DNA of 44,630 bases from Cyanobacteria bacterium HKST-UBA04 (GTDB taxonomy: Bacteria > Cyanobacteriota > Vampirovibrionia > Vampirovibrionales > JAGQHJ01). Of this stretch, positions 1-44,630 are shown piece by piece. The notes under the pieces are model-generated. The model searched no databases. It had not been told where the DNA came from and saw only the letters and a list, made by a program, of their open reading frames with translations. The DNA lies in contig JAGQHJ010000013.1 in assembly GCA_020431915.1 (NCBI GenBank), positions 1 to 44,630 of the forward strand. The letters are read 5' to 3'. Each line of letters starts with the position of its first letter. Within the stretch, counting starts at the first letter, position 1. A program made the translations under genes and the position numbers.

Positions 1-1
1 T

Positions 2-319
2 AATGCTGCCGCCAACTTCCTGACCAGCCGGGTAGAAACAGCCCTGTTAACCGTTAACGATCAACTCGCCCGCTTGGGGGCGCTTCAAAACCGCTTGCAA
101 GGGGTCGTCGAGAATATCGATATTTCGGTCCAGAACCTGTCTTCGGCACGCAGCCGAATACAGGATGCCGACATGGCCTCGGAAACAGCCAACCTGACCA
201 AACACCAACTGATCCAGCAAAGCACCTTGTCTGTTTTAACCCAAGCCAATCTGTCCCCCCAAGGCGCTTTAAGGTTGTTAAGTGCCACACAACCCGTTGA
301 ATTCCCAAAAAGCCAATAA
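2..319 (+). CDS. Flagellin, C-terminal part (5' end outside window)
   Basis: The last 105 codons of a flagellin, the filament subunit exported through the flagellar type III system. The reading frame is open from the window edge and stops with TAA at 317-319. It aligns without gaps to the C-terminus of the complete flagellin at 727-1566: both have NQ/NA-A-N-F/Y-L/M-SRV, QLARLGALQNRL, ENI or ENL, SARSRI and QQSTL followed by LSQAN or LTQAN. These are the D1/D0 C-terminal helices that pack in the filament core. It ends with a short extra tail (SATQPVEFPKSQ) that the second flagellin lacks. The N-terminal half lies outside the window, so full length and promoter are unknown. Identity as a flagellin is secure; which paralogue dominates the filament cannot be told. 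Confidence 0.93.
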   Translation, partial: NAAANFLTSRVETALLTVNDQLARLGALQNRLQGVVENIDISVQNLSSARSRIQDADMASETANLTKHQLIQQSTLSVLTQANLSPQGALRLLSATQPVEFPKSQ

Positions 320-726
320 CCGCTAACAGCCCCTAAATAACCGAATCCACCCCGTTTCTCCTCCAGACGGGGGAGGGGTTAAGCATCGGTTTTTATATCA
401 TCCGCCAGACCATTATTAGGCAAAACCCTCTCCAGGAGATGGTTTTACACTTTCAATCCTCATGTCATTGCCAAAACCGTAGTAACCCATGTATTAAAGG
501 TTAAAGCCTGTGATCCGGCTTACCGATAATACCAGTATGCATCGAAGTATGACCTTTCTTTTCAAGCAACCTGGTTCCACCCCAATAAAACAAACCGAAC
601 GTTTCCCTCCAGCGTAAGCGATGGGCCCCAGCGTATGGGCCGACAATTGAATACGGGTTATTTTCGGGTTCCTTACCCTCAATCGAACTGATCCAGTTAT
701 CGATTAACCTAGGAACCTTCCCCTCC
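320..726. other. Inter-flagellin spacer with stem-loop and promoter
   Basis: A 407-bp gap between the tandem flagellin genes. A GC-rich stem-loop pairs 350-355 (CCCCGT) with 367-372 (ACGGGG). A T5 run lies 18 bases further on, so it is at best a weak terminator for the first flagellin. A sigma-28-type promoter lies at 502-529. The remaining roughly 190 bases form a long 5' leader for the second flagellin. No convincing open reading frame was found. Confidence 0.6.
502..529 (+). promoter_or_regulatory. Sigma-28 (FliA)-type flagellin promoter
   Basis: TAAAG begins at 502 and ACCGATAA lies at 522-529, with 16 bases between the TAAA and the -10-like element. The known FliA consensus is TAAA, about 15 bases, GCCGATAA, so this matches at 11 of 12 key positions with one extra base of spacing. 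It faces the flagellin gene at 727 and implies a leader of about 190 nt. Late-class control of flagellin by sigma-28 is standard in flagellated bacteria, which supports the call. Confidence 0.8.
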
Positions 727-1566
727 TTGCCTCTGATAGTAAACACCAACATACAATCCTTCAACGCACAGCGTCAGCTGTCCGGGGTTCAGTTGCGTCT
801 CGCCAAGAGTTTCGAGAAGCTCAGCAGCGGCAATCGTGTCAACCGGGCGGGCGATGATGCGGCCGGCTTGGCCATCAGCAATGAAATGGAAGCCGACATT
901 CGCGGCATGCGCCAGGCGGTTCGCAATGCGCAAGACGGGGTGGCCATGCTTAACGTGGCCGACGGATCCATGCAGAACATGGTCTCCCTCCTGCAACGGG
1001 TCCGAGAACTCGCGGTACAGGCCGCCAACGATACCTATGATATCAATAAGCGCCGAATCATCCGCACGGAAATCCAACAGCTTTTCTTTGAGATAAACCG
1101 GATCGCTGACAGCACCCAGTTTAATGGGGTCAGCCTGCTCAACGCCTCCTCGCCCACCGAGTTTTTATTGCAAGTGGGCTCCGGCAACAATGGCAACGGC
1201 ACGGACGTCATTGACGTGGCCTCGGCCTTGGACAACCTCTTGGCCACAGCCCTGTTTCTTGGGACAGCCGGCGTACCACACAACCAGGCTGCCAACTATA
1301 TGCTAAGCCGCGTGGATCGGGCCATGGGCCAGATTAACGCACAACTGGCCCGGCTTGGCGCCCTGCAGAACCGGCTGGAAGGGGTTATCGGCAACCTCGA
1401 AGTAACCATCGAAAACATCTCGGCCGCCCGCTCCCGGATCATGGACACCGATGTCGCCCTGGAAACAGCCCAGCTCACCAAGAATCAAATACTGCAGCAG
1501 TCCACACTGGCCATTCTGTCCCAGGCCAACGTGGCACCCCAGGCCGCTTTGAGACTGCTTCAGTAA
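727..1566 (+). CDS. fliC: Flagellin (short D0/D1 type)
   Basis: A 279-residue flagellin, the self-assembling filament subunit secreted through the flagellar export apparatus. The N-terminus shows the canonical order I-V-N-T-N, FEKLSSGNRVN, AGDDAAGLAIS and RNAQDGVAMLN. The C-terminus shows ENISAARSRI and QQSTLAILSQAN. Between them only about 70 residues separate the D1 halves, so the variable D2/D3 surface domains are essentially absent, giving a thin, minimal filament subunit. The start is TTG, chosen because MPLIVNTN fits the family N-terminus. AGGA at 711-714 is the ribosome binding site, 12 bases upstream. A sigma-28-type promoter lies about 200 bases upstream. A close paralogue precedes it in tandem; the two may be alternative or mixed filament subunits. 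Confidence 0.96.
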   Translation: MPLIVNTNIQSFNAQRQLSGVQLRLAKSFEKLSSGNRVNRAGDDAAGLAISNEMEADIRGMRQAVRNAQDGVAMLNVADGSMQNMVSLLQRVRELAVQAANDTYDINKRRIIRTEIQQLFFEINRIADSTQFNGVSLLNASSPTEFLLQVGSGNNGNGTDVIDVASALDNLLATALFLGTAGVPHNQAANYMLSRVDRAMGQINAQLARLGALQNRLEGVIGNLEVTIENISAARSRIMDTDVALETAQLTKNQILQQSTLAILSQANVAPQAALRLLQ

Positions 1567-1613
1567 ACGCCCCGAAGCACCCAGTACCAACACGCGCACC
1601 CCTTTAGAAAAGA

Positions 1614-4325
1614 TCAGGTTATCTGCGTCCAATCCGGCGCCCGGCGGTGACGAATAACGGTAAGCTGTTTTTTGGCACGGGTTAGGGCCACGTAAAACAG
1701 TCGCCGGGCTTCTGCCTCCTGCCGGGGCTTGGTCCATATGCCGTTGTATACGGCCGACTTAAGCTTGCCCAGCCCTACTGGGCGAGCCAGCATCAGGCCA
1801 AACCCGCGCTTGCCCCCTCGGCCATCCATATCGCCGAACTGGGGGTCAAACATCAAAACCCGCTCGCCAGCCCGGCTGCTTCGGCTGGTATCATCCACAC
1901 AGGCCACGTATACGTGGTCGTATTCCAGCCCCTTGGCAGCATGGACCGTCATAATCTGAACGGCCGCCTGGCCCGCTGTCGGCAGTGCCACCGGCAGCTC
2001 TTCATCGGGGCTCGTAACATACTTTTCCAGCAGTTCCACCACACGCCGCAAAGGAACCCGATACCAGGCCCCAAGCGCTACCATGTCACCGGCTTGGCCA
2101 GCCTGGCACAAGTCCATTAGGGCCAACGTGGCCGTGGCCACATGCGCCCCCTGCACCGGTTCTTCGACAGACCCAAGCATGCCCCCCAGCAAGCCCAGGC
2201 GCTGTGCCATATGGGCCACCGCCTGGGATAACGGCATGGCCTGCTGGATAACCTGCCAATGAGCAGACACCAGACTTTGAGCCAGGGCCGCGCATGCAGA
2301 CACCACCGGCTTTGGCAAACCCTCTCCCCGAGCCCCGGCTTCGCCGTCCAACTGCAACAACCAGTCAAACAGCGAAACAGACGCCTGGTGCCGCCCCTGG
2401 CAAAGCTGTCGAATCTGGGCCGGAGACAGTCTAGCCGACAGCACCCGAACCAGCGATGCCTCGTGATGCGGATCGACAAGCAGGTGCGCCAGGGCCACCA
2501 GGTCTTTTGCAGTAGGGTGTTCCATCCAGCCCATGGGACGAGCGCAAACAGCCGGGACACCAGCCTGGCTTAACCGTGCCTGCAGCACACGTGCCTTGGT
2601 ACGGGATCGAACCAATACGGCCACCTGATCAAGCGAGGTCACGGCTCCCGCGTCCCGCAGCCGAACAATGTCTTCAACCAGCCAGTCGGCCTCGGCGGCC
2701 TTCAATTCAGCCATCGTTCGGCGTGCCCCGGTGTCATTACCAACCAAACCGTCCGGCACATCTTCCGGCACATCTTCCGGCGCATCAATCGTCAGGCAGC
2801 GAACAGCCTCTTTCGACGCGGGGTGAGAAGCCTGATCAGCGTCAGGCGCAAAAGCTTGTAGTTGATGGGCCGGGTCACGGTTCAACCCGGTGGTGGTATA
2901 CCGGTTAACGGCCGATAAAATCGCCGGATCGCTCCGGTAATTGATCGACAAGGCCACATCAACCACCGACACCCCGCATTGCCGCTCGGCATAACCGGTA
3001 ATTAACGCCAGGTTCTCGGGCTGGGCAAAGCGAAACCCGTAGATAGACTGCTTATCGTCACCCACCACGGTCAGGCCTGGCCGGTCCGGGTTCAGCAGCA
3101 ATTCGAGCAAGCGAAGCTGTGCCCCGTTGGTATCCTGAAACTCGTCGACAATAATGGCCTCGAATTTTTCCTGCAGGTGTTTTCGTACCGCCGGACAGGT
3201 TTCAAGCAGTACAATCACCTCGTTGATCAGATCGTTGAAGTCCATGTAACCACCGGCTTTTAAGTGATCCTGGTACAGGGCGTACAGCACGCCTATTCGC
3301 TCGATCCAAGCCAGTTCAGCCGTTTCGAGGGAGTCGAGATCCTCGAGGTGATCACGGTCCGGCACGGGCATTACCGTTCGGCGGGCCGCACGACCTTCGG
3401 CCTGAACATACAACGGCTGCTTGCCAGCCTTCATCAAAAACGCTACTTCCTCTTCATAGGCCTTGGGCGAGGCATCAACCCCATGGCTGGCCTCGACGGC
3501 CTCAATCGGCCGCCACCCCGAGTCGGACCAATTCGACAACGCCTCGGCCCATACCCGAATGCATTCGGTGATGTGAGCAACCGGTTCGTCCGTCACCGGA
3601 TCATAGCCGGGCATGGTTTTTAACCGCTGTGTCCATGCCCGCGTTTGGGCACGGGTGGTACGAACAAAATCGGCCGGGGTCATACCCGAGGTTTTAATCC
3701 GTTCAATAACGTCCCAACTGGCCGCCAGCAAATCGCCTAACTGATCAATACCGGTGTCCGTGGATGCCAGCAGGGCTTTGAGCGAAAGACACTCGGCCGA
3801 GCACGCAGCCGTCCCACCCTGCCCCAAGCCATATCGAGCCAGCGTGGCAGAGACGTCTTCAAATTCACCTTCGGCAACCCGGTTAACCAGTTTCTCAAAC
3901 ACCGCTTTTTGTTGTGCCGAGTCAATCAGCCGAGGCAAGGACACCACCCCCCGATCAACGCCATAGTGCTTCAACAGCTTTAAGCCCATGTGATGGAAGG
4001 TACCAATCCAGTCCGTCAGCGGCAACGGCCCCAAGCGCTCGGCACCAAGGTGCTGCCATTGCTCCAAAATACCTTGGCGCATTTGCGAAGCGGCCGCCTC
4101 GGTAAAGGTCAGCACCAGCAAGGCATCGGCCGGATTGGGATGCCCCTTGGCAATCAAGTCGTCTACCAGTTTTAAATACCGACGGGTAATGGTCGTGGTT
4201 TTACCCGTACCAGCCCCGGCCAGCACCCGCACCACCGATGTCAGGGGTTGGCCAGCCGCATGGGCCTGCGCTTCATTCAACCCTGCCAAAAACGGGCTGG
4301 CTGTGGCCGTTGGCATGACCGTCAT
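1614..4325 (-). CDS. UvrD/AddA-like superfamily 1 helicase without nuclease domain
   Basis: A 903-residue ATP-dependent SF1A DNA helicase. Walker A is AGAGTGKT at residues 36-43, motif II is IIVDEFQDT near 390, motif III is GDDKQSIYGFR near 420, motif V is TVHAAKGLEYDHVYV near 798 and motif VI is FYVALTRAKK near 877. It is longer than UvrD or PcrA (about 720) but ends directly after motif VI, so it lacks the C-terminal PD-(D/E)XK nuclease domain of true AddA or RecB. Its ATG overlaps the stop of the upstream nuclease gene by four bases (4322-4325), indicating translational coupling and probably a two-subunit complex that resects double-strand breaks for RecA. A short 12-base repeat near 2758-2790 encodes PEDVPEDVPD, probably a surface loop. 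It converges on the flagellin gene, 47 bp away. Confidence 0.9.
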   Translation of the reverse strand: MTVMPTATASPFLAGLNEAQAHAAGQPLTSVVRVLAGAGTGKTTTITRRYLKLVDDLIAKGHPNPADALLVLTFTEAAASQMRQGILEQWQHLGAERLGPLPLTDWIGTFHHMGLKLLKHYGVDRGVVSLPRLIDSAQQKAVFEKLVNRVAEGEFEDVSATLARYGLGQGGTAACSAECLSLKALLASTDTGIDQLGDLLAASWDVIERIKTSGMTPADFVRTTRAQTRAWTQRLKTMPGYDPVTDEPVAHITECIRVWAEALSNWSDSGWRPIEAVEASHGVDASPKAYEEEVAFLMKAGKQPLYVQAEGRAARRTVMPVPDRDHLEDLDSLETAELAWIERIGVLYALYQDHLKAGGYMDFNDLINEVIVLLETCPAVRKHLQEKFEAIIVDEFQDTNGAQLRLLELLLNPDRPGLTVVGDDKQSIYGFRFAQPENLALITGYAERQCGVSVVDVALSINYRSDPAILSAVNRYTTTGLNRDPAHQLQAFAPDADQASHPASKEAVRCLTIDAPEDVPEDVPDGLVGNDTGARRTMAELKAAEADWLVEDIVRLRDAGAVTSLDQVAVLVRSRTKARVLQARLSQAGVPAVCARPMGWMEHPTAKDLVALAHLLVDPHHEASLVRVLSARLSPAQIRQLCQGRHQASVSLFDWLLQLDGEAGARGEGLPKPVVSACAALAQSLVSAHWQVIQQAMPLSQAVAHMAQRLGLLGGMLGSVEEPVQGAHVATATLALMDLCQAGQAGDMVALGAWYRVPLRRVVELLEKYVTSPDEELPVALPTAGQAAVQIMTVHAAKGLEYDHVYVACVDDTSRSSRAGERVLMFDPQFGDMDGRGGKRGFGLMLARPVGLGKLKSAVYNGIWTKPRQEAEARRLFYVALTRAKKQLTVIRHRRAPDWTQIT

Positions 4326-7300
4326 GACAGGTCCTCCGACACCGCCGCCGTCGCCGCCATGGCATCGGTGGATTGCACATCACAGATCGCCTTGAAATCG
4401 CACCGGGCACAGGCCATCGGGTTGGTAGAAAATTCGCAAGCCTGCCGAACAGGAGCAACCACCAGCCGCTGCAGGTTGGCTGCAAAATCCGGCAGGCGGT
4501 TCTGGAGGGTTTCGGCATCCACCATCACCGACAGCGATCCGAAAGCCGGATCGTCCCCGTCATAACGCGGGCGACAGATTTGCAACCCGACCGACTCAAT
4601 GGCTGTGGCGGCGCCGTGCAACTGTACCCACTGCTGTGCCCCATAAAAATAAAGAGGAACCTGGCTCATCCATTCGTGCTTAAACACCTCATGGTGCGGG
4701 CGTCCCTGCGCCTCCTCCAAATGGGGATCGAAGGCCCTGGTTAATTTCGAAACACGGGTTTGATCCTGCTTGTCGCTAAACTTGTGGCGACCATAAACCT
4801 TGTAGTCCACCACACGCCACTGGCCTTCGGCATTGGCCATCAGCGCATCGACCCGCCCTCCAAAAACGGCATGGTCAACCTGGGGCAGACGAAACGCACT
4901 CAATTCCACCTCGGTTTCAATCCGGCTAACCGGCTCGTCAAAGAACCCGGCGGTTTGCATGTCGCCGATGGCCCCCTGCAGGTAGGTCCTAAACCGCTCC
5001 AGGGTAAGGGGTGTCAACCCATGCAACTGGTGGCGAAGCCGACGGGTTTTTTCATCCAGCCCCCCTTCCTCCAACCCGGCAGGCAGACCTGCCAACATGG
5101 CACACAACTCGGCTTCGAGCCCCACCAGGCCATCGAGCCATGTTCGCAACCATCCCGCCCAAACGCCGGCATCGGGGAAGGCATGGCCCTGCTCCAGATG
5201 GAACCGGGTCTGGCATCCCCAATATTGCAACGCCCAGTGCAGCCAAAGCCCCTTAAGCACCGACTCGTCGGCAGGGGTTTTCAGGCCCAGCACATGCCGG
5301 TAATAATACTGCCGGGGGCAGCGGGTATAGGTATCAATGGCCGAAGGACTGAGCATCAAGGCCTGGGCCGGATCAAAAACCGGGCTATCGGCCGACTGGA
5401 CGGGCAGCGCTGCCCAAGGATGCGGTGGCCCGGAGGCGCCCTCCGGCGTTACCAACACATTGGCGGAAGGCCCCATGTCGGTGGCCGGTAAGCGATTACA
5501 CGGAATCATCGCCGCCAGTGCCACCGGGGCAATACAAACCGAACGGCCGGCCAGGGTGGCCGGTGCCAGCAGAACCGTTTCAAACCGGCTCAGGCATGCC
5601 CGATCAAAACGTTGCTGCAGGGAATGCGCCTGCCACCGGGTCCAATCCACCGGCAATACCCTGCCCTGCCCGGCAGTTACCCATGCCTGATCAAGCCAAC
5701 GGGCCAACGACGGTACATCCGGCACACCCCAGTGGGCTTGAGTCATCCACGGCACCACCACGGCATCGGGCAGCACCCCTTCCAAAGCCTCGGGCAACAA
5801 GACCGTTACGTTGAGCGAACCCGCACGATAACCTCCAGCCATGCCGGACCAAACCAACCGCCGGGCCAGGACATCGGCAGAGGCCGTTTCAGGCTGTTGC
5901 CCCTCACCCATCCGGCGGGTCACCTGCGTCCACAAGTCCGGCCAAACACCCAGCAAACGCGACAACGACATCGCCGGAACCGACGCATGCATCATCCAGG
6001 TATCCAGGCGCTGTAACTGCGCGTGCAACTGCGTCAGGGCCGTGGCCACGACCGAGCCCTCCTGACCCGGCACGACCGGCTGCCAGCATGTTTGAAGGGT
6101 CTGGTCCAGCGCCGTAACCAAAGCCGGCATGTCGGACAAGGGTAGGCGTGTCCATTGCCACAGCCAGTACAGCGGATCGCGCCGCCAGCTTAGCAACTGG
6201 GCTTCTATCGGAGGCTGCCCATACGCCATGGCCAACAGATGCTCTATTTCAACCCCGGCCTCCATGCAGGCCACCACATGGTGACGCGCGTCACGACATG
6301 CCAGAACCGGGGAAGGGGAAAACAGCCCGTCAAGCGCATCGAGCAAATCCAGCCAGCCAAGCACCGCTTCGGCCAGCTCCTGGTTTCGCTGCTGGTTATA
6401 CTGATACTCTGGCCAATCCGGCCGTTGCGGGGACTGCCCCTTTTGCTTGAAGCGTGCCAACAACGCCAACAACGCCAGGGTCTGCCGAAGCCATTCGCCA
6501 AGGCTGTCCACCAGGGACTCGTCATGCGCCTCCTCCTCGGCCGTCTGGCAGAACGGTTCGAGCATGGACACCACAACCGACAGCTTGGCCTTGTCCGGCA
6601 CCACCACAGCCACTTCAATTACCTCACCCCCCTCGGTGGAGCCGGAAGCAAACGGCACCACCTCCGGCCGGGACCACCGGTCCAGCAACGCCATGACCGC
6701 CTCCATCATGGCCACCTCGTCGGGTACCGATTGAAGGGTAACCAAGCCTGGCGCCTCTTCCCCAGAAGCCGCTGGCTCGTGCAGGCGAGGCAGTGCCTGG
6801 CAGGGTATTTGCCACAAGGCCGACAGCTTCTCAAACAAAACCCGTTCGTACGGGGTTTGGACCGTTGCCGAGTCCAGTTCGTCCAACAGCAGGGCAGCAG
6901 GCCGGGTATCGAGGGGAAAAGCAGCCTCAATCGACTCGGTCGGCACGCCATTTAGCCCGTCAAGCACCTGTTGCCGAATGGCTGGCCAGGTGGTCAGCCC
7001 CAAGGAGGCCAGATGCTGATGGCACTGCCGCCATGCCGCCTGCACCGGCAAGCAAATCGCCGGAGCCTCGGTCTTGTGCCATGGCCAGTCCGGCCTCAAG
7101 GTGGTTAGCAACCCCACGGCATGACGACAATTTCGGGCCAGGGCCGGGGTCAACGTACCGCCATCACCGGTATCAGCCGTCGGTCCCGCCTGGCCGGTCA
7201 TAACGGACAAAGCCGAAGTAACGGCCTGGCTTAGGGGATGATCGCCATCAAGCTTCCGGGACAAGCTTTCTTCCAGCAGACAGTCGACCAGCACTTTATC

Positions 7301-7567
7301 GGCCCGTTGCAGTACCGGCTGTCCCTGGCTGCGGCATACGCTTTCGTACAGGGTTAAAACCAGCTGGCGCAGGGTCATTACCCGTACCCGCTCGTAGCCA
7401 GGCACGGCACCCAAACGCTGAACCAGCTGGGCCGCATGGCGGTTATGCCGGGCCAATAGCCACACGGTCCGCCCACGAGATGCCTCATCGGCAAGCACCG
7501 CATCGAGCCGGTTAAACCAGTGGGCCAACCAGGGCGACGGGCCAGTATGCGCTGAAGAAGTCGTCAT
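4322..7567 (-). CDS. AddB-like protein with C-terminal PD-(D/E)XK nuclease and Fe-S cysteines
   Basis: A 1081-residue protein whose C-terminal third is a RecB-family nuclease. PSAIDTYTRCPRQYYYR lies near residue 749. The catalytic core is GRVDAL near 904 followed by VVDYK near 919, that is D and (D/E)xK. A terminal cysteine set CARCDFKAIC lies near 1054-1063. One Cys at CPRQ plus C-x2-C-x5-C is exactly the iron-sulfur pattern known from AddB. The N-terminal region resembles AddB's degenerate helicase half and shows no Walker A motif. It is the first gene of the operon and shares an ATGA overlap with the helicase gene downstream. The pair most likely acts as an end-resection helicase-nuclease in which only this subunit cuts. 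A PD-(D/E)XK protein with another substrate is the main alternative. Confidence 0.85.
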   Translation of the reverse strand: MTTSSAHTGPSPWLAHWFNRLDAVLADEASRGRTVWLLARHNRHAAQLVQRLGAVPGYERVRVMTLRQLVLTLYESVCRSQGQPVLQRADKVLVDCLLEESLSRKLDGDHPLSQAVTSALSVMTGQAGPTADTGDGGTLTPALARNCRHAVGLLTTLRPDWPWHKTEAPAICLPVQAAWRQCHQHLASLGLTTWPAIRQQVLDGLNGVPTESIEAAFPLDTRPAALLLDELDSATVQTPYERVLFEKLSALWQIPCQALPRLHEPAASGEEAPGLVTLQSVPDEVAMMEAVMALLDRWSRPEVVPFASGSTEGGEVIEVAVVVPDKAKLSVVVSMLEPFCQTAEEEAHDESLVDSLGEWLRQTLALLALLARFKQKGQSPQRPDWPEYQYNQQRNQELAEAVLGWLDLLDALDGLFSPSPVLACRDARHHVVACMEAGVEIEHLLAMAYGQPPIEAQLLSWRRDPLYWLWQWTRLPLSDMPALVTALDQTLQTCWQPVVPGQEGSVVATALTQLHAQLQRLDTWMMHASVPAMSLSRLLGVWPDLWTQVTRRMGEGQQPETASADVLARRLVWSGMAGGYRAGSLNVTVLLPEALEGVLPDAVVVPWMTQAHWGVPDVPSLARWLDQAWVTAGQGRVLPVDWTRWQAHSLQQRFDRACLSRFETVLLAPATLAGRSVCIAPVALAAMIPCNRLPATDMGPSANVLVTPEGASGPPHPWAALPVQSADSPVFDPAQALMLSPSAIDTYTRCPRQYYYRHVLGLKTPADESVLKGLWLHWALQYWGCQTRFHLEQGHAFPDAGVWAGWLRTWLDGLVGLEAELCAMLAGLPAGLEEGGLDEKTRRLRHQLHGLTPLTLERFRTYLQGAIGDMQTAGFFDEPVSRIETEVELSAFRLPQVDHAVFGGRVDALMANAEGQWRVVDYKVYGRHKFSDKQDQTRVSKLTRAFDPHLEEAQGRPHHEVFKHEWMSQVPLYFYGAQQWVQLHGAATAIESVGLQICRPRYDGDDPAFGSLSVMVDAETLQNRLPDFAANLQRLVVAPVRQACEFSTNPMACARCDFKAICDVQSTDAMAATAAVSEDLS

Positions 7568-7589
7568 GAACGGGTAAGCCTACATCCCT

Positions 7590-7617
7590 TGCCTTGTGCC
7601 TTGCCTTACCTTGCCAA
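7590..7617. repeat. CCTTG pentamer cluster upstream of the addB-like gene
   Basis: The sequence contains CCTTG, CCTTG, TG, CCTTG, CCTTA, CCTTG. On the minus strand this gives four GCAAGG/GTAAGG-like units just upstream of the ATG at 7567. These look like repeated Shine-Dalgarno-like purine runs or a small tandem repeat in the leader of the recombination operon. Confidence 0.5.
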
Positions 7618-7743
7618 GACCCGTTAACCAAGTAGTTCCCTTACTGGGAGACGCTACTGATCAACGCGCTACGGACCCCCATGGTGGCACAGAGTCGGGC
7701 CACTGAAAAGCCCTGTGGTGGGGATAGATACCAGGCATGAGAC

Positions 7744-7783
7744 AAAAACCGCCGGGCCCATTGGAGCGACCCGGCGGTTTTTT
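7744..7783 (-). terminator. Bidirectional rho-independent terminator
   Basis: A perfect 9-bp stem pairs ACCGCCGGG (7748-7756) with CCCGGCGGT (7770-7778) around a 13-base loop. It is flanked by A5 on the left and T6 on the right, so it has a U-tract on either strand. It lies just past the stop of the EF-hand gene (7812, minus strand), whose transcript it would end, separating that gene from the addB-like operon. Confidence 0.9.
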
Positions 7784-7811
7784 ACAATTGATTCGCGATT
7801 CCCTGGGTGGC

Positions 7812-9041
7812 TTAACGGCCAAACCAGTTAAACGGATTGAAATACGTTGGCATCCGGTTAAAGAAGCTGCCGAAGGAGGGCATGCCGCCACCAAAGAAGG
7901 GGAACCCAAAGGGTGACTGCTGTTGCGGATACTGCGTCGGCGGATACTGGGTAGGGAATTGCGGCGGATACTGCGTCGGTGGATACTGGGTCGGCGGATA
8001 CTGCTGCTGATTGAATACCAGCGACACAATATTGGCCAACTGACCGTAGAGATCCGAGATACGGTTGGTCAAGGTTGTAATCAAGTCACGCTGTTCGTCA
8101 ACCTGAGACTGCAGGGCCTCAACCGTGGGAGCCGGCGTGGGGGTCGGGGTTCCCGGCGTCGGTGTTGGTGTGGGCGTAGGGGTCGGGGTTGCCGCATTAA
8201 ACACCTCGGCATACTTGTCGGGATCATCCTCGTTGTCGGCCAACAGTTCCTTGAGCTGGCTGATTTGATCCAGGGTAACAGCCTTGCCCTTAACATCGGG
8301 GTTATCGACAATCTGGCCAAATTCGCCGCTTTTGAGCTTACCGTCGTCATCGTCGAGCATGGCCACGTTCATCAACTCGTTCATCGACACGCCGGCTGCA
8401 CCGTCAATGCCTGTAACCAGGGTAAAGTCGTCGCCGCCAAAGGCTGCCCGAACCAGAATGTTGCTGAAGCCGGAGGGATCGCCTTCCAGTTTCATTTCCT
8501 CGGCAATGTCGAGCAACTGCGATTGGGTCAGTTGCGTATCGAGGTCAACACCGGCATACCCTGCACCCAGGGCAGTTACGGCATCGTTAAACCGATCCTT
8601 GAAGACCTCGAAATCGGTCTCCTGGTAGTTGGTGCCAAACAGGTCTTCGGCAATACCGGTCGTGTAGGTTTTCAGGTCGGCAACCGCACTCAGGCCGGCC
8701 AAACGGAAGTCGAAGTTGGAAATATCGCCAGCCTGGCCATCCTTGTTAGACAACGCCATAATCACTTCATCGGCAGTTACCTTGCCGTCGCCGTCGTCGT
8801 CCAAATCGCCATGGTTCTTGTGGACAAAAGCCAGCAGTTCCACGTCGGAACCCAAATCATCGGCGTCGGGGTTGGCTTTTTTATAACGGGCCACAAAGGT
8901 GTCAACCATACGGCCCAAATCTTCTTTGGACAGGGCAGGATCAACCGGGTTACCGTTTGCATCTTGCGACGGGCCATTAAAATCGGTAGCCCACTGGTTA
9001 AACTTATCGGCAAAATCGCTGTTACTGATCCGAAAACTCAT
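7812..9041 (-). CDS. EF-hand protein with Pro-Thr linker, coiled coil and QYPPTQ-repeat tail
   Basis: A 409-residue protein of unrecognised family. Residues 81-92 form a canonical EF-hand loop (D, D, D, G at 1, 3, 5, 6 and E at 12), predicting calcium binding. A second acidic loop at 229-240 lacks Asp at position 1. An acidic N-terminal domain (1-283) is followed by a Pro-Thr linker (285-306), a short predicted coiled coil (about 307-342), QYPPTQ repeats (346-371) and a Phe/Gly/Pro-rich end. No signal peptide or membrane segment is visible, so any export would need another route. The start is supported by AAGGA eight bases before ATG. It is monocistronic, with a strong terminator behind it. 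The architecture suggests a calcium-responsive adhesin or structural protein that oligomerises through the coiled coil; this is inference. Confidence 0.85.
   Translation of the reverse strand: MSFRISNSDFADKFNQWATDFNGPSQDANGNPVDPALSKEDLGRMVDTFVARYKKANPDADDLGSDVELLAFVHKNHGDLDDDGDGKVTADEVIMALSNKDGQAGDISNFDFRLAGLSAVADLKTYTTGIAEDLFGTNYQETDFEVFKDRFNDAVTALGAGYAGVDLDTQLTQSQLLDIAEEMKLEGDPSGFSNILVRAAFGGDDFTLVTGIDGAAGVSMNELMNVAMLDDDDGKLKSGEFGQIVDNPDVKGKAVTLDQISQLKELLADNEDDPDKYAEVFNAATPTPTPTPTPTPGTPTPTPAPTVEALQSQVDEQRDLITTLTNRISDLYGQLANIVSLVFNQQQYPPTQYPPTQYPPQFPTQYPPTQYPQQQSPFGFPFFGGGMPSFGSFFNRMPTYFNPFNWFGR
7926..8010. repeat. 15-bp-type tandem repeats encoding QYPPTQ
   Basis: The block GGATACTG(C/G)GT followed by CGGC or CGGT recurs about five times with slight variation inside the EF-hand gene. 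It encodes tyrosine-proline-proline-threonine-glutamine repeats on the minus strand. Copy number could vary between strains by slippage without breaking the frame. Confidence 0.8.
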
Positions 9042-9372
9042 AACGATGTTCCTTGTTCGGCTTGTCTTCCTGCATTCCTGTCCTTGGCTGGCGTCTGTTC
9101 ATCACCTTCCCTTGGGTTTAAAGTTGAGGAGGGGACTCGTGGTGGATTCGAAAGGGTCGGGTTCTCGATAAGGGGCTGTGAAAACGCCATGCGCTGGGAC
9201 CTAAATAGAGGTCTTCTCATACTTGTCTATCGTCTGAGGGGCTCTGAGACTTAAACACAGAGGCGGATGCCTTCATAATTGTTTACATGTTGTTTACACC
9301 AAAAAACAGTCAAAAAAGCGGCCTGGCCGGTATTTTGACCGCTATTCATCGTGCCTGTCGTGTGTTTGCAGT
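9042..9372. other. Divergent intergenic region with direct-repeat operator
   Basis: A 331-bp gap between the EF-hand gene and the Ski2-like helicase gene, which are transcribed away from each other. It contains the paired TTGTTTACA direct repeat (9279-9298) and a small imperfect hairpin at 9232-9250. No clear -35/-10 pair with normal spacing was found for either gene. Confidence 0.55.
9279..9298. promoter_or_regulatory. Direct repeat TTGTTTACA x2, 11-bp period
   Basis: Two exact nine-base copies at 9279-9287 and 9290-9298, offset by 11 bp, about one helical turn. They lie 75 bp before the helicase start. This is the geometry of a site for a protein binding two half-sites on one DNA face. It is not a DnaA box: three positions differ from TTATCCACA. 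Confidence 0.5.
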
Positions 9373-11880
9373 ATGATAGCCCCACCAAAGACCTTAGATA
9401 TGCGTTTTTCGACCATGCAAGACACCACCAGCCAAAAACCTCTCTCTGACAACGTTAGGGCTTTTACAAACACCCTAACCTTTGCCCCGGATGACTTTCA
9501 GCTTGAAGCCATGGAAGACATCAACAGTGGCTCAAGCGTGGTGGTTTGCTCGCCTACAGGCAGCGGAAAGACACTGGTAGCGGAATTTGCGGCCCATGAG
9601 GCCCTTAGACGGGGCTGCAAGCTGTTTTACACCACCCCACTTAAGGCATTAAGCAACCAAAAGCTGGCCGATTTTCAGAACACTTACGGGCTGGAGCGGG
9701 TGGGCCTGCTGACCGGCGACATTTCCATTAACCGCGAGGCCCAGCTGGTGGTGATGACCACCGAGGTTTTCCGAAACATGCTCTACGGCCTGCAGGAAGA
9801 CGCCCACCTGCTTGACAACGTCGGCTACGTCATTCTGGATGAATGCCACTTTATGAACGATGCCGAGCGCGGCACCGTATGGGAGGAAACCATCATCTAC
9901 TGCCCGGAAAGCATCCAGATGGTGGCCCTAAGCGCCACGGTGGACAACGCCCTGGAGCTGACCAACTGGATCAACGAGGTGCATCACAACACCACCCTGG
10001 TCTCTACAAATTTCAGGCCCGTACCCCTGCGCCATTTCTACTTTAACCAAAAAACCCTGGCGCCCCTTTTCAGGCCCGGCTCAACCGAGCTGAACGACAA
10101 ACTCAGACGATCATCGGCTCTGCCCCAGAAAAGGGACCGGCACGCCAAGAAGAAACGGGACGAGACGACGAACAAGCTGATCCTTGAACTGCACCAGAAG
10201 GACATGCTGCCGGCCATCGTGTTTATTTTTAGCCGAAAAGGCTGTGACAAAAAGCTGTTTGACACGGTCATGCTCAACCTCACCACCAACGAGGAGCGCA
10301 AGGCCATCCGGGGCATTATTAACGACTATGTGGAGCGCTACCCCTACCTGGCAACGAGCCGTTACCTGAAGTACCTGGAGAACGGGTTTGCCTCGCACCA
10401 TGCCGGGCTGCTGCCTGCCGTAAAAAACCTGGTGGAAGACCTGTTCAAGACCGGCCTGATAAAAGTGGTGTTTGCCACGGAAACCCTGGCCGCCGGCATC
10501 AACATGCCCGCCCGCACCACCGTGATTAGCGCCCTGAGCAAGCGCACCAACGACGGGCACCGCATGCTCAGCCCCAGCGAGTTTTTGCAAATGTCGGGGC
10601 GGGCCGGCCGACGGGGCATGGACGAGGTGGGCTACGTGGTCACCGTGGCCTCGCCCTGGGAAGGCGCCGTGGAAGCGGCTGGTTTGGCCAGCAGCCCGCC
10701 TGACCCGTTGGTTAGCCAGTTTACCCCCACCTACGGCATGGTACTGAACCTGCTGCAGCGCTACACCCTGGCCGAAGCCGAGTTCCTTATTTCCAAAAGC
10801 TTCAGTGCCTACCTGTCTGAAAATGCCGCCAGCAATCCGGCCAAGGCCGCCTTACTCGATTACGAGCAAAAGCTGGATAACATCGACACCTTTACCTGCC
10901 CGGCCGACCTGTCGGATGACGCCTTTATCGATTACCTGCAAAGCAAGGCCATCCTGCGCCAGCTCAACAAGGACTTGAAAACCTACCACAAGGTCATGCG
11001 GCAGCACGGCAAGGACCCGGACATCCAGGCGGCCGTCAGCGACCTAGAAGGCAAAAAAACCGCCCTGAACGGGGTCATCCATGCCTCGCCATGCTACGAT
11101 TGCGAGCTGTACAAAAAACACCGCCTGCTGATCGAACGCGAGGAAAAGTACACCAAAAAAATCAAGCAGCTGACCCGCGCCGTGGAGCGCGAACGCAATA
11201 CCGTCTGGCGTTCGTTTATGAGCCACTACGATTTGCTGCGCACCATCGAGTACCTGGATGCCGACAACCGCCCCACTTATGCCGGTCGCCTAACGGCCGA
11301 GGTACGGGCCGAAAACGAGGTCTACGTGGCCGAGCTGATTCTGGAAGGCTGCCTGGACAACCTTACGCCCCCCGAACTGGCCGGCCTGGTATGCGCCATT
11401 ACCAACGACTCGAACAAGCTGCATCAATACTCGGACTTGCCGGTTTCATCAGCTGTGCGGCAGCGCTTTAAAACCGTTCGCCATATTGCCGGCCGGATTG
11501 ACAAGCTGCAGCGACAGTTCGGTATCGAAAAGGACGTCCGTCTCAACCCGATCGCTTCCGGGCTGCTGCAGGCATGGGCCGATGGCATGGGCTGGGACGA
11601 CTTAATTGATGCCACCACCATCGACCAGGGCGACCTGGTTCGTATTATTCGCCGCACGGCCGACTTGCTGCGCCAGTTAAGCCGCAACCCACTGGTTAAG
11701 CAGGAATTGTCCACCTGTGCCGGACAGGCCCTGGATCAGCTGTACCGCGATCCTATTACCGACGACAACGAGGCACTTAAGCAACTGCTGGGTGAAAACG
11801 CTGACAAGCTGCTCGACCATGAAGCCCCGCCGCCGGTATCGGCTAAAGACGATACCCCATCGGCGGAGGACCCGTCTTAA
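9373..11880 (+). CDS. Ski2-like DExH-box RNA helicase
   Basis: An 835-residue superfamily 2 helicase. Walker A is PTGSGKT at residues 61-67, the DExH box is ILDECHFMND near 156, SATV marks motif III, and QMSGRAGRRGMD near 406-416 is the signature of the Ski2/Mtr4 family. The C-terminal third (about 450-810) is the helical region typical of cyanobacterial and plastid members. The family unwinds structured RNA and partners RNA processing or decay. The start is uncertain: ATG at 9373 has no clear ribosome binding site, and ATG codons at 9400 and 9415 are alternatives that keep all motifs. The final 38 bases overlap the convergent gene at 11843. A tail rich in Pro, Ala and Asp is probably disordered. 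Confidence 0.92.
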   Translation: MIAPPKTLDMRFSTMQDTTSQKPLSDNVRAFTNTLTFAPDDFQLEAMEDINSGSSVVVCSPTGSGKTLVAEFAAHEALRRGCKLFYTTPLKALSNQKLADFQNTYGLERVGLLTGDISINREAQLVVMTTEVFRNMLYGLQEDAHLLDNVGYVILDECHFMNDAERGTVWEETIIYCPESIQMVALSATVDNALELTNWINEVHHNTTLVSTNFRPVPLRHFYFNQKTLAPLFRPGSTELNDKLRRSSALPQKRDRHAKKKRDETTNKLILELHQKDMLPAIVFIFSRKGCDKKLFDTVMLNLTTNEERKAIRGIINDYVERYPYLATSRYLKYLENGFASHHAGLLPAVKNLVEDLFKTGLIKVVFATETLAAGINMPARTTVISALSKRTNDGHRMLSPSEFLQMSGRAGRRGMDEVGYVVTVASPWEGAVEAAGLASSPPDPLVSQFTPTYGMVLNLLQRYTLAEAEFLISKSFSAYLSENAASNPAKAALLDYEQKLDNIDTFTCPADLSDDAFIDYLQSKAILRQLNKDLKTYHKVMRQHGKDPDIQAAVSDLEGKKTALNGVIHASPCYDCELYKKHRLLIEREEKYTKKIKQLTRAVERERNTVWRSFMSHYDLLRTIEYLDADNRPTYAGRLTAEVRAENEVYVAELILEGCLDNLTPPELAGLVCAITNDSNKLHQYSDLPVSSAVRQRFKTVRHIAGRIDKLQRQFGIEKDVRLNPIASGLLQAWADGMGWDDLIDATTIDQGDLVRIIRRTADLLRQLSRNPLVKQELSTCAGQALDQLYRDPITDDNEALKQLLGENADKLLDHEAPPPVSAKDDTPSAEDPS

Positions 11881-12826
11881 ACGGTGTTGTCGGCCTGTCT
11901 TTATGTCCGTACGTCAGGTCTGCTTCGGCACAATTCAGGCTGATGGGACAAAACGTGGACAGCATCACCCGGGCGGCCTGGTATTCGCGATCCTGATTGG
12001 CCGGATAGTAGCGAAGCCGTAAGCGCATTACGTTCAGGGGCGCTATCTCGCCATGGGGCCGAAACCATGCCGCAATGGGCTTCTGGTAACGCCGCTCCAC
12101 GATAAACTCGTGCTGACCGTACTCGGGCTTGTAGCCCATATAAACCAGTTGGCCTTTCAACAGTGTCTCAAACACCATATGGGCCAGTTCGCTGGTGGAG
12201 CGCAACCGCTGTAGCCTGACACGGCGACGCTTGGTATTAAGCTGGGCAAAGTGGCTAAACCCTTGCTCGTTGGCCGCTTGCACCAGGGCACCCTCATCGT
12301 CGGTAACAAACGCATGGGGGTTCAGGTAGCGGTTCAGGGCATACACCGCACCATCACCCCGGCTCTCCAGCTGATCATCATCGTCCAAGGACACATGGTA
12401 ATGGCCGGCAGGCATCATCAGCTTGACCATGGTCCGGCCGGTCATCGATTCCGGGCTGATCTGCCTGAGGGCATCGATTAGGCCGGGGACATCCTGGTAG
12501 TGGAAAATGGCCACATAGGGATGCAGGCCTTGGAATATCCCCGCGTCACCAAAGCGATCAATGGCCCAGACCCGTGGGGCCACTTCGGTTTCATAGCGAT
12601 CCCTGACCCGATCAAAAAAATCGGCCAAGGCCCGTTCCTTTTCAACCCGGTGCCGGTGGTTCATGCCAAACCCCAGCGGCAGCATGGGTAAACGCGATTG
12701 GCTGGGCTGGCGCGATGGACGCAACCCCGCCTGGGCCGCCTGGGCCGCCTGGGCTGCCAAAACCGTTGGCCCAGGCCACCAAACCGGTTTTAACGCAATC
12801 GCAGGTATCGAAAACACGCCAGTCAC
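11843..12826 (-). CDS. Hypothetical protein, unrecognised family
   Basis: Up to 327 residues, with no family recognised. The body (about 55-310) has normal globular composition, with many Arg/Tyr/His residues (NHRHRVEKERALADFFDRVRD; FRPHGEIAPLNVMRLRLRYY). A DDDD-containing segment sits near residue 150. The N-terminal 50 residues are low-complexity: an AAQ triplet repeat encoded by a 9-base tandem repeat at 12729-12755. The annotated GTG at 12826 touches its GGAG. GTG at 12817 (GGAG eight bases upstream) or ATG at 12685 or 12664 are plausible true starts. The gene's 3' end overlaps the helicase gene by 38 bp, tail to tail. Its 5' end sits inside an 11-bp-phased repeat array (12820-12863). Codon use matches the neighbours, so it is likely real. 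Confidence 0.75.
   Translation of the reverse strand: MTGVFSIPAIALKPVWWPGPTVLAAQAAQAAQAGLRPSRQPSQSRLPMLPLGFGMNHRHRVEKERALADFFDRVRDRYETEVAPRVWAIDRFGDAGIFQGLHPYVAIFHYQDVPGLIDALRQISPESMTGRTMVKLMMPAGHYHVSLDDDDQLESRGDGAVYALNRYLNPHAFVTDDEGALVQAANEQGFSHFAQLNTKRRRVRLQRLRSTSELAHMVFETLLKGQLVYMGYKPEYGQHEFIVERRYQKPIAAWFRPHGEIAPLNVMRLRLRYYPANQDREYQAARVMLSTFCPISLNCAEADLTYGHKDRPTTPFKTGPPPMGYRL
12729..12755. repeat. 9-bp tandem repeat (GCCTGGGCC)x3
   Basis: Three adjacent units (12729-12737, 12738-12746, 12747-12755, the last ending in T) encode the Ala-Ala-Gln triplets near the N-terminus of the hypothetical protein. In-frame expansion or contraction would change only linker length. Confidence 0.8.
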
Positions 12827-12863
12827 TCCACAGTCACGCTAGAGTCATGCCACAGTCATTGGG
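12820..12863. repeat. Phased 11-bp AGTCA repeat array
   Basis: The core AGTCA occurs at 12821, 12832, 12843 and 12854, exactly 11 bp apart, with a fifth degenerate copy (GGTCA) at 12863. The 11-mers are CAGTCACTCCA, CAGTCACGCTA, GAGTCATGCCA and CAGTCATTGGG. It overlaps the 5' end of the hypothetical gene on the minus strand. Helical phasing suggests a multimeric regulator site. Confidence 0.6.
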
Positions 12864-12946
12864 GTCACGCCCTCAAAAAGGCCCCATCGGGTCAAGCCGG
12901 TATTAATGGTGTTGGTTTTACTGAAACGAAAGCCTCAAGGCCATCC

Positions 12947-13582
12947 CTATTCGGCCGGCAACAGCGTGGTGGCATCCACCAGGTTATAGCCACGCTGGCA
13001 TTCACCACAAGCCACATGGCCGCTCACTTCAACCTTGCCCAACCGCTCGCCGCACAAGCACATCCAACCATGCTGGCGGGCCGGGTTGCCGTAAACCAGG
13101 GCAAAGTCGGGTACGTCCTTGGTTACCACCGCACCTGCCCCAATAAAGGCATAGCGCCCGATGGTTGTCCCGCAAACCACCGTGGCGTTGGCCCCGATGG
13201 AAGCGCCCCGCTTGACCAGGGTATTGAGAAAGGCGTCCTGGGTGTTGCGCGGAATTTCGGACCGGGGGTTGAAGACATTGGTAAACACCATCGACGGCCC
13301 ACAGAACACGTAGTCTTCCAGGGTTACGCCCGTGTAGACGGAAACGTTGTTCTGGATTTTGACATGGTTGCCAATGGTCACATCGGGGCTAATCACCACG
13401 TTTTGGCCAATACGGCACTGCTCGCCGATGGTGGACTGTTTCATGACATGGGAGAAATGCCAGATTTGCGTACCGGCGCCAATGGTGCACGGCTCGTCCA
13501 CATAGGACGATTCGTGAATTTTAGCGTCCGGGTGTATTCCACTGGTTTGGGCGGTGGCTTCGGTTACGGCAGCAGGGGTCAT
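12947..13582 (-). CDS. wbpD: WbpD-like UDP-sugar N-acetyltransferase (left-handed beta helix)
   Basis: A 211-residue hexapeptide-repeat acyltransferase. Residues about 15-165 carry the I/V-x-x-x-x repeats of a left-handed beta helix. The segment [23 protein letters not shown] followed by [21 protein letters not shown] is characteristic of WbpD/WlbB. These enzymes use acetyl-CoA to acetylate the 3-amino group of UDP-GlcNAc3NA, giving UDP-GlcNAc3NAcA. The C-terminal 45 residues add four cysteines (MCLCGE and VACGEC), a probable zinc ribbon. AAGGA 12 bases upstream supports the start. It is the last gene of a run with wbpB- and wbpA-like genes and completes the pathway begun there. Confidence 0.88.
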
Positions 13583-13678
13583 CGGTTAAAGCATCCTTTT
13601 TTGGGTTGTTTTTATTTGGGGAAAGTGGCGTCAAACCGGTGCAGATACCGAGATGAAGCCCTTTTTAAAACTAAACGA

Positions 13679-14764
13679 CTAGGAAAACGGCACCGACGTC
13701 GGTTGAAGCCGGGGCGTATTGGTCACGGTCATCGTCTTGCCAATCACGGCGTCCTCATCGGCCAATTGCTGGCCGTGTACGTTAAGCTGACGCTGAACGG
13801 TATCGAGCACATCGACCACCAACACCCCGTTGGCCCCGTCATTGAGCAAGGGTCGGCCGGTTTCAATGGCGGCAATAAACGCCTTGGCTTCGGCCGTCAA
13901 CGGCTGGTCGGGCACGGCATAATCAACAGAGGTCACCTCCCCGCGATCAACGGAGTCCACCCAGTCCTTGACCTGCACCATGTCGTAAGGCACCACCCGA
14001 AGCTTGCGCTCCTGCGGCTGGGCATCATCGAACACGGCCATGGCCTTCGTCCCGATGACCACGGTTTCATGCTTCTTGTACGGCGCCAGCCAACTGACAT
14101 GCACCGAAGCCCGCTTACCCGAGGGCGTGGACATACTTGCTATGACGGTATCCTCCAACCGGTCGCGTCCCAGCAGCGACTCGGCATGCACGGCATCCAC
14201 CCGAAGGGGTTCGCCAAGCAGTAGGCTGATAATGGAAATGTCGTGCGGCGCCAGACTCCACCATACGTTTTCCTCGTTGCGAATTTTGCCCAGGTTGACA
14301 CGCGTGCAGGCCACCGACAGAATGTCGCCCAGCTCGCCGCTGTCCACCAGTGACTTGAGCTTAAGCAGGCCGGCATGGTGCATCAGCACATGGCCGACGG
14401 CCAGCACCCGATTGCGCTCTTCGGCCAGACTGACCAGTTGCATGGCATCCTTCGGGTTGAGGGTCAGGGGTTTTTCCACCAGCACATGCTTGTTGGCCAG
14501 CAGGCAATGCCGAGCCACTTGATAGTGGGTGGGAACAGGCGTGGCAATCACCACCCCGCTAATGCGATGCTCGGCCAGGGCAGGCTCCAGACGGTTGTAG
14601 AGCTCGACGCCAGGGAACTGCTTTTTGACCGACTCGTACACCGGCTGGCCAGGCACCAGGCTCAGGTCGCAAATGCCGCCCAAAGCACCCAATTGTTCGA
14701 GTGTCTTGGCCCAGTTACGGCCCCAGTACCCAATACCAACCAGTAAAAGCTTGGCCGTCGTCAT
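13679..14764 (-). CDS. wbpB: WbpB-like NAD-dependent sugar 3-dehydrogenase (Gfo/Idh/MocA)
   Basis: A 361-residue Gfo/Idh/MocA oxidoreductase. The N-terminal Rossmann fold starts LLVGIGYWGRNWAKTLEQLG. VLVEKPLTL is the family EKP motif, and GHVLMHHAGLLKLKSLVDSGELGDI resembles WbpB/WlbA. It would oxidise the 3-OH of UDP-GlcNAc uronic acid with NAD, giving the 3-keto sugar for the aminotransferase. Its ATG overlaps the wbpA-like stop codon (ATGA, 14761-14764), so translation is coupled. Sequence and position both fit the pathway. A general inositol or glucose dehydrogenase is unlikely in this context. Confidence 0.88.
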   Translation of the reverse strand: MTTAKLLLVGIGYWGRNWAKTLEQLGALGGICDLSLVPGQPVYESVKKQFPGVELYNRLEPALAEHRISGVVIATPVPTHYQVARHCLLANKHVLVEKPLTLNPKDAMQLVSLAEERNRVLAVGHVLMHHAGLLKLKSLVDSGELGDILSVACTRVNLGKIRNEENVWWSLAPHDISIISLLLGEPLRVDAVHAESLLGRDRLEDTVIASMSTPSGKRASVHVSWLAPYKKHETVVIGTKAMAVFDDAQPQERKLRVVPYDMVQVKDWVDSVDRGEVTSVDYAVPDQPLTAEAKAFIAAIETGRPLLNDGANGVLVVDVLDTVQRQLNVHGQQLADEDAVIGKTMTVTNTPRLQPTSVPFS

Positions 14765-16137
14765 AGCAGAACGATTTTCTCCCGGTTATCAAACACGTTA
14801 CGGCAAGCGTTTCGGGTATCAACGACCACAGCACTTTTCTCAACAATGTCGTGCATCACGAACTCGCTGTGATCGGTAATAATCACCACACAATCGGCCT
14901 GCTCCAGCTCGCCTTTCAGCGGCAAGGACTGGTGACGGCCGCCGTCGTGATCAATCACCTCGTCGACATAGGGATCGTGGTACACCACGTCCACCCCGTC
15001 ACGCTTGAGGATGGTAAAAATATCGATACCGGGCGAATGGCGCCAATCCGAAAGATCGCGTTTATAGGCCATCCCCAGCAGCAGCACGCGGCTGCCTTTA
15101 AGCGGCTTGCCTTGTTGGCTCAGGGCCCGCATAACCTTCTCGCGCACAAAGTTGGGCATACCCGAATTGATTTCGCCCGCCAGCTCGATGAAGCGGGTAT
15201 GAAAGTTGTATTCGCGGGCTTTCCAGGTCAGGTAGAAGGGGTCAATGGGAATACAGTGCCCGCCCACACCGGGGCCGGGATAAAAGCTGAGGATACCAAA
15301 GGGCTTGGTACCGGCCGCTTCGCACACTTCCCACACGTTCAGGCCCATCTTGTCGCACAGCAGGGCCAGCTCGTTGACCAGGGCAATGTTGACGGCCCGG
15401 AAGGTGTTCTCGAACACCTTGACCATCTCGGCACAGCTTGGTGACGACACGTCAACGATATCCAGAATGCTGGTCTGGTAGAAGGCTTTGCTGACTTCCA
15501 TGCAGGCCGGGGTAACCCCACCCACGATTTTGTTGGTATTGTGCGTCGTGTAGCGGGCATTGCCGGGGTCGACCCGTTCGGGCGAAAACGCCAAAAAGAA
15601 GTCCTCGCCAACGGCCAGACCACCCTTGGTAAGCATCGGCAAAATCACTTCCTGGGTGGTTCCGGGGTAGGTGGTACTTTCAAGGGTTACCAACTGGCCC
15701 GGCCGCAGGTGCTTGGCAATGTGCTCGGCAGAGTACTGGATATAGGAGATATCGGGATCCAGGTTCTTGGTCAGGGGGGTGGGCACACAAATAATAATGA
15801 TGTCCATGTCGTCGAGGACGGTAAAGTCGGTAACCGCCGTAATCTGGGCCTGATCGGTAAAGGCACGCAGCTCCTCGGACGTCACGTCGTTAATGTAGCT
15901 CTCACCCTGGTTAATCAGGTTGACCCGATCCGGGTTGACGTCAATACCGGTGACACTAAAGCCCACCTTGGCCACACACACCGACAACGGCAGCCCCACA
16001 TAGCCCATACCAATAACAGCCACCTTGGCCGTACGGTTGTTAATTTTTTCAAGCAGCGCCTGCTTATGCACCGAAGGCGACGCCGGGGAGCCGGTGGCCT
16101 TGGTGGTTGAAACGGGTTTGGTCAGTGACGACGCCAT
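14761..16137 (-). CDS. wbpA: WbpA-like UDP-N-acetylglucosamine 6-dehydrogenase
   Basis: A 458-residue nucleotide-sugar dehydrogenase. The NAD-binding motif GMGYVG is at residues 43-48, after a 35-residue Ser/Thr/Lys extension. FSPERVDPG and GPGVGGHCIPIDPFYL carry the catalytic cysteine near residue 293, and the C-terminal UDP-binding domain follows. WbpA enzymes oxidise C6 of UDP-GlcNAc to the uronic acid in two NAD-dependent steps. The WbpB- and WbpD-like partners immediately downstream favour UDP-GlcNAc over UDP-glucose or UDP-ManNAc as substrate. AGGA lies 11 bases before ATG. A -35/-10 pair at 16315-16343 probably drives this gene separately from the wbpE-like gene. Confidence 0.9.
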   Translation of the reverse strand: MASSLTKPVSTTKATGSPASPSVHKQALLEKINNRTAKVAVIGMGYVGLPLSVCVAKVGFSVTGIDVNPDRVNLINQGESYINDVTSEELRAFTDQAQITAVTDFTVLDDMDIIIICVPTPLTKNLDPDISYIQYSAEHIAKHLRPGQLVTLESTTYPGTTQEVILPMLTKGGLAVGEDFFLAFSPERVDPGNARYTTHNTNKIVGGVTPACMEVSKAFYQTSILDIVDVSSPSCAEMVKVFENTFRAVNIALVNELALLCDKMGLNVWEVCEAAGTKPFGILSFYPGPGVGGHCIPIDPFYLTWKAREYNFHTRFIELAGEINSGMPNFVREKVMRALSQQGKPLKGSRVLLLGMAYKRDLSDWRHSPGIDIFTILKRDGVDVVYHDPYVDEVIDHDGGRHQSLPLKGELEQADCVVIITDHSEFVMHDIVEKSAVVVDTRNACRNVFDNREKIVLL

Positions 16138-16314
16138 AAAAGCTTATATCCTGTATTGGGTAACGGCTAACAACTCCGTGTAAAGTGGGAAAAGTGGCGA
16201 AAGTAGCAAAAGCTTTGGCCTAGCCCTGCATGAGCCAGTGGTACAGCGCGACAAACACCCTGTTAAACCAACAATACGGCCTCAATACTTTTTGAAGTAA
16301 CACGGATTGACAGG

Positions 16315-16343
16315 GGTATAGACTAACACGAACGACGACGCAA
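16315..16343 (-). promoter_or_regulatory. Sigma-70-type promoter for wbpA-wbpB-wbpD
   Basis: On the minus strand TTGCGT (16338-16343) and TATACC (16315-16320) are separated by exactly 17 bases. They match the -35 and -10 consensus at four and five of six positions respectively. The start point would be near 16308, giving a leader of about 170 nt. Confidence 0.5.
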
Positions 16344-16456
16344 GTCAGTTTGCCCGTCTCGTGCCTTTTCACATTTCTTAAACCCGGCGGCCTAACCGCT
16401 TCATTATTGATATTCAGCGTGTTTATTAGAGGATACATCACGACGCCCCATTGGCG

Positions 16457-16485
16457 CCCCCCCCCCGCGAGCGATTACCCCCCCC
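16457..16485. repeat. C10 and C8 homopolymer tracts before a start codon
   Basis: Ten consecutive C lie at 16457-16466 and eight at 16478-16485, the second abutting the ATG at 16486. Such tracts are prone to slipped-strand length change. They are by far the longest homopolymers noticed in the window. Confidence 0.9.
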
Positions 16486-16821
16486 ATGAAAATCATGATG
16501 ACCACCCCCCTGAACACGCCACCCACCCATGTCCGGTTCGGCAAGGTCTTGGTCAACCAGATCAAAGCCGGCATCCCGATTACAAGAAACGGCGAACCAC
16601 TGGTGGTCCAACAAATCATGCCCCACCCAAACCGGGTTCAGCGTCTGGGTGACCTGATTGTCAATGGCCCCCAGCATACCGACCATGCCCCATGGCCGCA
16701 AGCCACCCACTGGACAACCATGTGGGCCCTCCCCCCAGACGGCGAAGCCCGGCTATACCAGGTTCCTCTACGAAACGGGGAATGTCTGGATATCGACCTT
16801 CGGCCGGACGGCGCAGCTTAG
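16486..16821 (+). CDS. Small hypothetical protein on the opposite strand of the sugar cluster
   Basis: A 111-residue protein of no recognised family, starting MKIMMTTPLNTPPTHVRFGK. It has no signal peptide or membrane helix and its composition is that of a compact soluble domain (VLVNQIKAGIPITRNGEPLVV; LGDLIVNGPQHTD). It lies between the wbpE- and wbpA-like genes but on the other strand, and its stop abuts the stop of the wbpE-like gene. The ATG directly follows a C8 tract, with a C10 tract 20 bases upstream. No Shine-Dalgarno is present at normal distance: AGAGGA is 52 bases away. Translation may therefore be leaderless or depend on tract length. Protein-like sequence supports a real gene, but start and expression are uncertain. 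Confidence 0.55.
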   Translation: MKIMMTTPLNTPPTHVRFGKVLVNQIKAGIPITRNGEPLVVQQIMPHPNRVQRLGDLIVNGPQHTDHAPWPQATHWTTMWALPPDGEARLYQVPLRNGECLDIDLRPDGAA

Positions 16822-17940
16822 TTAAACCGGTAGGGCCTGCTGCTTAACGGCGGCATGCACCTGCTCAATGACACGGTGCTGCTCGTCATGGGTCAGTTCG
16901 GGGAAGATGGGCAATGACAGCACCCGTTGGGCCACGGATTCCGTAATGGGCAACGAACCGGGCTGGTAGCCCAGGTCGGCGTGCATGCCCTGCAGATGGC
17001 AGGGGATGGGGTAGTAAACCATCGTGGCAATACCGGCCTCGTTCAAGGCGGTTTGCACGGCATCGCGGTTGGGCACCTGGATGGTGTACTGGTGGAAGAC
17101 ATGCTCGCCGTGGTCAACCACCACCGGCGTCAGGATATCGGGATCCACCGAGAAGGCCTTGGTATAGCCGGCCGCAATCTCGCGCCGACGCTGGTTCCAA
17201 TCCGCCAGGTACGGCAGCTTGACCGACAAAATGGCAGCTTGCATGGCGTCCAGCCGGCTGTTTACGCCCTCGTAGTCGTGGTGGTATTTCTTGGTTTGGC
17301 CGTGCACACGCAGGTTGCGAACCTTGTCGGCCACAACCTGATCGTTGGCCGTCACCAGGCCACCATCCCCAAAGGCCCCCAGGTTCTTGGTGGGGAAGAA
17401 ACTGAAACAGCCGCAGTCGCCGTAGGTCCCCACGGCCCGGCCATGCCATTTGGCACCAATGGCCTGGGCACAATCCTCAATCACCTTCAGGTTACGCTGC
17501 TGGGCAATGTGCATCACGGCGTCCATGTCCACCGGCTGACCGTACAGGTGCACCGGCAAAATGGCCTTCGTGCGGTCGGTAATGGCCGCCTCAATCTTGT
17601 TGACATCCATGTTGTACGTCTGCGGGTCAATGTCTACAAAAACCGGACGCGCCCCGGCTCTGACAATGGATTCGGACGTGGCAATGTAGGTAAAGGCCGT
17701 TGTAATCACTTCGTCGCCAGGGCCTACGCCACAGGCGCGCAGGGCCAGGTACAGTGCATCGGTGCCGGTGGCCACCCCGATGGCATGGTTGGCGTCAAGC
17801 CACTGGGCCACGTCTTTTTCAAACCGCTCGACGGTCGGCCCCAAAATAAACCCACCCGATTCCATGACCGCCAAAACGGCTTCGTCTAATGCTTCTTTGT
17901 GCTGGTTATACTGGCGTTTCAGGTCAAGAATAGGAATCAT
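16822..17940 (-). CDS. wbpE: WbpE-like PLP-dependent sugar aminotransferase (DegT family)
   Basis: A 372-residue DegT/DnrJ/EryC1/StrS aminotransferase. Lys185 in FSFFPTKNLGA is the Schiff-base lysine, Asp156 in EDCAQAIG contacts the pyridine nitrogen, and GTGTDALYLAL forms the phosphate-binding turn. WbpE transfers an amino group, usually from glutamate, to the 3-keto group of UDP-GlcNAc-derived uronic acid. This is the step between the WbpB- and WbpD-like enzymes encoded downstream. It is separated from wbpA by 684 bp containing an opposite-strand gene, so it is probably a separate transcript. A candidate promoter lies at 18128-18156, giving a roughly 180-nt leader with notable base-pairing potential. 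Confidence 0.9.
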   Translation of the reverse strand: MIPILDLKRQYNQHKEALDEAVLAVMESGGFILGPTVERFEKDVAQWLDANHAIGVATGTDALYLALRACGVGPGDEVITTAFTYIATSESIVRAGARPVFVDIDPQTYNMDVNKIEAAITDRTKAILPVHLYGQPVDMDAVMHIAQQRNLKVIEDCAQAIGAKWHGRAVGTYGDCGCFSFFPTKNLGAFGDGGLVTANDQVVADKVRNLRVHGQTKKYHHDYEGVNSRLDAMQAAILSVKLPYLADWNQRRREIAAGYTKAFSVDPDILTPVVVDHGEHVFHQYTIQVPNRDAVQTALNEAGIATMVYYPIPCHLQGMHADLGYQPGSLPITESVAQRVLSLPIFPELTHDEQHRVIEQVHAAVKQQALPV

Positions 17941-18043
17941 CGGCGGCTGATCTCTCTATGTGATTGCGGGCTCCGACCACAAGCGCTGGGCTGCAGCCGG
18001 GTGTAAGCGCTGGATAACACGACTGTTGTCATTCTTAAGGAAA

Positions 18044-18107
18044 GCCAGGGCAAAGTAAAGCCAAAAAGTTATTAAGACCCTGGCCTCAAGGGCAAGACTT
18101 TACCTTG
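18044..18107 (-). ncRNA. Candidate structured 5' leader of wbpE (pseudoknot-like)
   Basis: Read on the minus strand, CAAGGTAAAG (18107-18098) can pair with CTTTACTTTG (18060-18051) at nine of ten positions. GCCAGGG (18084-18078) pairs perfectly with CCCTGGC (18050-18044). The order is a, b, a', b', the topology of an H-type pseudoknot. A competing local hairpin (CAAG/CTTG) also exists. It lies about 14 nt after the predicted start point of the wbpE-like transcript. Confidence 0.4.
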
Positions 18108-18127
18108 GATGAATGGTTGATTGGGAC

Positions 18128-18156
18128 AATATAAATTGTTTTTTAAACTTATTGAA
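18128..18156 (-). promoter_or_regulatory. Candidate sigma-70-type promoter for wbpE
   Basis: On the minus strand TTCAAT (18151-18156) and TATATT (18128-18133) are 17 bases apart. On the plus strand TTGTTT (18136-18141) and TATATC (18159-18164) are also 17 apart, so two divergent promoters may overlap. The region is AT-rich, so chance matches are possible. Confidence 0.4.
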
Positions 18157-18443
18157 ATTATATCAACTCACTCAGCGCTACGGTTTTTATACATCCAACA
18201 CGCTTCACCCCCTTCATTTTTGACTGCATCCTTCACCTAACAAACCCCTACGCATCAATACAGACCCTTCTTTTAACGATTCGGTTTTTCTAATTGCTTC
18301 TTATAACCGAGTCTTCAATACCGCCTGTATGGCAACGGCTGTTAAACCTTCTATTTTCTAAGCCCTACATTAAGCTGACCTTCCTATCCCCTTCCCAAGT
18401 TGCTTCAAGTTACTCAAAGAGAGAGAGAAAGAGAGAGACGCCT

Positions 18444-18647
18444 ATGAATAACCGTGTGTCCAAGTCCGCATCCAGCCATCTGGATCCCGTCCAAATGGCG
18501 GCGCATCAATTGCATCAAACCATTAAGCAAGCCCGACAACACCAGGGGGCTGGTGCCCTCAACCCCAAACAAGATTTTTTCTACCGCCAACAAACCTTTG
18601 CCGTCTGGCAACCGACACTGGGAAATGGGCTCAACGAAATCGGTTAA
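18444..18647 (+). CDS. Small hypothetical protein (67 aa)
   Basis: Starts MNNRVSKSASSHLDPVQMAA and ends in PTLGNGLNEIG. No family is recognised. It is soluble, rich in Gln and His (HQLHQTIKQARQHQGAG), and may form one amphipathic helix around residues 15-37. The ATG at 18444 is chosen over an upstream in-frame ATG (18294) because the upstream part reads as random AT-rich sequence. A GAGAGAGAC purine run ends six bases before this ATG and can serve as ribosome binding site. It is convergent with mutL, 60 bp away. Confidence 0.55.
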   Translation: MNNRVSKSASSHLDPVQMAAHQLHQTIKQARQHQGAGALNPKQDFFYRQQTFAVWQPTLGNGLNEIG

Positions 18648-18707
18648 CACCGTTTGCTTCCGCCCAGTTCTGCCCCAAACAGAATCACCACCCCTAGTAG
18701 GTATTCG

Positions 18708-20561
18708 TTACGACACCGGCAGGCTGGGCCGATCAAAAAAGGCCATAATATCCTGGTGGCTCAGCAGTCGGGAAACCGGCCGGCCATGCGGACATGTCCA
18801 CGGGCGTTGGCTGGCTTTCCACTGCACCACAATGCGCTGCATCTGCTCCATGTTCAGCACGTCGCCTGCCCGAACCGAGCTGTGACAGGCCATCGTAGCC
18901 ACCATGTCGGTAATCGGTAGCTGCACATCGCCGGTCTCTTCAAGCTTGACCAGCAGCTCATCGAGCATCGCCGCAACCTGGTGGGTTCGAAATAGCGACG
19001 GGACCTGAACCACTGTCACTTTCTGGGCCTCAACGTCCACTGTTATCTCCAGCCCCAGGCCAGCCAACAGGGCCTGGTTGTCTTCGAGCATGGTGCATAG
19101 CGTCGGCGAGGCTGGCCGGCTGACGGGAATTAGCAACCGCTGCCCTTCCAGGTGCCGGTGCTCGTACAGCCCCATTAAGCGCTCAAAGTGCATGCGTTCG
19201 GCAGCAATATGCTGGTCGACCACCTCCAGGCCATTGGGGGTTTCAAGCAGGATATAGGTCTTGGCCAACTGGCCAATCACCCGAAAATCGGGCGACTGCA
19301 GCAGTTGCGTTTGGTCGTGGCCGGAAGGGGCTACTTCAAGGGGGTCGTACAACTGCTGCACCACCTGGTTTGACACCGGGTACGGCATCTGGTACGGCGC
19401 CGGGCCCGCAGCCAATCCAGGCAATGGCGGCCTGGACACATGTGCCGAGGTCACATGGGGGGCCGATCGGATTTGGCGCGGCTCATGCAGCGAGGTTTCA
19501 GGAATGGCCGGCTCGGCCAAGCGGGACAATGAAGGTAAGGGGGGCACCACCGGCACCACAACCCTTTGCCCCGTCTTCATCAAGGTCTCAAGCAAGCCGG
19601 CGCGCACAAAGCTGTAAACGGTATTAGGCTGGGAAAAACGCACCTCTTTCTTGGTCGGATGCACGTTAACGTCCACCTCGGCCAACGGCAGCTTGAGGAA
19701 AAGGGCACAAACAGGAAACTTACCGGGTGTCATCAGGCCCTCGTAGGCAGCCTGCAACGCCTTGGCCAATATGCTGCTCTGGGTGGCCCGCCCGTTAACA
19801 AACCACTGCACCCACTTGCGCGAACTGCGGTAGACATCCGGCGTGGTAGTAAAGCCGGTCAGGCTGTAACCGGTTGCCTCATCCTCAAAACGGACCTCCA
19901 CCAAATGCTCGGGCCGATCCACACCATACAGGTCCATGATCGTCTGTTTCAAATCGCCGCTGCCACCGGTTTTAAAGCCACGGCCTTGTTCGAGCTGCAG
20001 CTCGAACCGGACGGCCGGGTGGCTGATGGCCAGCTGCTGAACCAGTTCCTGAATATGCGACAGCTCGGTACGGGCCCCCTTCAAAAACTTGAGCCGGGCC
20101 GGCACGTTGTAGAACAGGTCATGGATGTCAAAAATCGTGCCATAGTCACAACCGGCCTCACTCAGGGTGACCTGCCCCTGGGTGTCCGGCACCGCCTTGA
20201 GACCCAGCTCGGAAGCCCTGGGTCGGCTGATGCATGCAACCTTGGCAATGGAGGCCAGACTGGCCAACGCCTCGCCCCGGAAACCCAGGGTCGTCACCCC
20301 AAACAAATCATGGGCACTGCTGATTTTACTGGTGGCATGGTTGCAAAACGCCAGTTTCAGGTCCTCACCATCCATACCGCAGCCGTTATCGGCAATACGG
20401 ATATGGCGCCCCGAGTCCTTGACGGTAATCTGAACCGCCGTGGCCCCGGCATCCAGAGCATTCTCAACCAGCTCCTTGACGACCGAAGCAGGACGCTCCA
20501 CCACCTCGCCGGCGGCTATCTGGTTAATCACCTCTTTGGATAAAACTTGAATCCGTCCCAT
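18708..20561 (-). CDS. mutL: DNA mismatch repair protein MutL
   Basis: A 617-residue GHL ATPase that links MutS mismatch recognition to strand removal. The N-terminus MGRIQVLSKEVINQIAAGEV sets the start at 20561; an in-frame ATG 60 bases upstream adds non-conserved residues. ENALDAGA, DNGCGM and GFRGEALASL are ATP-binding motifs within residues 1-105. The C-terminal domain has DQHIAAERMHFE near 444, matching the endonuclease motif DQHA(x)2E(x)4E with Ile for Ala. ACHSSVRAGD near 557 and CPHGRP near 590 complete the metal site. This is therefore a nicking MutL, as expected where MutH is absent. A Pro-rich linker of about 100 residues (near 345-440) joins the halves. Confidence 0.97.
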   Translation of the reverse strand: MGRIQVLSKEVINQIAAGEVVERPASVVKELVENALDAGATAVQITVKDSGRHIRIADNGCGMDGEDLKLAFCNHATSKISSAHDLFGVTTLGFRGEALASLASIAKVACISRPRASELGLKAVPDTQGQVTLSEAGCDYGTIFDIHDLFYNVPARLKFLKGARTELSHIQELVQQLAISHPAVRFELQLEQGRGFKTGGSGDLKQTIMDLYGVDRPEHLVEVRFEDEATGYSLTGFTTTPDVYRSSRKWVQWFVNGRATQSSILAKALQAAYEGLMTPGKFPVCALFLKLPLAEVDVNVHPTKKEVRFSQPNTVYSFVRAGLLETLMKTGQRVVVPVVPPLPSLSRLAEPAIPETSLHEPRQIRSAPHVTSAHVSRPPLPGLAAGPAPYQMPYPVSNQVVQQLYDPLEVAPSGHDQTQLLQSPDFRVIGQLAKTYILLETPNGLEVVDQHIAAERMHFERLMGLYEHRHLEGQRLLIPVSRPASPTLCTMLEDNQALLAGLGLEITVDVEAQKVTVVQVPSLFRTHQVAAMLDELLVKLEETGDVQLPITDMVATMACHSSVRAGDVLNMEQMQRIVVQWKASQRPWTCPHGRPVSRLLSHQDIMAFFDRPSLPVS

Positions 20562-20657
20562 CGTCGACTGGGCATCCCCGCTACAGCGCTGAACTCTATC
20601 CCGCCCCGGACCCCGTGCCAACAGCCTGCCTAAACCAGCCTGCCTCGGACCCGGTGA

Positions 20658-20695
20658 GGGGATGGGTCGATTCTACCATGGGCCGACCCATTCCC
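20658..20695. other. Long stem-loop between mutL and the TPR gene
   Basis: GGGGATGGGTCG (20658-20669) pairs with CGACCCATTCCC (20684-20695) across all 12 positions, one as G-U, around a 14-base loop. No U-tract follows on either strand. A second small hairpin (CCCC-AA-GGGG) and a third (TGGGC-ACTA-GCCCA) lie to its right. It may protect or pause the minus-strand transcript. Confidence 0.5.
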
Positions 20696-20816
20696 TTACC
20701 ACAACCCCAAGGGGAAGGCGTGTGACTATTATGGGCACTAGCCCACAGTCGAAATACAAGCGGTCAGCTTATGGCGGCGTCTCGCCTGGAATCTGTCTAT
20801 CAGGAGAAAAGGCGGA

Positions 20817-22073
20817 TCAGGCGACCTCGGTTTTGGCCTGGTACTCAACATTGGCCACGGCTTCCAGGCCTTCCATAATCGAGGCGGCCATACGGCCCGC
20901 CTCGCCGTTGGGATCCAACTCAGTCGTGCGTCTCAGATGTGTCATTGCCTCGTCGAGCAGCCCCATTTGCAGGTAGCTGCTAGCCAGGTTGCTATGGTGC
21001 CACGGATGATGCGGCTCCATGCGAATCAGGATGTTGTAAATATCGATGGCCTTTTCCCATACCTGCTGCTTGGAGTACAACCGGGCCAGGTTGTCGTAAA
21101 TCCGTACGTCGTCGGCATTAATGGTCAGGGCCTGCTTCAGGTAGCTTTCGGCTTTGTCAAAGTGGTTCGTCTGCTCGAGGGCCATGGCCAGATTAATGTA
21201 TGGCGTAACGTTGCTCGGGTTAATCTCAATGGCCATATTCCACCAGCACAGCGCTTTCTCTTTCTCGTCCATCAACGCCAGGCAAATACCAGCCTCCGTG
21301 GCACAGTTGGAGCGCTTTTCCTCGTGGATGTTGCCAAACAGGTTCCAGGCGTTCTGGAAGGCCATGAACCCATGCTTGTAATACCCGTTGGCTTTCAGCT
21401 GCATACCCAATTCGTAGTGGGCCAGGGCCAGGTTGGGCATGCGCTGGGTTAGCTTAACCAGGGCCGACAAGGTTTTTCGGCTGGGCTCGGCCCGCTTGAT
21501 GCGAACCAGGGTTTTGTATTCCTTGATGTTGTTGCTCAGCTCGAAACCGGCCACGGCCTCGCTGTACTCCATTAACCGCGACGGCATGGCTGCCCCCAGG
21601 GTTTGGCATACAAGCCACTGGATTTGATGGCGCATGGCCTGCCAGTTTGGGGTAAACCCGTGCAGGGTCGGTTCCGACTCGCGGAAGCTGTCAAAGCAGT
21701 AGGCCAAGTCAAACCGGTGAATCCCTTGCTGGACATCGTACAACTTGAACCGGCAATTCAGGGTTTTCAGCACATGGTTGCTTTCCGTGTGCGGATCCAT
21801 GGCCCCGTACAACACGTAGCGGCACTTGTACCGGTGGCCCAACAGTACCAGCTCCTGTTCCAGGCTTTCCTGCGAAAGCAGCTGCTTGACGGCCAACACA
21901 TCGGAAGTCAGGCCGTAGTCGCAAAACTCGAGGGGGGTCGTGTAGTTCAGCACGGTCTCAAAGCCGGTCAACACCATATGTTCGAATTCAACCACGCTGG
22001 TCACGTTAAACTCGTGGGCAAGCCCGATACGCAAAATTCTGGTATCCGACACGGACATGGGGTTAGACGACAT
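20817..22073 (-). CDS. Tetratricopeptide-repeat protein
   Basis: A 418-residue protein. The C-terminal half (about 215-400) holds at least five TPR units, for example ALCWWNMAIEINPSNVTPYINLAMALEQ, AESYLKQALTINADDVRIYDNLARLY and AIDIYNILIRMEPHHPWHHSNLASSYL. TPR arrays act as protein-protein scaffolds. The N-terminal 200 residues are unlike TPR and contain a Tyr/Arg-rich segment (LVLLGHRYKCRYVLYGAMDPH) similar in style to a small alpha/beta domain; no family is recognised. No signal peptide or membrane helix, so it is probably cytoplasmic. It lies upstream of mutL on the same strand, but 255 bp and stem-loops separate them, so co-transcription is uncertain. Confidence 0.88.
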   Translation of the reverse strand: MSSNPMSVSDTRILRIGLAHEFNVTSVVEFEHMVLTGFETVLNYTTPLEFCDYGLTSDVLAVKQLLSQESLEQELVLLGHRYKCRYVLYGAMDPHTESNHVLKTLNCRFKLYDVQQGIHRFDLAYCFDSFRESEPTLHGFTPNWQAMRHQIQWLVCQTLGAAMPSRLMEYSEAVAGFELSNNIKEYKTLVRIKRAEPSRKTLSALVKLTQRMPNLALAHYELGMQLKANGYYKHGFMAFQNAWNLFGNIHEEKRSNCATEAGICLALMDEKEKALCWWNMAIEINPSNVTPYINLAMALEQTNHFDKAESYLKQALTINADDVRIYDNLARLYSKQQVWEKAIDIYNILIRMEPHHPWHHSNLASSYLQMGLLDEAMTHLRRTTELDPNGEAGRMAASIMEGLEAVANVEYQAKTEVA

Positions 22074-22215
22074 ACAACAATTCTGCTTTCTTCTCTGCGT
22101 CTGGCAAACCAGCAGACACGCCTATAAGGGGTGGCATGGGAGACACGCAGCCCAGGTATACGGGTAAACAAAAACAAACATGCAACGAATAACGCGTTTC
22201 GCTTTAGAGACCAAA

Positions 22216-22230
22216 TAGACAAGTAGTCTA
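22216..22230. promoter_or_regulatory. Palindrome TAGAC-N5-GTCTA
   Basis: A perfect 5-bp inverted repeat with a five-base centre, about 140 bp before the TPR gene start. The size fits a dimeric regulator half-site pair or a small hairpin. No linked regulator gene is seen. Confidence 0.3.
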
Positions 22231-22354
22231 ATACCGTATCGGCGGACTACCCCACTTAATGAAGGCCATTGGGCGACAGGTAACCAAAACTTTACGTCAT
22301 ACAGAGGAGTGGTGCCGACAACGACGCCAATACACGGGCATTATACCCACCCAA

Positions 22355-23941
22355 TCAAGGCAAAAGGCTGTTGTCGTAAGGTAAAACGGCTGCCACCGCC
22401 GGTGGGCTCTGTTTAATAATTTTGCCTGTGCCGTCTATGTATGCCGAGGGCCCACTGTTTACAGCCAAAATTAAGGGCAAACCGGCCTCTGTCGCCCTGA
22501 TGCGATTAATACCCAAAAACTGCCGACCCAGCATGCGGTTATGGTGAAACCAGCCCAGGTTGCTGACCGTCACCAGTACATCCACCCCATTATGGCGATA
22601 AATGTGGCTCAGCGATGGATAAATGGCCTCAAAGCAGATAAACGCCCCTATACGGTGCCCCCGATAACTGATACCCGGCTGATTCAGCGCGCCAGCATTG
22701 AACATTGGCTGATAAGGCAGGCCAAACAACTGGTTAACCAACCAGCTGAACCACTCGGCCGGCACAAACGGCACGGTTTCACCGAAAGCCACCAAATGCC
22801 GCTTGTGGATAGCCAGGGTTTGCTGGTCAGCCTGGATTAAAATGGCGCTGTTAAACGGCCGATTCCAGTCATCCAAGGTCAATGCACCGCTAAACAAGGC
22901 CACATGGGCCGACTGTGACACCCATGACGCCAGCCACTGCTTGGCCTGGTATTTGGTGGCGGGGGTCAAAATGCCTTCGGGCCACACAAACAGGCTTTGA
23001 CGCCCTTCATTCAGCAGTGGCCGGGCAGCCACCTCGTACCGGGCCCATTTTTGGCGGGCACTGGCCAACCCCAGCCGCCCCGTTCGGATAACCTCGTCGT
23101 AATGGTCGTCGTCCATGGTCAAATCGCCCTGAAACACCACCGGGTTTAACGATGCCAACACCACCCGACCGGAATGCCTGGGATGAGCGATGACAGGAGC
23201 CCACCCCACCATTATGGCCAGGCACACGGCCGTAATAGCAGGAAAACCCATTTGCCATAACGGCACCCGGTTTCCTCCTGAGTGCTTCTTAGCAAGCGAC
23301 TCGACGAGCAGGTAGACGGCCACGTTAAAACCAACCATCACAGCCTCCAGCCCCAGCATGCCCAAGGCATAAACGCTGTGGCGAACCCCGTCAACATCGG
23401 CCTGGCTATGGGAAAGCCAGCCCCATGGAACCCCGATGGCGCTTTGGTTGAGTCCCCACAGCAACCCTACCCATAAAACCGGCAGTATCGGCAGCCATGC
23501 CCACCGACAAGTAGGGCGCCGAACCAGATACGCCAGCCACCAGATAACGCTAATAATCAGGCCCTGAATCAAGGCCAGCAGCAGCCACGTGACAACGGCA
23601 ATCAAGAAACCGGCCCAATTGGGAAGCCCCAGCCATCCCAGCGGGTACAGGTCCATAAACCAACTGAAATACACCATATGGTAAAGCGTTCCGAAGGCCA
23701 AACCTTGAAGCCATGCCGCCATAGGTCGTGAACAACGGTTCAAGGCCCACAACAAGGGAACCAAAGCCACCCATGCCAGCCACCAGAACGGGTTGGTATT
23801 GCCCCATACCCCTGGAATACTAAGGCAAAGCAGCAGACACCCCAGCCCCAACATGCGCAGCCCAGGAACAGCCAGTAGCTGCCTGAGGGAAGGCGCCTGC
23901 CAATTGCCGTTTTGGGGAAATACCTGTTTAATGGAAAGCAT
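22355..23941 (-). CDS. lnt: Apolipoprotein N-acyltransferase
   Basis: About 528 residues from ATG at 23941. The N-terminal half has six or more hydrophobic membrane segments, the C-terminal half a periplasmic nitrilase-fold domain. The triad is visible as Glu in LFVWPEG, Lys in HKRHLVAFGE and Cys in FICFEAIYP. Lnt transfers the third acyl chain to the N-terminal Cys of lipoproteins in the inner membrane, which implies an outer membrane. The start is uncertain. ATG at 23941 overlaps the ruvC start region head to head; in-frame starts extend to 24100 inside ruvC; ATG at 23854 would begin right at the first membrane helix and leave a normal spacer. No clear ribosome binding site decides this. 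Confidence 0.93.
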   Translation of the reverse strand: MLSIKQVFPQNGNWQAPSLRQLLAVPGLRMLGLGCLLLCLSIPGVWGNTNPFWWLAWVALVPLLWALNRCSRPMAAWLQGLAFGTLYHMVYFSWFMDLYPLGWLGLPNWAGFLIAVVTWLLLALIQGLIISVIWWLAYLVRRPTCRWAWLPILPVLWVGLLWGLNQSAIGVPWGWLSHSQADVDGVRHSVYALGMLGLEAVMVGFNVAVYLLVESLAKKHSGGNRVPLWQMGFPAITAVCLAIMVGWAPVIAHPRHSGRVVLASLNPVVFQGDLTMDDDHYDEVIRTGRLGLASARQKWARYEVAARPLLNEGRQSLFVWPEGILTPATKYQAKQWLASWVSQSAHVALFSGALTLDDWNRPFNSAILIQADQQTLAIHKRHLVAFGETVPFVPAEWFSWLVNQLFGLPYQPMFNAGALNQPGISYRGHRIGAFICFEAIYPSLSHIYRHNGVDVLVTVSNLGWFHHNRMLGRQFLGINRIRATEAGLPLILAVNSGPSAYIDGTGKIIKQSPPAVAAVLPYDNSLLP

Positions 23942-24464
23942 GGATAGAGAACCGATTCGAATTCTGGGGATTGACCCGGGGCTGGAACGCGTCGGGTTTG
24001 GCGTGGTTAGCCTGCTGCCCTGCGGACAACTGGTCGCCGAGGATTGGGGCGTCATCAAGACGTCGAAGAAAGACGCGCGCCCCAAACGCCTGGTTGACAT
24101 TTATGATGCGATAAACAGTCTGCTGAGCCAAACCCAACCCCAGGCCGTGGCCATGGAGCAGCTGTTTTTCTTCCGTAACATCACCACCATCGTGCCGGTG
24201 TGCGAGGCCAGGGGGGCCATCCAAATGGCCTGCTACCAGGCCGGTTTTCTACCTGTGGAGTATACCCCGCCGCAAATCAAGTTGCATATTACCGGCAATG
24301 GCCGGGCCGACAAAACCGAGATTCAGGATATGGTAATGGTGCTGCTTGGCCTCGACGGCCGCCCCCAGCCCGATGATGCGGCAGACGGCCTGGCCATTGC
24401 CCTGACCCATGCCTACCACGTTACGACCACCACCGAAGCGGCCACCAGCCTGTTACACGCCTAG
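23931..24464 (+). CDS. ruvC: Crossover junction endodeoxyribonuclease RuvC
   Basis: A 177-residue Holliday-junction resolvase acting with RuvAB. The first catalytic Asp is in ILGIDPGLERVGFGVV, Glu in AMEQLFF, and the C-terminal acidic pair in DDAADGLAIALTHA. The Lys-rich KTSKKDARPKRL loop contacts DNA. ATG at 23931 is preferred, with GGGGA 12 bases upstream; ATG at 23940 (MDREPIR) is the alternative. In-frame sequence upstream to 23793 is not conserved and lies over lnt. The gene is divergent from lnt, with overlapping start regions. Confidence 0.96.
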   Translation: MESMDREPIRILGIDPGLERVGFGVVSLLPCGQLVAEDWGVIKTSKKDARPKRLVDIYDAINSLLSQTQPQAVAMEQLFFFRNITTIVPVCEARGAIQMACYQAGFLPVEYTPPQIKLHITGNGRADKTEIQDMVMVLLGLDGRPQPDDAADGLAIALTHAYHVTTTTEAATSLLHA

Positions 24465-24491
24465 TCTCGCCCCTTGACTGCCCCGGGTCAT

Positions 24492-24520
24492 TTGAAAGCC
24501 ACCGGCCCCTGCTATACAAT
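24492..24520 (+). promoter_or_regulatory. Sigma-70-type promoter of bioU-bioD
   Basis: TTGAAA (24492-24497) and TACAAT (24515-24520) are separated by exactly 17 bases, with four and five of six consensus matches. It sits 40 bp before the bioU start and points at the biotin gene pair. No BirA-like palindrome was noticed. Confidence 0.7.
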
Positions 24521-24559
24521 ACGACTTTGAATCGCGATTAAGAAGCTTGATGGAGAACC

Positions 24560-25594
24560 GTGGCGATGAAGGCAGCAACCGAATTACGACTGGCCATTCT
24601 TGGGGCCGGCGGCCTGGGCAAGGGCATGATGCAACGGGTCGAGCAGACTCCCGGTTTCAAGACCGTGGCACTGGTCGACAGCACCGGCTACGTGTGGGAC
24701 GAAGACGGTGTGGATTGCGCCGCCCTGCTGCCACTCAAGTCCTTGAACAGCTACCCCAATGCTATTGGCAGCCACCAGGCCATTCTCGACCTGTTTACCG
24801 TTCATGCCGACGACATTGACGTGGTGTTTGTGGCCCTGCCCAACCTGCCCGTCGACTTTATCCCGTCCATCGCCGAGCAATTGGCCGAAAAAACCACCTT
24901 TAAAGGCGTCATCGTCGACGCGTTGAAACGGAGCCGGGCCGTGGAACTGATGCTGGCGCTCCACGACGTGCTGGCACAAAACCATATTCTGTACATTACC
25001 GGTGCCGGAGCCACGCCGGGCTTCTTAAGCACGGTGGCCGCCGTGGCCGCCCAAAGCTTTGTATCCGTTGACCATATCGACATCCGCTTCGGCGTTGGGA
25101 TTGCCAATTGGGAAGCGTACCGTGCCACGATCCGCGAAGACTTCATCCACCTGCCCGGCTTTGATGCCGATCGGGTGGCAGCCATGAGCGATGCCGACAT
25201 CGAGGCCGAGCTGAACCAGCGCAACGGCCTGATTGAACTGGTGAACATGGAACACGCCGACGACATCATGCTGGAGCGGGCCGGCATTTGCCGCCGCGAC
25301 CAGGTAACGGTTGGCGGGCTGGTGGACACCCGCAACGCGGCCAAGCCCATCCAGACCACCGTCACCATTACGGGCAAAACCGTGGCCGGCCAGACGGCCA
25401 GCCACGTGTTAACGCTCGACAACGCCACAACCATGGTCGACAACGTCTGCGGCCCGGCCCTGGGCTTCCTGCGACAAGGGGTCGAATTGCACCATACCCA
25501 AGCCCTGAGCGGGGTGCTGACCTCCGTTGACCTGATGCCCAAAGGCCACGTCACCACCAGTACCGCTCCAAACCGCCAAACCGTCTCTGCCTAG
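24560..25594 (+). CDS. bioU: BioU-like (S)-8-amino-7-oxononanoate aminating enzyme, suicide type
   Basis: A 344-residue Rossmann-fold protein resembling saccharopine dehydrogenase (LAILGAGGLGKGMMQRV at 11-27). In cyanobacteria this family is BioU, which makes 7,8-diaminopelargonate using the side-chain amine of its own Lys124 and replaces BioA. Here Lys123 in VIVDALKRSRAVEL occupies the matching position. The next gene is bioD, the enzyme that takes the BioU product. GTG at 24560 or ATG at 24566 may be the start, both served by GGAG at 24552-24555. A consensus promoter lies 40 bp upstream. The Rossmann motif, lysine position and bioD linkage are seen; suicide chemistry is known from the cyanobacterial enzyme and inferred here. 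Confidence 0.85.
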   Translation: MAMKAATELRLAILGAGGLGKGMMQRVEQTPGFKTVALVDSTGYVWDEDGVDCAALLPLKSLNSYPNAIGSHQAILDLFTVHADDIDVVFVALPNLPVDFIPSIAEQLAEKTTFKGVIVDALKRSRAVELMLALHDVLAQNHILYITGAGATPGFLSTVAAVAAQSFVSVDHIDIRFGVGIANWEAYRATIREDFIHLPGFDADRVAAMSDADIEAELNQRNGLIELVNMEHADDIMLERAGICRRDQVTVGGLVDTRNAAKPIQTTVTITGKTVAGQTASHVLTLDNATTMVDNVCGPALGFLRQGVELHHTQALSGVLTSVDLMPKGHVTTSTAPNRQTVSA

Positions 25595-25629
25595 GTACAC
25601 AAGCGTAGACACACGTAACGGACAATCCG

Positions 25630-26358
25630 ATGAAACGCTTTGTTACCGGCACCGGTACGGAAATCGGCAAAACCTACGTCACGGCGACCCTGGCTTCGGC
25701 CCTGGCCCGCTGTGGTTTTCGGGTGGCTTATTACAAACCTGTCCAGACTGGCACGGATACTGACGGTCCAAATGCCGACGCCGCCACGGTAGCGGCCATG
25801 GCCGAAGCCGCCGGGGTCGGTGGGTCGGTTACCGTGCAAACCGGCCTGAATTTTGGCCCCCCCGTGGCCCCGATGGTGGCCGACCCGGAAGGTCGACACA
25901 TCTCGCTGGACAAAGCCCGGTACGACATCGCAGCGCTGGAGGCCAGCCACGATGTGGTGTTGGTGGAAGGAGCCGGTGGCCTGATGGTCCCGATGACCCC
26001 CACCCAAACCACCATGGACTGGCTGGGAGCACTGGACATGCCCGTGCTGGTCGTTGCCCTGAGCGGCCTGGGAACGCTGAACCATACCTTGCTGACCCTG
26101 CATCAGCTCGACCAGCAGCGCATCCCCATTGACGGCGTGGTGTTCAATCGGTATCCGGCCAACCCTCATCAGGCCCCCTTGGCCGTACAAACTCTGCTGG
26201 AAACCATTACGCCGTTCCTTCCCCCCTCCGCCGACCCCACCCGGCTTTGGACATGCGCCGAGGCCACACCCAACGCATCCGACGCATCAGGAAGACTAAG
26301 CCCGGCCTGTCTCCAGCACCTCATTTCAGCCTGCCGGGCCTCCACCACGGCCCCATAA
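25630..26358 (+). CDS. bioD: Dethiobiotin synthetase
   Basis: A 242-residue ATP-dependent carboxylase-type P-loop enzyme. It closes the ureido ring of biotin by adding CO2 to 7,8-diaminopelargonate. The P-loop is GTGTEIGKT near residue 7, followed by KPVQTG, which holds the catalytic lysine, and VEGAGGLMVP near residue 116. It lies 35 bp after bioU with no promoter between, so the two form one transcript. The C-terminal 20 residues are poorly conserved and Ala/Ser-rich. No bioA, bioB or bioF is in the window. Confidence 0.95.
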   Translation: MKRFVTGTGTEIGKTYVTATLASALARCGFRVAYYKPVQTGTDTDGPNADAATVAAMAEAAGVGGSVTVQTGLNFGPPVAPMVADPEGRHISLDKARYDIAALEASHDVVLVEGAGGLMVPMTPTQTTMDWLGALDMPVLVVALSGLGTLNHTLLTLHQLDQQRIPIDGVVFNRYPANPHQAPLAVQTLLETITPFLPPSADPTRLWTCAEATPNASDASGRLSPACLQHLISACRASTTAP

Positions 26359-26460
26359 CCCTACATAAAACCACCCCAGGGGCCCCGCTTTAGAAATTTT
26401 TCATGATGCAATATCTTGTTTATATTAATTAATGTAACAATAACCCCGTTTGTTTCGCCT

Positions 26461-26512
26461 TTGACACACTTTTGCCTTTAATACTGTTTTTATTTTTATA
26501 AGAAGATAAGGA
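26461..26512 (+). promoter_or_regulatory. Candidate promoter and RBS in AT-rich leader
   Basis: TTGACA at 26461-26466 is a perfect -35 hexamer. The best -10 (TACTGT, 26482-26487) has only 15 bases of spacing, so the pairing is weak. AAGGA at 26508-26512 lies 12 bases before the ATG at 26525. The preceding 26390-26460 is AT-rich, with TTGTT and AACAA arms around TTAATTAA. Confidence 0.4.
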
Positions 26513-26524
26513 TGTACTACCCTC

Positions 26525-27019
26525 ATGTCGATTTCCAAGGTTCAAATTGGCGCCCCTATCCCAACCTCATCGTTGGCAAACTCTCGGTCTGAGATCCGAC
26601 AGGGTGAACGGCAACGGATCATCGAAGCAAGCACGCAGAATGATCCGCAATTGAGCATGGCTATCCACACCGTGGGGGTGGATGCCACCATCGACTACAT
26701 CCGCGAAGGTCAAAGTAACATTTTCAGCGATACCGTCCTTAAGGATTTCAGTGGCCTGTCGGCCTCAGAAGCCCAGGATCGCTTTAAGCAATATGCTGCT
26801 GCCGGGGCGTCAACCGCCGCGCTGGTAGAAATGAGCGGCGTCATTGCCAACAAGGAAGCCCGCAGCCGTAAACGGGCCATCGAGCAGTCTCAGATTGCCC
26901 GGAACATCAACGCCAAAAGCGACGATGCCAAGGCCATCGAAAAAAGCGAAGCCAAAATCAAAGAAATCCTCAAGCAAATGAGCGAAGAGGGTGGCGCCAG
27001 CGATAACTCAGAAAGCTAG
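26525..27019 (+). CDS. Hypothetical 164-aa helical protein
   Basis: Starts MSISKVQIGAPIPTSSLANS. No family is recognised. The first 30 residues are Ser-rich and probably flexible. The middle (35-115) is Ala-rich and helical (SEAQDRFKQYAAAGASTAALVEM). The end is a highly charged helix with Lys/Glu heptads (KAIEKSEAKIKEILKQM) and an acidic tail. There is no signal peptide or membrane segment. It has its own AT-rich leader with a -35-like TTGACA, so it is probably expressed on its own. Its TAG stop shares the palindrome CTAG with the gcvPB stop on the other strand. An N-terminal disordered stretch plus C-terminal coiled helix recalls secreted flagellar or type III-associated proteins, but nothing here proves that. 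Confidence 0.75.
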   Translation: MSISKVQIGAPIPTSSLANSRSEIRQGERQRIIEASTQNDPQLSMAIHTVGVDATIDYIREGQSNIFSDTVLKDFSGLSASEAQDRFKQYAAAGASTAALVEMSGVIANKEARSRKRAIEQSQIARNINAKSDDAKAIEKSEAKIKEILKQMSEEGGASDNSES

Positions 27020-28566
27020 TTACCAGCCCCTTGGGCGTGATTAGCAAAATAGTTTAAGTCCAGCTGCTTAACGGCGGCCACTTCATCCACACGCTTAACC
27101 GGCGTGGTATGGGGCGCATCAAGCACCAGATCCGGCTGGGTTTTGGCTTCGTCGGCAATTTGCACCATGGCCTGCACAAACCGGTCGAGGGTTTCCTTGC
27201 TCTCGGTTTCGGTGGGCTCAATCATCATGATTTCGGGGATGATCAGCGGAAAGTAGACCGTGGGCGGATGAAAACCATAATCCATCAGCCGCTTGGCCAG
27301 GGCCATGGTATTGATGTCCTTGTTGTCGGCCCGCTGGTGCCGGCTGGTCAGGATAAACTCGTGCATGCACGTCTGGGTGAAGGGCTCGTGATAGGTTTCC
27401 TTCAGGCGGGCCTTCAGGTAGTTGGCATTCAGCACGGCCTTTTCGCTGACTTCGCGCAAACCGTCGCCGCCATAGCACACCAGGTAAGCCAGGGCGCGCA
27501 ACAGCACCTCGGTATTGCCATAAAACAGCTTCAACTGTCCCAGTGCGTCGGGCCGATCGTGGTTAAGCCAATACGTGCCATCGGGCCGTTGTTCAACGGT
27601 CGGCTTGGGCAGAAAGGGCTCAAGCTTCTCGTTGGCCGCCACGGGGCCACTGCCGGGGCCGCCACCGCCGTGGGGCGTGGCAAAGGTTTTGTGGGTATTG
27701 AGGTGCATCACGTCAAAGCCCATGTGGGCCACCTTGGCCCGGCCCATAATGGCGTTGAGGTTGGCCCCGTCGTAGTAGCAGAGGCCACCGGCCTCGTGCA
27801 CCATCTGGGTAATGGACAAAATGTCCTCTTCGAACAGGCCGACCGTGTTGGGGTTGGTCAGCATAATGGCAGCCGTCCGGTCACTCAAGGCCGCCCGAAG
27901 GGCATTGAGATCCACCAGGCCTCTTTCGTTGCTCTTGATTTCCACCACGTCAAACCCGCACATGGCCGCACTGGCCGGGTTGGTTCCGTGGGCCGAATCG
28001 GGCACCAATACCTCGGTACGAGCCGTGTTGCCCTGCCGCTGGTGATAGGCACGAATCATCATCATGCCGGCCAACTCGCCATGGGCGCCGGCTGCCGGTT
28101 GCAGCGACACGGCACAAAAGCCGGTCAAATCCTTCAAATACGCCTGCAGCGTGTACAGCGCCCCCAATGTCCCCTGGGCCAGGGCTTGCGGCACTTCCGG
28201 GTGAACCAGGTTAAAGGCCGGCTGGTTACCCACCCAGTCGCAGATCTTGGGGTTGTACTTCATCGAGCACGATCCCAGGGGATAGAAGTTGTTGTCAATG
28301 GAATGGTTCAACTGCGACAGGTTGACGTAGTGGCGAATCATTTCCAGTTGGCTCACTTCAGGCAGGCGGGCCGGCCGTTTTCGCTGCCAGCCTTCCGGCA
28401 AAATCGACTGCATCAGAGCCGTTTCATCGGCTCCTTCATCGAGCGGGGGCAGGGTCACCCCTTGGCGACCGGTACGGCTCAGTTCAAACAGGGTGGCCAC
28501 GGACCGGGTATTGCCATGGGCATCACGAACCGTTGGCAGAGCGGGCTTCGTCGACGACTCAGACAT
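27016..28566 (-). CDS. gcvPB: Glycine dehydrogenase (decarboxylating) subunit 2
   Basis: A 516-residue PLP half of the two-subunit P-protein. It decarboxylates glycine and passes the aminomethyl group to the lipoyl arm of GcvH. The PLP lysine is in HLNTHKTFATPHGGGGPG near residue 292, and NPNTVGLFE and YYDGANLNAI precede it as usual. ATG at 28566 is preferred, with AGGGG about nine bases upstream; an in-frame TTG at 28575 is possible. It overlaps the end of gcvPA by 8 bp, so the two subunits are translationally coupled and produced in equal amounts. It ends at CTAG, tail to tail with the 164-aa gene. Confidence 0.96.
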   Translation of the reverse strand: MSESSTKPALPTVRDAHGNTRSVATLFELSRTGRQGVTLPPLDEGADETALMQSILPEGWQRKRPARLPEVSQLEMIRHYVNLSQLNHSIDNNFYPLGSCSMKYNPKICDWVGNQPAFNLVHPEVPQALAQGTLGALYTLQAYLKDLTGFCAVSLQPAAGAHGELAGMMMIRAYHQRQGNTARTEVLVPDSAHGTNPASAAMCGFDVVEIKSNERGLVDLNALRAALSDRTAAIMLTNPNTVGLFEEDILSITQMVHEAGGLCYYDGANLNAIMGRAKVAHMGFDVMHLNTHKTFATPHGGGGPGSGPVAANEKLEPFLPKPTVEQRPDGTYWLNHDRPDALGQLKLFYGNTEVLLRALAYLVCYGGDGLREVSEKAVLNANYLKARLKETYHEPFTQTCMHEFILTSRHQRADNKDINTMALAKRLMDYGFHPPTVYFPLIIPEIMMIEPTETESKETLDRFVQAMVQIADEAKTQPDLVLDAPHTTPVKRVDEVAAVKQLDLNYFANHAQGAGN

Positions 28567-30073
28567 GTTGGACAACCCCCTTGTGGTTGGGTACGTGCGG
28601 CGACGGCACGGATCGCGACATCACGCTCTTGGGTAGGCCCGGGGCGGCAGGTGCAGGCATGCGGGGTTCCGGGCCCGGTTGTGCCCCCAGCTGGGTCAGA
28701 GCGTGATGCAGAGCATACACGTAGCGATCCAGCGACTCGGGCGTGTTCATCTCCGTAACGGCAACCACCAGGGCATGGGGCTGGTTGGGAAAATACGATT
28801 CATAGCGAGACAACGGAATACCCGGCACCAGGCCATGGCTGGCCACCATCGACTCGACGACCGCCTGGGCCGCAACCGGCAGGATCAAGGTAAACTCGTT
28901 GAGGTACGGGGCCGCCGACATTAACGACACCCCGGTCATACGACAGAGTTGATCGGCCAAACGATGGGCCCGCTGGGCCGAGAGCAGGGCCAGGTGTTTG
29001 AGGCCCGAAGGGCCAACCAGGCTGAGGTAGGCCGACGCCTTAAGGATGTTGAGGGACTGGTTGGTACAGATATTGCTCGTCGCCTTGGCCCGGCGAATAT
29101 GCTGCTCGCGGGTTTGCATCGTCAGGGTGTAGGCCCGCTTGCCGGTCCGGTCCTTGCTGCATCCCACCAGGCGTCCCGGCAACTGCCGAACGTGGGCCAT
29201 GGACGTGGACACGAACCCGCCATAGGGCCCCCCAAAGTTGACGTAGTTGCCAAACTGCTGCAGCTCGCCGCAAACGATATCGGCCCCATCGGGGTTGGCC
29301 TCGCTTTTGCCGGGCGCCGCCATGACCCCCAACGCAACGGGATCAACGGCAGCCACTTTCAGTGCCCCATGGGCCTTGCAAAACGCCGTGACCATGGCCT
29401 GATCTTCAAGAAACCCCAGATAGTTGGGCAGTTGTACCAGCACGGCCGCTACCTGGTTCGGGGGCACCCCAACGGCACAGCACTGGGCTTCGAGGTCCGC
29501 CGTCAAATCGACAGGCACCACGTTAATATGGTCGAGCACGCCGGTGTAGGTATCCAGTACGGCCCGGTAATGGGGGTTAACCGTTTTAGACACCAGCAGC
29601 GTATGCCGTTTCTTGGCAATGCGCACCGCCATGACCGCCGACTCGCTGAATGCCGAGGCGCCGTCGTAAACCGAGGCATTGGTTACGTCCAGCCCAACCA
29701 GCTCGCTGACCATGGTCTGGAACTCGTAAATCATCTGCAGTGTGCCCTGGCTTACTTCGGGCTGGTAGGGGGTATAGGCCGTATAAAATTCGGAGCGGCT
29801 GGCTATATGGTTAACTGCCGGCGGCACAAAACGGTTGTAGGCCCCGCCGCCCACAAAGCAGTCATAATGGTGGGCCAGGTTGGCTTCGGTAAACTGCTTA
29901 AAAAACTGTTGCAGGCCCAGCTCGTCCAGACCCGAGGCCGGCATGACATCAAATTGGCACAGCCCCTGCAGTTGTGGCGGAATAGCGCTAAACAGCGCAT
30001 CAATACTGTCCACGCCAATGGTGTCGAGCATCGCCTCGACTTCATCCGGCGTATGAGGAAGAAACCCTGTCAA
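28559..30073 (-). CDS. gcvPA: Glycine dehydrogenase (decarboxylating) subunit 1
   Basis: A 504-residue non-PLP-binding partner of GcvPB in the glycine cleavage P-protein heterotetramer. The N-terminus MTGFLPHTPDEVEAMLDTIG, the segment FVGGGAYNRFVPPAVNHIASRSEFYTAYTPYQPEVSQGTLQ and PYGGFVSTSMAHVRQLPGRLVG are typical. The start is TTG at 30073, supported by AAAGGA seven bases upstream; the nearby ATG is out of frame and stops after three codons. A 244-bp gap precedes it after gcvH, so it may have its own promoter, though none is clear. The last 50 residues are a Pro-rich extension. Confidence 0.95.
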   Translation of the reverse strand: MTGFLPHTPDEVEAMLDTIGVDSIDALFSAIPPQLQGLCQFDVMPASGLDELGLQQFFKQFTEANLAHHYDCFVGGGAYNRFVPPAVNHIASRSEFYTAYTPYQPEVSQGTLQMIYEFQTMVSELVGLDVTNASVYDGASAFSESAVMAVRIAKKRHTLLVSKTVNPHYRAVLDTYTGVLDHINVVPVDLTADLEAQCCAVGVPPNQVAAVLVQLPNYLGFLEDQAMVTAFCKAHGALKVAAVDPVALGVMAAPGKSEANPDGADIVCGELQQFGNYVNFGGPYGGFVSTSMAHVRQLPGRLVGCSKDRTGKRAYTLTMQTREQHIRRAKATSNICTNQSLNILKASAYLSLVGPSGLKHLALLSAQRAHRLADQLCRMTGVSLMSAAPYLNEFTLILPVAAQAVVESMVASHGLVPGIPLSRYESYFPNQPHALVVAVTEMNTPESLDRYVYALHHALTQLGAQPGPEPRMPAPAAPGLPKSVMSRSVPSPHVPNHKGVVQHV

Positions 30074-30317
30074 TGACGCATCCTTTCTCTCTGTGGTCTA
30101 ACCCCTGCAAAACGTTCTGGGCCAGAAACGGCTGAGCACACAGTTGATACGGCGTGTAACAACCCAGAGGCTCCAAAACGCACGGCGAAAAGACAGCACA
30201 CACATCTTGGCACGTAAACACAACAACGGTTATGACGCCTACTGAGTGTAGCCCAAGCCATAGCCAGCCGTCCACACGAACCTTAAGCCATGTTAATGGG
30301 GGCCGGACAAGCGTCCC

Positions 30318-30731
30318 TTATACGGCTGCTTTTTCCACGTACTCGATGTAACCTTCCCCGTCCATCAGGTCATCGAGCTGCTTGGCTTTGTTGACGGTAA
30401 TTTCAAGCATCCAGCCATCGGTGTAGCAGCTGTCGTTAACCAGCTCCGGTTCTTCTTCCAGGATATGGTTGACGGCGGTAATAGTACCGGACACGGGCAT
30501 GTACAAGTCCGAAGCGGCCTTGACGCTTTCGATGGTCCCGAAGGTGTCCCCCTGCTCGAACTGTTCGCCCACATCGGGCAGTTCCACATAAACGATGTCA
30601 CCAAGCTGTTCGGCCGCATAATGCGAAATACCCACAAGGGCCACTTCGCTATCCTCGTCAAACAAAATGTATTCGTGGGTATCTAAGAACTTGGTTCCTT
30701 CGGGAATACCGTAATCTTCAGCCTTGGCCAT
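30318..30731 (-). CDS. gcvH: Glycine cleavage system H protein
   Basis: A 137-residue lipoyl carrier that shuttles the aminomethyl group between P, T and L proteins. The lipoylated residue is Lys71 in TIESVKAASDLYMPVSG. VNDSCYTDGWMLEI is the usual C-terminal block. ATG at 30731 has AAAGGG nine bases upstream. An in-frame TTG at 30749 would add six residues and overlap that site, so it is rejected. It lies between gcvT and gcvPA on the same strand. The E3/L-protein gene is not in the window. Confidence 0.97.
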   Translation of the reverse strand: MAKAEDYGIPEGTKFLDTHEYILFDEDSEVALVGISHYAAEQLGDIVYVELPDVGEQFEQGDTFGTIESVKAASDLYMPVSGTITAVNHILEEEPELVNDSCYTDGWMLEITVNKAKQLDDLMDGEGYIEYVEKAAV

Positions 30732-30834
30732 TAACGTGAGCCCTTTCAATCACATTCGTCATCAAAATAATAGCCGTTAAACCCTTCATGTGACAAGCCG
30801 TCCAATGAAAAATTTTTATGGCCGCGCCCCTGAG

Positions 30835-32028
30835 CTAGGACGGCCCCCCGTAAAACGGACGCTGTACCACACGGGCCGGTTGCGCCTTGCCTCGGCAAAC
30901 CACGGCCACGGCTGTCCCCAAGGTCAACGGGGCCGGGCCATTGATATAGCCCATGGCAATAGGCTTGTCCAGAGACGGGGAGAAGCAGCCGCTGGTTACT
31001 TCGCCCAGCGACCGACCGGTTTCGTCCTCAATGGCGTCGTGGGGCCGAGGAATGGCCTTGACTGTCATCTCCAGACAGATCAGGTGTCGCGCCATACCAC
31101 CGGTTTTCTGGGCTTGCAAGGCCGCCTGCCCGACAAACGGTTCGGGCTTGTCCAGCTTAACGCTCCAGCCCAGACCGGCCTCGAGGGGCGTCAGGTTTTC
31201 GTTCAATTCGGCTCCGTATAGCGGGTAGGCCGCCTCGGTACGTAAGCTGTCACGGGCCGCCAGCCCCACGGGCAACAGACCCAGTGGCGCGCCTTGCTCG
31301 ATCAGCGTCTGCCACAACGGCAGCACGTCCTGATGGCGAACCAGCAACTCCACCCCGTCCTCGCCGGTATAACCGGTACGGGTCGCCAGTACCTCGATGT
31401 CACCAAGCTGCAACGGCGCGCAATAAAACCGCTTGGGCAACCGGCCGGTATCGTGCAACCCGACAGCCGTCAGAACCTCGGTAAAACGGGGCCCCTGAAG
31501 GGCCAGCAGGCTCAGGGTGTCGTTGACATGCCGCCACTGCACAGTCGCCTGGCGCTGGGGCAACTGCTGCGCCAGCCAGTCCAAAACCGCCTCGCGGCGC
31601 GACGCGTTGCAGATCAACAGCACTTCATGCAGGGCACCCAGATGAGTGCCGTCGGGCAAGGCATAAATGATAATGTCGTCGATGATCCCGCCCTGCGCGT
31701 TAAGCAGGTGGGTATAGACGGCTTTGCCGGGATGCAGCTTCTGCAGGTTTTGCCCGACCAAACCGTCGAGCGCTGCCAGCACGGTTTGCTGGTTGGCTTC
31801 GAAACCGGTGCCGTGGCCGGCTTTAACCGACAAGTGCAACAGGCCCATATGACTGATGTCGAACAATCCGGCCGCCTGGCGCGTGGCCAAGTGTTCCAGC
31901 TTGACCTTGCTGAACTGCAGGGGCATCTGCCAACCGGCAAATTCAACCAGCTTGGCCCCGGCCGCTTCGTGGGCCTGGGTGAGCGGGGTGGTTTTGAGCG
32001 GGGTCTGTTCGGCGGTCATTGAACACAT
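30835..32028 (-). CDS. gcvT: Aminomethyltransferase, glycine cleavage T protein
   Basis: A 397-residue folate-dependent T-protein that releases ammonia and forms 5,10-methylene-THF from the GcvH-bound intermediate. FAGWQMPLQF, LFDISHMG, RTGYTGEDGVELL and AARDSLRTEA are family blocks, and EVTSGCFSPSLDKPIAMGYI lies near the C-terminus. ATG at 32028 is chosen because AGGAG lies 11 bases upstream; ATG at 32019 is nine bases further in. Upstream in-frame sequence is hydrophobic and not conserved. As the first gene of the gcvT-H-PA-PB run, it would carry the operon promoter. The 112 bp before it hold short A-rich repeats and ACCCTATTGTG, but no glycine riboswitch fold is recognised. Confidence 0.95.
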   Translation of the reverse strand: MCSMTAEQTPLKTTPLTQAHEAAGAKLVEFAGWQMPLQFSKVKLEHLATRQAAGLFDISHMGLLHLSVKAGHGTGFEANQQTVLAALDGLVGQNLQKLHPGKAVYTHLLNAQGGIIDDIIIYALPDGTHLGALHEVLLICNASRREAVLDWLAQQLPQRQATVQWRHVNDTLSLLALQGPRFTEVLTAVGLHDTGRLPKRFYCAPLQLGDIEVLATRTGYTGEDGVELLVRHQDVLPLWQTLIEQGAPLGLLPVGLAARDSLRTEAAYPLYGAELNENLTPLEAGLGWSVKLDKPEPFVGQAALQAQKTGGMARHLICLEMTVKAIPRPHDAIEDETGRSLGEVTSGCFSPSLDKPIAMGYINGPAPLTLGTAVAVVCRGKAQPARVVQRPFYGGPS

Positions 32029-32140
32029 CGGGGGGCAAACTCCTAATAAAGACCCTATTGTGACACAGAGGACGCCCGGAAAGAACTCAATAAAGAACCC
32101 AAAAAGGACCCAAAAAACCCAGAGCACCGCCCGCCTGGGG

Positions 32141-33247
32141 CTAGTTGCCCATCAGCTGCTCCGCTTTGCGATGCATGTCCTGCGAACGCAACAACTGGTT
32201 GGCCTGGCGGTACAACTCGGCCAGCTGTTCGTAGGCCCCCGGCAACTGTGCCTGGATGACGGCGGCAAACGGCTCGTCGGCTTCGGCCATGTCTGTGCCG
32301 GAAACCGATTTTAGACCGGCCTCGGCCGTACGGATGCCCCGCAATGACCAGAAAATAGCTTTCTCACTCTGGCCGGCCTTACCGTACCAGCGCCCCAATA
32401 ACATGTACGGTCCAAAACGTTTCAGAGGCTCGTCAAAATGCGCCCGTTCAATAGCATCGAGCATATGCAAGGCACTTTCAAGGCCGGCCTGATCGTTGCC
32501 CGCCTGAAAATAGGCACTGGCCTGCAGGCGGTATACCCTGGCCAGTTGCACCAGCCATTGCCCCACCTCTTGCGACGGAGCCGTCATCGGCAGCGGCATA
32601 GACTCAAGCAGGTTATCCTTGCCGGAAAGCAGGGCCAACTGATTGCGGTAATGATCAATCAGTTGCTGGTAAAGCACCACGGCCTCGCCAGTTTGCCCCA
32701 TGGCCTCGTACACCTGGGCCAGGCGTTCCATCGATGACCACTGCGAGGCCAAATCGTATCGACGCTGCAGCACCAGGCCCTCATGGTAAACAGCCGCCGC
32801 CTTCTCAAACTGGTGAATGGCCTCGTACAGCCGTCCCAGCGTGGTGGTGGCATAGGACAAGGCTTTCGGGTCTTCCGGCATCAAGCGGGCCTCGCCGACG
32901 GCCTGCAGCAATAGGTGCTCAGCCAGAGCTTCCTGCCCCTGGTACAGAGCCTGGTGAGCCGCTTCCACATAGGCATCCACCTTGGGATTGGCCGACTGGT
33001 GATACAACTGCAACGGCTCAGGCACATTTTCACCAATACCAGCACTGACCGGCGGCGCCGTATCGGGGGCTTCGGCATACGCCCGCCATGCCGTCATGGC
33101 ATTACCGCCACCGACCCACAGCATCGTAGCCAGCATAACCACCAGTACCATGGCCGGCCTAATGGCTTGCACCGTTAGCAGTGCGCGACGCGTACCGGTA
33201 CGCGCTGCCCTTTGAAGACGACGGGTGTAAGCAGTCAACATGGCCAT
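32141..33247 (-). CDS. Membrane-anchored TPR-like protein
   Basis: A 368-residue protein. A basic N-terminus (residues 1-28, Arg-rich) is followed by one hydrophobic segment (about 32-52, MVLVVMLATMLWVGGG), so it is either an uncleaved signal anchor or a signal peptide ending near AYAEA. The rest is helical and repeats TPR-like motifs, for example ATTTLGRLYEAIHQFEKAAAVYHEGL, MERLAQVYEAMGQTGEAVVLYQQL and GPYMLLGRWYGKAGQSEKAIFWSLRG. It would present a TPR scaffold in the periplasm. The specific partner is unknown. It lies on the strand of the gcv genes, 112 bp upstream of gcvT. Confidence 0.85.
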   Translation of the reverse strand: MAMLTAYTRRLQRAARTGTRRALLTVQAIRPAMVLVVMLATMLWVGGGNAMTAWRAYAEAPDTAPPVSAGIGENVPEPLQLYHQSANPKVDAYVEAAHQALYQGQEALAEHLLLQAVGEARLMPEDPKALSYATTTLGRLYEAIHQFEKAAAVYHEGLVLQRRYDLASQWSSMERLAQVYEAMGQTGEAVVLYQQLIDHYRNQLALLSGKDNLLESMPLPMTAPSQEVGQWLVQLARVYRLQASAYFQAGNDQAGLESALHMLDAIERAHFDEPLKRFGPYMLLGRWYGKAGQSEKAIFWSLRGIRTAEAGLKSVSGTDMAEADEPFAAVIQAQLPGAYEQLAELYRQANQLLRSQDMHRKAEQLMGN

Positions 33248-33311
33248 AGGGGGATGCTTTCAAAAGCGCAGACAGGGCAGAACGGCCCTTCTAGGACTGC
33301 TTTCTTTATGC

Positions 33312-33346
33312 CACAATAGGGTGCCGGTTGCCAAGCCAACCGGCAC
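33312..33346 (+). promoter_or_regulatory. gatB leader: shared CACAATAGGGT box and perfect stem-loop
   Basis: CACAATAGGGT (33312-33322) recurs exactly upstream of gcvT (32052-32062, minus strand) and may include a -10 (CACAAT). It runs into a perfect 10-bp stem, GTGCCGGTTG (33321-33330) with CAACCGGCAC (33337-33346), around a 6-base loop. No U-tract follows. The hairpin lies 33 bp before the gatB ATG. Confidence 0.5.
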
Positions 33347-33379
33347 GTTCCTGGTCCTGTGTGAGGAGTTTGACCCCCT

Positions 33380-34852
33380 ATGAGCACGGCAAGCATGGCC
33401 GCCCAAGCCAGCCAAACCACCTATGAAATGGTCATCGGCCTGGAAGTCCACATCCAACTGAAAACGACCACCAAGCTGTTTTCCGATGCCCTGACAACGT
33501 TTGGGGCCGACCCCAACGAGCAGACCACGCCCATTTGCCTGGGCATGCCGGGGGTATTGCCCGTCGTCAACGAAAAAGCCGTCGAGTTGGCCATCCTTAC
33601 CGGCCTGGCCCTGAACTGCCACATTGCCGAAGTGACCAAGTTTGACCGCAAGCATTATTTCTACCCCGACCTGCCCAAGGGGTACCAGATTTCTCAGTAC
33701 GACATGCCCATTTGCTATGACGGCCACATTGACGTGCTGGGCCGCCGTATCGGTATCGAGCGGGCCCACCTGGAAGAAGACGCCGGCAAGCTTGTGCATG
33801 GAGGGGCCGACGGGCTGGCCGGCAGCACCTACAGCCTGGTGGACCTGAACCGGGCAGGCATGCCCCTGCTTGAGATCGTCAGCCGCCCGGACATTCGCAG
33901 CAGCGAAGAAGCCCGCGTTTACGGCGAAACCCTGCGAAACCTGGTGCGCTACATTGACGTGTGCGACGGCAACCTGGAAGAAGGCTCGATGCGAGTAGAC
34001 GTCAACATCAGTGTGCGTCCCACCGGCGAAACCAAGCTGGGCACCAAAACCGAGCTGAAAAACATGAACAGCTTCCGCTACATCCAGAAGGCCATTGAGT
34101 ACGAGGCCCAGCGCCAGATTGCCCTGGTTGAAAGCGGCCAGGCCATTGTGCAGGAAAGCCGGTTATGGAACGAAGCCAAGGGCATTACGGAAAGCATGCG
34201 CAGCAAGGAAGACGCCCATGACTACCGCTACTTCCCCGACCCCGACCTGCGTCCCCTGACCATCAGCCGCCAACAGGTCGATGAAATCGGTGCCCGCATG
34301 CCCGAACTGCCTCACCAGCGGCTGGCACGCTTCAAGGACACGTTCGGCCTGTCCGACTACGACGCCACGCAACTGGTGGATGCCAAGGAGCTGGGTGACT
34401 TTTTTGATCGCACCGCCCAGCACACCAAGAACTACAAAGCCATTGCCAACTGGCTGATGGGTGACATTACCAACGTACTGAAGACCCAGCAACAGTCACT
34501 GGGAGCCACCACCCTGACCCCAGAAAACCTGGCCAGCATGATTGAACTGACCGACCAGGGCACCATCTCTTCGGCCATTGCCAAAAAACTGTTGCCGGAC
34601 TTGATGGCTGGCGACAAAACGCCGCAGCAGCTGGTCGACGAAAAAGGCCTGGCCCAGATTAGCGACACCGGTGCCATTGAGGCCATGTGCAAGGAAGTAC
34701 TCGAGGCCAACCCCGACAACATTGCCCAGTACAAGGCAGGCAAGACCAAGGTGTTAGGCTTCCTCGTCGGCCAGGTCATGAAAGCCAGCAAGGGCAAGGC
34801 CAACCCACAGATGATCAACGATATCCTGATCCGCATAATCGAGAACAGTTAA
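33380..34852 (+). CDS. gatB: Aspartyl/glutamyl-tRNA amidotransferase subunit B
   Basis: A 490-residue GatB, the kinase and tRNA-binding subunit of GatCAB. It converts Glu-tRNA(Gln) or Asp-tRNA(Asn) to the amidated forms. Evidence is EMVIGLEVHIQLKT at the N-terminus, LPKGYQISQYDMPI, NRAGMPLLEIVSRPDIRS, and the C-terminal YqeY-like tail (VLGFLVGQVMKASKGKANPQMINDIL). AGGAG 11 bases upstream sets the ATG. Its presence suggests the organism lacks a complete set of direct Gln/Asn tRNA synthetases. It is 22 bp upstream of pgk, probably one transcript. Confidence 0.98.
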   Translation: MSTASMAAQASQTTYEMVIGLEVHIQLKTTTKLFSDALTTFGADPNEQTTPICLGMPGVLPVVNEKAVELAILTGLALNCHIAEVTKFDRKHYFYPDLPKGYQISQYDMPICYDGHIDVLGRRIGIERAHLEEDAGKLVHGGADGLAGSTYSLVDLNRAGMPLLEIVSRPDIRSSEEARVYGETLRNLVRYIDVCDGNLEEGSMRVDVNISVRPTGETKLGTKTELKNMNSFRYIQKAIEYEAQRQIALVESGQAIVQESRLWNEAKGITESMRSKEDAHDYRYFPDPDLRPLTISRQQVDEIGARMPELPHQRLARFKDTFGLSDYDATQLVDAKELGDFFDRTAQHTKNYKAIANWLMGDITNVLKTQQQSLGATTLTPENLASMIELTDQGTISSAIAKKLLPDLMAGDKTPQQLVDEKGLAQISDTGAIEAMCKEVLEANPDNIAQYKAGKTKVLGFLVGQVMKASKGKANPQMINDILIRIIENS

Positions 34853-34874
34853 ACGCGACGGAGCCGCCTACCCG

Positions 34875-36152
34875 ATGACCGATGCCTCGACCCAAGCCCT
34901 AACCCAAACCATGACCCAAGCCCCTACCAAACAAAAACGGTGTATCAGCGATTTGCCTGACGACGCGTTGAACGGCCGCCGGGTGATGGTGCGCTGCGAT
35001 TTCAACGTCCCCGTCGAGGCGGGCGAGGTGGTCAGCGACCACCGGTTGCGCGCGTGCCTGCCCACCCTGGAGTACCTGCTCGAACGCCATGCCAAAGTCA
35101 TCATCCTGACCCACCGTGGCCGACCCAAGGGACAGGTTGACGAGGCCTTCTCGCTGCAGCCCGTTTTCAAGCACCTGCAGGGCCTGCTGCCCAAAACCCC
35201 GATGAAACTCATCGACCTGCCCGTCGGTGATCACATTGCCCAGGCCATCGACCAGGCCGAACCAGGTTCACTGCTGATGCTGGAAAACATTCGCTTCGAA
35301 CCTGGCGAAACCAAGAACGACGCAGACCTGGCCAAGAAGCTGGGGGCCATGGCCGATGTCTACGTTAACGACGCCTTTGGCACCTCGCACCGGGCCCATG
35401 TGTCGACAGCCGGCATTACCGATTACGTGCCCATCAAGGTGGCCGGCTTCCTGCTCAACCGCGAATTGTCCCGTTTCGCCCAACTGCTCGACAACCCGCC
35501 CCGGCCCTTTGTAGCCATCATTGGCGGCAGCAAGATCTCGACCAAAATCGGGGTGCTCAACAACCTGCTGCCGGTGGTGGACCAGTTGATTGTCGGCGGC
35601 GGAATGACCTACACCTTCCTCAAGGCCCAGGGGCTGGGTATCGGCAACTCCATTGTCGAAACCGACCAGCTCGACGTGGCCAGGGCGGCAATGGACCAGG
35701 CTCAGGCACTGGGCAAAACCCTGGTGATTCCCAGTGACGTGGTGGTAGCCGACGCCTTTAATGCCGAGGCCAATACCCAGGTGGTTCCAGCCAACGCCAT
35801 TCCCGATGGCTGGGAAGGGGTGGATACCGGACCGGACACCATTGCCCAAGCCATCCAGCTGATCCAGCAAGCCAAGGCCCTGGTCTGGAACGGACCGGTC
35901 GGGGTTTTTGAAATCGAACCCTTTGCCACGGGCACGGTAACCCTGGCCCAGGCGGTTGCCGAACAAACCCGTGCCGGCAAGCTCATCAGCGTGCTGGGTG
36001 GTGGCGATACGGAAGCCGCCATTGCAACAGCCGGGCTAAGCGACGACGATTTTACCCATGTCAGCACCGGCGGCGGAGCCAGCCTGGAGCTGCTGGAAGG
36101 CAAAGTACTGCCGGGCGTGGCCGTACTGGAAGACCGGCCCGACCAAGCTTAA
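34875..36152 (+). CDS. pgk: Phosphoglycerate kinase
   Basis: A 425-residue glycolytic kinase that exchanges phosphate between 1,3-bisphosphoglycerate and ADP. VRCDFNVPV, the substrate-binding ILTHRGRPKG, RFEPGETKND, GGSKISTKIGVL and the nucleotide-site GGGDTEAAI and VSTGGGASLELLEGK are all present. The length is slightly above the usual 390-400 because of a Thr/Gln-rich N-terminal extension of about 25 residues (MTDASTQALTQTMTQAPTK). A GGAG lies about 11 bases before ATG. It is transcribed with gatB. The nearest good terminator on this strand lies beyond the next gene (36741). Confidence 0.98.
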   Translation: MTDASTQALTQTMTQAPTKQKRCISDLPDDALNGRRVMVRCDFNVPVEAGEVVSDHRLRACLPTLEYLLERHAKVIILTHRGRPKGQVDEAFSLQPVFKHLQGLLPKTPMKLIDLPVGDHIAQAIDQAEPGSLLMLENIRFEPGETKNDADLAKKLGAMADVYVNDAFGTSHRAHVSTAGITDYVPIKVAGFLLNRELSRFAQLLDNPPRPFVAIIGGSKISTKIGVLNNLLPVVDQLIVGGGMTYTFLKAQGLGIGNSIVETDQLDVARAAMDQAQALGKTLVIPSDVVVADAFNAEANTQVVPANAIPDGWEGVDTGPDTIAQAIQLIQQAKALVWNGPVGVFEIEPFATGTVTLAQAVAEQTRAGKLISVLGGGDTEAAIATAGLSDDDFTHVSTGGGASLELLEGKVLPGVAVLEDRPDQA

Positions 36153-36227
36153 GCACATCTGTCTCCATACCTCCGCGCTACCCGCGTGCCCGTGTATGGG
36201 TAGAGGGGTGAGAGTAGGTGCTGCTGG

Positions 36228-36578
36228 TTACAGCTCGTTGCTGTCCCCACCAAAGTAGGGGGCATCCACCTTGTCATAGGTGAATGGTTCCAACGGCTCA
36301 ATCCAATGGTTGTTCAAAAAATTGTACCAGCCCTGTTTGACCTTGCTTGGGGCCTTCGGGGCATAGCGGCCTTCCATGCGGTTAATCTGGGCCTGTACCG
36401 GCGTAATCAATTCCTTGGAATACCCTTTCAGCTCAAGGGTATACTCGTCAGTTTGCTCACCAAAAGCCGACGCCGTGGCCGTGGTCAGGTGAAGGGTAAC
36501 CAGACACAGGCTGGCTGCCAACAACAAATTAAGCGCTGCGGCCCAAATCGAGGCTTGTTTAATCTTAACCGTGTTCAT
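36228..36578 (-). CDS. Small secreted protein, unknown family
   Basis: A 116-residue protein with a clear signal peptide: basic MNTVKIKQ, hydrophobic AAALNLLLAASLCLVTLHL, and a probable cleavage site after ASA near residue 38. The mature part is about 78 residues, rich in Tyr, Pro, Glu and Asn, with a WYNFLNNHWIEPLEPF segment. No lipobox or cysteine follows the cleavage, so it is periplasmic or exported rather than a lipoprotein. ATG at 36578 has AAGGAG 11 bases upstream, a strong site that excludes the TTG nine bases earlier. It is convergent with pgk. A 13-base motif AGCCCAGGTATAC just upstream is also found before the TPR gene at 22073. Confidence 0.8.
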   Translation of the reverse strand: MNTVKIKQASIWAAALNLLLAASLCLVTLHLTTATASAFGEQTDEYTLELKGYSKELITPVQAQINRMEGRYAPKAPSKVKQGWYNFLNNHWIEPLEPFTYDKVDAPYFGGDSNEL

Positions 36579-36740
36579 CAGGCACAAAACTCCTTGTTGA
36601 GCCCAGGTATACAGGTCTACGGGTATCGGGTACGCCGGGACGTTAGGGCCTGCAAAGCGCCAGAACTTGAAAACTTCAGGACGCCGGCCATCAAAACCTG
36701 GGGTGACTCAGGTTTATCATACGCCTGCAAGCCGCAGCCG

Positions 36741-36765
36741 CCCATACGGTGTATGGGTGATTTTT
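36741..36765 (+). terminator. Stem-loop terminator, plus strand
   Basis: CCCATAC (36741-36747) pairs perfectly with GTATGGG (36751-36757) around GGT, then TGA and T5 (36761-36765). The U-tract exists only on the plus strand, where the nearest upstream gene is pgk. It therefore stops a transcript that has run antisense through the small secreted gene. Confidence 0.65.
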
Positions 36766-36782
36766 AGGCCCTCCGAGGTCAA

Positions 36783-38009
36783 TTAGCCGACAGACACCGG
36801 CGTTTCAAGCTTTCTGGATGCGGCCAGGCCAGGCGCAATCCCCATCATATGGTGTACAACCGCCTCGGCGGCATCGTGCTCGCCAAGCTTCTGGCGAATC
36901 CGCGACAGCTCGGCCACCATCGCCGATCGCCTGGCATCGTCCTTGAGCAGGGGCACCATCGATTCGCACAAGCGGTAGGGCGTGACCGCCTCCTTCAACA
37001 GCTCGTCGACCAGCGGGGGGCGTTCGCACAACAGGTTGGGCAGCCCCAGGTAATCGGAAAGCCGGAAGCGATCAAAAAAGAAGCGGGCCCATCCCGGCCC
37101 ATCGTAGGCCACCACCATGGGGGTTTCATACAGGGCCGCCTCGAGGGTAACCGTGCCGGAAGCCAGCATAACCGCCCGGCTGGCCGACAACAGCCCATGG
37201 TTATCGTGCTCGATGACGGAAAACCGTAGCCGATCGGTCGCCTCACGCACAGGATCAAAAAACCGGTTAAACCATGCCGCACTGATACTGTGCGCCTTGG
37301 CAACCACAAACTGCAGGGGCTTGTACCCGTAGGCACTCTGAATCAAGGGCAGCGACTGAATCATCGGCGGCAGCAGGTACTCGATTTCCATTTTTCTCGA
37401 GCCGGGAAACACGCCTACAATGGGCATTTCTGCATCCAGGTTGTGACGTTGGCAGAACGCCGATCGGTCCACCGGCGGTGGCAGGGCGTGTGTGAGGGGA
37501 TGCCCCACGTAACTGGCCGACACCCCATGGCCGCGGTAAAAGGCTTCCTCGAAGGGAAAGATACAGAAGACGTGATCAACATAGCGCTGCACCGCCTTGA
37601 TACGCCAGGGGCGCGACGCCCAGATTTGCGGCGGGATATAGTAGTACACCTTTGTCGTCGGCAGGCGTTTCTTGATCTGCTCGGCCATGTGCAGGTTAAA
37701 GCCGCCGTAGTCAATCAACAACACCGCATCCGGCCGGTAGTCCTGGTGCAGGTAGGCCAGTAAACGACGACCCAGCATGTAGTGCGAGGGAATAGCCGAA
37801 AAAAACGACGGCCCCAACGCCCCCAGTTCCGTTTGATGCTCAAAAAGCTTGATACCGGTCTGGACCACATTGAGCCCGCCCAAGGCTTCAACCGTAGGAG
37901 CGGTGTGGCCCAGGGCCTGAAAGGCCCGGACAATACCGGCCGCGTGGGCATCACCCGACACGTCGCCCGTGATGATAAAAACCCGGTTCAAACCCATCGT
38001 CGCCGCCAT
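36783..38009 (-). CDS. lpxB: Lipid-A-disaccharide synthase
   Basis: A 408-residue glycosyltransferase (family 19). It joins UDP-2,3-diacylglucosamine and lipid X to form the lipid A disaccharide on the cytoplasmic face of the inner membrane. VFIITGDVSGDAHAAGIVRAF, GPSFFSAIP, VYYYIPPQIWASRPWRIK and GVFPGSRKMEIEYLLPPM are diagnostic. ATG at 38009 or 37997 (MGLNRVF) may be the start. The upstream lpxI ends six bases earlier, so the two are coupled, which fits because the LpxI product is an LpxB substrate. Confidence 0.96.
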   Translation of the reverse strand: MAATMGLNRVFIITGDVSGDAHAAGIVRAFQALGHTAPTVEALGGLNVVQTGIKLFEHQTELGALGPSFFSAIPSHYMLGRRLLAYLHQDYRPDAVLLIDYGGFNLHMAEQIKKRLPTTKVYYYIPPQIWASRPWRIKAVQRYVDHVFCIFPFEEAFYRGHGVSASYVGHPLTHALPPPVDRSAFCQRHNLDAEMPIVGVFPGSRKMEIEYLLPPMIQSLPLIQSAYGYKPLQFVVAKAHSISAAWFNRFFDPVREATDRLRFSVIEHDNHGLLSASRAVMLASGTVTLEAALYETPMVVAYDGPGWARFFFDRFRLSDYLGLPNLLCERPPLVDELLKEAVTPYRLCESMVPLLKDDARRSAMVAELSRIRQKLGEHDAAEAVVHHMMGIAPGLAASRKLETPVSVG

Positions 38010-38015
38010 GCCCCG

Positions 38016-38957
38016 CTACACCGCAACAAAGGTCAGGCGATGCTTGTCGGCATACCGTTGCATGGCCTCAACATCCACGGCCAAGGTCTTGCCGGCTTCC
38101 ACCGCCAGCACGGTCAACCCGGCATAACGCAGGGACTCCAGGGTCTTGACCCCCACCGTGGGTATGTCAAACCGCTGATCCTGATCCGGTTTTTCCACCT
38201 TGGCCACCACCCCGCCATCGGGGGACACCAGGTTTTTGCACCGGCGAATCGCCTTGTCGGTGCCTTCGATGGCTTCGACGGCAATAACCATACCGGCACT
38301 GACAATGGCCGTCTGACCAATATCCAGACGCCCCATTTCACGGGCCGTGGCCATGGCCAGCCCAATATCGCTCTGTTCCTGCTCGGTAGGCTGGCGGCGG
38401 CTATACAGCCCTGGGGCAATAAACAACTGGCGAATAAAATCCGCCTGGGGCAACACTTTCATGCCCTGATCCTCAAGCACCTTGACCCCCTCGACCATGG
38501 CCTGATCATCGTGCAGGCTCAAGGCATTGCGCATCATGCGCCGGGCAAGCGCATCGAGGTTGAAGGACCTCAGCAACGCCCACTTGTTGATTTTACCGGC
38601 AAACACCACCTCGCCCACCCCGTCGGCCACCATGGCATCGAGCAGGTGCTGGGCCTGCCCAGGCTGCCGGATATAATGGGCGTGGCCTTCGGGCAGCAGC
38701 TTTTCAAGGGCCCGGTGGGTGGCCTTGTCAATACAATAACTGCGCACCAGCCGGCCTCGGGCTTGGGCCGTCAGGATCACCTGCACCGGCAACTGGCCCG
38801 CCCCGGCCAACAGGCCCAGCGTAGGGGTAGTCGCCTTTAGCGACGGTTGGTTTGACGCCGACGCCTTGACCGTGTTTGTAGGTGTAGATGTAGATGTAGA
38901 TGTAGATGTAGATGTAGATGTAGATGTAGGTATAGGTGTGTCCTGAACAAATGCCAT
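38016..38957 (-). CDS. lpxI: UDP-2,3-diacylglucosamine diphosphatase LpxI
   Basis: A 313-residue LpxI (DUF1009 family). It cleaves UDP-2,3-diacylglucosamine to lipid X and UMP and replaces LpxH. GLLAGAGQLPVQVI, VFAGKINKW, AMATAREMGRLDIGQTAIV, GTDKAIRRC and DQRFDIPTVGVKTLE are typical. Residues 1-40 carry a Thr-Ser repeat encoded by a hexanucleotide tandem repeat. ATG at 38957 is chosen over an upstream in-frame start at 39143 that would overlap fmt and read through unconserved sequence. AGGG lies 11 bases upstream of 38957. It lies between fmt and lpxB on the same strand. Confidence 0.94.
   Translation of the reverse strand: MAFVQDTPIPTSTSTSTSTSTSTSTPTNTVKASASNQPSLKATTPTLGLLAGAGQLPVQVILTAQARGRLVRSYCIDKATHRALEKLLPEGHAHYIRQPGQAQHLLDAMVADGVGEVVFAGKINKWALLRSFNLDALARRMMRNALSLHDDQAMVEGVKVLEDQGMKVLPQADFIRQLFIAPGLYSRRQPTEQEQSDIGLAMATAREMGRLDIGQTAIVSAGMVIAVEAIEGTDKAIRRCKNLVSPDGGVVAKVEKPDQDQRFDIPTVGVKTLESLRYAGLTVLAVEAGKTLAVDVEAMQRYADKHRLTFVAV
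38877..38936. repeat. Hexanucleotide tandem repeat (TGTAGA)n in lpxI
   Basis: Seven perfect TGTAGA units run from 38883 to 38924. TGTAGG variants flank them at 38877-38882 and 38925-38930, with TATAGG at 38931-38936. In the minus strand this encodes alternating Ser-Thr. Unit length is two codons, so slippage keeps the frame and changes only tail length. Confidence 0.95.
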
Positions 38958-39078
38958 GGCTGTAAACACCCTAGGGGTTACCGAGTCTCGGGCTGCCTGA
39001 CAGAGCAGCCTGCCCCTATTATGCGCCAGGCACCCAAGGCTGTAAACGCCGATGTAAAGCAGTAAAAGCTCCCAGGGC

Positions 39079-40071
39079 CTACGGCAGGACAGGCTCAACC
39101 GAGCTAACAAATACCGGTTCGGCCCCGTCGCGCAGGGCTCCATTGGCCCAATCCCGCGCCGCCATGCGGGGTTTGCCCGGCGGCTGTAGCTGGGTCACAA
39201 TCAGTGGCCCTTGGCCGGTTTGGACGGCCACGCCGGTCTCAACCAGGCCAATAATCTGGCCAGGACGTGGCGCCTGCCCCTGGACCTGATCGTAGGCGAG
39301 ATGGCCGGGAGGCAGGGACTGGTGAAACTTGATGAGCTGACCGGCAAAACTGCTGCAGGTGCCGGGCCAGGGCTGCTGGCCGCGAATTTTGTTGTGCAAC
39401 ACCGGGGCCGCCTGCGTCCAGTCAATCGGGGCATCGGTTTTCTCAAGCTTGCGGGCATGGGTGGCAGCGGCATGGTCTTGTGCCTCGGGCTGCAGCGCCC
39501 CGCTGGCCATATCCTTCAACGATCCGGCCAGGATACTGGCCCCGGCCTGACTGAGCTTTTCAACCAGCTCAACAGCCGAGTCCATCGGATCAATAGGCAC
39601 GGTAATCCGGCGCAGCATCGGGCCGGTATCCACATCCAGCTCGGTGAGCATGGTCGTCACACCGGTTTCGGCATCGCCGTTCAAAATGCTCCACTGCACG
39701 GGATTGGCCCCCCGGTATTTGGGCAGCAGCGAGGCGTGGACGTTGACGGTACCGTACTTGGGAATGTCGAGGACGGGCTGCGACAGGATTTGGCCAAAGG
39801 CGGCCGTTACCAGAAAATCGGGGGCAAAACCGGCCAAAGCCTCAAGCATGTCAGGCTCCTTTCGGAGCTTAACCGGCTGATAGACGGGCAGGTGATGGGC
39901 CAGGGCCAACGCCTTGACCGGCGGAGGCGTCAATTTCTGGCCCCGCCCGGACGGGCGGTCGGGCTGGCTAAAAACGGCCAGCACCTCAATGGCGTCATCC
40001 GCCAGCAAGGCCTGAAGGCTGGGAACGGCAAATTCGGGGGTTCCCATAAACACCACACGCAACACGGTCAT
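39079..40071 (-). CDS. fmt: Methionyl-tRNA formyltransferase
   Basis: A 330-residue enzyme that adds the formyl group from 10-formyl-THF to initiator Met-tRNA. LRVVFMGTPEFAVPSLQAL starts the protein. VNVHASLLPKYRGANPVQWSI holds the catalytic Asn and His with the SLLP motif, and LTELDVDTGPML carries the catalytic Asp. The C-terminal domain (about 210-320) binds tRNA. ATG at 40071 fits the conserved N-terminus; AAAGG lies 12 bases upstream, and an in-frame ATG at 40092 is a less likely start. It is the first gene of the fmt-lpxI-lpxB run; no def gene is adjacent. Confidence 0.97.
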   Translation of the reverse strand: MTVLRVVFMGTPEFAVPSLQALLADDAIEVLAVFSQPDRPSGRGQKLTPPPVKALALAHHLPVYQPVKLRKEPDMLEALAGFAPDFLVTAAFGQILSQPVLDIPKYGTVNVHASLLPKYRGANPVQWSILNGDAETGVTTMLTELDVDTGPMLRRITVPIDPMDSAVELVEKLSQAGASILAGSLKDMASGALQPEAQDHAAATHARKLEKTDAPIDWTQAAPVLHNKIRGQQPWPGTCSSFAGQLIKFHQSLPPGHLAYDQVQGQAPRPGQIIGLVETGVAVQTGQGPLIVTQLQPPGKPRMAARDWANGALRDGAEPVFVSSVEPVLP

Positions 40072-40186
40072 CGGGGAGGGCGACCTTTCCATGCAAACCG
40101 GGACGAACCTGCCTTCAGCTTAACATGGCAAAACGGCAGAAGGGGGCAAGAAAAAAGCCAACCCCTTAAACACACCCTAAAATACC

Positions 40187-41338
40187 TTACACACACAAAG
40201 AGGCCGAGGACGGCCGAGCATAGTGCCGGCGCCAACCCAGCAAGCGGTACATGTCGGGCACAAACCGTAGCAACGGATATAGCCCCAGGCCGGGCGTCAT
40301 CTGCCCCCGCAACCGGTAGGTCAGCCCCAGCCGCCGAAACAAAGGAAAGCGCTTCATCAGGTTCAGCAACCGCTCGTTGGCACAGCCCTCTATGTCCAGC
40401 CGGGCCTTGTTGTAGGCCGAGGCACCGTACAGATAGTAGATCTTCTCAAGCACCTGGACATAGTAGTGCATGACCTGGGCCATGCTGGCTTCGTTGCACT
40501 CAATGGGGCAGTCCGGCAGGCCGTCCAACTGCTCCCAAAACAGGGGCAAGCTGGCCATGACCCGAATGGAGCGAGGCATCTCCACGTCAAACACCGTGAC
40601 GGTGGTATAGCGGTTAATGTCGACCATGGCCTCCAGCACCCGGGTTTTGTAAACCGAACTGGTGTTGGTCGGGTGAATCCGGTACCACTGCAACACTTCG
40701 GGCAGGTTCACCACGTTGGCCAGCCGGAGGGCTTTGGCCCCAATCCAGCCATCCTCGCACCGGGTATCGGCCGCCCCAAACCCCCCGCAACGCTTGGCCA
40801 GGTCGGTGCGCATCATCATCGAACAGCCCCAGACCGGGTTGGCAAATACCAGATGAAAAGCCACCATGGCCGGTTCCCAGGGCAGGCGACGGGTTTCGCC
40901 AAACACCCGTTGCTGATGGGGACCGTCCCGAAACTCGCGCACCCAGGCCCCCACCAGCCCCACCTCCGGGTGGGCCTCCAGGTAGGCCACCTGTTTCTCA
41001 AAGCGTTGGGGCAACGCCAGATCATCGGCATCCTGCCGGGCAATGTAACGGCCACGGGCCATGGCCAGCAGGTGGTTCAGTGCGGCGGCTGCCCCCATGT
41101 TTTTTGGTTGGCGAAATACCTTTATTTGGCCTTTTGTTTGACCCTTTACCCGATCAGCAACCTCGGCAACCAGTGCTTCCAACAAGTCGGAGGTGCCGTC
41201 CGTCGAGCCATTGTCGAGCACCAGCAGCTCAAAATCCTGGTACTGCCCCGACAAAACACTGTCAATGGCCTCGGCCAAATAGGGTGCCCCATTGTAAACG
41301 GGCATCAAAATGCTTAACGTCGGGCAAGGATCAGGCAT
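40187..41338 (-). CDS. Family 2 glycosyltransferase
   Basis: A 383-residue GT-A fold glycosyltransferase. TLSILMPVYNGAPYLAEAIDSVL, LDNGSTDGTSDLL and the metal-binding DADD in ARQDADDLALPQRFEKQ are the nucleotide-sugar site. WGCSMMMRTDLAKRCGGF and CEDGWIGAKAL provide the catalytic-base region. No membrane helix is evident, so it is a cytoplasmic or peripheral enzyme making a surface glycan. The acceptor and donor are unknown; the UDP-GlcNAc3NAcA pathway genes at 12947-17940 supply one possible donor. ATG at 41338 is used, with an in-frame start 51 bases upstream possible. The C-terminal 150 residues are specific to this group and rich in Tyr and Arg. Confidence 0.9.
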   Translation of the reverse strand: MPDPCPTLSILMPVYNGAPYLAEAIDSVLSGQYQDFELLVLDNGSTDGTSDLLEALVAEVADRVKGQTKGQIKVFRQPKNMGAAAALNHLLAMARGRYIARQDADDLALPQRFEKQVAYLEAHPEVGLVGAWVREFRDGPHQQRVFGETRRLPWEPAMVAFHLVFANPVWGCSMMMRTDLAKRCGGFGAADTRCEDGWIGAKALRLANVVNLPEVLQWYRIHPTNTSSVYKTRVLEAMVDINRYTTVTVFDVEMPRSIRVMASLPLFWEQLDGLPDCPIECNEASMAQVMHYYVQVLEKIYYLYGASAYNKARLDIEGCANERLLNLMKRFPLFRRLGLTYRLRGQMTPGLGLYPLLRFVPDMYRLLGWRRHYARPSSASLCV

Positions 41339-41463
41339 ACGGCAAGGAACATCCCACACTTCATCACAATCCGGGAGCACTCGCCCCATTGTAAACCAGA
41401 CCCGCCCAGCCGTTTACAGACACCCCAAAAAGCCAAATTCATCCTTTACGAGCAATAGGGGCT

Positions 41464-42846
41464 TTGGATATAGTGGCTTCTATGACGACAGAAACACCGA
41501 CAAAAAACGGCGATGCCCCAACGGCAACCCATCCCAAAACTATTGGGTATGTACACCTGGGCTGCCCCAAGAACCTGGTGGACACGGAAACCATGCTCGG
41601 CAAGCTTGGTTCGGCGGGTCACCACATTGTGGGCGACGAATCGCAAGCCGACGTGGTGCTGGTAAATACGTGCTCGTTCATCGATTCGGCCCAGCAGGAG
41701 TCGGTGCAAAACCTGGTTCGGCTGGCCGAGGACGGCAAAAAGGTAATTATCACCGGCTGCCTGTCGCAAAAGTATCAATCCGAGCTACTCGATTTGATTC
41801 CCGAAGCCCATGCCGTCGTAGGCACCGGCGATCTGGACAAGATTGTGGAGGTGGTCAACCGGGTTGATCGCGGTGAACGGGTCATTTCCGTCACCCAGGA
41901 TCCGACCTACCTGCTGACAGACGACAGCGAGCGCATGCACGTGACCATGGGCTCGTACGTTTACCTGAAGATTGCCGAAGGGTGCGATTACCGCTGCTCG
42001 TTCTGCATCATCCCGAGCATGCGCGGCGATTTTAGAAGCCGTTCGCTGTCGTCCATTGTCGACAGTGCCCGCCGCCTGGCCGAGCAGGGCGTACCGGAAG
42101 TGATTCTGGTGGGGCAGGATACCACGAGCTGGGGCAAGGACTTGGCCGACGGGCACCGCCTGCCCGATTTGCTTCGGGCCCTCAACGATATCGAGTCCCT
42201 GCAGTGGATCCGTTTTATGTATGCCTACCCCAACCTGGTTAGCGACGATCTGCTGACAGCCATGGCCGAGTGCGACAAGGTGGTCAACTACCTCGACTGC
42301 CCCCTGCAGCATATGCACCCGGACACCCTCAAGCGCATGCGCCGACCAGTGATGGATCACGTGGCCTTTGCCCAACGGGTACGCCAGGCCGTGCCAAACG
42401 TCAAACTTCGGACCGGCCTTATCGTGGGCTTCCCTGGCGAAACGGAGGCGGAATTCGAGTTCCTGCTTGACGCGGTTGAACGCATCCGCTTTGACCGCCT
42501 TGGGGTGTTCGAGTACTCCGACGTGGCCGGTGCCCACAGCCAGAGCCTGGAAAACAAGGTGGATGCCCAAGAGATTTCGCGCCGCCGCCATGCGGTAATG
42601 ACGGCCCAGCACCGGATCGCATCGCAACTAAACCAGGCCATGATGGGCCAAACCATTGACGTGGTGGTTGAATCCGTTGACCCGGCCACCGGTCGCCTGA
42701 CGGGCCGAAGCCAATGGGATGCCCCGGAAATCGACAACCTGGTTATTGTCCAGCTCAATGAAGGACAGTCGGCACTGCCGGGTCAGATTGTACCGGTAAC
42801 CGTCACCACCACCGGCCCCTACGATTTATACGGCCAGTTGGCTTAA
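41464..42846 (+). CDS. rimO: Ribosomal protein S12 methylthiotransferase RimO
   Basis: Up to 460 residues, a radical-SAM enzyme that methylthiolates an Asp of ribosomal protein S12. The N-terminal UPF0004 domain has three cluster cysteines in HLGCPKN, VNTCSF and ITGCLSQ. The radical-SAM motif is CDYRCSFC, followed by IPSMRGDFRSRS. A C-terminal TRAM domain ends the protein. HLGCPKNLVDTE is typical of RimO rather than MiaB. The true start is uncertain: TTG 41464, GTG 41473 (AGGGG 11 bases upstream) or ATG 41482 all keep the domains. It is on the plus strand, divergent from the glycosyltransferase gene. Confidence 0.95.
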   Translation: MDIVASMTTETPTKNGDAPTATHPKTIGYVHLGCPKNLVDTETMLGKLGSAGHHIVGDESQADVVLVNTCSFIDSAQQESVQNLVRLAEDGKKVIITGCLSQKYQSELLDLIPEAHAVVGTGDLDKIVEVVNRVDRGERVISVTQDPTYLLTDDSERMHVTMGSYVYLKIAEGCDYRCSFCIIPSMRGDFRSRSLSSIVDSARRLAEQGVPEVILVGQDTTSWGKDLADGHRLPDLLRALNDIESLQWIRFMYAYPNLVSDDLLTAMAECDKVVNYLDCPLQHMHPDTLKRMRRPVMDHVAFAQRVRQAVPNVKLRTGLIVGFPGETEAEFEFLLDAVERIRFDRLGVFEYSDVAGAHSQSLENKVDAQEISRRRHAVMTAQHRIASQLNQAMMGQTIDVVVESVDPATGRLTGRSQWDAPEIDNLVIVQLNEGQSALPGQIVPVTVTTTGPYDLYGQLA

Positions 42847-42875
42847 AACGCAGAGATCCACCCAAGTACTTCCCT

Positions 42876-42881
42876 TATAAT
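42876..42881 (+). promoter_or_regulatory. Perfect -10 box (TATAAT) for pepA
   Basis: TATAAT at 42876-42881 lies 36 bp before the pepA ATG. The -35 position (42853-42858, GAGATC) matches poorly, so the promoter may be weak or need an activator. It lies just past the rimO stop, so pepA may also be read through from rimO. Confidence 0.5.
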
Positions 42882-42917
42882 GGGCGGGTAACGTTCGGTG
42901 ATGGAGTTGCCGCACAG

Positions 42918-44486
42918 ATGACCATGGCAGTGACGGTTGAGTCGGGGGATATTACGCAGGTACAGGCGGACGTGGTGGTGGTCAACCTGTTTGAAGGGGT
43001 CACCGAACCGTCGGGCGGAACCGGCGCCGTGGATGCGGCCCTGGGACATTTAATCACCGACGAGCTGGCGCAATCCCAGGCCTTCAAAGGTAAGCTGGGC
43101 GACACGTTGTGCCTGCATACCCACGGCAAGCTACCGGCACGGTGGGTAGTACTCGTGGGCCTGGGCAAGGCCGAAAAATTTGACGACACGGCCATCCGTC
43201 GGGCCAGTGCCGCCGCCATCCAGGCATGCAAAACCCTGAAAGCCAAAACCGTGGCCACCCTGGTACACGGTGCAGGCATTGGGGGCGTGGCCCCCGACAC
43301 TGCCGCCCGGCTGGTGGCCGAAGGATCGGTGCTGGGCCATTACGAGTTTACCAAACGAAAAACCGGCAAGGACGCCAAGGGCGAGGCAAAGCCCGAACCG
43401 CTGGCCCACCAAATCGACCGGTTGATTCTGCTTGAAAAACACACCGAAAAGCACCCTGAAAAATACGAGGCCCTGAAGCAGGGATGCCAGCTGGGGCTGG
43501 ACATTGCCGCCGGTGTAACCATGGCCCGCGATCTGGTCTGGGACAGCGGCAACCACGTCACCCCGACCGTTCTGGCCGAAGCCGCCCGCAGCCTGAATGG
43601 TGGGGCCATTTCCGTGAAGATCTACAACCAGGAGGACATCGAAGCGTTTCAAATGGGATCGTTTCTGAGCGTGGCCAAGGGCAGTGTGGAGCCGCCCCGG
43701 TTTGTGCACCTGACCTATACCCCCCCCTCCGGCAAGGCCCGCAAAAAGGTGGCGGTGGTCGGCAAAGGCATTACCTTTGACAGCGGTGGCATCTCGCTCA
43801 AGACCAATGACTGGATCGAGGTCATGAAAATGGACATGGGCGGGGCAGCGGCCGTCATTGGCTTGTTCAAGGCCCTGTCGGCTCGCGACGATCTGGACGT
43901 GGAAGTACACGGGTTTGTACCCACCTGCGAGAACATGCCCAGTGGCGGAGCCAACAAGCCCGGCGACATCGTGACATCGATGAGCGGGCAAACCATCGAA
44001 ATTAACAACACCGACGCCGAAGGCCGCCTGATTTTGAACGACGCGATGACCTACGCCCAGCGCCATGTCAAACCCGACGAGCTGATCGATCTGGCCACGT
44101 TGACCGGTGCCTGCCTGATTGCCCTGGGCTATGCCGCCAGCGGCATTATGGGAACCGACCAGCCCCTGATTGAACAGTTACGGGCAGCCGGGGACCGGGC
44201 CGGTGAAAAGCTATGGCAGCTGCCCCTGTACGACGAGTACGAGACCTTCCTCAAAAGCGATGTGGCCGACCTTAAGAATGCCGGTAACGACCGGCAAGCC
44301 GGCTCGTCTGCGGCCGGCACCTTCCTGAAGGCCTTTGTGGAAGAGGGGCAGAAATGGGCCCACATTGATATTGCCGGGCCAGCCTATACCAAGCAGGCCA
44401 CCCCCGAAGCCCCCAAGGGCGCCACCGGCGTGGGGGTACGCACCCTGTTTTACTACCTTTACCAGTTACCCGGTACCCGCGCCTGA
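42918..44486 (+). CDS. pepA: Leucyl (cytosol) aminopeptidase, M17 family
   Basis: A 522-residue two-metal aminopeptidase that removes N-terminal residues from peptides in the cytoplasm. VGKGITFDSGGISLK has the catalytic Lys and metal-binding Asp, and KMDMGGAAAVIG and NTDAEGRLILNDAM hold the remaining metal ligands and catalytic Arg. The N-terminal regulatory domain spans about 1-170 and contains an unusual Lys-rich insertion (TKRKTGKDAKGEAKPEP). GGAG 11 bases upstream supports ATG 42918. A consensus -10 lies at 42876. The final 144 bp of the window after the stop show only a weak GTGGGG/CCCCAC stem without a U-tract. Confidence 0.97.
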   Translation: MTMAVTVESGDITQVQADVVVVNLFEGVTEPSGGTGAVDAALGHLITDELAQSQAFKGKLGDTLCLHTHGKLPARWVVLVGLGKAEKFDDTAIRRASAAAIQACKTLKAKTVATLVHGAGIGGVAPDTAARLVAEGSVLGHYEFTKRKTGKDAKGEAKPEPLAHQIDRLILLEKHTEKHPEKYEALKQGCQLGLDIAAGVTMARDLVWDSGNHVTPTVLAEAARSLNGGAISVKIYNQEDIEAFQMGSFLSVAKGSVEPPRFVHLTYTPPSGKARKKVAVVGKGITFDSGGISLKTNDWIEVMKMDMGGAAAVIGLFKALSARDDLDVEVHGFVPTCENMPSGGANKPGDIVTSMSGQTIEINNTDAEGRLILNDAMTYAQRHVKPDELIDLATLTGACLIALGYAASGIMGTDQPLIEQLRAAGDRAGEKLWQLPLYDEYETFLKSDVADLKNAGNDRQAGSSAAGTFLKAFVEEGQKWAHIDIAGPAYTKQATPEAPKGATGVGVRTLFYYLYQLPGTRA

Positions 44487-44630
44487 TTCTGTACAAATGC
44501 GTTGGCCGTGGGGAACCATGGCAAGCACCCCACCGTCTAAAGGCCCAATCGCTTGCAACCAATAGCGGACAACGGGCTTTTGGCTTAATTCGGCACCGGG
44601 CAAATGCGGCCCCCCTGCCCACTGACCTGA

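Follow-up and report, generated by a model that had tools for sequence, protein, structure and literature searches.

Does the gene directly upstream of bioD in Cyanobacteria bacterium HKST-UBA04 encode BioU, the suicide enzyme that donates the amine of one of its own lysines to make DAPA, and does it do so in place of the usual aminotransferase BioA? We analysed a window of 44,630 nucleotides (the whole of the stretch taken from contig JAGQHJ010000013.1), in which positions 24560–25594 on the forward strand encode BioU; the protein adds a member to a family already described and does not represent a new mechanism. The gene has a GTG start and a product of 344 amino acids, with an alternative in-frame ATG 6 nt downstream at 24566, and from its sequence the product is predicted to be an (S)-8-amino-7-oxononanoate synthase, that is, a DAPA-forming suicide enzyme. 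We put the probability at about 0.95 that the gene is bioU and that its product replaces BioA, with Lys123 as the amine donor and each protein working once. The identity and the replacement of BioA rest on homology, predicted fold, invariant residues, linkage to bioD, the lack of a detectable BioA, and the mutual exclusion of the two genes.

The window protein matches the BioU model NF047886 over almost its full length (351.9 bits, E = 2.8e-105, profile positions 2–320 of 323, 317 residues). This score is under the NCBI curated cut-off of 600 bits, which is an annotation threshold and not a defining property of BioU; scores in the whole order are below 600 bits, as are some from the wider phylum sample. 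The protein has 51% sequence identity to Slr0355 of Synechocystis (50% over 319 columns in a larger alignment), and a phmmer comparison with the Slr0355 structures gave E = 4.5e-95. An AlphaFold2 model of the protein (pLDDT 91.8, pTM 0.89), used as a Foldseek query, had BioU structures as its five best matches, with TM scores of 0.89–0.95 and 49% identity–for example, 6itd at E = 2.1e-44 and TM 0.89/0.94. The next folds were meso-diaminopimelate and D-amino-acid dehydrogenases, at TM about 0.5 and 12–19% identity. The preliminary description had proposed BioU for a sequence that, in its view, looked like saccharopine dehydrogenase. The identification agrees with our results, but the likeness does not: searches of Pfam and NCBIfam up to E = 0.1 gave no match to the saccharopine dehydrogenase family, so we rejected that identity, and the sole Pfam match over its curated cut-off was a weak one to ELFV_dehydrog. 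It had also expected automatic annotation to hide the gene under a saccharopine dehydrogenase label. Automatic pipelines would probably miss it, but because the 600-bit cut-off of the BioU model exceeds its score of 352.

The residue predicted to be sacrificed, Lys123 in the motif VDALKRS (codon 24926–24928, forward strand), aligns with Lys124 of Slr0355, as the preliminary description had anticipated; the number counts from the GTG start and becomes 121 if the ATG is used. The sequences of PDB entries 6itd and 6k37, titled K124A, have alanine at this position, and the BioU of Synechocystis salina has lysine at 124. Similarly, His232 (codon 25253–25255, forward strand) corresponds to His233 of Slr0355, which is alanine in the sequence of 6k38, titled H233A. 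The titles of 6k36 and 6k38 describe the protein as conjugated with DAPA. Both residues are invariant, lysine and histidine each being present in 127 of 127 homologs, a set gathered by similarity and so unlikely to include paralogs that lack the lysine.

The linkage to bioD, also part of that description, is close and recurrent. The bioD gene for dethiobiotin synthase (25630–26358, forward strand, 242 amino acids, with TIGR00347 and PF13500 matches) begins after a gap of only 35 nt on the same strand, and its product passes the TIGR00347 cut-off (145.7 versus 83.3 bits). On the other side lies ruvC (23793–24464, forward strand), which is over the cut-off of NF000711 at 184.4 bits and whose true start is probably downstream of 23793. 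The order ruvC-bioU-bioD is conserved in most relatives whose loci are readable on both sides, often with gcvPB next; in family f44, where readable, bioU lies apart from both ruvC and bioD. The sigma-70-like promoter that had been proposed before bioU is a candidate by consensus match only: the pair TTGAAA-17 nt-TACAAT is present at 24492–24520 on the forward strand, with the 17-nt spacing and 10 of 12 consensus matches. It is the best of 3 such sites in 2.3 kb, where shuffled sequences lead us to expect 0.9, and a comparison by eye found no visible conservation upstream of bioU in relatives. We found no match to the BirA operator pattern within the window.

Other features of these contigs are recorded here as observations. 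Between bioD and gcvPB, after an AT-rich stretch, is a 164-amino-acid ORF (window 26525–27019) with no Pfam match. After it, at 27016–30073, glycine dehydrogenase is encoded as two separate genes, gcvPB and gcvPA, each of which passes its cut-off. At 4322–9041 of the window, ORFs of 1081 and 409 amino acids lie beside a UvrD/RecB-like helicase and have no NCBIfam match at E = 1e-30. A Limnofasciculus contig (L053) has two identical bioU copies, at 1–1700 and 2934–4630, within an exactly repeated stretch of roughly 1.7 kb; misassembly or recent duplication could explain it.

The host is a non-photosynthetic relative of cyanobacteria in the Vampirovibrionales, the group of the algae-killing Vampirovibrio. 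The best relatives of the window protein are in Vampirovibrionales genomes (54–69% identity), and in the tree it falls inside a fully supported Vampirovibrionales clade (100/100), beside the proteins of three loci (L007, L003 and L004), two of them from genomes named as Vampirovibrionales. The genome assembly is 2.7 Mb in 180 contigs and 87.65% complete. Elsewhere in it we found bioB, over cut-off, on contig C115 and birA on contig C93. Of two BioF-like proteins, that encoded on C113 passes the cut-offs of the BioF/Kbl subfamily and glycine C-acetyltransferase models. The other, on C88, is closest to bioF (362 bits, where the cut-off is 426) and is our candidate for this gene, whose presence the preliminary description had left to be checked.

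A true bioA, which that description suspected was missing, was not found: no BioA over cut-off was detected in this 87.65% complete genome, although a bioA could possibly have been missed in a single genome of that completeness. bioA had only two matches in the genome, both class-III aminotransferases. One passes the TIGR01885 cut-off as an ornithine aminotransferase and the other is PRK05769-like; their family scores led us to reject both as BioA. Thus bioB, bioD and a bioF candidate are present with no BioA over cut-off, a bioF-bioD-bioB pathway with BioU in the place of BioA. No BioC over cut-off was found across the order; the route to the pimelate part in cyanobacteria has been described as unknown (PMC12903740).

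Within this bacterial class, BioU and BioA never occur together. In the order, 15 of 18 genomes have BioU without a BioA over cut-off, two have BioA without BioU, and one has neither. At the level of the class, the count is limited to genomes that the searches for the two genes both named: 16 have BioU and not BioA, 21 have BioA and not BioU, and none has both. One genome has neither. The chance of so perfect a separation under random labels is 7.8e-11, a figure that overstates the evidence because the genomes are related. Similarly, other loci led to 21 BioU genomes, most of them from other groups, and none had a BioA over cut-off. The genome with neither, G398, gave no match to bioU, bioD or ruvC; since even ruvC is missing, its assembly probably lacks the locus. 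A published survey reported that nearly all cyanobacteria carry either BioU or BioA (PMC12903740).

The two genomes of the order that have BioA and no BioU, G343 and G396, have BioA matches of 451 and 520 bits, and no bioU was found at their ruvC loci in the stretch fetched. Their bioA is part of a cluster, bioB / bioF-(hydrolase)-bioC-like-bioD-bioA. This biotin cluster, at L181:6301–12188 in G396 and L182:6578–12438 in G343, ends in bioD-bioA and includes a BioH-like hydrolase and a BioC-like protein.

BioU homologs that retain the lysine also occur beyond the phylum, in Sumerlaeota, Armatimonadota, Poribacteria and archaea of the Methanoperedens type. Three archaeal loci (Methanoperedens / Methanosarcinales) have the operon bioB-bioW-bioU-bioF-bioD with little or no intergenic space (L039:4184–8819, L075:2166–6819 and L082:4117–8763). 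All three BioW proteins pass their cut-offs, as do BioB and BioF of L039. The records from archaea and other phyla are at least partly metagenome assemblies, in which a single contig can be misassigned, but the three archaeal loci agree with each other and form one clade. The branching of the non-cyanobacterial BioU groups relative to cyanobacteria lacks resolution in the tree.

From the work on Slr0355, the conserved residues and the fold, we infer the chemistry, step order and single turnover of the window protein. In Slr0355, a conjugate with Lys124 is formed and carboxylated, and NAD(P)+-dependent release follows with loss of the lysine amine (PMC12915131, PMC7133116). By analogy, 8-amino-7-oxononanoate would condense with the side-chain amine of the protein's own Lys123, using NAD(P)H, and the conjugate would then take up CO2. 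An NAD(P)+-dependent oxidation would release the carbamate of diaminononanoate and leave Lys123 without its amine, so that each BioU protein could be used once. BioD, encoded 35 nt downstream, would close the ring to give dethiobiotin, and BioB, encoded elsewhere in the genome, would add the sulfur.

We weighed two other explanations. The protein could be a dehydrogenase of the BioU fold recruited elsewhere, for example as a lysine, saccharopine or diaminopimelate dehydrogenase, with biotin obtained through another aminotransferase or by import. The weak dehydrogenase-family matches, the remote structural similarity to meso-DAP and L-lysine dehydrogenases, and the ornithine and PRK05769-like aminotransferases of this genome could all be read that way. 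We consider this extremely improbable: the rival folds reach TM of about 0.5 and 12–19% identity, against 0.89–0.95 and 49% for BioU, and a recruited dehydrogenase would leave the invariant catalytic residues, the adjoining bioD and the strict alternation with BioA to be accounted for.

Only marginally less improbable is that these lineages make DAPA in a BioU-like way but with repeated turnover, through an external amino donor or restoration of the lysine. Conservation of Lys123 is by itself no proof that it is consumed once. However, no homolog lacks Lys123 or His232, which fits a lysine that is itself the donor, and the conserved neighbours of bioU in relatives are ruvC, bioD and gcvPB, among which we noticed no candidate repair gene. 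We favour a single-use BioU that replaces BioA.

Of more interest than family membership are the archaeal operons and the wider alternation with BioA. It is quite likely that BioU is not peculiar to photosynthetic cyanobacteria and serves generally in place of BioA, whose presence in the same genome it excludes. Its users would be Vampirovibrio-type bacteria, several uncultured phyla, and methane-oxidising archaea, in whose complete bioB-bioW-bioU-bioF-bioD operon it lies. As far as open papers show, the strict BioU/BioA alternation in the class and the archaeal operons are new, though Sakaki et al. 2020 may already mention archaeal or Melainabacterial BioU. With an enzyme that works once, each vitamin molecule costs a whole protein. 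That such an enzyme is conserved in non-photosynthetic bacteria and anaerobic archaea, with the reusable BioA excluded, suggests that it has no tie to photosynthesis and has been evolutionarily stable for a long time. There is also a gap in annotation: with BioU under the model cut-off, these groups may be recorded as having incomplete biotin pathways.

The closest known system is the BioU of Synechocystis sp. PCC 6803 (Slr0355; PDB 6ir4, 6itd, 6k36, 6k37 and 6k38; Sakaki et al. 2020), which the window protein resembles in its predicted fold and full-length alignment, in the predicted sacrificial lysine and the His233 equivalent, and in the probable replacement of BioA. It differs in being 51% identical, in its non-photosynthetic Vampirovibrionales-type host, in its ruvC-bioU-bioD block, and in scoring below the NCBI cut-off. 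BioA (TIGR00508), the usual DAPA aminotransferase, has the pathway step in common with BioU, but it is an unrelated PLP enzyme and is not found alongside BioU in this class. In contrast, the 'BioU' of Ehrlichia shares only the name: it is a pimeloyl-ACP methyl ester esterase acting at an earlier step of the pathway, and a source of confusion in annotation (PMC7750005).
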